A DNA stretch of 64,000 nucleotides, taken from NCBI GenBank assembly GCA_015179125.1, contig WHVA01000050.1, positions 248,001 to 312,000 of the forward strand, given 5' to 3'. The notes under the pieces were generated by a model. The model saw only the letters and a program-made list of their open reading frames with translations. It was not told where the DNA came from and searched no databases. Each line of letters opens with the position of its first letter. Positions within the stretch are counted from its first letter, which is position 1. Shown one piece after another: positions 1 through 64,000 of the stretch. The stretch comes from Gautieria morchelliformis. Its lineage: Eukaryota > Basidiomycota > Agaricomycetes > Gomphales > Gomphaceae. Position numbers and translations under genes: made by a program.

Positions 1-24
1 AGTTTAGCTAAGAATCCCCCACGG

Positions 25-211
25 TCACATGACTATCACATGACCTCAAAACAGCTCAAAGTCACCTGATTATCTACAGTCACCTGACAATCACCTGACC
101 TCAAAGTCACTTGATTATCTACGGTCACCTGACAATCACATGACACAGTCACATGACCTCAATCCAGCATGAAGTCACATGACTTTCCTTCGTCACATGA
201 TAATCACATGA
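25..211 (+). promoter_or_regulatory. Array of 12 TCAC(A/C/T)TGA motifs in LTR upstream region
   Basis: The octamer TCACATGA, TCACCTGA or TCACTTGA occurs 12 times in 187 bases, always on the plus strand (starts 25, 36, 62, 80, 91, 107, 125, 136, 149, 175, 193, 204). The core CANNTG is an E-box, the class of site bound by bHLH proteins. The array lies about 200-390 bases upstream of the LTR TATA box. Function as a bHLH-responsive enhancer is inferred; the motif density is observed. Confidence 0.6.
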
Positions 212-412
212 GCGTGGGAGTTTCTTACATACTCTTAGCTTTACTGTCACAGAGCTGTGACTTTAACCCAATATAGCAATAGAACCTTCCACAGCCTTCC
301 AATAGTTTCCAAACCTTTCCTGAAGCTTCTCTAAGCTTCCACAAGGTTCTTCACAGTAGTAGAAGCCTCTACAAGGTTCCTGGCAGTAGTTACATAAGCT
401 AGATAGATGCAG

Positions 413-420
413 TATAAATA
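413..420 (+). promoter_or_regulatory. TATA box of the LTR
   Basis: TATAAATA in a locally unique AT context, downstream of the E-box array and upstream of the presumed transcribed part of the LTR. It sets the LTR orientation as plus. Confidence 0.5.
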
Positions 421-1291
421 GCCTGCAGTTTTAGCAGTGAAGCAATCAATCATCTTTCACCCAAACCACTCATACCTTGAGTAACTGAAGTGTGACTTCA
501 ACACAGCCTTGTACCGAAGTACTGGCTCACTGACTTGGCTACAGTCTAAGATTGCAGCAACTCTGATTGGCTCTGAGAAGTACAAGAGTGCTCTATTTTA
601 ATTGCAGCAGGCTCTGACTAATCGCGCTGCGAACAGCAACATTACTAAGAGTAACTGATTAGTAATCCTGTACCATTAGACGCCACTCTGAGCAGTGATC
701 TAATAGACTTGGTTATTAGTTATTCAATTCACACAATAGATTATTAACTTAACTCTGAGTTAAGTGGGTTAATAGCCTTTTGAGTAATTGATCTTTCTTG
801 ATCAATCAACGCACTGCAGATATTAACCTAACTCAGGGTAAGTGAGTTAATATCCTACATTTGTTGAGTTGGAAAACCAGAAAAGCCACAAGAATAGTGA
901 CATACTTGAACTGAGGAAGAGTTCAAGCGCAGAACTATCTTTTCACGTCTTGGGGATTATTGTTGTCTTTAATTCACTCGACCCGCGGTCCTAAGACTCT
1001 AGGTAGCTTTCCCCCTTAAAGTATCTGGACCCTTGGACGCCTAACAACATTCTTTGACCTCACAAAGTATTGCACAATCTAAGAACTACACGTGTTCAGT
1101 TAAATCTCTATTGCTACACTTCCTGTACCAATACTGATTCTGATCGTTCACCGGAGTATAATTTCTTAATTGGGTTCTCCGTTAAAATAGTTTCAAAGCT
1201 TGCGTGTGCTTGTAAAGTCAAATCTCTGATTGAACTTTAGAATTGTGTTTAACACCACAGTTTTACGTTTAGTTCAACGGGTTCCAAAACA

Positions 1292-2177
1292 CGAATGCTA
1301 TGGCCTTCACCATTGCGCTTCCACCGCCAAAAACTTTCTATTGGCGTATTATGGACACTACGCAGACGCATACCACTTGGCCATTTTTCAAGGGAAAATT
1401 CAGGAGCCACATCCATCCTGAACGGTATCAACATATCAAAATATATAATAAATGATGCAGCCGAGCTACTAACCGTAATGTCTCCTGGATATGAAGCATC
1501 TCTCCCGTCTCCGTTCCCATGTCCGTTACATCAGTAATAGCAATACGATCTAGGTAAACTGTGAGTGCACAAGAATGAAATGAAGCCAAAGCAATCTTAC
1601 AGTCCATTTCTTCAATAACGTCAAGTTTAACATGCGCAATTGCACGAGCAAGCCGAACACTTGGCATGACAACAAGCTTAACGAGGTAACTTGACCACAC
1701 ATCCTTTCCACCATAGATAGGGAGTCCAATTGGTCCCATTCCAAGTGCCTGTCCACCAAGCTTTTCGTGCCCATCCCAATGGAACTTATGGAACGGTCCA
1801 ACCGCCAAAAGCGGCTTTCACTTGATTTTCCGGCTTTCCGCAAACCTGTATTCAAATTCTTCATTAAAATGGTCATGGAGAATCTTCCTACACTCGCGGC
1901 TGGGACAGCTTCTTAATATCATAACATGAGGATCGTAAAAGAGATCATACCGCGATATATGTATGCCTTGTTCCGCTAGCCTTTGTTTTACTTGCCCAAC
2001 ACCCCACAAGCCCATAATATCATTTTCCTTCACATTAATCACTGCTTGTGACATATCGAGTTCATCGAGTTCATTCTTGCGGACAGTCGAGTTGCTAAGC
2101 CGCTTGCGCAATTGATATAGAACACTCCGTCTGCACATTGTCAGAATAACGATTTTGAGTAAAACCAAATGCCACAT
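1292..2177 (-). pseudogene. Integrase-core (DDE) transposase gene, C-terminal part
   Basis: Reading leftward, the frame resembles the basidiomycete integrase-core family. An N-terminal helical region (RRSVLYQLRKRL, then SRECRKIL) is followed by the catalytic core with a DDE-like triad: D in FHWDGHEKLG, D in TDMGTETGEM, and E in VHNTPIESFWRW. The family normally continues past this last motif, but here it stops after NGEGHSIR at the LTR junction at 1291. At least two introns are needed between the open segments, and small in-frame breaks remain. The N-terminal exons lie at 10661-10936, on the other side of the 8.5-kb element at 2190-10658, so the gene is split by two insertions. Family assignment rests on remembered motif patterns and was not tested by a search. 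Confidence 0.6.
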
Positions 2178-2189
2178 ACTTTATCTTAC

Positions 2190-2495
2190 AGCGCTTTTGC
2201 AGTACGTAAGGCGGGCGCTTGTTTTGCTTCCATTATTCGGCGGCCAAAATTAAAACAGCTGTAGAATAGCTAGTTCTCCATGGATTCAATCCAAATTTGA
2301 AATACAAGGTTATATGAGCTTATATGAGGGCACAGTACCCTAACATTGATGTAAATCAACTGATAAAAAATTCGCATTTTTGGCCAGCTGCCCCTGGACT
2401 AGAATGTCTATTGCAAGCTGAATACATGCCAGAACCAATAACTTGTTGACAGATCATGTACTCAGGACATATGTTGAGGGATTAAACTGCATTTA
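2190..2495 (+). repeat. Left terminal inverted repeat of the Pack-type element
   Basis: Matches the reverse complement of 10353-10658 over its full length with about five differences, for example TTTT against TTT near the tip. Identity stops at GCATTTA on the inner side of both copies. Confidence 0.85.
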
Positions 2496-2576
2496 AGCTT
2501 TATATATGAGATGGTATTTTTCCTGGTGTGTTGCTTATTTCCAATTTCCTTGCGATATCATAGCTCATGGAACATC

Positions 2577-2808
2577 TGTAAGGGCGACTCTAACGGGTGC
2601 TCTACTCCCTAGAGCGGCACCTGAGGTAGAGGAGATCCAAAGAGAACAGAGTGAGGATCTCCTTACCTCAGCGATGAACTATATAGCTGCTACACAATGA
2701 CATAAGCAAGCCACACAACTGGTGGCAACACAGGAAGGAATAGGGAAGGATGCAACAAGGGAGATGCAAGGAAGGCAAATAAAAAGAAGAACAGGTGGTC
2801 CCCTGACA
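2577..2808 (+). repeat. 5' LTR of the non-autonomous element
   Basis: 232 bp, TG...CA termini, preceded by ACATC. The only difference seen from the 3' copy is G versus A in AAC(G/A)GGTGCT. Confidence 0.9.
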
Positions 2809-2843
2809 TCACCCCCCTTCTAGAATGCGACGTCCCGACGCAT
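2809..2843 (+). repeat. Leader motif with hairpin, copy 1
   Basis: Directly after the 5' LTR: TCACCCCCCTTCTA followed by TGCGACGTCCCGACGCAT. A near copy lies at 4128-4163. In that copy the second part forms a 7-bp stem (TGCGTCG/CGACGCA) with a 3-base loop; here the stem has one mismatch. The position is where a primer-binding or packaging signal is expected, but no tRNA match was recognised. Confidence 0.5.
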
Positions 2844-4127
2844 AAGGTCTCAGTCAGCACTTGGTCCAACCACTGATCCAAAGTGGGAGGGCGCAGTGGG
2901 GGCCGTGACAACGGTGCGCAGCAAACACAGAGAGGCTAGAGGTGTGTGGAGCGTGCATGAATGGGGAGCAGGGGAGCAGAGTACGTTGAATGTGCCACCC
3001 CCCGTCTGCAGCCACAATGGTGGGGGGGTCGCGACTGCCGCAGGACACACTGGGGGGGATGCAATGGCGGGACACGCACACGGGCACGTGTGGGGCAGTA
3101 CAAGCGTGTCCATATAGCGTGCAAGGCACACCGGGCTTGCGCGGATGGGCATGTGCCTGCACCCAAGGGAACTTCGACCCGCTGGCATGGCGTGGCAACC
3201 CATGCGGGGGTGCGGTTTGCCCATGCGGAGGCACAAGTGCATCAGCCTTGTGGCAAAGCGTCTGCTGCAGTATTCCTAGGGCAGGCATGCGCACGTGGGT
3301 ATGTCGCGGTGGTCACGGGCGTGGGTGACACCGCCACGATGTCCGCGTCTCGTCTCATGGTCGCACGGTGCGGGTTGTGTGGCCACTGGAACTTGAGAGG
3401 AGAGCCATAGAGTGCAGAGTACCTATGGGCATCATGCTCCAGCACCCACGGAGGTGTGCATTGTATGCAAGGTGCACACTTCTGACAGCGGGCGATATCC
3501 TGGATGTCACATATCCCACCCCAGGCCATCTCAGTATGTCCAACGCTCTAGGGAACGCATGTCGCTATCCACTCATCGCCGTCGAAGTCGGTGCGGCCTG
3601 GCAACAGGTCGTGAGGCGACATCAGAAGGTGTGTGGGGGGTCTCGACGAGGCATGGAGGGAGGTGTCCGGCTGCGCGGTTATGCAGCACTTTCGTGGCCG
3701 CTGGGAATGAGGTAACACTGGCGCATGGTGGAAGGACCAAGCATGCCCGGGGTGTGCGCATCCAAGCCTGTGCGTCGCCAACATCCGTATGTGCGGGACA
3801 TCGGTGGGCAAGCCCCCCTTACGACGACATGGGTGTGCGTGGCGTGTTGTAGCACCTGCGGCTGCCTGCATCCTCGCGTGGGGTGCTTGCCGTTCCTCCG
3901 CTGAGCTTCGTGGCATGCGCGCATCATCCTGGCGGTGCGCCTTCAGTTCTGAAGCGACGTGTGCTTCTCGGACCTAGGGGATGTCCGTCACACGTTCATG
4001 GACGCAGGGAACGTCGCTCAGGACACAGCCGGATATGTGTGCGTGCATGCATGCGGGGAGGCAAGTACATGCGGGAGCCTGGAGAGGCGTGCGGGTGTGC
4101 ACGTGCGCCTTACGCAGTGAGTGACTT

Positions 4128-4163
4128 TCACCCCCTCTTCTACGGTGCGTCGTCCCGACGCAT
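4128..4163 (+). repeat. Leader motif with hairpin, copy 2
   Basis: TCACCCCCTCTTCTA plus the perfect hairpin TGCGTCG-TCC-CGACGCA (4146-4162). It repeats the sequence that abuts the 5' LTR, 1.3 kb further in. Confidence 0.55.
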
Positions 4164-5267
4164 GTCATCGTGCGGTGCGGGAGAGGAAGGAAAGGTGCGG
4201 AGTGGTGGGGTGACAGGGTACGTGCCAGGTAGGTAGGCCCGCCTTTCGCTCGTTGGATGAAACACCGCGCTCGCGCTGCACTACTGGGCCGTGTGAGCTG
4301 TGTCAGCACCGGCTGTGCGAATCCGACATGGGCGGGGTGTCGCGCTGCAGCGTGGCGGGCGAAGAGACGGGGGTCGCGCGGCACCATACACACTGGCACG
4401 CGCGGCGCACGTTTGTCGTGACATGGCAGGAGCGCGGTCTCCCTCTACAAGGCCCGGGTGTGCCGCGTGGCGATCGGCAAGCTGCCTGGCCTGCGTGACA
4501 TGCGGGTCTCTCATGGCGACATCATCTGGGTGGCAGCGCGGCCTCGCGCTGTGTGTAGTCGGGTGAAGTTGGCCCACCAGGTGCGGGAGTGCGGCTGCGT
4601 GTTTTGCGAGTGGCGGCCGCCTCTGCGTGAGGGTGGGCTCCTTTGCAACCTCGGCATTTCCACCGCTATGCTGACGGGCATGCGTGTACGTTTGTGCGTG
4701 CATGAGCGGGTGGCGCGCCAGCGCACGGCGGCACGTCCGTCGGTACGGGGCCTCGCGTGCGTCGCGCCGCCGAACGCGCTGGCGTTTGGGGCCATGCGCC
4801 TGGCTCTGCCGACAGCGAGTGTGCATCGTATAACACCGCACACGATGACGAGGGCGTCGCCGTCGTGTTGCTCGCCCACGTACGCGGCGCCTACACGTAC
4901 CCCGACACCGACATTAGGTAACACGACCTCTGGATCCAACCGAGCGTGCCTCCATGGCAGCTGCCTTCGACGCAGCGCAATGCGGGACCGTGGCGCATGC
5001 ATCGAAGCGTCTATGGTGCGCATAGAATCTCTGATTGTGCGCTGGAGCTGGCGGAGGACTTCTGGCTTGAGCAAGAGTGCGGGGCTCTTGGCTCTCACCT
5101 CCCCTCTTAGCCCACGGCGTCCCGACGTGCGCGTTCTAATTGGCTGTGCAGCGTGTGAGAGTGTCGGGCTCGAGTGAGGTACCGAGCGCGTGCGGAAGTG
5201 CAGGTATGGTCTGTGCGGATCGATGTGGGAAGTCCGTGCGGAACGGGAGCGGAAGGTACGCATGTGC

Positions 5268-5313
5268 AGGGACGTCACGGAAGCGACGTACGCAACGCGG
5301 AAACCCATCGCGT
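5268..5313 (+). repeat. 46-bp direct repeat inside the LTR element, copy 1
   Basis: Begins AGGGACGTCACGG and ends CCCATCGCGT. It is identical, as read, to 7745-7790. The second copy lies just upstream of the purine tract and 3' LTR. Confidence 0.8.
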
Positions 5314-7744
5314 AGAGAGTCGCCCTCACTCCGCGCCCGGCGCACGTTCCCGTGCTCCTGCACCGATCATACTCGAGTCCTCCCAGCCACGCATTCCCTG
5401 ACATCCCCGTGGATGTCCCACATTGCGTGCCCCAGATGTCGTCCTGCTCCCGACGGCGTTCAGCGCGCCGCGCACCTGTCACGCAACTCTCCATGCGTAC
5501 CGCTCGTCCCCGCATGCCTCTGAGCTCGCTGCAGCATGCAGCATGGGGTGGTGGAGCGCCGTGCACATGGGCGCGTGTGGCGTTGTCCATGCACCGAAGC
5601 ACTGCCATACCTTGCGTGTGCGTGCGTGGGGCTGAGGTCACGGTGCAGGACGCGACTGCGTGTACGCTTCGGACATGGGGCTGCGGCCTGCGTGGAGGGG
5701 TCCGTTCGGCACGTCCCCACGTGGCCGCAATTGCGTGCGTGAGCGGGCGCGCGGCGGCGCGTCCATCGGTACCGAACCTCGCGCGCGTTCGTGACGTCGC
5801 GACGCGTGCGATGTGGGCGGTAGCGCGGTAGTAGGGGTGCTGTAAGGCCCCTAGATCCCGTGGGGTGCTCGCGGTGCCGTGTGGGTCCGGGGGGACGTCG
5901 GCATCGGACGGCGCGTCGCGCGTCACGGGCTCGCTGATGCCGAGTCGTTGCCTAGCTCGCAGCTGGGCAGGTGCGCGTGCATGCGCGGGTGGAGGCGAGT
6001 GCGCGCAAGCGCAGCGGCGCGGTCGTTGGCACAGGGCCGCGTAGCTTCGCGTAGCTCCGCGTCGTGCGTGCGCGTGTGCGCGCGCGGATTGGCGGTCGCA
6101 AGGTCCCACGGTCCGTAGGGGTCGGTGTCGCACTACCGTGGACCGCCGTGGCTCGTCGTGGTCGTGCATCATGGATGGGTGGTGGAGAAAGGTCAGATGG
6201 GAGTGCGAGGGAGACACATGGAGACGCGGCGGATCGTGACGGGTTGCGCGGTACCTGTGCTTTCCCGGGTGCGTTCTCAGCTCATACATCCTGACCCTCC
6301 TTCCACTCATCTGGCCCTAACCCCACTCCTGCCGCAGTGCCGTGCACCAGGCCGAGGTCCTTGCTGGCCGGACCCTGGTGCGCTGAACTGGGCTCGCCTC
6401 ATGAGTCCCTGTACAGGGAGCGCCGAGTAAGAGACGGAAGGGACAGTGGCGGGGCTGGCAATTAGTGCGCAACGTGCGCAGCCTGCGCCGCGTCGAAGGG
6501 ACTTGATGCTTCTTGAAAATCCCTATGAGATGGGTGCGACGAAGGGCGCATCACGCGCCATGCCACGCACATATCGACCTCAATTCCGGCCGGTCTGCGG
6601 AAGTCCCGAGGCACTTGGCACGTATACGCACGGTATCGGGGCTGTGCAGCATGCGTGACGAGCAGGGAGGGAGGTGCACGTGGGGGAAGGGGTGCGGTGG
6701 CCGTGCGGCTACAGCGAGGCGTGGCGGAAGCCTGCGCGGCGGCGAAGGGGTTTCGTGGTTCTAGGGCACCGTGGGTCGCCGGTACCGCATGCCCTGGGGC
6801 TGTACGACGTCGAGGTGCGGTTGGGCATCGTGGCGAAGCGGGAGGGGCGGCGCGACGCACGGCGGGGGGTGTCTGCAGTATCCTGCGGGTCCTCATGGAC
6901 ATCGGCGTAGTCGACAGAAGGTGGCAGTCAACCTGTGGCGGGAGGAGCCGTGGCATGCGCTGGAGAAGCGACTGCACGAGATGGGTGTGCAGGCAGTCTT
7001 CGTGGGTGGGCGCATGTGCACCTGAACGTGCAGGGCTGTTGCTACGTGTCTGGAATGATTTGGAGGCTGGGTGCGGCTCATGCGACGTCCAGAAGGCGTC
7101 AGAGATGTTGATGTTCAACGGCGGTTCATCGTAGTGCCACGTCACATATCACTTCCGTTGAGGCGTGCTACTCTCCGTCACTCCTAGTGTAAATCTGACG
7201 CCACCTCAGCCTTTGACACGGACAGTAGTCGATGGTCGTGGATGCGTCTTATAGCTCCTGCGTGCCCTCCCTTATCTGACCCTATATGTTATTTCCTTCA
7301 TTGAACAGAATATAATTTAAAGAACTGAGATGGGAAACGCAAGGAGGATTCGTGTCGTGGATGGGGAGTCGGATAGGAGGGACACGAAGGTGGTCGGACA
7401 TGAGGGTATGAAGTTGAGGCACGAAGGGTAGGACGGATCGAAGGGTGGCATCGTGAGGGTGTGCGGTGCGTAGTAGATGACAGGTACTCGGATTGTAGAT
7501 AAGTCGGGATAAGGAATTAGGGGGTTGGTGGTTTATGGTGTCGCCTTGGCCTTCAGAGGGCGGTGCACCCTACTGGCATTGCGCAGCGGTTTATAGTGCC
7601 GTCCAGAACAGTACACTCTCTCGCGGGAACACGAGGAAAAGGCCTCGAAGAAAGACACCGGTGGCAGCTGCTAACGCAACGTGGGATCCTTCCACGTTCG
7701 GTCTGCGCAATCTCCAGCCAGGCTGCCAGTCTTCGAGGAGGAAG

Positions 7745-7790
7745 AGGGACGTCACGGAAGCGACGTACGCAACGCGGAAACCCATCGCGT
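7745..7790 (+). repeat. 46-bp direct repeat inside the LTR element, copy 2
   Basis: Identical to 5268-5313. It sits 30 bases before the purine tract that primes plus-strand synthesis, so it belongs to the 3' cis-acting region; copy 1 may mark a former 3' end. Confidence 0.8.
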
Positions 7791-7841
7791 TCGGTACGCC
7801 CAGTCCGAACCGTCGGTCTTCAGGGGGGGACTCTGTTCTAC

Positions 7842-8073
7842 TGTAAGGGCGACTCTAACAGGTGCTCTACTCCCTAGAGCGGCACCTGAGGTAGAGGAGA
7901 TCCAAAGAGAACAGAGTGAGGATCTCCTTACCTCAGCGATGAACTATATAGCTGCTACACAATGACATAAGCAAGCCACACAACTGGTGGCAACACAGGA
8001 AGGAATAGGGAAGGATGCAACAAGGGAGATGCAAGGAAGGCAAATAAAAAGAAGAACAGGTGGTCCCCTGACA
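7842..8073 (+). repeat. 3' LTR of the non-autonomous element
   Basis: 232 bp, near-identical to 2577-2808, followed by the target duplication ACATC at 8074-8078. Confidence 0.9.
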
Positions 8074-8450
8074 ACATCAGTCATTCGCTGTGTTTGGGGC
8101 AGCAGGAACAGGTGCGTGATGTTCAGTCCACCGCTATAACCTTGATACTACATCTTCAATTAGCACGCGCTTTCCCGACTTGGGTGAGTGGCACATCACT
8201 TCAAAGCTTCTGGCACTGAATCTCTCGGACAAGTGGGGAAACCTGTCACTCGATGACGGTAAGAGCAATGATAAATTCTACAGTCTACCACCGCGTTGAA
8301 CTTCCAATCAAGGATTATCTGCAGACCGCTGCAAGGCTCCAGCAAACTAACTCAAGACTTCACTTTTTAAGCTCTGAAGGAGCTGGCTGTGCTTAGTGCA
8401 CCCATTCGTTGTATTAGGATGTAGAGGAGCCCATGTAAAGCTCATGAAGG

Positions 8451-9486
8451 CTATACTGAGATCATTTTAAAGAAGTTAAATCCATCAGATGCAGTGGTCA
8501 TCACCACTCCCGGTATTTGTGGATGCCAATGCACCTCCTTGATATCTTTCTGTCCTTGATGGACGAATAGAAGCTGGGGAGGAACCTCCTCCCCCTGAGA
8601 GTCCTCATTTACACCCATCTCGTCTTCGTCATGTTCTACGGATAAGTCCCACAACGTGACTTGGTCATCCGCACCAGAGGCGGTAAAAATACTATCTTCT
8701 GTAGGATGCCACTCAACAGATGTAATGGGGGAATCGTGCCACGCAAATGACGCCATGGGGCTAGGCTTGTGGTATTGTGTGGATCTGCGGCATACGAGTC
8801 AGCTCATATGTCGCGATAAAAAATTCGGAACGTACTCCTTGAAATTCCGTAGATCCCAGACCTTAATCCCGCCCTCGTCACCGCCGCTGAGGAGCAAATA
8901 TGCGGTGTTCTTATTCCAACTTATTACGTTTACGTCGCTGTCGTGGGCCACCTCCAACCCGATCACGCTCCTCCGACCCTTGACGTGGACATCCCATATA
9001 CGAATGCTGCAATCGGCTGAACATGAGCCAAAGACGGTAGGTTCGGCCGGAGACCATTGGAGATCCTCCACGGACGAGGTATGCGAAGTGAAGGGCTGCG
9101 GCAAAGTGTTGAAATGTGAGGATGATGACGTAGTAAGGTAAATTTTGGAGTGGAAATCCCCCGTTAATAGACGAAGCGACGACGAATTCAAGCCCGACGA
9201 GGCCCAATCCATCGCGAATCCCTCGGCTCTGCCGTGCGCGTTCAGAGTGAAGACAGGGGCGCTGGTACGTGCATTATCTGGTACAAACCCTGGAGTCGAA
9301 AGGGCCTCGACTAGAGGACGGATATCGTAGATATGTAATTTGCCCGTGTCAGACCAGGTCGCGACGTGGTAGGGCTGCGAAACGGGGGGGAGCGGCTGGC
9401 AGAGGGCAAGTGATTGCGCACGGACGCGGTTGACTCCACCTAAATGGGGGATCGTGCGGTATTCGAGAACCGCGTCTTCGTCGATC
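8451..9486 (-). pseudogene. RRB1: Captured 3' fragment of GRWD1/RRB1 ribosome-assembly WD40 gene
   Basis: Two exons, 8836-~9486 and 8451-8784, are separated by a 51-bp intron (8785-8835; GTACGT donor, CTGAC branch, GCAG acceptor). The protein starts abruptly at DEDAVLEYRTIPHLGGVNR and runs through WD40 motifs (HGRAEGFAMDWAS, HTSSVEDLQWSP, AHDSDVNVISWN, DSPITSVEWHPTEDSIF) to the family C-terminus (HWHPQIPG, natural stop). GRWD1/Rrb1 is a nucleolar chaperone that escorts ribosomal protein uL3. The N-terminal acidic half is missing, and upstream lies an unrelated GC-rich fragment in the opposite direction. The frame itself is intact, so this is a truncated copy inside the Pack-type element, not the functional gene. 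Confidence 0.85.
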
Positions 9487-9493
9487 AGGTACT

Positions 9494-10352
9494 TTGACCC
9501 GGCGAGTCTGGAGCAGCTCGGCCTCACCGGCATGCTGGGCATCGCGTGGAACGGCGGCACGCCCACCGCCGCCGCCGGGGGCGGCTCCGCAGCCGCGTAC
9601 GTGCAGCACCCCGGCGCGGCCAGCGGCGGCATGTTCGACCACCAGCACCACTGGAGCATGGGCGCGGGCGCGCACAAGTTCGAGCTCCTCGAGCCCGACG
9701 GCGTGTACGCCCCGTTCCCGCCGCCCATGCAGAGCGCCGTCCCAGACGCGCGCGGCTACGGCGGCGGCGGCGCGTACCCCTTGCTCAGCCCGCCGCACCA
9801 CTCGTTCGCGGGCCCGCCGTCGACGCCGAGCTCGTCGAGCGCGGGCCGATTCGGTGACCGCGACAGTCCGTCGGGTGACGGCGGCAGTGGTGGCGCGGGG
9901 AGCGTCGGCGGGTACTCCCCGAACATGGATGCGCACGCACACGTGCGGCAGCAGGTCCCGCCGCTGCACTCGCACCATGGGTACCCCACGCACGCCGCGG
10001 GTGGGGGCGGGGGCGGGTTCCCAGAGTACGACATGGGTGAGTTTGGCGTGCGCGGGCAGCCGCTGCAGCCGCCGCGCATCGCGCCGTTCGAGCACATGGC
10101 GGCGCGGTACCAGCGTGTGCCCGCGTTAAAGAGTGTGCCGGGCGCGAGGGAGGAGTGCGCGCAGGGCGTGGGCGGGGAGGGCGGTGACGCGGCGAGACGG
10201 TACCCGACGCTGCCGAGCTTCCATAGCGTCGTCGCCGCGACGGCGCTGGACAAGTCGCCCGTGTCGCCGCCGCCGGACAAGGACACGGACGCGGAGGACA
10301 AGGACACGCTCTCCACGCTCCGCACGTCCGGTGACCCGGAGCTCAAGCTCCA
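9494..10352 (+). pseudogene. Captured GC-rich coding fragment of an unidentified host gene
   Basis: A single plus-strand frame stays open for the whole segment, with strong GC bias and a glycine/proline/serine-rich translation (LTGMLGIAWNGG near its start, then PPPMQS, YQRVPALKSVPGA, and a charged DKDTDAEDKDT tail). It has neither a start nor a natural stop. It begins within ~10 bases of the GRWD1 fragment and ends exactly at the right inverted repeat. Such disordered Gly/Pro-rich stretches occur in fungal regulators, but no domain is visible, so no function is assigned. Overlapping frames on the minus strand are open too, as expected in GC-rich DNA, so the coding strand is a judgement. Confidence 0.45.
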
Positions 10353-10658
10353 TAAATGCAGTTTAATCCCTCAACATATGTCCTGAGTACATGATCTGTC
10401 AACAAGTTATTGGTTCTGGCATGTATTCAGCTTACAATAGACATTCTAGTCCAGGGGCAGCTGGCCAAAAATGCGAATTTTTTACCAGTTGATTTACATC
10501 AATGTTAGGGTACTGTGCCCTCATATAAGCTCATATAACCTTGTATTTCAAATTTGGATTGAATCCATGGAGAACTAGCTATTCTACAGCTGTTTTAATT
10601 TTGGCCGCTGAATAATGGAAGCAAAACAAGCGCCCGCCTTACGTACTGCAAAGCGCTG
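10353..10658 (-). repeat. Right terminal inverted repeat of the Pack-type element
   Basis: Reverse complement of 2190-2495. It ends AAGCGCTG followed by TA. Confidence 0.85.
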
Positions 10659-10660
10659 TA

Positions 10661-10936
10661 AGACCTTTGCCTCAAGTCGTGCGAGCTGGTCAGGTGCAGG
10701 CAAACTTTCACGGGTGTATTGGTCAAATTCGGCTCGAAGCTCGTTGTCTGGAGGGTCTGTTTGTGTTGAATATTAGATTAGGCTAAAGCTACCATTCTTC
10801 ATTACTCACAGAGCTTGTCCCCGTACTGGTTTTTACCTGCGATGTTGGGCATTGGCTGGCGCAATGGATCACGGATGCACGAGCGCTTTCTGAGCTTGAA
10901 GGCGGTAAGAGGTTGTTGATGCTTCTTTGGTGCCAT
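10661..10936 (-). pseudogene. Integrase-core transposase gene, N-terminal exons
   Basis: Exon 1 begins at ATG 10936 (MAPKKHQQPL...) and ends at 10810. A 53-bp intron (10757-10809, GTGAGT..ACAG) leads to exon 2 (10661-10756), encoding LRAEFDQYTRESLPAPDQLARLEAK, the leader of basidiomycete integrase-core ORFs. The exon runs straight into the right inverted repeat, and the reading resumes at 2187 with an intron acceptor and RSVLYQLRKRL. Rejoining the flanks at the TA leaves a one-base frame problem, so the gene may already have been decaying or the exon border is misjudged. An in-frame upstream ATG at 11038 is possible but less family-like. Confidence 0.55.
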
Positions 10937-11806
10937 GGCGTCTAGTTTTAGCTTATAGAAATCGAAAATTGAAGCGTGGACTTCCGGCCAGCCGTAGTTA
11001 GCGTGTGATGACACGACGCGCTTGTCACCTTGAGTCACAGTTTGCGCTTACAAAGGCTGTTGTGGGTGGGTGCAGGCGGCGTGACGGCTGGCTGCCGAAT
11101 GCCGAACAAGCAGCTTTGGGCGCTTGCGACCAGCAGCAGTCGCTGCTAGAAGCTACCCCCGGGGCAGCTTTTCCAACAAGCAGCTTCTAGCAGCCAGAAG
11201 CTGCTTCTCACCTCGGGACTGAATGCCCCTATTGTAGGGCTGGTCTACTTTGGTGAATCGCGTGGCTCATGCATGAAATACTAGGCTGCCCGGCTAGTTC
11301 TGAACCTCAGGCGCAGTGCACGGTTCTCCAACGATTTTTCTAGTGACGACATCGAGTTAGATGAAACAATCAGCCCCAGGGGGGCAGGAGTGGGCAACTT
11401 ACGTTTGTCTTCGGAGTGACTGTCGTTGGTTTAAGAAGCTTTGATAAAGAAAGCGTATAATTAAAGCGTATAATTCGAGGTTCAGGCCGTGGCTGGGAGC
11501 AGCAGAGAAGTAATCCATTTTACAATAGAATATTTCTTTCCTTGTATTCTAGCCCCAGACTATGCAAATTCCTTAGCTTAGTCTACATCTCTAACTATGG
11601 GATGAGAATATCGTAGTAATATAATATATCTACGGTACTTAGGACCGTAGGACGTGGTGAATGACTGGCTTCCAGCCGACTCTGGCTTGGGGAACAAACG
11701 GTTTCAATGTACTTACATACAGGAACACAGGCTTGAAAGTATCTTTTGCACTATCTTACCGAGCCAGTTGATATCGAGTCGATTGAATCTCCGACAAAAA
11801 CTGAAG
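10937..11806. other. Intergenic region
   Basis: Between the integrase remnant and the TDG gene. It contains a run rich in GCAGCTT/AAGCTGC inverted motifs (about 11110-11210) that can fold back, and AT-rich promoter-like sequence before 11807. No coding segment was recognised. Confidence 0.4.
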
Positions 11807-13169
11807 ATGGAACCTGCTGAAGCTTTGAAACACTCAATATCTTGCTTTGCGTTTCCTCCCGCGCAGCCATCCACCCCATTGCGGCGTTCCTCTCGCAAAT
11901 GCGTCACATTGAAAGACGAGATCGAATTTCAATCCCTTGAGGCAGCGATCCAATTGCCAAAAAGAGAAGGTCCGAAAGGAGACTCTGACTCTGACTTAGG
12001 CAGCCCGAAGAAAAGGCGACGTATCTTGAAACGAGGATATGCACATCCTGAAGCATATGCGCATCTCAACACGCTCAAGGACCACCTTGCGCCATCTCTT
12101 GACGGTGATGCAGTATATATGAGTCACGCTCTTTTGAATCCTCACATTTGCGAGTAGTCATGTTTTGTGGCATTAAGTGGGAAACATTCTTATCATTGGG
12201 TTATCATGTCTACTGACCCGGATTTAGTCCTGGCTGCATGTCAGCCACCAAAGGCCACCACTTTGCCAACCCTACGAACCATTTCTGGAAAGGTCTTCAT
12301 CTCTCTGGTCCGTTTTCTGATTTGATCTACTCCCTTTATTTTGGCAGGTTATTCAGATGCCCATTAGGCTTCACTCCCAGATTGTTGTCACCCTCTGAAG
12401 ACGCAACACTCCCGACGTGTTATTCACTCGGTTTGGTGAGTTTGGGTGATATGAATCTGCTCTTACAAGATGTCAATCCAGTTTTTAAGACAAACCTTGT
12501 CGAGAGACCCTCGGCTGAGGTTCGGGTTTCAATCTAGGGTCGGTGATATTGTATCAATCCTTGCATTGCCAGCAAGCAGAACTCTCAAAGATAGAGATGA
12601 AACGCTCTGTACCATCCCTCAAAGTAAAAATAGCCAATCACCGTCCTCGAATTGTTTGTTTTGTGGGGAAGGGTATATGGGTCATCGTGGAAGCCGTCTT
12701 TAAGAACCATGTCGGCAGAAACAGACATACTACAGGGTCGAAATCCTTTGAATGGGGTCTCCAACCTTACAAACTGGTTTATTCGCACCCAGAATGTCAG
12801 TTACTTCCTTATATATCATGCTTTATCCTTACACCAAGAAAGCTATCATTACAGATAAACAGTACGACATCGAGTGTCCGATGCCCGGTTCTCCTGTGAC
12901 AGAAACGTTGTTCTGGGTCATGCCAAGTACTGTGAGTGTCTCGCCATTATTTAGCACAATTTGATAATTGCCAGTTTAGTCTGGTCGTGTTGTCAGCCAT
13001 CAAGTGTGTTGCCGTCGTTGAGTCGCATGCCAGAGCCGTTAGTCACTAACAATGTATTACACAGCTCAACGACAAGGTTAAGCTGTTTTCCCGCTTGCGG
13101 ATGAATTTGGAGAAAATCAAATCCAACAACCTGGACACTTCTGGAATGGCGGTTATTCCCCTAACGTGA
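11807..13169 (+). CDS. TDG: G/T mismatch-specific thymine (uracil) DNA glycosylase, MUG/TDG family
   Basis: Nine exons: 11807-12104, 12158-12176, 12228-12307, 12368-12435, 12490-12519, 12573-12795, 12855-12931, 12980-13003 and 13065-13169 (307 codons plus stop). The core contains the family motif GINPG (the Asn that activates water in TDG/MUG), then GHHFANPTNHFWKGLHLSG, PSEDATLP, the TNLVERPSAEQ segment and RIVCFVGKGIW, ending with ETLFWVMPSTSGR. Residues 1-100 are basic and disordered (KKRRRILKRG), a likely nuclear-localisation and DNA-binding tail. The enzyme removes T or U opposite G, acting in base-excision repair in the nucleus. Start: first ATG in frame with the core preceded by a plausible leader; an upstream in-frame ATG at 11654 would add 51 residues of non-conserved sequence. 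Relation to S. pombe Thp1 is by family knowledge. Confidence 0.9.
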
Positions 13170-13176
13170 CGTGAGG

Positions 13177-13401
13177 CTACTTTTCGACAGACGTCTCAAT
13201 TGGTGTCTTTTTTGTAATGGTAAATGTTCTCCGAGAAACAGGTTGAACTCTTGAGACCGTCGTTTCGCCAACAGTTTGAACATGGGTCTTCTGCGATTTT
13301 AGCAGTGCAACAGTGGTGCGATGAAACTGAGGATCAACACGGGTTAGAAACTGAGCAAAGTTTGACACGTCGCCTGCTTCGACATCGACACAACTCTTCA
13401 T
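13177..13401 (-). CDS. Short hypothetical ORF convergent with TDG
   Basis: 74 codons ending 8 bases beyond the TDG stop. It is mid-polar, rich in Thr/Val/Arg, with no domain or signal peptide visible. It could be the last exon of a minus-strand gene whose upstream exons I could not assemble in 13402-13820. Low confidence. Confidence 0.2.
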   Translation of the reverse strand: MKSCVDVEAGDVSNFAQFLTRVDPQFHRTTVALLKSQKTHVQTVGETTVSRVQPVSRRTFTITKKTPIETSVEK

Positions 13402-13837
13402 TTAGTGTATCTCGTCGATTCTCCAAGGGATGCGTTGAAGCTTAACCGTACATCGTTCCGTGCCAATTAGATGCATCTGGGTCCAGGCGGAGGCGGCAGG
13501 TAAAAAGAGCAATGGACTGGCATGGAGCTTCTCCAACAACTTCTCCAACAACTCAAGGAGAATTGCAAGAAAGGTAAGACTTGTTGCACGAGACCAGAGG
13601 ATGCAAAATCGTCACTCGCACTGTTTTTCGCATTTTTTTGTCATTCTGATCGGGTCCCAGGTTCTTTGGTCGCGACGGCAGGGTGACACCTATTTTGTAC
13701 ATTACTAGAAAAATTCCGATGTCACTGAATAGATGCTGTTTAATATTCCTATGATATGAAGATCGAGAGTGCCTTGGAAATAATGCACGCGACACGGCAT
13801 ACGTACCCTGCACTATACTTTATCGCTGCATCCCAAG

Positions 13838-14062
13838 ATGACTGGTGTAGTGTTCTGCTCATACCGCGAGGAGTTTGCGGAGCAGTACTACTACAAGGTT
13901 GCAGCGACAAAACGCTTGGCTCGTTTATCGGGTGATATCCAGGTCATCCATCGTTTCGGCAAACTGAGGTGGACGTATCTAGAAAAGGAGTGTAATCTAT
14001 TCAAAATGACCAAAGGAGATGACTACTTACAGATGGTTTCGAAGTGTGAACTTAACGGCTAA
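13838..14062 (+). CDS. Short hypothetical ORF
   Basis: 74 codons (MTGVVFCSYREEF..., ending CELNG). No recognised domain. It lies 360 bases upstream of the spg1-like gene and could be chance. Included because it is the only sizeable frame in this gap with balanced composition. Confidence 0.2.
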   Translation: MTGVVFCSYREEFAEQYYYKVAATKRLARLSGDIQVIHRFGKLRWTYLEKECNLFKMTKGDDYLQMVSKCELNG

Positions 14063-14422
14063 CTACTACCCATAACGGTGCCGGCTACATTGAGTAACCC
14101 ACACTACACCATAGCAAGGCTTTAGGTCGAGTTGTTCTCGACACCTATCGACTCCCTTTGGCACGACGCCGTCCCACTTCTTCATTATCACTCAACCGTG
14201 TCCCCTCATCGCGTACCAGTGCGATAAAAAAGGACTTTTCCAGACTTAGGCACCCGCCATCCACCAACGACCAACTTCCTCAGAGTCACTTTTCTCAACC
14301 TTTTCACCTTTTCACCCTGTTGCCTCATTTCGACGCCCGTCTTTAGACCTTACTTTACGATTCAAACGCGTCAAGGACAAGACCACGCCTTGCTGCTCTG
14401 CTACATCCTCTTTACAGTAACT

Positions 14423-15559
14423 ATGGCATCCGCGAGCACGGCAGGAGCAGGCCCCAGTTCAGTTGCAGCTCCCAGTGGACAGAACCCACATCCCTTACTG
14501 GAGAACAACGAGGAGAAGAATAGGTATGTGGGGTATTCTCATTGGCATATGAGATTGGCTGAGCTTGCTGCCATGACCCAGCGTGGTGATAAAAGTTGGC
14601 ATGGTCGGCGACTCGCAGATTGGCAAGACAAGCTTGATGGTCAAATACGTCGAGGGTAGCTTTGACGAGGATTACATTCAGACGTTGGGTAACTTACATC
14701 TCTCCTTTGGTCTGTCCTATTCTCCCCTCATACGCGTCGCCTCGTAGGCGTCAACTTCATGGAAAAAACGATATCTGTCCGTCGGACGACGATAACCTTT
14801 TCCATATGGGATTTAGGAGGTATGCATGTCTGTTGTCGATCGTCTGATCGAACTGACCCGGTCTCGCAGGGCAACGAGAGTTCGTCAATATGCTGCCCTT
14901 AGTCTGCAATGACGCCGTCGCTATCCTATTCATGTTTGACCTATCCCGGAAGTCGACTCTCAATTCTGTCAAGGAATGGTATCGACAAGCACGCGGCTTT
15001 AACAAGGTCAGTTTGCAGAGTGTTTGCATGATGAGTGGATCCCTGTGACTTTATATTGACGGGAAGCGTCTCTTGAGAAGAGCCCATTACAGAGTTTGGG
15101 GCACTCATCTTTTCATGACCAGCTAACACTTATCGGTTGCTAACCCACTGCTTCACCATTAGACTGCAATACCGTTCCTAGTAGGTACCAAGTTTGACAC
15201 GTTCTCTACATTTCCGCGTGACGAGCAGGAGGAGATCACCAAACAGGTGTGTGATTAACCTTAGCACTCACTTATTATGGTCACCCTGATTATGGTGCCG
15301 ATTGTCACCTCGTGCATGTAGGCCAAACGGTTCGCGAAAGCCATGCACGCGTCGCTTATCTTTTGCTCTACATCTGCATCCATCAACGTGCAGAAGATTT
15401 TTAAGATTGTTCTCGCCAAGGTATGCATTATCTTACCCTATTCCATTCTATGGATATAATGACACCTCGTTTGACTTACAATAGGCGTTCGATTTGAAGT
15501 GTGTGATACCAGAGATAGAAGGCGTCGGGGAACCTGTGCTGTTATATTTGGACGTATGA
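14423..15559 (+). CDS. spg1: Septum-promoting Ras-like GTPase Spg1/Tem1
   Basis: Seven exons: 14423-14523, 14582-14688, 14748-14819, 14870-15006, 15163-15246, 15322-15420 and 15485-15559, giving 224 residues. GTPase motifs appear in order: P-loop GDSQIGKTS, switch II WDLGGQ, NKxD-type VGTKFD and the base-recognition STSAS. The segments [21 protein letters not shown] and [36 protein letters not shown], described here by their conserved core residues, are diagnostic for the Spg1/Tem1 branch, which starts the septation initiation (mitotic exit) network at the spindle pole body. A Ser/Ala/Gly-rich N-terminus of ~30 residues precedes the G domain. There is no C-terminal CAAX box, as expected for this branch. 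All introns are GT..AG; the one after residue ~145 is the longest (156 bp). Confidence 0.92.
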
Positions 15560-16971
15560 TGTCAAAAGGGCGGTATCTGGAGGTACGAAGTTACAGTGTG
15601 GTTGAGATGGAAACGGCGTGGACACTAGGTGCGTCAACCCTATCTGTACTGGGCACGTATATATGATTCTAATGATGCAGGCGTCGCGTTGATTGGTCCT
15701 CCGCGAGTATGGGACCACAATCTGTCTTCCCGTCCCCTTCTGCTGCTATCCCTAAAACTTTATCCTGAGCCGGATGCCTTTCTGCTCATGTTTCTTGGCA
15801 CTCTTTAATTCTTTAACGGCCTCCGTCAAACATCCGTTCATAAATTCCGCTTTGCCGTCATCGCTTTGCGTTTTGCATACATATACATCCTCGCACTTGC
15901 TCATTCTCAGCTCTCCTGTCTCCTGTTTACTCTATCTATCTCCTCGTTCCACCCCTCTCCATGGCATCGAAACCAACCCTCTCCATGATAAGCAGCCACA
16001 CCCCTTCACTATCCGTATGCATTTCATTCTCAAACTATTTAGGAGGCGTAGATGGTGTGGTACATGTACTTTTGAGACCTTTCTTCTCGGCATATCTTCC
16101 CCATTGAAACCTCGTCTTTAAGAGGTATTTTGCCTCTCCTGTCTCCTATATCTCTCCTGCATGCTTTGAAATTCGCATACCTGATCTCGCTGTCAGAGGA
16201 GTTCTCAAATTTGCCCATTTGCGGGCCTCCAACGTCCAACAGGTGCAAGTACTATGGAGTGAGGTGTTGTATTTTGAAGCACTTACTCACTACTGGCACA
16301 AGAACCGGAGTACTTGTATAACAGTACAGTATTTCTTTTAAAAATTATAACAGAACTGCAGCGCAGATAAGCTGAGGTTAAGGATCGATGACTCCGAGCT
16401 AGCACAGGGGTTTCTCATTCGATCGAATTCATCTATACTGTGTCAACAGAAGATCGCGGTGGCTGTATTTCTGTAGCCTTCCCTTCGTTCGACAAAGGAG
16501 CTCCGAGCAATTTATGCTGATTCCGAAAGCAATCTACAAGCGCCGACGGGGGGCCTTGCTTTATTTCACAGATAGTATTGACAAACGGAATTTGTCGTAG
16601 GCCTAGTACACAATTATGCGTACTTTCTCGTTAAAAATCAGCGGGACCGACTAACTTGGCGCGGCCAGCGGGTGCTTTGATGCTTTCCTGATGTGGTGGG
16701 GTGTACTAGCCGCGGGCCGCTCGCATGTGTGGCTTCGGTGACAAACCATAGCTTACAGCACTGTCCACGACCTCAGTACCAGTACCCAGTTATCCGAGGC
16801 TATACGAGATTCGCCATAAAAGAACCTTGATGGGCAAGATTTTTCTGACGCTAGTGATGAATTAGCTGGCGCGTGTCCCCCACGTGGGGCAAGCATATTA
16901 TATAGTTGCAACAGTACGCTGTAAACAGATTATTCGCATGCGAACATCAGGCAATCTCTCCATTCGTTCTC
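15560..16971. other. Intergenic region, no gene seen
   Basis: 1.4 kb between the GTPase and zinc-finger genes. It has pyrimidine-rich stretches (about 15780-15990) and short overlapping frames that look random. No repeat, tRNA or splice-supported exon was recognised. Confidence 0.4.
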
Positions 16972-18401
16972 ATGCAGGTGACGCGACTGGAACGACGTGA
17001 GCTTCGTCAATTTTTTGTCTAATTGCTTGACAGTAGTTTATTTATTTATTGTGTAGCTTTTACTTGTAGTCATCCAGGATGCAGCAGTGCATTTACGGTG
17101 GCATCTAACCTACGCCGCCACGAGAGAACACATACTCTTGATAAAACGCACAAGCCTGCTGGTGGCGGACACACACACATTAATTCGTCGTCGGCGCACG
17201 TATGCGAATTGTGCGACGATCGATTCGATAATTTAACCCGATTAGAGGTGTGTAAATGTTGGCCTAGATGCATGTCAGGCGAACAAAACCTCTGACAATA
17301 TTTCGATTAGACACATACCAGACTCTATCACACCAAGAATTCTCCAGGATCTTCCAATCGCGCCGATCTAACCGTGCTGAAGACAGAACCAGACCCATGC
17401 CTCTCCTTAGATGCTTCACAAACATCAGAATTAATTGAGGACACACCGCACAGGTACACCTGCTCAAGTTGCGACAAGCGGTTCGACACACGCACTGCAC
17501 TTGATGTACGCTATTCTCTTTCTCTGTCCTATGTCAAGTCTTCTGTGATCTTATGAATTTGTGCAGAGGCATATGCGATCGCACACGCAGGAAAGACGTG
17601 AGAATTATTTGTTCGCTCGGAGGGTCTCGTCTGACTACTTCGTTTTTGTAGCTTACACGTGCACACATCCCGGGTGCTGCAAATCATTTTCGGCAGTGTC
17701 GAATATGCGCCGCCACGAGCGGACACACTCTGTCGATAGGGCGTATGAGCCTGTTGGCGATGGACCCCTGCTCGGAAACTTACTAGCCATTATGCATGCA
17801 TGCGAGCTGTGCAAGGTACAATTTGATAGCCCAGATGAATTAGAGGTACGTCATGGCTTCCTCACCATGTATATGTTCTTATCGTATGACTGTATTTGTA
17901 GAAACACAATCAAAAACTGCACTCTCGGGAGCGGCGTGTCCGACTCCATAGTGTCAAGTCTTACGTACCAAACTATCCACAGGTGTCGGCCGATATAGCC
18001 TCGGAGCAACGCTACATCCCACTAGGGCCCTCGCTAACATCAACAGAAGATACATCGCAATACACATGTTACTGTGGCGAGCATTTCGACACGCCGAGCA
18101 CGCTAGAAGTATGCGCCATTCGCTTGGTGTTTCATTGGTCTTCTGATAATACTATCGTGACCGCATAGATGCACATGAGATCCCACGCGCAAGCAACACG
18201 TGAGCCCGTTTTCTTTTCGGGTTCCTGTTCTAGCTTAACTTACATTTTGTAGCGTTCATTTGCACCCATCCCGGGTGCAGCAGCGCATTTTCGGCCTTGT
18301 CAAATTTGCGCCGACACGAGAGGATCCATGTCGTTGAAGCAAGAAGCTCGTACAACACGTCCGTACGGTCGCCTAACCATCACAAGTTTTACCGTTGGTA
18401 G
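16972..18401 (+). CDS. C2H2 zinc-finger protein with repeated finger-exon units
   Basis: Eight exons: 16972-16996, 17057-17247, 17311-17505, 17567-17597, 17652-17845, 17902-18108, 18169-18199 and 18253-18401, giving 340 residues. Three times the protein shows a (P)(F/Y)(T/I)C.HPGC-type finger with C-x4-C and H-x3-H (RRHER(T/I)H), each preceded by a tiny exon ending in the same phase (MQVTRLER, RHMRSHTQER, MHMRSHAQAT). Between them are looser C-x2-C fingers (CELCDDRFD, CSSCDKRFD, CELCKVQFD; one reads CYCGEHFD). These are sequence-specific DNA- or RNA-binding modules, so a nuclear regulator is likely. Repeated exon phase indicates growth by duplication of an exon-intron unit. Start choice: first in-frame ATG after an upstream stop; an additional 5' exon cannot be excluded. 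The target is unknown. Confidence 0.75.
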
Positions 18402-20159
18402 CCATCTTTTAGGCTGATGTACTCAAGCTATTGTGATGGCCTACCCCGCGATAACCAAGATGTCATTCGTGAGAAACAATTTTCCCTTTAGGTTCGGCTC
18501 TGCTGCGTGTCCCCATTCATTGCATGTTGTTACCCAGCGTTTCCAATACTACAGCCTGAAGCTTGGAGCTTACAAAGTCTGTTTTATTAATTTCTCATCA
18601 GCTACCTGTTTTACAGCAGCTTGCATAAGGTAAGGCATGGACAGAAAACTGAAAAACAGTGAAAGCAAGGTAATTACATGTTCTAATCCAATGTTGGAAA
18701 CTAAGTGGCGCTGTGATGTACACATACACTGCAGAGATATCCCAGGAATACCATGAGTGTGGCTTTTCGCATCTTACACGTGAGGACCAGCTAGTAATGG
18801 TAAAACCTAAATGAAGGATCATCGATGATCGATCATCTGTGCATGTGCCGCGAGGGCCATTTCGTGAGCCCAACTGATCGGAGGCGATCGCCATCATCGT
18901 ACGTGCATGATCGACACGGTACTAGTGTGAGCATTTCATTTGGGACGGTCGTGATGGGTGCGGCGGTTCTAGTGGCAGCTATTTCATCCTTTCCACCTGA
19001 TTTACTCTGAAGACATTGGAATTTGGTACCGTGATGAGAGGTAAATCCAGCAAATCAGCAAAAGATCTGAATTTTGATCAATTTCCATGAACCGGACAAA
19101 GATCAAGATGTTTTGCTGTTAAAAGGGCACAAAGCGGTGGACGACTCACGCTGCTGTAGTCTCATCTTGGGGGGTGGGAGTCTGTATCTGTTTACATCAC
19201 CAAGTCAGCTTCATTACAGGTGTTACCTTCACACATCAGACTTTATATAAGCTTTAACCCAAAGGATCAATGGATCTGCTGGAAGTCGGCATCATCATTT
19301 GAGCAACAGAGTTGACAACACCTTTCCGTTACTCCGACTGGGCTTCAAGCGAATATAAGTATGCACTACCGGACCGAAACGAGGGTTGAAACGTCGACCA
19401 CGTACATCTTGCTGGTGTCATTAATAAGATGGGCGTAATTGTTCTCATGCTTCAAGTAGGCTCCAGCTTCTGAGTGGAGGAAGGACAAAACTCCCGCATG
19501 TATTGCCAATCAGTGTACGGGATGCAGTAGAGCATCGAACAAAAACATCCAAGCCTTTCCTGCCGGCAGACATGATCTCGCCTATTACATGCATATCGAA
19601 GGCATCTGTCGATAAATTAATCGAAGGGACCCTCGATATCCAAGCTAGCAGACTGAGCGCCGCTTGGGACCAATCCAGTGCGCGATAACTCCAGCAACTT
19701 TGACTGCTGGAAATACTGCGCGCATTGTCAAGTAGACGAGGCAGAAAGTTAGCTGATCGCTCAATAATTTACTAGCCTAATGCGCGGAGTGCTGCAAAAA
19801 GACGGCGCCATTGACACTTCTCTTCTGAGCTTCTGCCAGTGCAATGGACAGGCAAAGGCCTAGGGCCTTGGTCGAATACATGACTGTATCGATACTTGTT
19901 CCACAGTAGAAATGTGTTTGACATATGAGCGCCTTGATAAGGCTTGCTGGTATGAGATACACAACTGAGATGAACCGCTGAGGCTTCCCGGGAGAGTCTG
20001 TCCTTCTAGTCCTGGACCTGATTAAACAATTCAGCTTAAAAGTGTTACTTGGCATCCGTTCGGTTGTTCGCAGAATGCTGAGCAAGTGACATAAATTGCT
20101 CTAATTCAGAGTAAAAATCATGGCGTTTATGACATAACGCAGACATGTCGACTCTCCAC
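18402..20159. other. Intergenic region, no gene assembled
   Basis: 1.76 kb downstream of the zinc-finger gene and of RPL23 (the genes converge). Short minus-strand frames at 19500-19690 and 19777-20085 lack recognisable domains and could not be joined by splice sites. No repeat or RNA gene was recognised. Confidence 0.4.
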
Positions 20160-20804
20160 TCATACAACAGTGCCTGCATTGGAGGCAATGCGAGGCCAAA
20201 GGTCTGCCTGCGAAATAGTGTCAGGGATAAATTCCTGACGGTCAAACGGTGGCCGACATACGCATTCTTTTGCAACAGGGCCCGTGATGGCTGATCCCTT
20301 CATTTCGCCCTTCGGGTTGACAATCACGCCAGCATTGTCCTGTAAGATGGCAGTGACCTAAGTAGACATTTAATCGCAATAAAATTGTCGAATACGCACT
20401 TCGAAGTAAAGAAAAACACCATCTCGGCGACGCCATGCTTTCCGTTGGCGCACAACAACAACCGGCATGGCTAATTAAACCATCATCAACGATCATAAAT
20501 GTGAACAAACTAGTAAGTGCAAGACATACTCTTTTTTCTCAACTCAGGTTTTCCCTTTTTTACCGAAGCCACTACCATGTCGCCAACACCAGCATCTGGT
20601 AATCTGTTCAAACGAGCACCAAATCCATATGGTTCGATGATAAACAGGGACTTGGCACCGCTGTTGTCGGCGCAGTTGAGGACGGCCCCGGTGGGTAGAC
20701 CGAGAGTCATACGAAATTTGTTGCCAGAGGCACCACCACCTACTCAACTATCACCATAAAGCTCACCGCTGATGTTCGAATTAGCTCTTACCGCGTTTCG
20801 ACAT
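20160..20804 (-). CDS. RPL23: 60S ribosomal protein uL14 (L23)
   Basis: Five exons on the minus strand: 20792-20804, 20530-20739, 20400-20470, 20262-20339 and 20160-20207, giving 139 residues. The protein matches the highly conserved uL14 pattern: [99 protein letters not shown] and [15 protein letters not shown]. It binds 28S rRNA near the subunit interface of the large subunit. The first exon is only 13 nt (M-S-K-R), typical for fungal ribosomal-protein genes. One substitution (IIEPYGFG where IISVxGFG is usual) is minor. The frame is intact and expected to be functional. Confidence 0.95.
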
Positions 20805-21844
20805 TTTGCTGAGGATGGGAAGATGTGTGGGAAAACAAGAAACTGTGCAGCTCGGAAAGTGCCGTGTTCACACGTAAGCGGCAGTACATGGTTTCCCTCC
20901 TACTTGTGAAATTTTCTATCACATCTCGCGCTGTCTTGCATGAATTGTTCGGTGCTGCGAGTATCTAGCCTCGAAGTACACTCTAAATTTATGTACAGTT
21001 AGTCTTCAAGCTTCAGGTTGCTGATCAGTCATCACTGCCAGTGGTACAGTGATGCATTATATAACAATAAGTCGAAGCGGCTGAAGAACTGTGCACAATG
21101 CATGGTGGTGGCCAAGGGCTGTTTTGTTTGTCGAAACTTTGTTCGCGAAGGCGCGTGAATGTTTTAGTGTGCACGTTGTAGACATGTGGGGTCGTTTTAA
21201 AAACTGCTAAGTGTCATCAGGGCCTTCAAAGTTCGTTGAATATGAACCGAGACTAACGCAAACACAGCCGATGGATCAGGCTTTCAAGAATTAAATTAAT
21301 GGTGGACTAATATATTTTCTTTTTTAGATGCTCTCTGAGACCAAACTACGGCGCCACCTTATACAATGGCCGGCCATGTCACCACAATTACTCGCAATCA
21401 AGGCGGGGAGCTAGGGCACAATGGCATCCGGGTTCTTCACTTCACAATGAAACTGATTATAAATGCCGGTTGATTCATGGAAAGCTGTACGGTAGCATGT
21501 ATCCGACCCCATACGGTACCGGGGCCCCGTACCTAAGGCGATTAAGTAACCGGAATTTTTTTCTTTTGCCCCAATGGGACCGGAGAACTCTTCTTTAGTA
21601 CCAATTTGACAAGCCCTTAGTGGGTCCAGACGGTCATTGAATATTGACAGCTCCCCAAATGCCATGATGCCTTCGAACCCCCACGTCGCAACGGCACCTT
21701 CCTCTCCACCCCAGAGTTGTTTCAAGGGCTGTGATATGCTGCGCGGCCTACCACAGAGCAATGCAGCTGCGGAGATAACATAAAATCCAGGATGCCTCTT
21801 ACAGCGTTTCTCCAGTCATCTTCAATCCGTGCGTGTGCCTCACC
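20805..21844. other. Upstream region of RPL23; no gene seen
   Basis: About 1 kb, AT-rich, presumably holding the RPL23 promoter. A 116-codon minus-strand frame at 21411-21761 has no recognisable feature and was not called. Confidence 0.35.
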
Positions 21845-22693
21845 ATGAGCGCCTGGTTTTCTCACCGTAGTGCCAACATTCGTCGTAACGTTCTCCCCAT
21901 CTCAGCTTCAATGGCGACCGCACTTGTTCCAACGCTTGACAAAGATGCCATGCAATATGCCATGGGTACCTTACAACTTAGAAAACGACATAATCGAAAA
22001 AGATCGAGTACTACGGGAGAGCTTATCTGGGACGACCGGGCTGATGTAGCCTTGACACTGGGTGAATACACTATACCTTCGTCACAGACCTCTCAGAAAC
22101 CTGACTAGGTACAAAAGGGTTAATCATATGGACAACCAAACCATCACACCGAATTGGAATCAGGCGATCCACTTTTCTGCAGCAATTTTTAAGGACGTGC
22201 GATGTAAGTAAGACGGGGAAGCAGATTTCGTCGCGTCTGCAAGTCCTGAAGAACGAGTGGAACGACACCCCGTGTACGTGATTAATACAGATGACGTCTA
22301 ATTGAATGTTGTGGATGAATCCGCCCGCTTTCAGACTTAGATTTGTTAAATGACCCTAACAATCCCGAAAATCCATGCTTGCAAACCAGCATGGCTGGTT
22401 CCCGTCAGGAGCCCACGACTTTGAATAATGCGCTTGCCCTAGATCACGTTACCGCCGGTCCACTGCAAGAACCTTCATCTTTCCCCGTCAATCCGCCCTC
22501 AGATTTCTCCTATTCGCAGCAGCCTGGGAGTGCTGTGCGGGAGTTTTATGAAGTCCATCCTTTGCCGAGTACCACCACCGACCCTCTTGTGGCTTGGGCC
22601 CACGCCACGTCTCACTCCCCTGTCGATATGGGCAGTGATATGTCCACCTTTGGACCCACCCTATGCGAATCCTGTCATGCACGCATTGTTTAA
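21845..22693 (+). CDS. Hypothetical protein, two-exon model
   Basis: Exons 21845-22061 and 22335-22693 joined by GTGAAT...TTTCAG give 191 residues in frame. Exon 1 holds a basic patch (LRKRHNRKRSS) followed by acidic EL.WDDRAD. Exon 2 is Pro/Ser-rich and polar (ASN/PRO-rich start, ESCHARIV end). No known domain. The 273-bp intron is long for this genome, so extra small exons may hide in it. It could be the tail of a regulatory protein; unverified. Confidence 0.35.
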
Positions 22694-23793
22694 TCATCAG
22701 ACATGCGGATATTTACATCCGTGCCAACTCTCAGAACTGAAGTACTGAAATACTTGATGCGTCGGGCCCGGGGTTCGTAATTCTGTTACGTATCACTCAA
22801 GGTCCGTTTCTCTTGTCTATAACGAGAGTACCAATGTGGTGGCGTGTGCATAATGCATAGAACAGCTACTATACTGGCTATTGTGTATATTGAGCAGCTT
22901 CGCGACGTTACTAAGCACTTTCCTCTAAAGAGTCAGAATCTTGAACGTTGAACAAGCGTGAATTTGAACATGCAGAGACGACTGAGAGATACTATGTCAC
23001 CCTAGCACGGAAAAACGACAGCGAAGATCATCAGCTTGATACGTGGTGGTCAAACTTGATGCATATGCAGTAAACTGCGCGATCGATCACTGCGCTGCCG
23101 TCCAGGAGTTGGTCAAACAGATTTCCTACAATTTCGATCTCAAGTGGATTACTCCTGTACTTGCGACTGATTAGCGCTTAGCCCCAGAGTCTTTGCTTGT
23201 CACGCCACCGTCCCCCCACGAGGGCAACCCTAAGCCGTGCGCGCCTCCAGGCCCTCCACTGGCAGGATGCACGCTAATGACATCGATAGATTAGGGACAC
23301 GGGACTAAGTACTAAGTAGATGCGCTCATAATATATCACGACACACTTGCGTCTTAGCGTGCTTTCAAGAAGCTCGCAATTTCGCCGACTCGGAGAACTG
23401 CCAGAAAATAAAGATAAGAGCGGAATTAAGTTCCAGAGAAGAAGAAAATTAATCGATGCCATAGACCTAGTCCTTGTGCATTAGACCCATTTGATATTGA
23501 CGAGACGTGCTCCACCTTCGAATTGAGGACCCCTCTCGATCAGCGTAGCGTTTGCAATGAACCTGTCCTTCAGCCATGTGTTGCCGCAATAAGCATCCCT
23601 TGATTTTGTTTGGCCCAGAGTCATCCTCCTTGTACGCCTGCCCAACGGGTCGCCTGAGCGAACTCACTCTCATCCCGAAGCTTCAGTTGCAGCTAAAGCA
23701 GACAATACGGAGGTCAAAATGTGTGAGACAGTGACATTGAGATGTATCCTCTCTACCAGATACCTGCGAGCAACCATCTACTCCGCACGTTTA
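22694..23793. other. Intergenic region, no gene seen
   Basis: 1.1 kb with no conserved frame, repeat or RNA structure recognised. Confidence 0.35.
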
Positions 23794-24969
23794 TCAACGC
23801 GACGTGTTTTTTTTATACGTAGCTCTGCGACTCCGTAGCGACTTCAGGGAAGACGACATATCGATCTGTTTGGCAACGCGTTTTCGCTGTTTCTGAGTTT
23901 CCAAGGACCATTTGGATGATTTGATCGCCTCGCGGTGGGAGGCCCGCGCGGCGAGCCTGCGGCTTCGTCGTACTTTCATAGAGCAGGGCTCCGCATGATG
24001 AGAGTGTGCCCGAGAACCTGTGCCCGCACGGCTGAGGTTAGAGGGGCGCGGCATGTAGTACGGCGATTCGAAGTTATTGTTATCCTCGAGGCTTTCCTCG
24101 GTAAGCCGCAGCGTCAACAGCTCTTCCGGGGGTTTGCACTCCTCGCTCATATCGATTGGATTCAGGTCGCCAACCGTATTAACATTCAGTGGCACCACCT
24201 GGAGCTGAGCAGCGTCATGGCCCGACTCCACTTCTATCTGAGGTTCGGTGAACGACTCGAAAGCGCGAGTATGGGAAACTTCAATGTCAGTCAGAGAAGT
24301 GCACTGCTCTTTTTCCGCCACATAGTGCACTCGGGAATGACACTTCATTGCCCAGGAATAGCGCTCAAGATCGTATGTGTCTTCTTCAACGTCTATCGCT
24401 GGCCGAATGGGAACATCGTTTAGGGCGATGTCTGGTGCGGATGGGATGGTGCGTGATTTTACAGCGCCAAACTGACAAAGTCCTGGGATTACCCACATAT
24501 CGCCAAGGGCGGCCGGCGGCAGTAGAGGAAAACCAGGTCCATTGTCTGAGTCAAAATCCACATGCAACTGGAGATCCATGTCCATCTGGAGTAGCTATGT
24601 GTCGAGGTAGGTTAACATGGAGGTCAAAAAATCAGTGGCAATGGCTACTCACAGCTGTGACCATCGGGTTGTCTGGGCAGGGCTCGGATGACGAGACGGA
24701 GTTTGGCTGGTCGTGTAATATGACCATCATTCCCTGAGAACACTGATTGAAAGGAGGGGACGAACACTTATGATATCATGTCCATGAATGAACGCTTCAC
24801 TGGCTTCCGGGGCCTTGTTGGCAGAGAGGGTCGCGAGCGTGTCGTCGATTGAGGTCTGACACTGAACGCCACTTCTTGACAGCGACGAGGAATATGAAAA
24901 GAGAGGCGGTAGAGGTATGTCAATATTAGGGGGTTGTGTAAAAGATTGTGACGTTGGAACGAGCGACAT
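23794..24969 (-). CDS. Hypothetical protein with basic C-terminal tail
   Basis: A minus-strand gene with an exon from ATG 24969 (MSLVPTSQSFTQPP...), a middle segment around 24640-24750 and a last exon from 24585 to the stop at 23794. The junction GCT|GTGAGT...CTCCAG|ATG at ~24585 is in phase; the first intron (~33 nt) is uncertain. The protein is acidic in the middle and ends in a run of about 55 strongly basic residues with RRSRRLAAR and QKQRKRVAKQ, a likely nuclear-localisation signal. No enzymatic motif or membrane segment. Function unknown. Confidence 0.45.
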
Positions 24970-25852
24970 AGAGGGATACGTGGGTAAAAAGAGTGTGTGT
25001 ATGGAATGAAATGACGGTGGAGATCACTTGCCAGACTTTATAAGAAGGCGCGGTCAAAATGGACTGTGGACAAAAGCAGATAATAGGGTCGGCATGTTCC
25101 AGATGTGGACCTATTCACAAGGGGAATGCGGTGCTCTGTCCAGGAATGTGGAAACTCTAATAACTGTGGTAGCTTTGTGGCTACGTGGTCAAATCGAAAG
25201 ATATCTTTTAAGGGCACTGGTAAGTGTCTAATCGTGTGTCCGTTTATAAGGCTGACATGATTTTAGAAAGGTTGTGGTCGCGCGTAGTTACTGAATATTC
25301 CAGACGCTTAGATATGCTGGAGTTGAGTGACTGCATCTGCGACGTTGTCATCAATATGATGGCAGGTAGGCAGCAGTGAGAGAAAAAATGTAGGTGTACT
25401 GTTATAGTTGGAAGTTGAATGGAAAGTATACGTGGGTGCGATTCTGGTGCCACTGAACTTGAGAAGCATCGGGCATCACGCCTTTACGCCACGGCTCTAC
25501 AGTCTTCTACGGAGAGACTGAAACCGATTAAGGGCTAGCTCTCGAGGTACGCCCCTGTTCTTGCTGGATATAGCGTCCGTATAGTCGTCAGATCGACTTA
25601 CCGTTAGATGCAAAATCTACTGTAGCTGAAGTGGCTGAAAGGGATTACATAATCAGGGCCGTCTTTCGCTAAGCATTAGGTCGTAAGAAGAGTCTGGCCT
25701 GCTGTGATCATAGATCGTGACCGACGAACGAATGGATATGATCTGCATGGTTAAATATGTAATGATTTATTCCTATAGGTCTCCAAACATTGCAACATCG
25801 CTTCGTTTCATACAGTTGATATAAAAACTTCTGCTTGAACTGAGCAAGCCTA
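24970..25852. other. Intergenic region
   Basis: Between the hypothetical gene and the 3' end of the fucosidase gene. No supported coding segment. Confidence 0.35.
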
Positions 25853-28800
25853 TCAGAAACTCAGTGAGGTAGTCTTCCCTCCTTCCGTTGCAAAGGCCGC
25901 GACGTGCCTGCCCTGGTATAGAACCTGCACCGACCTGCGCGGTGCCGAGATATCCGCTACCACAGATCCAGAAACGGGTTTCCCGTTTTTCCATTCCAAA
26001 TCGATTGAGAGACTACCACGTACACGAAGACCCTTTAAACTTCCTGCGCTCCACGCAGAAGGGAGAGCTGGAAGAATAGTAATCGTGAGGGGGTTACTTA
26101 GCGAAGGTACATCGGGAGCCTGAACGAGGGCGTTCTGAAACAAGAAGTCAGATGATGTCGTGAATGCACATTGCCGGTTGCGCACTATTACAGCGCCGGG
26201 ATAGCCCAAGTTTGCATCGATTTGAAATATAGGATCTAGATCACCGGGGTTGTATAGCGAAAACAAATTCGGACCAAAATTGCGTTCCAAGGTATACTAT
26301 GAATGAAATACGTGAGCATATGTTTCCAACTGTTCCAGAGCTTTCGATAGACGTGAACTCACTGTTAGCTCGTGATAGAACTCTGTCGCATTGCCCAGCT
26401 GTGCCCAGCATGCCGCTCTCCAAACCTTCTCCCATCCGGCATCCGCGTCCGGACCCGTCCCGTTTCCGCGGTGAATCAACGACACTTGCGCGGCATCAGT
26501 GATTTGCTGTCTGGAGTTGTTTGTTTGGCCAGCAAAGTTCGAGACAGCATAGCCTGGGTAGAGTCCGATAAGATGGGACAAGTGACTTGCGAAGATGTAT
26601 GATTAGTCTTCTGTAAACGGCGCCTTAGAAGACTGAAGTGAAAGGATATACCGATGCGTGTCAGTCTGTGAATCCATATCAACTTTCCATTCTGTTCACA
26701 ACCTGGTAAGTATAAGTTAAAAATCTGATAATCAACAAACCTTGAAGCTGTCCCCAGGAACCAATATGCAACCCCTACATAGTAATGCAACGTTGATTAC
26801 AGTGGCTTCTTGAAGTATAAATGTTCTAATGTGCCACTGACCATATCCATTTGGGCCCTCTTTTCCTGTACCTCTGGACAACATGGACAACATAAGTGTA
26901 AGTAAATATGTAATGATTCCAACTGACCCTTGAGGAACGCAGTATCCGTATCACCTGAGGCAGAGAATCCCTTTTCGATTGCGTTGAACAGCTGCCATAT
27001 GAGCTGCTGAGAGTGAGCGCAACCTGTAGGCGCGAATGTGCCATGAACGATATGTATTTCAGGTCGTTTAAGAAAGGGAACAAACCAAAGGTGATAGGAG
27101 CCTGCTCTGGCGAATTGCAGGGGGCTACGACCAAAGTACCGTCGTTGAAATGCAAGTCTTCGATGAGCTTGTCGAGGTGGAAAGCGGCAACACCCTGCGG
27201 CAGAACGGAAGCAGTTGACGTATGTTATTGTTCCGCTTAGGGAGCCATATGAGCTGTTGCCCACCTTGAGTAGAGGCCAACCCTGAGCCTTCCACCACGT
27301 AACATCATTAGTATAGTCAAAATGATCCCACGCGTGAATCATCTGCGGGTTTGATTAGACCATTATTGATAATAAATATAATGCTTTCTGGATGGCACTT
27401 ACGAACCAAACAGCTGATTCTGTATAGAAGGGGTATTAGATGAATGGTGAAAGCTAACAGAGGTAAATATAGTTCTATCACCAGGGTAGCTAGAAAAAAA
27501 AATTGAGGAAGAAAATAAGGTTAAGATATAAATAACTGACTCGGCCCATTGTGCAGTGCCTCCAACACCTTTCATGCCAGTATACCCGAAGATCTAAGGA
27601 ATATAATGGTGAGCTTCTAGTCCTTTGCGAAAACGCCAAGGATAGATGCTCACATCCATCTGTCGAAGTTATGAAATAAACATCAAAGGAAAAATGGAAT
27701 ACGCACCTCGTTGTGAGTTACCCAGCCGCGAGAAATGTTGTACAAGAGCTGTGCTGTCTCAGCACCTCGAGGAGCCCAATTTTTCTTCAATTATGATTCA
27801 ATTATGCACCGGACAAGAAAGAGACCATATACCTCGATGTAATTCCACAGCGACGCCGTAACGTTTAAACTAGTCGGCTCGGCTGACCAGTAATTCATCT
27901 GGATATTGATGTTTGAATCTAAACACATGAACTTCGGGTTATGAATGATTTCAATCAAGACCATTCCATGTCTTACGATAATCTGCGTCAATATGTCAGA
28001 GACTAGAGAAGCAAGGAGTGAAATAACAAGGCAGATACCTGCACCCCAACTGTGATGTGATCACCATAAACGGTAGGTTAGTCCACACAACGTAGAATCC
28101 AGTTCTCCTGCTTACGGATTTGAACTGTCCCTGGCCCATTTACCTTGCAAGTTTGCAGGTAACGACCCTCTGGCGCTGCTAAAAAGCATATACCGACCAT
28201 AGTGGAACAATAGCCACTCGAGATAAGGATTCCCTGTGTCTACCCCGTACGCTGCGACAAGCTCATCTGTCGATTGTGAAAAATCGGGCTGCTGTCCAAT
28301 AGAAAGCTGGAAGGGACTGGCGGTAGACAGCCCGGAGGACACATCCGATATATGCTGTGCGAGAAGAGAGGAATATGACGTCGAATTAGATGCTGCTGTC
28401 TCGAGAAGGGATATGAGGGCATTGTGGGGATCATCGCCCTTGAAAGAAAAAGCGTGCGCTGCGTCGCCTGCATCTTGATCGAAATTAGTCCCACCTACCC
28501 AGGTGACCCACGAAGAAGTGGAGCCGTTCACAGTGACTGTGGCATTGCCATTGGCGATTGTGGAACAGCGGGCCAGGTTTGGAGGGGTGGTCTGTACGCG
28601 AGCCAGAATTTCGAAAGTCATTCCTGGATCAAATGAAAGCCCTCGAAATAGAAGTGTGGCTTCGTCGAAGCAAGAAACGGTAGGAATGGGGTTGGAGGGG
28701 GTTCCTACAAAGGCGTACGTCAACGAGAGTGGGCTGGACGTGGTTGAATTGGTGAGTTGCGTGCAGGATTGAGTTGGATGGGAACAGAAGGTTTCACTGG

Positions 28801-29668
28801 AGCGCACAAAGAAACTGAGTTCTTCAGATTCTTTAAAAATGTGGACGACACCTCACCGACTTAAGCCTGTGCTTCCGACCGTCCATTCAGATCGTGCAAT
28901 GCCAGCGTCGAGATCGAGCCATCTGGTATATCCGCTCACATTACCGACAGTGTTATTGCTGGTGAGCGTTACGGCAAGGCGGCCTGGGCTTGTGTACGAT
29001 CCTTGAAATTATAATCTGAGTATAATCTGACCCCCCAGGTCGATACATTGGACTATTGCTAACCATAATTCTCGATTGGAGTTGTTATCACATCGAATTC
29101 AGCATCTGTGATTGGGAGCAAGTGTTGCGCACAAAACGTTCCTGAGTATCGCATGGTCTGAAGGACGGGGGAGTTGGATTCTCACTGGGTATCGTTCCAG
29201 TGGTAGAATTAAAAACACCTGCACGGATGTTTTGCATGTTTATATGCAAAGAACCGCCTGCGGATTCAGCGGGGTTCCCGCCTGTGTACGACTACGACGG
29301 CACCGTAAGTCACATTATGAATATATTATAGTACCTGTAGTGAAGACATACCGCGTTCTGGAAGGGTCCTCCAGACCACAGATCTTCAATATTGAGGGTT
29401 GTCTCGTCATGGAAAGTCTCTCCTTGAATCATAGCTATGTAAATCGTTAAGAAAAAGATGGGAGCAAGAGTGAACATCTTTGTTCACCAGCCAGGAAGCC
29501 GTTTCCAATCGGCAGGTAATCTTTGGACCATGACACCCCAGGTTTACGATACCAAAGGACCTTCCCTGACGGAGGAAAAGAAGCAGGAACGGCAGTATGA
29601 CCCGGGGTGACAGTGTTCAGAACTACCAAAGATATAAAAGCATGTAGCAGGCCAAGTGCGGGTGCCAT
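25853..29668 (-). CDS. GH95 alpha-L-fucosidase, secreted
   Basis: Minus-strand gene of 21 exons encoding 868 residues. In order: 29488-29668, 29352-29434, 29186-29291, 29064-29141, 28857-29001, 28116-28814, 28039-28049, 27978-27983, 27833-27918, 27707-27784, 27541-27593, 27482-27489, 27403-27419, 27265-27342, 27086-27194, 26928-27023, 26842-26873, 26741-26774, 26652-26691, 26363-26585 and 25853-26296. A signal peptide ([17 protein letters not shown]) is followed by the GH95 N-domain ([19 protein letters not shown]). The (alpha/alpha)6 catalytic core contains [41 protein letters not shown] (the N-x-N pair involved in catalysis), [13 protein letters not shown] and [16 protein letters not shown] segments. 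The product releases alpha-1,2-linked fucose from glycans, outside the cell. Four micro-exons (6, 8, 11, 17 nt) are needed for the conserved residues. The frame is intact; an alternative upstream start is discussed separately. Confidence 0.9.
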
Positions 29669-30172
29669 AGTCGATAAGGTGCTGCCAATCAGGGGTTGAA
29701 AGCGATCCGAGAAAATAAGAAAAACTACCAGGAGTGATAGAAAGAGACACCCAAGAATTCGACTACGTCCATACGTGGGGGTATATAAAAGGCCTCCCTT
29801 GTCATGGAGACGCAGTTTCCCGTCCAGTACCGCATGCCTCCTAGACCGCGACACGTCCTTTGAACTAAGATGAACGAGACGCTTAGGAGTATTGGACAGA
29901 AATGTGAATAGGGATGATATATGTGGTACTCCCCATGACCTAGACTGGGTGTTCGTGGCATGCGGGACAGACGTAGAATGCACGACTGGTGCTCCCCGTG
30001 ACCCAGCCTGTGTGTTCGTGGCATGCAGACCATACGTAGAATGCACGACTGAGCTGAGAGTCACTACGTCCGGCAGCACATCGGAAGAAGTCGGCCCACC
30101 ACCAATATCACGAGATACCTTCTCCTGAAAGAAGGGAGACCTAGCACTAGTACTTTCCTCCCCAAGAGGCAT
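29669..30172 (-). other. In-frame 168-codon upstream extension of the GH95 frame
   Basis: The first GH95 exon stays open upstream to an ATG at 30172. The extension is Ser/Thr/His-rich, contains a 21-residue tandem duplication, and ends with a hydrophobic segment (ILGCLFLSLLVVFLIFS) some 25 residues before the internal Met 29668. If used, the enzyme would be a type II membrane protein; otherwise this is 5' leader. The internal Met is preferred because a signal peptide follows it directly. Confidence 0.35.
29929..30054 (-). repeat. 63-bp tandem duplication (21 codons x 2)
   Basis: Two imperfect copies, 29929-29991 and 29992-30054, in the GH95 upstream frame. Their translations (VVHST..., HATNTQ, then SRG/SWG and P) match in phase. 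Confidence 0.75.
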
Positions 30173-32891
30173 AGTAGAGAATTGAGACTACTGGCAGCGT
30201 TAAACTTCCGACGCCACAAAACAGGTACTACTCAGGGCGTAACTGGTGCTTTCGGTCGACCAGGAAAGCCCCAGCGTAACGAAGGACTTATCGCCCTGTT
30301 ATGGGGAGTACTAGCGACGACACTTGTTTCGAAGACCGATGGTGATGAGCGGAGTACGGTCGGAGTGTAAACAGACACCCCCATCATGAGGATACCTGAG
30401 CATAAGGAGTGCATGTGTTGCTGGCAAGATCTCTAATATATTTAACATGGATTCAGCTTCGATTCTTTAGAGAAAATGGAAACTCTTATTCGAAGGTCTC
30501 TATTGTTTTATACCTATTAAATCATGCGTCCTCGAAGGGTCTGCGCTTCTGCTATAGATCCAGCATCGTTCTAATTGCATTCAAGTATGAGTTATTTCAT
30601 GCATATATGTACTGGACGACCATGTGAGCGTCATGTGTGGCCCACGGGAACAACAGGAGTAGGTTTCCTTGTTCTAACCCCCACATATTGGCAATATGAT
30701 GCCAATATTAGTACTAGCTCTGATTATTCAAGCGACACTGTACAGTATATAATAGTAATTTTGACGTGCTAGCTAGTAGCTAAGCTGTCTGGTATGCTGG
30801 CAATCGCGGGCCGCGGAGAATCATCTACACCCATAAATATTGTTGTCCAGAGGTTGCCTTTATGATCAATCATGCACTACCGCGCGCTATAGTAGAGTAA
30901 GTAGACCAGGCTCGCACCAACGTACTCGGAGCCTCGTAGGTACGTAGAGGTCTAACAAATTTCGGTGTTGGTAACTCTATATTACGTAAGGCTTTTTACA
31001 TAAAGCTGCGGTGCTTCAGGCTCGATCTCCCTTTCTCCCCCCAGGGGCTCCACACTGCACACTGCTCTCTTCCTCGTCCGACATTCCTGTGCGGTTGGGC
31101 ACAGAGTATGACGGCGGCTTGAGCGGCAGACAGAGCAGCAGACAGAAAATCAGGGGACCAGTTACGGTAACAAATATTGAGGATAGAAAACATATGTCGT
31201 CACAAACACACCCGGCCACCGCATTCCATCCCGCAACCCCCCAGGACGTGAGTCGGGTCCTTTCCGTATCTTCCGTTTCACTCTCCAACCGAGGCTGACA
31301 GTCCGCGGCTATTTTTCTCACCCCTCCTCAGCCCTATTGTCCGCAGTCTCAACCCTCACTACAGGCCACCACCTCACGGGACCGCGACGTAAATCTTACG
31401 CCCCTTTACAGTACTTCTTACGCCCCTTTTCAGTACTTCTTCTCTGGATGTCTTTTACGTGGCGTCGTTTCCTATCCACGCATGAGTACGGGCGTAGTAT
31501 GGGAAAGCTCGGTGGCAGTTGCGTGGGCTACTCTTACAGTCGATATTTCCGTGACCTCTGGATTCGCGCCTTGTGGATGCATATAGGGAACCCCGTCTGT
31601 CCACAGCCCGGAAATATACTTTGTCGCCACCGGAATCTACATCAGTTTGCAGCTTGACACTACGTGCACAATTTGCTCCGGATACGACCCTGCACCCCCG
31701 AGTCACACCAAATCCTAGCTCGAGATCCAGCCCTGTCAGTACTCGCATACTCTCACTTAAAGTTCGTCTCCGTCCGTTGTTATTCGTTTGGTGATTTGGA
31801 AGAAAGTCCTTTCCGACCTTTCCCAGGACTGTGGCACCTTCCCAGCTCAAGATTCCCACCGCGGACGCCCCAACTCCTACCTCTACCTCGATCGCACCTG
31901 TCCCCCTCCCCCACATGCTTCCTGGCAATATATAAAACAAGGTAAACCACTTACCAGCCAAGCCACCTATCATATCTGGCGCTCAGGCCTAATACTATGT
32001 GAAGTCAACCCCAGCCCTACACTGGATGGGAAGTGTTTACGACCTATTTGCGGAAGTGTGGCATGAGACGCTCACTGAGTGGTCTGTTGTTGGACAAGTC
32101 ATACTTATACTTTGCCTGCACAAGCGAGCCAACGGATAGCAATGGATATTTATACTACCACTAAAGGTCTTGCGGTGTGAAGGAAATTTGTCACGTGCTG
32201 CCGACTGGTTGAACACGCGTTCCTTGAACGGTTATAGAAGACGGACCTGAGTCTTATGTAGCTGCAGATGAGCATCATTCTCTCACTTAGTAGACACGCG
32301 TCGAACGCGTCCACGCGTTCGGCGCTACTGGCAGGAGTCGCTGACCAAGTCTATCAATTGGTTGGGCTCCACTAGTGCAGCATACTGAGGCGATGGGATG
32401 CAGCATGTTATAAGGCTGGGCAAGCAGCAAAGGGCAGCAACTACCAGAAGCCAACGCCAATCTCGAACCAGGATCCAGTCACTGGGGCGCATAATCACTG
32501 TCATGATGATCAGCTCTGGCATTGTCGTGTGTGGCCAAGTGGACATACGTACCGGGAACTTCCTTTTCTTCGCTAAACAAGCATTTAGGGTCTAGACATA
32601 GGCACGCGCGGAAGTTCGCGGCACATAACAGCTTCGCCAGCGTCTCTGCCAAATTCAAACGATTTCGGTAACAAACGATAAGATACTGCGCAGCTCAGGT
32701 ACGGATACTTGTGGTTAGCATACACTCGGGATGGCAGTGTCATGCAATGTATCTACGGCGCGGCGGAACGGCATGAATCTCACACCTCGCGTTCCTGATA
32801 ACTGATGACAATAGACTCTGTGACAGAATGAGCACACTAGAAGAAGTTCATTTCATGGCTGTTGCTGCTCACCGCGCTCACCATCCTTCCC
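30173..32891. other. Intergenic region between GH95 and MFS genes
   Basis: 2.7 kb. It contains C/T-rich tracts (31020-31080, 31800-31940) and a 172-codon minus-strand frame (31455-31973) with no domain or splice support. A near-palindromic ACACGCGTCGAACGCGTC cluster lies at about 32290-32325. No gene was assembled. Confidence 0.35.
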
Positions 32892-34985
32892 ATGTCTTCA
32901 TCACTCGATGAGAAGGAGGAATGCCAACAGGACCTCTCATCTCCCACCAAATTCACCATCGATGATCACGACATCGATCCTGTAGCGGAGAAAAGACTAC
33001 TTCGTAAACTGGACTGGGCACTCTTGCCACTCTTCGCACTGCTTTACTTGACAAACTTCATAGATCGGACCGCGATAGGTACGTTGTCTCTCTTACTGTA
33101 AAGGAGCCCGATAAACAAGTACTACTGCTAGGCAATGCCAAAGTCGCAGGTATGACATCTTGTTCATCATGTGTTCATCAACTATCGATCACGACTGCGT
33201 TCTGACTGGGTCGTGTAATTCTATAGGTCTTGAGAAAGACCTTGGTCTCAAAGGTCTTGACTACAATGTTGCCCTCACCTTTTTCTATGTGGCCGTAGGT
33301 CGAAAAGTCCTGTATTCTCGACGGCTACTAATGCATAAAACAGTATATTATTGTCGAGATTCCATCCAACCTCGTCTTGAAGCAGTTTGGTTCTATATGG
33401 ATCGCTGTCCTAGTTATCGCATTTGGCGTCGTATCTATGTCCTCAGCATTTGTTCACAATTTCGCTGGATTGATAGCGACCCGCGTATTCCTCGGATTCG
33501 CGGAAGGGGGTTTGTTACCTGGTGTTGTGTATATGCTGAGTCGGGTGCGTATCCTAGTACTGCATGCCAACTTTTACATTTCATATTAATCAACTATAAC
33601 ATGACAGTACTACCGCAGGAAGGAGTTCGTATTCCGCGTAGGTATTTTTTTCGCCCTTTCGCCACCCCTGGCTGGAGCATGTGCGTGAATTTTCTCCCCT
33701 TGTTGCTTCAAGCCATGTTTAAGGTATACGTGAGTGAAGTTGGAGGTTTGCTGGCGTCGGGGTTGCTATCTATCAATTCAATTGGCCCGGTAACGTCCTG
33801 GCGCAAAATCTTCTTCGTGGAAGGACTCATCACCGCAGGCATTGGAGTCGTCTGCCTCTTCATCATTCCTGCTGATCCTGAACGTTCCCGACTGTTGACG
33901 AAGGAGGAGCGTGTCCTTGCATTGAAGCGGATCGCATTGGATAGAGTGGTGAAGAACTCAAAACGCGAGAAGACACGACTCAACTTGGTACTTCGCGCTT
34001 TCAATTTCAACGTGAGTGTTGCGTGTATAACTGTGTTCCACGCTCATTCCCGCGATGGCTATCAATTTAGGCTGGGCTGAATGCGTTGTGTTACATACTC
34101 ATCAACATTTCGTTCCAAGGGTTAAGCTTGTTTATGCCCACTGTCATAGCGACGCGTAAGTTTATACGTTCTGACCTGTAATAATATCTAATCTTAAAGG
34201 TAGTCGGTAACTTTAGTAAGTGTTTAGTGGTGACCTCAGGGTGGTTTGTTCACATCCTACTAGGCACGATTGAGACCCAGCTTCGAACGGTACCTCCCTA
34301 CCTCGTGAGCGGTGTCTGGGCCATAGCCAACTCCTACATGTCCTTTCGAACAGAGAGGCGTGGGTTGTGGATCTTCATTTCCGTTTTGCTTAGCGTCATT
34401 GGATATGCCATATTTGTTGCCACTGAAAACTCGCAAGCTCGGTGAGTAGTTTCAATTACACACGACAAACGGGTTACGGTCACTAATGAAGCGTCAGTTA
34501 TGCTGCATGCTTCTTGGGCATAGCCGGAGGCACTCCTTCGGGCCCAATGATGCTGACTTGGGCAACTGATAATGCGGCCCCCGAAACTGTCAGAGCTGTC
34601 ACCACAGCGCTTGTTCCAGGTCTTGGAACTATTGGTGCTATTATTGCGTGAGCTATCTGTCGTTCATCTAGACTTGTGTCATCTTTTTAATCTGTACATT
34701 GACCTCCAGAGTCTGGACATACTTGCCCAATGATGCACCAAATTAGTATGTATATCATCTTTACTTTGGGTTTCTACTGAGTGCCACACTAGCCACCGTG
34801 GAAATTCGCTGAATCTTGCTGCATGCTCTTTGGTATGCGTCCTTGCGGTAATCGGAGTGCGTTACATCCATTGGGAAAACGCCAAGCGCGATCGTGGTGA
34901 CCGTGACCGTAGGCTGGTAGGCAAATCACAAGAGGAAATTGAGGAACTTGGTTCACGGCATCCTGCATACCGTTACCAACAATAG
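32892..34985 (+). CDS. Major facilitator superfamily transporter, Dal5/anion:cation symporter-like
   Basis: Twelve exons: 32892-33078, 33132-33149, 33227-33294, 33344-33544, 33608-33680, 33740-34011, 34071-34155, 34204-34215, 34264-34441, 34498-34647, 34710-34745 and 34793-34985, giving 490 residues. Family features: acidic N-tail, then KLDWALLPLFALLYLTNFIDRTAIGNAK (TM1 with the D-R-x-x-I-G-N-A signature of fungal allantoate/nicotinate-type permeases), RVFLGFAEGGLLPG (TM4 motif), YYRRKE (loop after TM4), WRKIFFVEG, a basic central loop and C-terminal ENAKRDRGDRD. About 12 membrane segments are visible. It should import a small organic anion at the plasma membrane; the substrate cannot be read from sequence. 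Exons of 12 and 18 nt are required for frame and for the conserved GNAKVAG and ATLGNFSTIETQ segments. The frame is intact. Confidence 0.9.
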
Positions 34986-35946
34986 GTCTCAGTTATCAGA
35001 TCATTGACTTGGTCGATTTTGGTAAACTTGAATTGACGTAGTATGTCTGGGATAGCGGGCCCAGTGCACGAATAAATAGTCTCATGGAAATGGTGAGGTA
35101 GTGCGAGGAACCTCGTAAGAACAATTAAAATATATCCCATGACTGTCGCAGCTGCTGATCACGTATGTCGCTCAGAAGATGGATCTGTGATGATTGTTTT
35201 GGACACGAAACATTAAAGGAAGTTGACCCGCCCGCCTACAAATATAGCGTGCCGGTCAATTGACTAATACAACATAAGAAGTCTACGGTAGTACTATACG
35301 ATACGATACATACAATACAATCCACGAAAGCAAGCGAGTCGGACCAGGGAGGAGCACAGCAGAGCACAGCGAAGCAGAGCAGAAAAAAGTCACGGGAGAA
35401 GGAAAAAAGAAACAGAACGGACAAATGAACCACACATCGAGCACGGGAGTACTCACCGCGTTTTAGGGGTTCGTAATCGTGGTGGGAATTCTTACGAGTA
35501 GGTGAGATCTGGCGGGGTTATAGTGGGTGCTCGGGCTGTGAGCAGTCGGGGTACTCGGATCATGAGCCAATACGAATATGGCGTGACTTGCGTTCAGTTT
35601 AGATACCTTCATAGATGTTAGAGCTCGTTCGTAGGTCCAAACAATATAGGTATTCAGCATCAAAACACGTGGGCTCATCACAGCCTGACTGACGCTCCTC
35701 ATCTGAGCACAAGGTTTTATGAACTTGTCAAATTGTGCCGCGCATATCGTGTATTTGCGATGCTATTACCTACATCCATGTTTAAGCCTCGCAAGTAGTC
35801 CTAATCTGATTATACTTGAGCCCCTCGAAACCAGGCAGATCGGGGGAGATAAAAGTAGTTCCATTACTCTAATAGGTAGCACCTCAACGCGATGCGTCAT
35901 AGCTACATCGCGTCCACACCGCCCCATAGAATTTTCTTTTCTACCT
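34986..35946. other. Intergenic region
   Basis: Downstream of the MFS gene up to the mariner insertion. It has a purine-rich block (about 35330-35420) but no coding segment was recognised. Confidence 0.35.
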
Positions 35947-35948
35947 TA

Positions 35949-36658
35949 CAGCGTTTTCAAAAAACCTTGACGCGGCGCGCTTTGGTTTTTTTTTCTCAGA
36001 GGCGCCCGTGCTGCTGCGACTGGCAATGGGGTATCGACGTATCAGCCCTGACCTCAAGCTGCGAGCACTATGGCTGCTTCATAACCGTTATACGGAAGAG
36101 GTGGGTATTATCCTCAATGTCTCAAAGAGCAGCATGACTCGGTGGGCACAAAACCTTGAAGTTTACGGCAACGTCGTTCCACTACGCAATCCTCTCCAAG
36201 GCCGACCTCATGCTTTGAATACTGCACAGATGCATTCCCTAATCAATGTAGTTCAGAATGCCCCAGAAATGTTTCTGGATGAACTGCAGGACTGGCTTGC
36301 GCTAGAGCACAACATCCTCATGGCTATAACAACACTTCACTATGCAATCCAGAATGCCGGCCTCTCCTACAAGTTACTGAGACAACAGGCCGCGGAACGA
36401 GATGAGATTGGACGAGCACAATGGATGGAAGAGGTGCAAACTCATTTTGTGGCCAGTCAGTTTGTATGGACGGACGAATCAAGGAAGGATGATCGTACTA
36501 TTTGATCTGAATATGGTGGCGGTGGCCCCGAGGGCTCCAGGTTACCGCTAGACATTGTGTGGGGGTTTGTGCTGCTGCTGCTCCAGCGCCTAATGGGGGT
36601 GAGTGCCTCTGAGAAAAAAAAAAAAAAGCGCGCCGCATCAAGGTTTTTTGAAAACGCT
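35949..36658 (+). mobile_element. Tc1/mariner-type element, internally deleted
   Basis: A 710-bp element with ~55-bp inverted ends (CAGCGTTTTCAAAAAACCTT... on both sides, including a long T/A run and CTCAGAGGC) flanked by TA (35947-35948 and 36659-36660). The interior encodes the N-terminal part of a mariner-like transposase and then a short unrelated-looking tail before the right end. Confidence 0.88.
36008..36505 (+). pseudogene. Truncated mariner-like transposase
   Basis: 165 codons. A helix-turn-helix DNA-binding region (LKLRALWLLHNRYTEEV, VSKSSMTRWAQNL) is followed by linker GRPHALN and the start of the catalytic domain up to the first Asp (VWTDES.KDDRTI), then a stop. The second and third catalytic acidic residues are deleted, so it cannot act alone. 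Confidence 0.85.
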
Positions 36659-36660
36659 GT

Positions 36661-38540
36661 AAGAGCCGTTCCACTGCCTTCCCCGCACCCTGAAAACATT
36701 CGGGTTGTTCACCATGACCCGAGCGACCCATATCCGAACCCACCGCCAACTCTGACGAATTCGAAGTTGCGTAAGAAGTGGCATGCGATGGCTCTTGAGA
36801 CTCGAGAAGCATTGTGGCAGGAAGTTGAGGGTTCGACAACTGAACCAAAGAGTGATGACGGGATAGTTGACCCCCATGAGCTTCTTTGCGGTATTAACAA
36901 CAAAAAACATTCGCTTGATGCAGGGGACGATGCACGCGCTGCCAAGAAGCCGGCACGCTCTAACATCACGAGTTCTCATTATTCTTGTATTCCAATAAGA
37001 GATTTGACTCACCTTGGTCTTGCCTTACTGTCACTAGCTGCTTCTGCGCCACCTGAGAACGACCGTGGTGCTGGAAATTATAGTGCACAAATCACCAGGT
37101 CAGTATTGTTTGAGGTCGGCGAGCACATACTTATTGGTTGCCTATTTGAGTAGAGACGGACCCTCACACCCATTGAACCAGATAACGACTAAGTAAGTTA
37201 TTAGTCGTGTATTCAAACGTGATAAGGTGGCTTCACCTCGTCGGGTAGTTTGGCTGCACGCAGGGATATAGATCTGAGTGCGGCAGTGCAGGAGCACAAC
37301 CGTAAGTGTGATTGTTATGGTGACAGGCATACTGAGATGTACTTATGACAGAAGGATTGTCTGATGGTCATGAGAGGAATCACCGAGTCGAACGCTGGTC
37401 ACATGCCATACAATCGCAACTTCCTCAAAGGGGTCGATCCTTGAAAATATCTAGCAGATGCAGGGGTGGCTCTATCACCACAGTGTCCAGCTCGGACAAG
37501 TGGAAGTTACTTGCCAAGACCAAAGTGGCCCATCTCACTTCTGACGAAAAAATGCTGAAAGATGAGCTTCAGGTCAGCTCCATGAACCGTAATCATGACG
37601 AATACAATCTCACTGTCTCACAGAACATTGTACGAAGAAATTTCCAAGAACTCATGGGTATCTGAATCAGCAGGAAGAAAAATACAGACCAAGAGCGGCT
37701 GCCACACCCACGTAGACGTGGTGCTTCTCCGAGACGTAATCAGAGTGGTGAAGAGCTGTTAACACCTAATTTTACTGAGGCCGTACAACATGCGCATAAC
37801 CGCCTGATCCTGGACAAAACTGCAGATTTAGCAGTCACTGAAATCAACGTGAGTCATGTGTACACATGGTCTTGGAGATCCAACTTACGTGCAGTTGTTA
37901 GGCCAGCCCTTCCAATCTGATGCTTGAGCTATATCCATCAATTCCATTCAAACACCCTCTGCTGTCTGAGCTTGCTTCAGGGGATATGTGACCAAATACC
38001 AGGCTCAGAACGATCCAGAGAAGAAAAAAATGGAAACGGCGAACTGGAAAGTTGCTCGACACAGGCGCAGGCTTGAGGATGTACGTATACCACACATCAT
38101 ATTAATGCTGTGAGGTATTGATGAGTGGGCCGTGGTAGAAAATGGCATGGAGACTTACTGCGGTGCCGAAATTCATGGTCAACTACCATCTCAATCCATC
38201 GGCTCTGCTCCATCCAGACTGGATGTCGAATGAGGATAGCTAGCTGGAAGGTTATGATAAGTTTGATGATGAGCAGGAGAGGCAAGAGGAGATGGCAATG
38301 CGGAGAAGGAATTGCCTGCTACGACTTGGAATCTCTGGTGATGATCATGATGACATTGCTATATTGGAGGTGGTGAAACCTGAATGGTGAAGTGATTTGG
38401 TGAGTTCTGAAATTGTCACGAGTAAGAAGACATTTACTAGTATCGTTTACCAGGCATCAGGGATATTGCACGAATTGAGTCATATCCACTACATGGATAT
38501 GACCGCTGCTGAGCGTAAGACCATGAAGTATAAGAGAATA
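36661..38540 (+). pseudogene. Decayed gene of unknown basidiomycete family
   Basis: Coding-like segments run along the plus strand: 36661-37110 (…HHDPSDPYPNPPP, KLRKKWHAMALETREALW, HLGLALLSLAAS), 37260-37670 (AVQEHNRKCD, GHMPYNRNFLKGVDP, TSGSYLPRPK, EYNLTVSQNIVRR), 37680-37860 (RKKNTDQERLPHPRRRG, EAVQHAHNRLI) and a tail near 38400-38540. They are interrupted by a TGA in GVDP*KYL, a one-base shift around 37530 and a TGA after LMGI. The pattern (HMPYNRNFLKG, ALSP, ARTSGSY) looks like a conserved protein, but I cannot name the family. The mariner element sits immediately upstream and may cover its promoter or 5' exon. Confidence 0.45.
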
Positions 38541-38683
38541 AAAAAGGGGGAACCCTTTTGCACTCTGACCACCACCACCCACAGACCGCAACTTAGAGTT
38601 CCTACTTTTCTACCATAATTACCACCCTAGCTACGCTCAAAAAACACTCTTTACATATGTAACACCTACCAACCCTCACGCTG

Positions 38684-40429
38684 ATGTCGAACGACACGTC
38701 GACGAGCGGTGCGAGGGGCAGAAATACGCCCACGCGACGGGCACCGGCGCCTACGACCATGGCACAGGCGAAGCTAGACACCCAAGGCTGGATCCAGCCC
38801 AGGACAACAGCTAGCACAGTGAAGGAGAAACAGCCAGAGCAGACGAAGCGGGTCGAGGCCCTGGGAGAGAAGAGGGTGCAGGCTGGACAGCCGGCCACAA
38901 GAAGCGCCACACAGGACCCGGAGTGCCTCACCAGGGAAGAGATAAGAGATTTACCAGGACAGGAGATTAGGGACTCTGACGAAGGTAAGATTTACCTTGA
39001 ACGTACCTTGCTGACAATACTGGGCGCGTCATGGATGACCGACACGCTGTCCACCGCCATACTGCAAGTGACACAATACAAAGGAGTACCGCGGCAGGCT
39101 GTCAACATGCTGCGGTCCATCGCGTTCGTGATGGAAAGCATCAAGGACGACACGAGATAGGAGAGAGTTATGTGCCGGGTGAAAGAGAGTCTTGCGGTGG
39201 AAGGAAACACTCTCTCAATCAAAGTGGCGGAGGCTACAGAAATGCTCGACAAGGCCACCGCAGCTGTGGATGCCACGGCCAAGCTATCCCGCCAGATCGC
39301 CGAGGACGCGGCAGCGGCGGTGAAGACAATGCAGATGGCGTCGAACACGGTCGCCACCTCGGCAACTCAGATCAACGAAACCAGTACCTCCTACCGAGAC
39401 GCGATGGTGAAGGCGGCGGACATCACGTAACGGGCACTGGCCAGCGCACCCACCCTCGACGCCAGGGTCCGGGCGAGGGAAGGAATAAAGCAGAGACAAG
39501 TCTTGGTGGACGCCCTGGGGGAGCGCATACTGGCAGATATGGACAACGCCAGCCTGATGACCCGGGCGAACGAAATTATCAACGCTATGGACACGGAAGG
39601 GCCCGCACTGTTATCAGCATGAGGAGACTCACGAACGGAGGGGTGCTCTTCGAGCTCAACGACGAGGCAGTGGCGAGGTGGCTCAACGGAGCTGAGTGCA
39701 GAGTGTGGTTCACAGAGGCACTTGCGCCAGACGTGAGGATGAAGGCGCGACTATTCTCACTGGTGTTACAATTCGTCCCGCTCCACTTCATACCGGAGCG
39801 GGAGGGGGAGCTAAGGGAGGTGGAGAAAATAAACCGCCTGTCACACGGCGCGATCGATAAGGCAAGATGGATCAAGCCCAGACAGTGCAGGGCGGCGAAC
39901 CAGACCTGCGGCCATGCCCTCATCACTTTCACCACGCCCGAGGTGGCCAACAAGATACTAACGGATGGGCTGATCGTGTGTCAGAAGCGCGTCTATGCTG
40001 AGAAGTGCAAGGAGCCCACCCGCTGTCTTAAATGCCAGGGGTGGAGCCATATGTCCTATGCCTGTCCACAAGGACATGACACGTGCGGCACCTGCGGGGG
40101 ATGCCACAGGACGCCCGCCTGCGACCAAATGAGGCTATACTGTGTCTCGTGCAAATCTGCGGAGCATGCAAGCTGGGCCAGAACATGTCCGGTATTTCAG
40201 AGTAAGTGCGTTGAGCTGGACACCAGACTTCTTGAGAACCAGATGCCCTATTTCCCCACCGAGGAGGCATGGACCCACGTCTCTCAACCGCCCAAGATGC
40301 CCCCCCCCGATCCCAGTGCCCACCTTTCCGATATTCGCACCACAGCAGGATACGGGATGGGAGATAGTGACATGCCGGAGGGGCAAGTACAGGCAGCTGC
40401 AGCCAGCGCCCCAGCAAGCTCCTGTCAGT
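38684..40429 (+). pseudogene. LINE ORF1 (gag-like, CCHC zinc knuckles)
   Basis: Starts MSNDTSTSGARGRN. A coiled-coil-prone alanine/threonine-rich segment (39170-39600: KVAEATEMLDKATAAVD..., AEDAAAAVKTMQ) precedes an esterase-free nucleic-acid-binding region and tandem Cys/His knuckles (CLKCQGWSHMSYACP, CGTCGGCHRTPAC, CVSCKSAEHASWARTCP). It is broken by TAG at 39158, TAA at 39428 and a frame change near 39610; the remaining frame 39619-40429 is open. It would coat the LINE RNA. Confidence 0.75.
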
Positions 40430-40523
40430 GAGGGTGCTGCACCCCCCCTGACGATCTCAACCAGGGCCCCACCGTGCGGTGGGGCGACACAGACAGAGAA
40501 GGTGAGCCACCCCCACCAGAGCA

Positions 40524-41940
40524 ATGCTGATGTCCTACACAACAGGGCCAACACCAACGAGACTGAGAATATTTCAACAAAATCTTAATAAATCTGACAA
40601 GGCACAGTACGACCTCATCAACTCTGCGATTCACAAAGAGTGGGACCTGATATTTCTACAAGAGCTGTACATTGACACGCTGGGGAATATGAAGGCTAAC
40701 CATAACTGGCGCGTCCTATACCCCACCTCTCATTTGACTAACATAGTATTGAAGGAGGCGGTAGATCTGATCGCTGAGCACCTCCTCTATATCTTCCATG
40801 CCACCTTCACACTGAAAACTTACAGTGATAGCTGGAGATCTTGGATTACAGTGGTGCTACGGAAACCGGGCAAGGCCCGCTACGATGTTCCAAAATCCTA
40901 CCGTCCCATAGCCCTGCTCAACACTATAGGAAAGCTGCTAATGGCTATAGTCGTGGAAGACCTGGTCTACCTGGCCGAGAAGCACAACCTCCTGCCAGCC
41001 AATCACTTCGGCGGGAGGCCCGGCAGGACGACCACCGACTCCCTCCACCTTGTAGTCAACAGGATCAAAGGAGCGTGGAGAAGGAAGAAGGTAGCGGTAA
41101 TGTTATTCCTTGACATTGAGGGAGCATTCCCGAATGCGGTGACGGATCGGCTTCTACACAACATGAGGAAGCGAAGGGTGCCAGAAGAGTTCGTGAGCTT
41201 TGTGGGTGGATGCTGGCCAGCCGACGCACCAGGATTAAGTTCAACGATTACCTCTTGGACTGGGTGCACATAGACAACGGGATTGTGCAGGGGGACCTGC
41301 TCTCTATGATCCTCTACCTCTACTATAATGCTGATCTCATAGATATTGCTAATGGAAAGGGGCAGGCTGCGGTGGCGTACGTCGACGACGCCAACCGCTA
41401 CTCAGAAGGCGACACCTACAAGGAAGCGTATGAGGGACTGAGGGAGATGCTGCTCAAGGAGGGGGGAGGGGGGGGGGGAAGAGTGGGTGCTGACCCACCA
41501 CTCTGGATTCGAAAAGTCCAAGTTCGCAATAGTAGGGTTTTCAAGACGCCGAATGGGAGACCCTGCAAAACCAAGTGCGACATAAAACCCGACTTCACGT
41601 ACGAGGACGCCGTTGTCCAGCCAACATCAGCACACAAGTTCTTAGGAGTCTTTTTGGACGAGGAGCTGCGATGGAAGGTTCAGGCTGAGAAGGCAGTGGC
41701 GAAAGTGGCTAAGTGGACATTATTGGCTCGCAGACTAACTAAACCCTCCACAGGGGTTCGCGCAACATACATGAGGCAGCTATACAGCGTGGTGGCAATA
41801 CCCAAATTCATGTACGCTGCGGATGTTTGGTACACGCTGGTGCAGAAGAACCGAGGGGAGGGGAGAGTGACAGGGTCTGTGGGAGTGGTGCGTAAGCTAA
41901 TGTCTGTGCAGCACATGGCTACCATCGCTATCACTGGAGC
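40524..41940 (+). pseudogene. LINE ORF2, endonuclease stub and reverse transcriptase
   Basis: The first ~70 residues match the start of an AP-type endonuclease (LRIFQQNLNKS, WDLIFLQE). Then the frame jumps, after YPTSHLTN, directly into the reverse transcriptase (SYRPIALLNTIGKL, FGGRPGRTTTDSLH, FLDIEGAFPNAV, GIVQGDLLSM, AYVDDAN), so most of the endonuclease is deleted. A frame change near 41215 and a G-rich tract at 41461-41478 disrupt the frame. The ORF is cut at ITGA by the LTR at 41941. Confidence 0.8.
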
Positions 41941-42401
41941 TGTATGGGATCCTGCTTTGCCAGTCAAATAGGAGAGATTCCATGTATTTTCGAAATAGTG
42001 ACCTTAAAATATAGCATACAGGCTTTGCTATCATGGGGGATGATCTATTTAAACTTCCTCTAATTTCCTATCATTTCTTCGCCATTTTTAACGAAGTCCT
42101 TGGCCCAAAACACTTCTATTCTGTTGCAGCAGAGTTATGAATCCACATGTATCCACAACTCTGCTTATTCAAACTCCGACGCGCGCGCGCCCGAACTCGA
42201 GCCTGTGGACACTTACACGCCCACAAACTCTGGCCAACCTACCGGTTCAGACTCAGCACTCTGGAAATAGCAATTTATTCCCAAGCCTCCACAACACAGT
42301 TTGTGCAATACAAACTCAGCCCAACCTATGCTGCCATAGCAACAAGGCTATGCTAGGCTGTGCTATGCCATGACTACACTCCTAAAATAGAATTAGGGCC
42401 A

Positions 42402-42939
42402 TGACTCACTGCCAAGCTGGAGTATTATTGGTCCAAAGTCTTGTGACTTGGGAAATGACTCCTGCATGACTCAGAGCCTGGCTCGGCACGTGACTCATGC
42501 TTGAACTCTGGCGTATCATTGGCTGAGAGGCCTCTTACCAATGGAAGGCTGTGTTGAGCTAATCCTCTTTAAGAATAAGGGTGTATCTTATTCTTAGACG
42601 TGACTCATGCCTGACTCACTACCCCATTTCTGCATGACTCACCCCCTAAATCGTGGGCTGCGATTGGTCAACACGAGTTCTGACTCATTACCCTTTTTCA
42701 CTCTGACTCACTACCCCATTTATGCATGACTCAGTGCATGACTCACTCCCTAATCGTGAACTGCGATTGGCCAACACATGCTCTGACTCACTACCCTTTT
42801 TCTCTCTGACTCACTACCCCATTTCTGTGTGACTCAGTGCATGACTCACACCCTATTCGTGGACTGTGATTGGCCAACACATGCTCTGACTCACTACCCT
42901 TTTTCTCAATGACTCACTACCCTATTTCTTCGTGACTCA
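42402..42939 (+). promoter_or_regulatory. Array of 17 TGACTCA (Gcn4/AP-1-type) sites with CCAAT boxes
   Basis: TGACTCA occurs 17 times on the plus strand in 538 bases (starts 42402, 42467, 42491, 42601, 42612, 42635, 42681, 42704, 42727, 42739, 42784, 42807, 42840, 42842+/-, 42887, 42910, 42933). It is interleaved with GATTGGCCAACA or GATTGGTCAACA boxes in imperfect ~100-bp units. TGA(C/G)TCA is the classic recognition site of Gcn4/AP-1 bZIP factors. The array ends 31 bases before the LTR TATA box. Amino-acid-starvation or stress-responsive transcription is an inference. Confidence 0.7.
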
Positions 42940-42969
42940 TTCTAGTCTATTAATAGATAGTAGATACAA

Positions 42970-42977
42970 TATAAAAG
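42970..42977 (+). promoter_or_regulatory. TATA box of LTR
   Basis: TATAAAAG followed by GAGGCC. The same 12 bases occur at 45083 in the sister LTR. Confidence 0.6.
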
Positions 42978-43630
42978 GAGGCCTTACTGCCCACCTTTCA
43001 TCAGCCAATACATCATCATCTACTATCCACGTACCTCGTGTGACTTGCCAAGCTTGCACAGCTTACTAAGCTGCTAACCCCAGCTAGGGTTATTACACTT
43101 ACTTAGTGTATTAATTCTCAGTTAAGTAGTTGCGTTTCTACTTAGCCACCCGGACTAACACTCCAGGTGAAATTCTGCAGAGTGAGTCTGACAATCGATT
43201 TCCTTGTCAATTAGCTCTCCAATACCCGAGACGAACTGATCAGTGACTTTCCTGTTCAGTGACTTTCACAAGTCACTTCTTAAACCCTAGTCGCTCGTTT
43301 TTTGCAGTGCATTGACGTTAATCGGGTCAGTCCACTTACAAACTCTCCTGTGAAGCCATTCCTATCTTTTTGGAATACTTGGACCCCGATAGTCGTCCTT
43401 GAACCTACAGACTTTTGGTTTATTGTTCAGTGCTGCTAAGAAATGTATTGCCTTCCATCCGTATTAACTTGGACTAGTTTTTACGCGGATTGCAACCAAG
43501 GTACAAATATTAAATTATTTCCGGAGTTGTGCTGCAGCATTGTTTAATATTCTTTGAGTTTCGTATACGACACGTTCTGATAGACCAAAGTGTTAGCTCT
43601 GACACCAAAGTCTTGAAGGGTTCCAAAACA

Positions 43631-44180
43631 GGAGCGATGCGCACAACTGCGAGCGACGTCCTGGAGGTCCTCGCCAACATCCAGCCGATAGAGCTCCTCC
43701 TCCTAGGCATCTGCTACAAGGCTGCCCGTCGTATCGCAACTGGCCGCCGCGAGGCAGGAGTTCAAGACAGGCAACAGGCACAGATGGAGAGAGTGATGGA
43801 AAGCGTCGCCCCGGTACGGGAGGATGGTGAAGATCGACAACAGCCTGCCCTCACGCACCTACCTCAGAGACACAGCGGGCCTCACTCGAGCGCAGAACAG
43901 CCTGATCACACAGCTGCGCACAGGCCACGCCCCGCTCAACAAACACCTCCATCGGGTCAAGCAGGTGCTGTCCCCGCTGTGCCTGGCGTGCCACGGGGCC
44001 AACGAGACGGTCCACCATTTCCTCTTCGACTGCAGAGCACACGAGCACGCATGTCACAGGTTGAGACAGAAGTTGGGCAGAAAGTCAGGGTCCATCAAGG
44101 AGCTGCTGTGCAAAGGGCTCGATGGAGACACTGCTAAGATATGTAGCGACAACGGGCAGGCTGAAATCGACATTCGGTGA
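43631..44180 (+). pseudogene. LINE ORF2, C-terminal part
   Basis: Continues the ORF interrupted at 41940: MRTTASDVLEVLANIQPIELLL..., then after a frame change at about 43810 MVKIDNSLPSRTYLR, LITQLRTGHAPLNKHLHRV and the Cys/His terminal motif CLACHGANETVHHFLFDC, ending at TGA 44178-44180. The stretch between KAARRIAT and MVKID is shorter than usual, suggesting a small deletion. Confidence 0.75.
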
Positions 44181-44301
44181 TGTTTCCCCGTCACCCACTT
44201 AAAAGCATAAGATAACTAGCTTGACAGAGACGCTAGAATACAAGCCGGCAGACAACACCACTGCGCCATTGCATGACCAAAACCCACAAAAACACCTCCC
44301 C

Positions 44302-45770
44302 TGTGTAGGAACCGTCTTTTTAGTCTAAAAATCTCGAAAAAAGCATTAAAAAGTCTGTAAACAACCTTTTTCCCATCTTAACATCAGCCAATACATGCAG
44401 CTTTGATGGGGAACTGTCTTTAGAATATTCCTTGAATTTTCTTGCATTTTTTCGCCAATTGTTCTGACCTCCTTGGCTCAAAACTGTTTTATTTTGCTTG
44501 ACAAAGGCTATGAACCCATGAGAGTCCATAACTTTGTCATCGGCGCTCAATTTCAAACTCCGACCAGGGCGATCCTCGAACGTGCTAATTCAGAGTCGCA
44601 TGTCCTCAAATACCCACAACTCCGACACTTTGGCTCTTTCAATCTCAGCTGGTGAGATTGGGAATATCCGGTGCAGCTTACACAAGCCTGTACACTTAAA
44701 TATAGTTCAAACCCAGCAGACACATGACTTGCTTCATAGCAACCATGGCTGTGTAAGGCTGTGTGTAAGACTGCCCAATGATATGCAGAGCCAAAACTAG
44801 GGTGCATATTCAAGCAATCTTATTGGATGCTGAGCCTCCAAGCTTAGTGCTACAACCCCTGAAATAGGACCCTTGACGTCATAGGGCTGTGCAGGGCTGT
44901 GTAAGGCTATGCTGGGCAGTGCAAATCAGGGAAGGTGATTGGCTATCTATTCTTAATTTCCTTGCACAAACATGCCACAATAGTTACGAGGGTGTGTTTT
45001 AGCTGCGCAAATATTTACTTATGACATCACTCGCCTAATAGATAGAAGCTCCCCATTTTATGTAATCCTGTGTAATTTACAATATAAAAGGAGGCCATTC
45101 TGAGCCCCTAGGAATCATCCAATCTAGCAATCTACTGCTTCTATCCTACACGTGACTCGTGTGACTTGCATCTTACTAAGCTGCTAATCCCAGCTAGGGT
45201 TATTCACTTACTTTAGTGTCTAATTCCTTGTTAAGTAGATACTTTTCTGCTTAGCCACCTAGACTAATCCTCCGGGTGTAATTCTACAGAGTGAGTCTGT
45301 CAATTGATAGTCTTGCCATTCGCACTCCAATACCCGAGAGAGTTGATCAGTTGATTTTCCTGGTTAATATCTTTCACAAGTCAATTCCTGTTACTTGTAA
45401 AAGCCGCTTTAGATTCTATTCTTTGCCTCTCATTTTATTGCTGTGCGCTGGTAGATTATCAGGGCAGTCCATTTATAAACTCGCCTGCTAAGTACATTCC
45501 TTTATATTTTGGAATACGCTTGGACCCCGATAGTGTCCTTGAACCTACATTCTTTTAGTTTATTGTTCAGTGCTGCTAAGAAACGCATTGTCTTCCATCC
45601 GTATCAACTTGGACTAGTTTTTATGCGGATTGCAACCAAGGTACAAATATTAAATTATTTCCTGAGTTGTGCTGCAGCATTGTTTAATATTCTTTGGGTC
45701 TCGTAAATGACACGTTCTGATAGATTGAAGTGTTAGCAATAACACCAAAGTCTTGAAGGGTTCCAAAACA
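44302..45770 (+). repeat. Solo LTR with 5-bp TSD
   Basis: 1469 bp, begins TGTGTAGGAACC, ends TTCCAAAACA, flanked by TCCCC (44297-44301 and 45771-45775). Its last ~680 bp parallels the LTR at 41941-43630 (TATAAAAGGAGGCC, CTAGGGTTATT, GGACCCCGATAGT, GAAGGGTTCCAAAACA). The upstream half is different and lacks TGACTCA repeats. Confidence 0.9.
45083..45090 (+). promoter_or_regulatory. TATA box of second solo LTR
   Basis: TATAAAAG in the same context as 42970. Confidence 0.6.
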
Positions 45771-45775
45771 TCCCC

Positions 45776-48041
45776 CACACCACTCGCGCAGCGACGCGTA
45801 CCGACTCGTCATGGCAAGACCAAGAAGAAGTCCACGGACCCCTTTTTCACCTTTGACTGCGGCGCTCCCACACGTCGTGCCAGCCCGCCTCGGCGGCCGA
45901 GCACTTAGAAAGCTAGACCACCCACACATTAGAACAACCAACAGGGGAACGGGAGTACTTACCTCAAGAGAGGGGGGCGAGAAACGGCTCGAGGAGCCAG
46001 GCTGGCGGGGGGCATGGAGCTCGTCGTCAGTGCACTCACCCACTCGAGGACGCAGTGGGATGGGAGTGTCATGACGCATTTATCTCTCATACTCAGAAGC
46101 TTAATTTTCCTATTTTCTCACCCCACCTTCATGTTTGTTCCGATCACCATTGTTATGTTCGGTAACCAACTCTCGCTGTTCGCGCCAACTACCATAGCCG
46201 CGCCGCCAAATGCACGATCGACGTCCTGGGACTGATTCGGCAGTCAGCACTGGGCCTACCACCTCCTCTGCTCAACCCTCTTCTGATGGTGTTCGAATAG
46301 TTGGATTGCCATGACCTGTGCATTTACAGCACCTTGGTACCCCCATTTTCCCTTTCGCTACTCCTCCTCAGTGTTTGCTCAGTTTCTCCCTCCACCTCGA
46401 CCTCTCCTCCCCTATGTCACCCCTTTTTGCCCTTCCTTGCATTTCGCCGAACGGATATTCGCTGCTCGCATCATTCGCCAGCAGGCACACCATCAAAAAC
46501 ACGATCAATACCGTTCACCCGGCATGATGGTTCATCATTAACCCCATCGCCTTCTTAATCCAACCCCATTGGGTGTTCGTATGGTCGAAGCATGTTCGCA
46601 GGACATCCCCTCCATAGGCCGTGCGGAATCAACCCAGTAGACCAAGAGTCCGTGCAGGGTAGCATGTACACGGGTCCCAAGACATGGTTTTGTCCATAAA
46701 TGCCTTCGCCACCTCTACTCTCCGTCATTTCATGTTTTCCCTCTTCTTACATTCTATTGTATGTTTATTTCATCTATGTTGTATCATGACTGCGCACCCC
46801 TATCCAACCCTGACTCGTGATGGCCTCTTTCCTATTCGCTGATACCTTACGAGCATTCGATATAAGTAGTTTACATTCGCATGTATATTCCCCAGTTCAA
46901 TTATCATACGTCGTCCATCTTGTGCAAACTTGACCTCGCTGTGATCATTGTCTTGAGCCTCTCCTTGAAGATTTCTATCTTCGACCAGCCAAGGACTTAG
47001 GCATCACTGGTGAGTTCTCATACTTCGTCTTCGTTACCTTAGCCTTCGAACTACTTTCTGTGCTGTTGGCGAAGGGCTCCGAAGGAGCACCTTCGCCAGC
47101 GAAGGGACCGCCGAAACTTAGACAGCCCTTCCGCGATACCTTGCACGTTACGTCGTCAAGTGCTGCGAGCTGTTTCGCTATGACTGTAGACAGGGCGAGC
47201 CCCGTTCGGGCAACCCCTTTTGTTTTGTGAACATTCATCGGTTCACTTATTCGCCGAACGGCATACTTATTCGCACAAGTTATTCGGGCATTTGTTGTGT
47301 TCACTAATACACAATATTAACGCCTGAAAACCAATCTTGACAGGGAGCCCTAGGGAGTGAGAGGGAAGGCCCACCCAGTTTTAGTATGATGCGTGTGGCG
47401 ACCAACATAGGCCTAGCCTGGGGTCGATTAAAATGATATAAAAAATAAAAAATAAAAATAAAAAAAAAGAATAAAAAAGACAACACGCACCAATCCCACA
47501 CCACCCTTCACTGCACCATACCCATTCATGGTGGAAGGCAGGTGGTGGAATGAGATGGTGCAAGGACAGCATGCGGATTACCTGAATACTTGGTCATCGC
47601 ATGTCGATCCGCCAGCATTTGAAGGTGTAACAGCGTTCAAACCTAAAGATGTGCTGGAGGATGTGGAGGATGAGGAAGCGCTTGCTGATGAAGGAGAAAA
47701 TGGTTTGGGAGATGAGGAGGAAGCAGACTAATTGAGGGTGTTCATGGTAATAAGGCCGCCACAGCGAGAGGGCTTTGATGAGTACACAAGAAGAAAGATG
47801 AGCCAAACCCATGTACTACCTTATTCAATGCGAACAACCTGTTGTCATACTAATGCAGCATGGGGCTCATCTGACATGATCGATGAATGGCTCACACTTA
47901 ACAAAAGCTAGTGAAAACTCACTTTATCCAGGGTCACTGTGAACCACTGGCGAGGAGTACTCGCTGCTACTGTACCTCGTGCCACATGGCACAGTATCAT
48001 ATGGAAAGGAATTGCAGCCACACAAGGATTGAATGGAGCAT
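45776..48041. other. Mixed non-coding and possible exon debris
   Basis: Right after the solo LTR a minus-strand GC-richer segment (45776-46080) looks like one or two exons of an unidentified gene (possible intron GTAAGT...TCTAG at about 45905-45955), truncated by the LTR. 46080-47330 shows pyrimidine-rich sequence and no supported gene. At 47435-47480 there is an A-rich tract after a G/C-rich 100-bp stretch, a shape compatible with a retroposed copy in plus orientation. 47520-48041 probably belongs to the 3' side of the Tnp2-type element. Confidence 0.3.
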
Positions 48042-49019
48042 TCATATCGGCGCGATGAAAGCGAATGTCGAGTTCAGGGCTAGTTCAATCTTGTTAGTTT
48101 TTGGTTGCTATGAGAATAGAAACATACTAGTCAGCCCAAACATTGTCCTTGATTGGAACGGAGGGTATCAAACCAAGACATTTCTGCGAACAGAGTGGAA
48201 GCATGGCCGGGTTGGTTATGTTCAAAGATACTGATAATCTCACCATATAGGGAGCTTCCGGACACATTAGCTTTCACAAGAGCCGAATGTTGAGTCGTGG
48301 CATCGTGATCACCAAGAGTAGTGGTGAATCTGCAACCGTTCCTGATAATATACTGATAGAAAGTTGCTGCTGAAGACAAATAGACAGCATCTCCAGGGGT
48401 TTTGAGATCCAGACCTAGCCAGATGCGTGGGGTGTGATTGTAAGCCCCTGCTGTGTTCCTGACCTGTTGTAGTACGCGGCTATTGCTCTATGGGTAGACG
48501 GTGGAATAAATCTGGTTGATTGCTTGAGTGTAGGGCCACGAACCAGATAAGACCCATTGGAGACTGTTGGCATCGTCAACAAGCTGACTCCACATCCAAA
48601 TTACCTTACCATCTAGCAATGCCTCCTCTCGTGCGTAAGCTAACGCCTCGACTGTTCCCCGAACCTCTGATGGCCGCTGAAGCATACGTAGAGAAATACG
48701 TGATTCTTCCATGTCCAGACGCTCAGAAACAAGACACATCTGTAAGCTGGAGATAGGCCCAGCACGGCATGAGAGAAAAAAATCCACTTATGGTCTGGTG
48801 TAATTGGACATCCCTGCCCCACTCACGCATCATGCTTACCTCGAGTTGGCCGCCTCCCCAGTTATTAGACTTGAAGCTTTTGAGAAGCTTGTTCAACTGT
48901 TCGCCTAGAAAACACCAAAAACCATAGACCGGGCCATAATCCTTAATTTGGTCAGGAAGGTGCATGATGTAGTGGTGGTTAGGTTTCATTTTGCTTTGGC
49001 TGTACATCTAGATCATAAT

Positions 49020-49020
<1 letters not shown>

Positions 49021-49046
<26 letters not shown>
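49021..49046 (+). repeat. (GA)13 microsatellite
   Basis: Uninterrupted GA dinucleotides. They form the 3' tail side (CT on the minus strand) of the LINE insertion at 49023-49881. Confidence 0.9.
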
Positions 49047-49051
<5 letters not shown>

Positions 49052-49881
49052 ATTATAGTGCTAGAAGCGCTGGGCGCTTATGGTGCACTTTAGCTACGCG
49101 TACATAGAGGCTGTACCCTACCGAACGGATAATGTAAGACTACATCTGGGCAAATGTGGGGGGGGTACCCACGGATGCACTTTTGAGGATCGGGGCATCC
49201 CTCGAGACGTTCTTCGTGGATATGAAAATTTGTTTCTCTTGTAGTTCCGCTGACAGCTTTTGCCTCGACGAGGCACCCTGAGCAGTAGTTCCTCCCAGGC
49301 CCCTTTTCGCTGCAGCAGCGTAGGAGGAGGTAAGTGTGGTGGAGTGGGGCGACGGGAGTGCGGAGGAGATGGCGTCTTTTATGTCGGCGGTCGCCTTCAG
49401 GAGGTCGTTGTTTGTGGCGAGTCTGTTGACCCCATAGAGGAGGGAGGCCTCGCACAGGAGTTTGGTGATGGCAATGAGCTGCGATGTACCTTCCTTGCCG
49501 ACATTCCAGGTATTGCCGTGTTTAAAATCTCCAAAGGACTCGAGGGCTGCAGCTAGGGCTGAGATGTCAGTTTTGTTGTTGTCGTCGATTCCCCTGCCTC
49601 TCAGGATGGCCACCGGGTCTCCTGGGTCGGTAATGGGTGTCGGCATCGGTGTGGGTGAGTGGGATGGTCAACTTTGTGGGATGATTTGGTTGGGCGCCAA
49701 GGTCAGAGGGCCCTGCGGCTGCGATCCGACCGGGGCCTTGGAGTTGGCGGGCATTCTCGCGTGTGCGAGTGGAAGAAGGGTTTTAGTGAAGGTATGATTG
49801 GAAGAAAACTTAGCTTTCTTGGGCCTTTACATGGGTCTGAAGGGCAGAACAGAAGGTGGTGGTATGGGTCCAAGAGAGCTC
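49023..49881 (-). mobile_element. Internally deleted LINE copy inserted in an intron of the Tnp2 gene
   Basis: Flanked by a 15-bp direct repeat CTAGATCATAATAGA (49008-49022 and 49882-49896), the variable-length TSD expected from LINE integration. The minus strand carries the start of a LINE ORF1 (49646-49140: DPGDPVAILRGRGIDDNNK, SYAAAAKRGLGG, ISTKNVSRDAPIL) and ends in a (TC)n tract. Only ORF1's first part plus a short 3' end remain, so it is non-autonomous. Confidence 0.8.
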
Positions 49882-52408
49882 CTAGATCATAATAGAATGG
49901 GTAGTTTAGAGTGTGAGACAAGGCGAAACTCACTTCCTGGTATCCCATAAGATACTCGCTCATCAAGACTTCTGCGCGTTGAACGTCTTCTCGCATAAGT
50001 TCATATTGCATGTATATCTTCGTAGCCGTTGCAAGTTTGAGGAAGATCCATTCTTCTCCTGGGTGCATACGTCGTTCAGGGGGCTTCGGTGGTTCTGTTA
50101 CTTTCTTTGATTTATTCAAGGGTTGTCTAATTACTTGTGATGCCTCATTAACTTAAATGCAAATGCAAAATGTCAGTGGCTAGATCAATAAGGCAAAGCA
50201 CATACCTTGGATACTTCCTGGGTCTTCCATTTGGGAGACTTGTGTCCGAGCTTCCAACATGGAACGGTATGCCGTACCATGTTTACGATCCCACGTTGCC
50301 ATCCTCTTCTCAAAAGACTCCAGTGATGCATTGTAATCTTTTGTTGCAGGATCTAGGAAGGCATCCCAGACAAGGGGAATCTAATAGAACATACTGATGC
50401 CAGTGCTTTCATGAATAGAAATTGCGACTTACCACTACAGGTAAGAAGACGGTCCCTAATCCCTTGTAGGTATCAGCAGATAAACTACCTCCTGCGGGTT
50501 CCCCAACCTGCTTCGCAGGTCTGCCAACGAATGTGGGCATCTCAAACTGTGTAAAAATGTAATGAATCAGCATATAATTACATATAGCCGTCCAAGCGCA
50601 TGCTATTGAGATACTCGTGAATTAACCCAAGCTCGCGTTTGACCTTGGAAGTGTTCGATTGAAGGCTACTCCCCTGTATCCATGTAGCATACCAGTGATT
50701 CTTGATCACACCTGCACACCAAATTGTCATCTAGTCTGGTTACAGAAGGTCATCCACACACCGATTAGCAAGTTGTGCATGGGGTCTATGATCGTCATTC
50801 GAACAGCGTCGAAATATGGCAATCTGACAAACTCGGACCATCGCATGCCAGTGGCTTTGAAGAATTTGTCGCATGCTGTAGGATTCTGGAATGAGGTGTA
50901 TTCATATGCCTGACTCCGATGGAGTCGTGCATCCCGTGGAGGAAAACCTGAGGACGAGCAACTGTTTGTCAAAGAATTGGGTACCTAGATAACACAACTT
51001 ACCATTACACAGTGATTCCTGGCAGTATAATTCTGCTTGGGTTACCTGGCAACGAGTACATGGTCGATTTGCATGGCCATGATCACCGAATCCGCCCATT
51101 TTTACAGCCGCTGGGTGATCACAGACAATACCTATGCAAATAAAGTGCACAAGTCGTCCTCAAATGCACATGAGTGCATAGTTTGGTAGCTTCAATATAT
51201 ATGGACTGACCATTTGGAAATCTTGGAGTCTTGATCATTATCCCCCTCGTGTAAAGATCCTCCAGTTCATCAACAACTCACTTAGTCTGACATTGCAATT
51301 GCTCGGCGGTCAGCTCAGTCGGTCCAGCCGTCATGGTGGATATCAACATATTGTCTACTTGATATCTGAAATAAACATATTAGCTATACCTTCTAGAAAA
51401 ATAGGGAGGCTTATCAATGACTTGATTTCAGTAGGCAAGTTTGCGATGGCCCAAGACATGACACCAGATGAATAACTCGGTGATAAATCACCCCGCCGTG
51501 CCTGGAACCTGACGTTGTAGGTATATTAGATCATGTGAAATCAGAGGAGTGCATGCATACCAATCCAGAGCGCAAATTCCTGCTATCCGAAGCTCGTCAT
51601 CATCACGGCGCTCGAAGAATAGCCTACCATCTGCCCCTTTAATCTCATTCCATAGCCCGCCATCCCAGATTGCACTGTAGGTATCTGGACGTCGAGGGTG
51701 AGTTCTCCAGGCCTCTATCTGATCTTCCATACCAGGCCGGGATAGGAATTCGGCGAGGAGTTCAGCCAGGGAGGCATATGGAACCACGACCTTCGGTTTG
51801 GGGGGTTTCCGGAAGACGGTTCGAGTTTCGACACTTTGGGTGAAGTACGACTCACTAACACCAGCGTATAATACCGTCCCACATCCGCTGCATCGACCCT
51901 CATGATCGAGTACAGGGCTCGGGACTGGTGGACCGCAGACGGCTCAGCAATTTGGACAAATGACCAAGAGGGAGAAGCGATCCTGGAGTCCAAGGTGTGT
52001 AAAGGTACCTACCAATGTAGTCGGCATATTATCGTCGGACGCAAGTAGGCCCAGCAATATGAAAATAAACCGGAGGCACCACAGGAGCAGACCACATGCT
52101 CAGAACAATAGGTGGTGTTTAGTATGGAGAAATCCTACTAATAAAAGGATGCATCTAACAAACCAATGCTCATGAGCATGCTGGAAAGCATCCATGGTGT
52201 CAGGTGGTGGGGATGGCATTGGGAGCGGGCCAAGGGTGATTCTGCTTCGGCTCGACGCATGACCCACGAGAATTGGATGGGAAGATGGTCCATGTGAAGA
52301 TGATCCGTGGCTGCTGGTGTCAGATGAGCCACTGGGACTTCCTGGAATAGAAACCACGTCAGATGGAACCACGTCGTATATCCACATGTCGTCGAGATGG
52401 TCGTCCAT

Positions 52409-53211
52409 GACGGCTTCATTTGCTTCCTCATCGAAATGGACATTGAGTCCTTCTGCGGCTGTGTCTCGATCTTGTTCTTTGTGAAGATAATGATGCTTGG
52501 AACCTTCAACATGCTCTCACATGGGACTGGCGCCGCAGGTGAGAATTTTTCAAGCAGCGGGGTTGTAAGGTTAAAAATGCTAGGAAACTTGTGGCAATTT
52601 GGGGTTAAAACCGCGGCCGAGCAGGTGACTGGGTTAGATCCCATTGGCTGTGTACATATGCATAAATATTAATGATCTCGAGTCAGCGTTTTGCATTCTT
52701 CTACCGCCGCCACCCACCCAGCTGCATGCCACAGACACTTTCGGCTCACAGTCAGGCCGGGGCACACAGAGCTGTAAGTCAACTTGTATCTGCCAATTAA
52801 TCAGCTGACAATATACTCCCATTAATTAAGAGACAGTCAGACCAAAGGACTGTGCTCTGTACGTGTTGGAAATGCCGCTTGCTTCCCGATAGAGGGCTTG
52901 AGGGTTGTATGATCACCATGCATTTGAAATGAGCCCATGAGGAAAGGGATAGGCAGCAGCGGGACCTCTCGACCGACTTTCAAGGTGCGGTCAAGAGTAG
53001 GCCTAAATCAAACAAATGAGGCGTTCATTCAACACTTCGAAATGTTGGACGCTCGCAAACAGATCAGCCACAGGATCAGGGTGAACCTCTCCCTGAGAGC
53101 ATGGGTGTCGATGAGGATATATATGAAGATGCCCACGAGGAGATAGCCCAAATTTCAGGAGTCGTGAGCCATCGCTTTTATTTCCACTTGCCGTGTTATT
53201 AACTCATATAT
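52409..53211. other. 5' region of the Tnp2 gene and Copia junction
   Basis: Contains possible 5' exons of the Tnp2-type gene to about 52540, then AT-rich DNA. A short frame at 52937-53160 ending near the Copia reverse transcriptase may be host or element; it matches nothing I recognise. Confidence 0.3.
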
Positions 53212-54138
53212 ATGCTACAGAATGAACTTAGCCAGGAGGTCAAAATTAAAGATCTAGGCGACCTACACTGGATGCTAGGCATCGAAGTCACAAGAGACAG
53301 GAAAGCTCAAACGATATCATTCTCTCAGCACGCATATATTATGAAGATACTGGAGAGATTTGGGCTACAAGATGCAAAGGGCCTGTCGACCCCACTTGAC
53401 CTGCACCACAAATTGAGCCTAGCTCAATGCCCTGTCACGCCGCGCCACTACGAAGCCATCCAGGGAGTCCCGTACCACGAGGCCATCGGATCCCTAATGT
53501 ATGCAGCCCTAGGGACGAGGCCGGACATCATGTTCGCCATCACTTTTCTGTCACAGTTCATGCAGAATCCGGGATGACCTCATTGGGAAGAGTTGAAGCG
53601 AGTCTTTCATTACCTGAAAGGAACGATTGACCAGAAGTTAGTTATCGGTGTCAAGGATCCTTGGACATGGGCAAAGCCATGGAAACAAGAATGCACCAGA
53701 CTTGAGGGATTTTCGGATGCCGATGGAACCTCACAGCACCATCGCTATTCGATATCCGGCTATGTGTTCACCATAGACGGAGGTGCCGTTTCCTGGAGCT
53801 CAAAGAAGCAGTCTGTCGTTGCGTTATCTATGATGGAAGCGGAATATATTGCTGCCACTCACGCAGTGAAAGAAGGCTTATGGATCCACATGTTCATTGC
53901 CAAAATCGCCCGTCCTCTCACACAGCCCATCACCCTGTACTGCGACAACCAATCGGTGATATCAGTCTCGAAGAACGACCAGTTCAAGGCACGCACCAAG
54001 CATATTGACGTACAGTACCACTTCATCCGTGATGTGGTCAAGCGCGGCCTGATTTCCATCGACTACTGCCCTACCGGTGACATGCCGGCGGACATGCTCA
54101 TGAAGGCCCTGCCGGCTCCGCAGCTCACTCGCCTTTGA
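53212..54138 (+). pseudogene. Copia pol: end of reverse transcriptase and RNase H
   Basis: 308 codons in a single frame with one internal stop. Motifs: KIKDLGDLHWMLGIEV (end of RT thumb), YHEAIGSLMYAALGTRPDI, LKRVFHYLKGT; then RNase H with GFSDADG (first Asp), SISGYVFTIDGGAVSWSSKKQ, VALSMMEAEYIAA (Glu), LYCDNQSVI (Asp) and HIDVQYHFIRD. The only lesion is TGA at 53575-53577 where the family has Trp or Met-Ala before HWE. Otherwise well preserved. Confidence 0.9.
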
Positions 54139-54172
54139 ATATCCGTTGGAGTGCGTTCAGCTTAAGGGGGAG

Positions 54173-54426
54173 TGTTAGTGTTAGTAAGCAGAGAACGCAC
54201 GGACCATGACGACATTATATAAGCCTCGCTAGAACACCGTCGCACCTCAGTGAAACTACCGTTCACTGAGGTGAGATTTACCTGTCGTTGGACAGACAGT
54301 TTACTTACTATACTTGTCGCCATAGTTAACCTGTCTTTAGGTACTTATACTATACACAGAGTGAAACTACCGTTCACTGAGTTAACCTGTCTTTAGCTAC
54401 GCAAAGACATTTTCAGTCAGTGTTCA
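54173..54426 (+). repeat. Copia 3' LTR
   Basis: Begins TGTTAGTGTTAG after the purine tract and has a TATATAAG at 54216. It contains GTGAAACTACCGTTCACTGAG twice (about 54249 and 54361) and GTTAACCTGTCTTTAG twice. The 3' border (near ...CAGTGTTCA) is estimated, since no second LTR is available. Confidence 0.7.
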
Positions 54427-55880
54427 ATCCAGGACATGCTCCGAAAACGCCGACGCCGCATACATCCCCTCCGGCCCCGGCGCTGCCTGTCCCGCCCCGC
54501 CCGCACCCACACCCGAACCCGCATGCCCATGCCCCGCGCCCCCCACCTGAAACGCCGCGCCCACGTCCACAGCGAGCGGCCACGCGCCCGGGTTCGTCGT
54601 CCACGAGAACCCGGGCATCGCGCCGTGCTCCCAGAACGCGGGGTCCGCGAGCGCGGCGAGGCCCGACACCAGCATGTCCGTGTCCGCGTCGCGCAGCAGG
54701 AGCGAAGGCCCCGGGGCGATCGTGGAGAGCGGCTGGTGGACGTCCATGTAGGGTGGGGGTGGGGGCCGTGTGGGGTGGGCGAAGGGCGGGTTGGGAGCTC
54801 CATCGTGCCGTATCTGGGTGCGGGTGCGGGTGCGACGTGCATGAGCTCCGCGAAGGGCGGCGTGTCGGCGTCGTGCGCGGGCTGGGTCTGGATCTGGATC
54901 TGGGTCTGGGTCTGGAGCTGGAGCTGGAGCTGGGGCTCATGGTCCTACGCGCCAGGTTTGGCACCCACACACGTGCGCACATGCCGCGCAAGCACGTCCG
55001 CGAGGAACCCCGCATACAGCTTCGGCGTGTCGCGGTTGTCGATCGCGACCGCATCCGAGCCAAGCAGGTCCACGAGGCGCTGCATGAGCTGCGTGATCTC
55101 GCGCTCCCGCCCGGGGTGCATCATGAACGAGAACCTCGGGCGCAGGATCTGCGGACGGCCGTTGCGTTAGTGTGGCGCTGAGCGCGGGAGCTTCGTGAGC
55201 CTGTCCACGCTCTGCGTGAGGACCTCCGTCGCGGCGGCAACGCGCTGCTCCGCGAACGGGTTGTCGTGCCGCAGGCCCTGGCGCATGCCGTCGCGCAGCC
55301 CGATGGACGGCTTGGCGTACGATACTAGGCTGCGCGCGCGGGGGGGAGGGCGGCGGCGGTGGGGTGGTGGGAGAGTGGCGTCAGCGCGCGGTGCGACGGA
55401 CGGCAAGGGACTTACAAAGGCCACAGGTTATCCCGCATCGCCAGCACCAGGTCCGCTCCTGCAGAATATGCCGAACGCGTCAGACGGGGGTGTAGTCACC
55501 GCTCGTGGGGGGGGCGGGGTGGGTACACGTACTCACGTGTGCCAAAGTGCTCCTCGACGAGGCGCTGCCAGTGCGCGCCGACCGCGCCGACCTTGTCCGC
55601 GTACGCCTGCACGACGTTCAGGTCCAGAATCTGCGCGAGCGCAGTGCGCGCTCAGCATTGTGGTCTGGTCCCCGCGCCCGTAAACGCTACGCCTCACGCA
55701 CCTTCTTCTCCCCGTCGGGGCTGTACGCATCCGAATACATCATATCGTGGAACCCTGACATCTACAGCCCCCACGCAACCGCAACCGCAACCGATCAATC
55801 AGCCTCCTCCGTTTACAAAAAAACAGGAGCAGCACACCCCGGCACTTACCACCACCAGCAAATCTGCATACGACTATGAG
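54424..55880 (-). pseudogene. Transcription-factor-like gene fragment (probable Zn2Cys6 class), GC-rich
   Basis: Minus-strand exons: a short one near 55845-55875 (YADLLVV), then 55702-55761 (MSGFHDMMYSDAYSPDGEKK), 55537-55630, 55416-55458 and from 55329 leftward (LVSYAKPSIGLRDGMRQGL, AAATEVLTQSVDRLTKLPR). Next comes a TAA at SAPH*, then RFSFMMHPGREREITQLMQRLVDLLGS, RDTPKLYAGFLADVLARH, and after a frame change PPPYMDVHQPLS, APGPSLLLRDADTDMLVSGLAALADP, ending at stop 54424. The C-terminal layout resembles basidiomycete Zn(II)2Cys6 regulators, but the DNA-binding domain is absent; it would lie upstream, where the sequence changes to a glycosyltransferase fragment. Family call is tentative. It is broken by one nonsense codon and one frame change, and truncated at 5'. 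Confidence 0.5.
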
Positions 55881-55929
55881 TCTATGAATGGGTTTCTCAG
55901 GAGGTGGGGTCGAGAACTACTGTTCGGTC

Positions 55930-56615
55930 TCAAGCGCCGCATACGAACCAAAGAGCCTTGAAGCTATGCGCAGATGGCTTGGGGAGACCAACCGTCCAGT
56001 TATATACGTCATACCACCAGGATACTTTGCTGAGAAGATCAAGCAATCTGGAATTGGGCTTCTCTCGGAATGGTCTCCTCAACAGACCATCTTGAATCAT
56101 CCTGTGAGTACTAAATGTCACGATTAGTAGCTATATATAGATTTGACTTGTTTTTCTTCAGGCTACTGGATGGATCCTGACACATTGTGGGCAGAATAGC
56201 GTCAGGGAAGCGTTGGCGCAAGCGATGCTAATGTACGTTCGCGTCTACTGTTGCGCGTACATTATATTAATTGGCACCACCTTATTTCAGGATTGTGTGG
56301 CCGCTCGACGCTGATCAGCCTGTCAATGCCGCTCATCCCACGCTCAATCTCGACGTCGCGTTTCAAATGGTTGAAGTCCGTACGGCACATGGCTTGAAGC
56401 CACTCTACCGCGGGGTACATCCGACTGGTACTAATGAAGCTGTAGCGGCTGAGGCACGCAATATTCTTCAAAAGACTCGAGGACCTGAGGGGGAGCGAAA
56501 GAGACACAATGCGGAGTCAATGCGATACAAGTGGAAGAAAGAGTGGGAAGAGGGTGGGGAAGCACTGAGCGACCTGAGGAGATTTATGGCTGACAGTTCA
56601 AGTAATTCAGAATAG
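55930..56615 (+). pseudogene. UDP-glycosyltransferase (GT1), C-terminal fragment
   Basis: Three exons: ~55930-56103, 56162-56232 and 56291-56615, spliced in frame. The piece contains the sugar-donor (PSPG-like) box with EWSPQQTILNHP, THCGQNSVREALAQ, and DADQPVNAAH, followed by AFQMVEVRT and the C-terminal helices (GERKRHNAESMRYKW, GGEALSDLRRFMADS) to the natural stop. The N-terminal acceptor domain and the first half of the C-domain are missing; at the 5' side it abuts the transcription-factor fragment. GT1 enzymes attach glucose to lipids, sterols or xenobiotics; this copy cannot. Confidence 0.8.
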
Positions 56616-56909
56616 CACTTAGAGATTGTGAGCCACCGGTGTCATGAGCCGTCGAACCTGATGCATGATGATTCGCGTTGTGGCATCAACTGGCATCGGG
56701 TATTATACTATATCACATCGCGAGTTCAGAAGTAAACCGGGGCTCTAGCTCTACTAGAGTCCGCAAAGAACAGTGGTACAAGTAGTAAGTACTATCGCCA
56801 TCTGCCGACCCACTTATATTCCAAGGATGTATCAAGTGATGTAGCAGGTTCAGAAAGTCGTGCCGGCATGCAAGGTGGATAGGCAACATGTACATTGACA
56901 AAACCAACT
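56616..56909. other. Short non-coding gap
   Basis: About 290 bases separating the convergent glycosyltransferase fragment and the next gene remnant; nothing recognised. Confidence 0.4.
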
Positions 56910-57577
56910 TTAAATGAGTGTCCCATCTTTTAATGCCTGCCTAACTTCATCAGCAGTCCACGCGGGATCGACTGGGGCAAGGCAATGTGCAACTGTGTCG
57001 GGAGCAATGGTTTTGAGCGTCGATATTGATGTGCCGTTGTTAACTTGCACCTGCAAGTTGAATGACTGGACGCCATCCTCAGGCGTAGTGAGCTAGAGGA
57101 CCCGAATAACCAGAATTAGCTCGAGGTCTGAAGTGATTTACAAAGTAAGTACCCCTTGCATGTCCAAACGGAAGTTGGTGTCTGTATAGAGTTTAGTCGC
57201 GGTCATGGGTAGTCCGGTGAGTTTAGAGTCGGGGACCCCATCGATGAATGCTTTCAGTGCTTTAGTCGCTTTCCCCATGAACTTGAAGGGTTGGGGAAGG
57301 TCTACAGCTTGCTAAATGGTTCAGTCAGGCTACTTATTTAGTAAACAGTTTTCCCAGTCCATCCATTTAGTAAACAGTTTCCCCAGTCCATCCAACTTCG
57401 TCCTCGACTCGATTGATTAAGTTCGCATTCACCGCGTTTGGGCCTTTTCTTGCTGCAATTTGGTGAGCTCTGTCGAGCTCCGACTGACATCAGCCAAACC
57501 ACACTGCGCGTCCTTGACCTTATATGTGTTAATCGATCGCATAATGCTTCCGACAGCCTACATACTGTTATAATCAC
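56910..57577 (-). pseudogene. 3' part of an unidentified host gene, cut by the Helitron
   Basis: Minus-strand exons: one near 57430-57515 (KDAQCGLADVSRSSTELTKLQQEKAQT), one at about 57163-57301 (LPQPFKFMGKATKALKAFIDGVPDSKL, LPMTATKLYTDTNFRLDMQG) and the last from ~57095 to TAA at 56910 (LTTPEDGVQSFNLQVQVNNG, DPAWTADEVRQALKDGTLI). Splice borders are canonical (GGG|GTACTT...CTCTAG|CTC). Upstream reading stops at the Helitron 3' terminus (57577). The protein looks soluble; the family was not recognised. An intron contains a 29-bp tandem duplication (57337-57365 and 57366-57394). Confidence 0.45.
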
Positions 57578-57591
57578 TCGTAACAAGACCC

Positions 57592-57610
57592 GCCGGCGCT
57601 ACGCGCCGGC
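57592..57610 (-). repeat. Helitron 3' terminal hairpin
   Basis: Eight-base perfect stem GCCGGCGC/GCGCCGGC with a 3-base loop. It acts as the stop signal for rolling-circle transposition in Helitrons. Confidence 0.8.
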
Positions 57611-57657
57611 CGGATCTTGGTTAGCGGTTGCATGGAAGGGAGGATCATAATATATTG

Positions 57658-60600
57658 TTACAGTAAAATTTCGGGATAAGTGACATTAGTTGTAGTATTT
57701 TCTCCAGGACGGAGGCGGACCCTGGCACAATCACGATGACGAACTCTGGAAAGTGCACAGTAAAGTTGGCCATGGGAGAATACCGGTCGAGTGAGATCAA
57801 TCCCGACTCGATCCAGGGTGAGGCCCTGACAGCTGTTGAACGTGGTTGCATATGCAGGAGCGAGAGGAAATTGTTGACGGAGCAAAGTATGTTGGGATGT
57901 TGGTAAGAAGGCAGTGAACGTGATTCTCGGAATGAGAATGTCCTCTGCTTCAATGTCATTGACACCACCAACACCCTTTAGCATACGTATAGTGACGATC
58001 CTTGTTCCAACTTGAGTGATCAGTACTCTAGCATTTTTGACCAATCCTCAATCTATAGAGAAGTTTCGAAGGAGTCTGTATACACCTCCAACTTTGACTT
58101 TCAAGGCATGGGGAGGGAGCCCAGGGGGAGGCTGACGTGCGACATAGTCAAGAATGCTTTGTGGAGATTGAATTTCAGCATCATCTGTTTCACGGAGGCT
58201 GTCAGCAGCAAAGTATGTCTTCTCAGGATGGTGGAGGCGGTTGATGAGCATTGAGTTGTATAGGTCAACCTGAGAGTTTGTTGGAGCAAGTATAGCCCGC
58301 GTCAAGCACTCTGCAGGAGAGGAAATAATGTGGGAGGGGAAAACAAAGTCTACCAGGGAGGATGCATCGTATACAGTTTCGATGAGGTCTAAAGTGACCT
58401 GTGGGCCTTTACCGTCACCAATAGCATCGACGAATTGAGCAAACACAGGATCTTCTGCATTACGAACGGGAGTGGTTAGGTGGACAACTTTGAAGTCCCG
58501 CCATAATTCAGAAGTGCGTATAGAGGCGTCGACTGTCTGAGAGCGGCCTCCATATCTGACAACAGGACACGTTTGTCGAAAGTCACCAAGGAGAATGACA
58601 ATTTTTCCACCAAAAGGTAGATCGTTTTCCATTATCCGCCGGAGAAGGTCATCTATGCAGGCCAGGACTGCCTTGTTCGCCATGGGAGCTTCATCCCATA
58701 TAAAGACATCCATGTCATGGAGAAGGAGCCAACGATCATCAGTGGGTTGGAGAGGAGAAATGAGGGCCTCATTATTTTCATTGACAGGAACCTGGATTTA
58801 GATGAGAATATAAAAGAGAAGGCGGATGGGATGAGAGTGGGGCATACTTTATATGCAGAGTGAGTCGTACGTCCTGCAGGGTAAAGTTGAGCATCAAAAG
58901 CAGACGTGGCAGTTGCAATGACAATTTTCTGCATCGCACGTACAGAATCGCAGACAGCATTCATGACAAAGGTTTTGCCTCTTCCAGCAGGTCCATCAAC
59001 AAATGTCCGACCCAACGATTTAATTCGTGTACCACTTCAGGGATTTGGATCTCCGGCATTGGTAGACCATAATGAGTTAAGGAGACACCAAATTCCTCCA
59101 ACATGTGGCTGATGTCAAGCAAAGCATCATTAATTCCTGCATCAAAATTGCCATTGTTGGTGATAATGGAGTCACGCGCAAGTTCGCATTGGAATGTTGA
59201 CCACGTGGAGATAGGTTGTCTGCAGAGATCATTAGCTAATAGGTGGACGAAAAGGAGGCGGAGCTCTTTGGGAGTCTGCAGGCATTGTATGGCTTCAGCA
59301 AGCGCATACTCATCCTCTTTTTCATCTGCAAATAGACCCATGTGCTGTGCAGCCTCTTGAAAAGTAGGCCAACAGATACCATCCACGGTACGTAGGTCTT
59401 CGAAGGATGTGGCAGGGATAGTATTCAGTAGTGCACGAAGGTAGAATTCATCACCCTTTGATGGACGGACAGGACTGAGTCGAGTGATGTGAGGGGAAGG
59501 TCCTGTACGTTGAACGACATGCTTGATAGGTTGTCCAACATTATTAGTTTGCTCGCAGAAATAGGAGGGCTTGTTCATATTGTTGTAGTCAAATTTTACG
59601 AGTCGGAAGAGGCGGTAACAGTCAGCATATGTGAGATCATGAAAATAGTGTGTAGTGTAATCAGCCGAGAAGGTTCCAGATGGGCACAAAAAGTAGTGAT
59701 CGAGTTTAGAGAGTTTACTCGAAGCTTGCCGATGTTGTTGAAACTGGTAATGGCGTGACGATCCTTCCAAGTGAAGAGGCAATGCAGTGACAGCAGGTTC
59801 CTTTGTTGTCACCCTGAAGCCAAGAATGCGCCACGTGGCTTCACCGGCAGATAAATAGCGTGCATCCCAGAAGTCTTTGATTTCGTCAACAGGGCCATCA
59901 TCGTCATTGTGAAGATGAACACGAGCTTTGTCAGGACCTGAGAAGAGTTAGATGGCTTGGGAGGGTATGGCAATTAACAGACCTTTATGAATATACTTGA
60001 AAGATATTGAAAGATTTGAGACGTGTTGGCAACTTCAACGTTCAAGTGGCATTGATATTTGCGAAGAAGTTCAGGATTATAAGGCACAACCATTTCGTCA
60101 CCTGGATTGCGACGTCGATAGTGAGGTCGTCCGCCAACATCGATTGTAGTCGTTTCCTGGAGTTGTTGAGGATAGTTGAAGCGGCATTTGCACACACCAT
60201 TTTTTTCAGATTGGCAATAACGGGATTTAGGCCGGTGGGATGGGGGATGGGAATGCAACATGTGACGGCTGACTAAATCGGCTATTTCAGCATCCTGTGG
60301 AATCTCTGCTGAGACAACTCTATCAATGTCTTCAGGTGTGACGCAATCCTCCGTGTATTTGATGAGAATGTGTGCATGGGGAAGGCCCCTCTTTTGAAAT
60401 TCAATGCAGTAGATGAGATACTTGCGGCTTCCCTCATGTGGAAACATTGTGCCAAGCATTTTAAATAGATGGCTGAGCTTCCGCTTGAAGACCCGACAGA
60501 CTACAACAGGAATGTCTTGGTAATCTTGACCGGCACGTAACTGCGAACAGATTTCAGGCCAATGGGGGTTGCAAGTCATGGTGAGGAAAATGTAGGACAA

Positions 60601-61550
60601 CCATATAAAGCTGCCAATGCCAAAGTGTCCGCAATTTGTTCAGATGCCCAGGCTCGGGATCCTATAAAGGATGAAGGCAAATAAACATTATCCTTGTCCG
60701 GTACAAAATGTTCACCCATCAGTGTCGCATCTTCCTGACAAACCCGACGCTGATTGCATTGAATGTAGGAGAGACGGCTTTCAAGATCGCGTGTGAACAT
60801 ATCGACAATGTATTCATTGGCAAGACGTCCAAATATGCGGAATCTTGGCTCCCGCAGAATACGACCGCGATAGTACCACATTTGAGTGGTGGGTACGTTG
60901 GTCTGGAGTTGGCTTCCGGTAAGGTCACGATCGGTATCGTTGTTTGGAATACCCCATCCCAAGGTGCCATGAGGAAAGAATAATGGATATGCAAGTGGCT
61001 CCCAAAGGCGACTGCAAGTCGGAATGGAAAGATTCGGTGAATCAACGCGTGAAACAAATAGACGGCGGCTTTGAATCTGTGATGATGCGGTATTTTCATA
61101 GGAAATTATAGCTGCAATCTCATCGCAGCTGCCATCATCATCAAGATAGATCGATACATTGGGATAAGCGCTGGAGTCAATGGCGGCTAACTGTTGGAGG
61201 GACTGTACCAATGGATTGCAGTGAGTCAAAGCTCTTTTGAACGTATCAATCCATGGTGGGGGAAGAGTATTCATCCATTCAGCATGAGGGGCAGTTTGAC
61301 GCATAAAGCCGTCATATAGCAACCATTGGACAGCCGAATTGGAGGCCGTTGGACGTAATCGGTGGTAAACACGACCTTGAATGGCAAAAAAACCAGGAGG
61401 TCCATGCCAACCAGGAAACTGAGCAGTCATTTCCATGGATGCAAAGGAGAATATGAGGTTGAGAATACGGGATTTTGGAGATATGTCGGGATCATTGAGA
61501 AAGACATCATATTCGGGGGGAAGAGCCGGCAAAGGGGAGACATCTGTCAA
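57658..61550 (-). pseudogene. Helitron Rep/helicase (RepHel)
   Basis: Begins MTDVSPLPALPPEYD at 61550. The helitron-like N-domain (HLRPTASN..., YPLFFPHGTLGWG) leads to the HUH endonuclease with TMTCNPHWPEI, the His pair in EFQKRGLPHAHIL, and the tyrosine region QYLSSIFIKG. A 46-bp intron (~59943-59990) follows. The SF1/Pif1 helicase has Walker A DGPAGRGKT, Walker B FIWDEAPM, and GDFRQTCPVV, then ends LTLDRVGIDL, QLYCALSRVR and stop at 57658. Lesions: a missing base near 60585 (PTF/FLTMTCN), loss of sequence and frame near 59000 before the Walker box, and TGA at about 58030 (NFSID*GLVKN). In the tyrosine motif, which is normally Y-x-x-K-Y, the second Tyr reads Ile. Confidence 0.88.
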
Positions 61551-62330
61551 CCGACTGCCTTTATCACCACAGCAGAACCCAGGTCTTTCCCCTTAAGAGG
61601 ATGAGTTAGAACAGAATATACAATATAGAGGATAAGCGGATACCTGTCAAAAGTGACAGGTGACAATAAGGACACTCATGGGCCTGACCCTGTCTGATTT
61701 CACCCCAAGAAAAGGAAGGGGTGGAGATCGGGCCTGTTTTCCAAACAGATTCCATTTGAACGCAAGGGAGAATATATAGCTTTGGCAAGTAAACGTAGAG
61801 ATGATAGGGGGGATAATCGTACCCGGTCACGAGTGTGACGTCCCTTAGGCGCCCAAGCCCGCAGCGAGCGTCGTACCGCGACGGAGACATCCTTCGGTGT
61901 CGAGAATCGCTTCCTAACGGCAAAGCTCGAACGGGAACTCGTGTGGATTACCGTGGAGCACCTTGTTGTGTCCGGGTTTGCAAGGGGACTTTGTGACACC
62001 GTAAGAATTCCAATACAGGGGGGCTGTTGTCTCATATTCTTTGGTTAACAGGAATCGGCGTTTGCGTAAGGGTTCGAGGGCGGGAAGGTGCAGCATTTGG
62101 TGTAGGGTTTCTTGCCCCACCCCCGAGAGGTGGACTGTTGTCTCATATTCTTTGGTTAACAGCTGCTGATTTAGGTTGTCTTTAGACTTCGAGCACTCTA
62201 CGATCCAGGGGAGAAACGTGGAGCGCAGCTGCATTGCGGAGATACCGGGGATCGATAGGGGAGCAAAGAACAGCGCGTCATGCACTGACCAAGGTGAACC
62301 ACAGCATTTTCAATCAATATTTGGATCTTT
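61551..62330. other. 5' side of Helitron and unassigned sequence
   Basis: Minus-strand short frame 61914-62285 contains LLTKEYETT twice, encoded by a 28-base direct repeat (about 62022-62050 and 62134-62162). No domain. The Helitron 5' end probably lies in this interval. Confidence 0.35.
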
Positions 62331-63215
62331 GTGAGCCTATCTCACGCGTTTGACCCTGCCTCAGAGAGTTACGGCGATGGAAACAACAAAAGTGGAAACA
62401 CGAAAAAGTCAATTTTACATCCGGACCCCAAAACCATTCCCCGCATCCCCCAAGTACAACTCATTGGCAATGGGATTGCCTATAATCATGAAGGCTTGGA
62501 TGAGGTTAGTTTGTGTTATTGAGACCTTAACGTATCTACACATTCTCGTTCAGGCGAAGCTGAAGCTGAAGCATCATCGGACGTTCCATACCGTTGGTCA
62601 GTGTCAAGCAAGCAATGTTCCGTCTCTCGTCAACTGATGCTCCATAGGCATATTGATGCTGCGGTTTATGATCTTTCACCGTGTGTTTTGACTGCGAAAG
62701 TCCTTAGTTTATACTCATGATACCACGCCCTCATTCGGGGCCCCACAGGCAACGACACTTTACGCTCTAAACGTTCCCCAAGGCCCTCCTCAAATAGTAA
62801 GATACGATGATGGCACAGGTGCTGAGTTACCAGTCCCTTTGGGAAGGACAGTGTGCAAGTAGTGTCTTCATGTTAGCGTCCTGTGGCAGCTAATGCTCAA
62901 GTCTGATCCGGCAACGCATTAGTCACTTCTGGGATTAATACCTTCAAAATTTTGCCACCGCGTCTCAAGTCTGTTGGGATACGTTCTTGCGTTCGATATG
63001 CTCCTCATCCTTACGTTTGGATGGCGCCAGCCCGCGCACGATGAGCTTTCTTCAGGCTTCAGCTATCAGTCCATCTCATGCGTAAGTATAGGCCCGAGAA
63101 AGATTTAGTCATTTTCCACAATCGGGGTGTATTGCACAGTGTCGTCGGCCCTTCTGCAAGTACTCGGGCAGTAGGCAAGACCCGCCGGGTCCTGCATTGT
63201 ACCTCGGTGCCATCG
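62331..63215 (+). pseudogene. Broken TauD/TfdA-type dioxygenase, xanthine dioxygenase-like
   Basis: Plus-strand remnants in family order: HAFDPASESYGDGNNKSGN, ILHPDPKTIPRIPQVQLIGNG, NHEGLDEAKLKLKHHRTFHTV (exon join GAG|GTTAGT...TTCAG|GCG at ~62504-62550), RHIDAAVYDLSP with the iron-binding His-x-Asp at 62649-62657, TTLYALNVPQGPPQIVRYDDGTGAELPVPLG, VRYAPHPYVWMAPARAR, then a jump to DLVIFHNRGVLHSVVG (distal His, 63117-63137). About 100 residues normally between the last two are gone, and stops and unspliceable joins occur elsewhere. The order matches fungal alpha-ketoglutarate-dependent xanthine dioxygenases (XanA/xan1 type), which make uric acid from xanthine. The N-terminus is missing toward the Helitron side. 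Confidence 0.75.
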
Positions 63216-64000
63216 CTGTCAAGTACAATGGGACGTGACTGAATACAGCATTGGACCACAGTTAAGGGGGACAAACATCTGGTTTCTCCGCGCGTCCCGT
63301 CGGCCATAATTTCCGCAACCGAAAACGCAGCATTTGTACGATATTATGAAGGAACATTAGGTCCAGGGGGGGAGTTTCAAATTGGATCGATTGCATGGAC
63401 GGACGGCATTGTGGTACGTCATTTTATTTACTACCCGGCGTGCTCGTTTATTCTCGACATTTCTAAGGTCAAGTTCATTTTGTTTGAGTTGCTTCGCTTA
63501 CTCGGCGTGACAGCAAATTTTCACACCATTTGTCTAAACCGCGCAGTGTGCCTCTATGACTTGACGCCCTTCATCCCCGTGTTAACAACCCTTCCAATAA
63601 CATGGCCCACGGCAGGAGAGCGTTCTCACACGCCTTGAGCTGGCGCTCCCCGATGGTGAGTCTTTCGATGAGTACAGCCAGTGGGCCGTTAAAGTCACTC
63701 ATTTTCATTAGAGGGGAAAGCAAAAGGGGTCGCAAATGAGTAAGTCAGAATACAATACAGTTACGTTTGAATAGGGACGTGGGCATAAAGGATAGAACTC
63801 ATATTCGACTACAGAACGACGTCTAAGCCCTGGTACGGCCTGACCCCTCCCCCTGTAAAAAATGACGGCGGATGTGACGACGGATGTGGAGGAGATACGA
63901 CCACAATTCTGAGCGCATGCCGCGCGATAGGTTGTCCATGTGTGGAACAATACACAGGAGAAGGTTTATAGAAGGAACACGGTCCTCGTCAGTACGATGG
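63216..64000. other. Possible exon of an unidentified gene, otherwise nothing seen
   Basis: At about 63295-63413 the plus strand reads IISATENAAFVRYYEGTLGPGGEFQIGSIAWTDGIV followed by GTACGT, which looks like a real exon with donor. A matching acceptor may be ...CGCGCAG at 63546. No family recognised, and the gene would continue beyond the window or be truncated. Confidence 0.3.

Follow-up and report, generated by a model that had tools for sequence, protein, structure and literature searches.

Gene capture by transposons with terminal inverted repeats (TIRs) is already known from plants, from animals and, among fungi, from hAT elements, which have transduplicated histone H3 in Pyrenophora and in Mycosphaerellaceae (PMC3538342, PMC6710886). 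How DNA transposons acquire unlinked gene pieces is an unsettled question, and a recent review still treats the capture of unlinked genes as open (PMC13317346). The initial annotation of the locus described here called capture by fungal TIR elements rarely described. This holds for Tc1/mariner, for which no fungal gene-capturing element was found among the matches listed (titles and abstract openings, mostly of non-subscription literature), but not for hATs, whose cases are those cited above. The element lies in a stretch of 64,000 nucleotides of Gautieria morchelliformis, hereafter the window (Table 1). We consider it probable that it is a Pack-type, non-autonomous member of a large Tc1/mariner (DD34E-like) family: pieces captured in a full-length element would have been passed on to an internal-deletion copy, in which they would be passengers.

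Table 1. Features of the element, in window positions.
Feature	Position	Strand	Remarks
Whole element	2189-10658		Inverted ends, TA on either side
Target-site duplication TA, left, within TTAA target	2187-2188		TTAA in 10/10 empty paralogous loci
Left TIR, 320 bp	2189-2508	+	Outer part of ~940-bp family repeat (C382)
Piece 1, left of LTR insertion, 3' side of WD40/GRWD1-type gene	2510-2576	-	C486 from 31121, 97% over 70 bases
LTR element, 5497 bp, inside captured piece 1	2577-8073		Later insertion
Piece 1 continued, 3' part of GRWD1/RRB1-type WD40 gene	8079-9485	-	C486:31186-32592, 96%
Piece 2, internal coding segment of pacC/RIM101, 3' of the zinc fingers	9488-10351	+	C486:37449-38291
Right TIR, 306 bp	10353-10658	-	Inner 13 bp missing
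Target-site duplication TA, right	10659-10660		Empty paralogous loci

The inverted ends with TA on both sides that had been annotated are present. They were said to have about five differences: these are indeed few, but the count is three mismatches and one gap in 307 aligned columns. The interrupted sequence is a repeat, with a long match at 12 loci when the window and its duplicate on C90 are included. A gene outside the element had been described as reading across the gap: the sequence does read across, but it belongs to this repeat and not to a unique gene, and a Pfam search of the interrupted repeat gave no match. The retrieved paralogous loci without the element (10 of 10) have CTTAAG where the window has CTTA[CAG...CTG]TAAG, and TA was therefore duplicated at insertion. 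Just beyond the right end, the four nucleotides AAAC are found in the 10 empty loci and are absent from the window. The LTR element is flanked by its own 5-bp duplication, ACATC (2572-2576 and 8074-8078, by eye), and its LTRs, of about 232 bp, differ at one of 232 aligned positions. Without this insertion the element measures 2968 bp, matching the earlier estimate of ~2.97 kb. End repeats, host fragments, the LTR insertion with its duplication and four junction bases account for all bases, so the element contains no transposase, as had been noted. The window copy thus shows the defining characters of Pack-TYPE elements: paired TIRs with a target-site duplication, host coding fragments whose parent lies elsewhere, and no transposase of its own. 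An 11.8-kb contig (C90) duplicates the window element (on C560), differing from it over 9704 columns by 4 mismatches and 28 gap positions.

The window's pair of ends is not the only one, as a genome search with the TIR, proposed in the initial annotation, returned 34 matches in G. morchelliformis, the window's two among them. Near-full-length ends (spanning 285 or more of the 311 bases) number 22 on 17 contigs, again with the window's two. Almost all family ends start with TTACAG (25/26, leaving out four rows of the diverged relatives C1068 and C133, two of which start in the same way). Longer members, of ~11 kb, carry a transposase gene with a Pfam match to DDE_3 (1.6e-9). This transposase has 124 homologues at E ≤ 0.001, and several of the best 120 are named as Tc1-mariner class or Tc1-like DDE proteins. 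The D-E spacing is 34 in five sequences and 35 in one, with 34 in C208, as read in the six of nine aligned sequences in which both residues were found, after joining coding pieces by eye and locating D and E by pattern. The characters of Tc1/mariner are therefore found in a DDE_3 transposase with DD34E-like spacing, in the relatives, and in a TA duplication with TTAA context at both sites: for the C382 element, the empty sites retrieved read TTAA in 4 of 5 cases, and the fifth reads GTAA. Tc1/mariner elements are mostly compact (1-3 kb), a size that is not strictly defining, but C382 reaches 10,988 bp and C208 14.4 kb.

Duplications are of 8 bp in hATs, of about 9 bp in MULEs and of 4 bp (TTAA) in piggyBac; membership in these groups was rejected because the duplication here is a 2-bp TA. 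At C545/C649, 3 of 3 related repeats retrieved read TTTGA instead of TTAA at the presumed site (left flank alone compared), a departure from the TA/TTAA pattern that we count against our best explanation. Autonomous relatives, whose search had also been suggested, were found in part: the same ends do accompany a transposase gene, but it is broken in each of the copies that we read, by stops in C382, C545, C793 and C1015, by a frame change in C704 and by K at the third catalytic position in C208, and this too we count against the explanation. A PDB search with one transposase exon gave no match. The family body contains a second gene, of which the two pieces tested gave no Pfam match; it has at least eight homologues, all named as G. 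morchelliformis. Among ORFs of at least 140 aa outside the family sequence in 13 copies, those recognised by eye resemble retroelement or Helitron proteins, and many others, which may include further captures, were left unassigned by eye.

A single locus on contig C486 is the source of both captured pieces, which lie there 4.9 kb apart in the same orientation. Comparison with the parental locus, as had been proposed, confirmed the intron-containing 3' fragment of GRWD1/RRB1: its donor is the WD40 gene on C486, and piece 1 aligns right across a presumed intron, over 1403 columns with a single gap of 2 nt, so that the source of the capture was DNA and not spliced RNA. The GC-rich fragment (74% GC in the window) had been taken as unrelated and proved otherwise, being an internal segment of pacC/RIM101, a gene of the same locus (88% across the gapped alignment, 6.2% mismatches); two unrelated donors are thereby ruled out. 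In a genome search beyond C560, C90 and C208, the WD40 piece was found only on C486, and the pacC piece on C486 together with a short 76% match elsewhere on that contig. With donor genes on C486 and the element elsewhere, the interior is not the original single-copy locus.

In this one genome the donor occurs together with a short derivative and with a full-length copy whose captures are mirrored, making the order of events arguable from sequence. The full-length copy, C208, has a transposase body and bears the same captured pieces in both arms as mirror images (3172 nt, 99.9% identity). Along the donor stretch its pieces run 5123-6593, 11448-12692 and then 6522-6624 (left arm) or 6522-6964 (right arm). 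On the third visit to the donor, 72 bp already present in piece 1 were copied again, which shows copying of blocks and not mere trimming; the order of the pieces suggests that the template was switched during copying. This bears on the possibility that two neighbouring elements, acting as one through aberrant excision, enclosed a contiguous C486 block whose middle 4.9 kb was later deleted. Joint action of neighbouring elements after aberrant excision has been modelled for Pack-CACTA in plants (PMC13317346), and pieces 1 and 2 do retain donor order and orientation; yet in C208 the third piece sits after piece 2 while overlapping piece 1, an order that trimming of one block cannot yield, and we find this origin unlikely.

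The first two capture junctions are common to the window copy and C208. Beyond the window's breakpoint C208 remains collinear with the donor (12292 to 12692), so it is the window copy that has lost sequence, most plausibly as a derivative that arose by internal deletion. The opposite order, in which a short window-type element captured first and full-length C208 acquired its pieces afterwards by conversion, would suit the usual shortness and non-autonomy of Pack elements (PMC8903248) and the arm-to-arm copying that probably took place in C208, given its near-identical arms. It is nonetheless very unlikely, as C208 has no break at donor 12292, runs 400 bp further and could have gained this stretch later only through another capture at exactly that base. 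The capture occupies just two different insertion sites, C208 and C560 with its near-identical duplicate C90, a small number that we count against our explanation; with their common capture junctions, the two sites indicate mobilisation after capture. Junctions show little or no microhomology (by eye), which we count against the repair pathway in our explanation.

We give little credence to retention of the pieces for function, either as a chimeric protein or as dsRNA made from the mirrored arms and targeting the donor genes. No in-frame stops occur in the gap-free codons compared, a window ORF (9373-10386) spans the pacC piece and the C208 arms, if transcribed, would form a 3.2-kb hairpin; but copy-specific substitutions fit neutrality under one assumed transition weight (21/35 nonsynonymous in pacC, p 0.19; 17/27 in two pooled exon stretches of WD40, p 0.40), and pacC in C208 has a 20-nt frameshifting gap. 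That there is no element at all, just the original locus inverted between two solo repeats, or an assembly artefact, is scarcely credible: the C90 duplicate and the near-perfect palindrome C649 do reveal duplicates, perhaps fold-backs, in the assembly, but ten loci are empty where the window has an element flanked by a 2-bp duplication, the parental genes are located on C486, and C208 has differing outer flanks and unequal inner arm junctions that a fold-back would not give.

Our preferred reading, a Pack-type Tc1/mariner element shortened from a full-length one, is directly supported by common ends, TA duplication inside TTAA, transposase-encoding relatives, a single donor locus and junctions matching C208. 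Capture would have started with a break immediately internal to one end repeat of a full-length element, and repair synthesis would have run on C486 through 31122-32592, then 37447-38691, then back to 32521-32963 before rejoining the body of the element. The captured arm may have been copied to the opposite end by repair across the inverted ends, which would account for the mirrored arms of 3.2 kb, while an internal deletion in a copy of the C208-type lineage would have removed the body and fused the pacC piece with the end repeat on the far side; either order of these two steps is compatible with the data. The short element would then have moved into a repeat through transposase supplied from elsewhere, and its pieces are presumably drifting as passengers. 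The inference of a fungal TIR family with TA preference that transduces host gene pieces, made in the initial annotation, agrees with the end-repeat family, the TA duplication and the C486 donor. On whether Pack elements of this family arise within full-length, transposase-bearing elements, through three donor visits, arm mirroring and short copies made by internal deletion, we are evenly divided. If so, host gene pieces become part of terminal repeats through mirroring, and shared and unshared junctions would form a readable record of stepwise capture.

Among basidiomycete elements, gene-capturing Helitrons of Pleurotus reportedly move gene pieces too. Helitrons are not known to have a TIR and target-site duplication structure like that of the Gautieria element. 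Styx (PMC10853768), as far as its text informs us, is not a relevant comparison. Plant Pack-TYPE elements, including Pack-Mariner of rice and maize, are likewise described as non-autonomous TIR elements with superfamily-typical duplications and coding fragments but no transposase (PMC8903248); here, in contrast, the host is a fungus, end repeats are 320 to 940 bp long, the same capture recurs in a relative with a transposase, and donor and copying order are readable. Gap-filling and FoSTeST models for animal Pack-TIRs also bring host DNA between TIRs by template switching (PMC8277862), in animal hosts and in a main text with no occurrence of 'Tc1' or 'mariner'. Turmoil-1 of Caenorhabditis elegans is a full-length element that similarly holds pieces of two host genes within its long inverted terminal repeats, but it is a nematode Harbinger with pieces of rsp-2 and cpg-3, and the account in PMC2572040, in the portion relevant here, does not describe a copying order. 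Fungal hATs with histone H3 are also DNA transposons multiplying a host gene or fragment (PMC3538342, PMC6710886). They differ in superfamily and in their 8-bp duplication (PMC6710886), against 2-bp TA and Tc1/mariner in Gautieria, and in the capture of one gene, against two pieces from one locus; capture from a transcript or retrocopy is inferred in PMC6710886, whereas the Gautieria piece kept its presumed intron. To the fungal gene-capturing TIR elements, hitherto ascomycete hATs in these reports, the Gautieria family would add Tc1/mariner and a basidiomycete.

The two host pieces carried by the window element come from a single locus. Searching the 122-Mb assembly (1113 contigs) of the host, Gautieria morchelliformis (Gomphales, Phallomycetidae, Basidiomycota), the WD40 piece matched C486:31186-32592 at 96% and the GC-rich piece C486:37449-38291 at 88%. 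All other matches lay in C560 (the window copy), C90 and C208, except for a short one (76%) of the GC-rich piece elsewhere on C486. The first C486 gene encodes an N-terminal CAF1C_H4-bd domain followed by WD40 repeats, an architecture known from GRWD1/RRB1 and also from RBBP4; GRWD1, the name given in the initial annotation, is hence putative. The second is pacC/RIM101: 272 homologues were found among the candidates scored, and of the best 120 several are so named, the best named organism being Clathrus columnatus (45%). Its captured part sits downstream of the zinc fingers. Since the two genes are divergent neighbours on C486 and the captured pieces, 4.9 kb apart there, keep their donor orientation, the GC-rich fragment is not "unrelated" to the WD40 one, contrary to what had been proposed.

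Features of the window element and of the family body (L011, a fetched family locus)
Feature	Position	Remarks
Inverted ends	2189-2508 and 10353-10658	
LTR insertion	2577-8073	TSD ACATC; 62% GC
Host piece 1	2510-2576 plus 8079-9485	flanks the LTR insertion
Host piece 2	9488-10351	follows piece 1
Second gene of family body	L011 5070-7045	~600 aa as joined by hand

Without the LTR element the window element measures 2968 bp. The LTRs are very similar (1 mismatch in 232), and no retroelement protein was recognised on inspection of the ORFs of at least 130 aa in this insertion. The target was a repeat: CTTAAG stands in 10/10 fetched element-free copies at the place of CTTA[CAG...CTG]TAAG in the window, so that insertion gave a 2-bp TA duplication within TTAA. 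The AAAC of these ten empty sites is absent from the window right outside the right end (10661-10670). The host repeat ends at 1293 in the window, while the otherwise near-identical C90 runs on into it; 1200-1293 is found again at many loci, and a second, LTR-like insertion perhaps occupies 1-1293.

A 311-bp end query gave 34 matches in the genome, 22 of which, spread over 17 contigs and with the window's own two among them, span 285 bases or more; all of these counts are lower bounds. TTACAG starts 25 of the 26 ends compared, a count that leaves aside four ends from two diverged relatives. At the C382 site, TTAA was found in 4/5 fetched empty copies and GTAA in one; as counter-evidence to a TTAA target, 3/3 fetched repeats related to the C545/C649 left flank read TTTGA at that point. 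Both ends fell within the fetched stretches at seven loci: C560, its duplicate C90, C208, C382, C649, and C143 and C498, whose end repeats are interrupted. The C382 element spans 10,988 bp, with ~940-bp end repeats (97.4% identity). Around the C649 copy lies a near-perfect palindrome (L015 2025-8500; 2552 nt per arm, 99.96%) that reaches the edge of the fetched stretch and could be either a fold-back assembly or a real inverted duplication.

The C382 body encodes a DDE_3 transposase with 124 homologues; among the best 120, several carry the names Tc1-mariner class or Tc1-like DDE, and the named organisms are mostly basidiomycetes. The second and third catalytic residues are separated by 34 positions in five sequences and 35 in one (six of nine aligned, where the pattern caught both residues). 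In the copies read, the transposase is broken: C382, C545, C793 and C1015 carry stops, C704 changes frame, and in C208 the third catalytic residue is K. Two pieces of the second body gene were searched against Pfam with no match; it has at least 8 homologues, all from G. morchelliformis among the matches listed.

C208, a 14.4-kb relative with a transposase body, documents part of the capture's history: both of its arms contain the captured pieces, at 99.9% over 3172 nt. Window and C208 have in common the end repeat/donor junction and the piece 1/piece 2 junction, and therefore one capture lies behind both. In donor-stretch coordinates, donor sequence in the window copy breaks off at 12292, where the opposite end repeat follows; in C208 it runs on collinearly up to 12692, and so it is the window copy that has been shortened. 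The C208 left arm reads 5123-6593, 11448-12692 and 6522-6624, then body, and the right arm extends to 6964 ahead of the body. The last block, piece 3, shares 72 bp with piece 1; trimming of one block cannot yield such an overlap, which makes copying with template switches the best reading. The alignment of piece 1 to the donor spans the presumed intron; DNA was therefore the template. Of the two arms, the longer right one is probably the older and looks to have served as template for the left. Capture may have proceeded through break repair, the arms may have been mirrored before the deletion, and transposase could have been supplied in trans.

Window and C208 differ at 35/1405 columns of the WD40 piece and 39/840 of the pacC piece. 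Compared to C486, differences amount to 49/1403 (window) and 48/1403 (C208) for WD40, and to 51/826 and 51/816 for pacC. Copy-specific changes are compatible with neutrality (pacC: 21/35 nonsynonymous, p 0.19; WD40, two exon stretches pooled: 17/27, p 0.40), the WD40 expectation being taken from the larger exon with one transition weight. Between C486 and both copies, 7/20 WD40 changes were nonsynonymous (p 0.0008) versus 20/31 in pacC (p 0.43), so donor constraint is visible for the WD40 gene only.

Literature searches in an incomplete library showed, among the matches listed, no fungal Tc1/mariner gene-capture element. Pack-Mariner elements are described from rice and maize (PMC8903248), fungal hATs have captured host H3 (PMC3538342, PMC6710886), Turmoil-1 holds gene pieces inside long ITRs (PMC2572040), and template-switch models are put forward for animals (PMC8277862).
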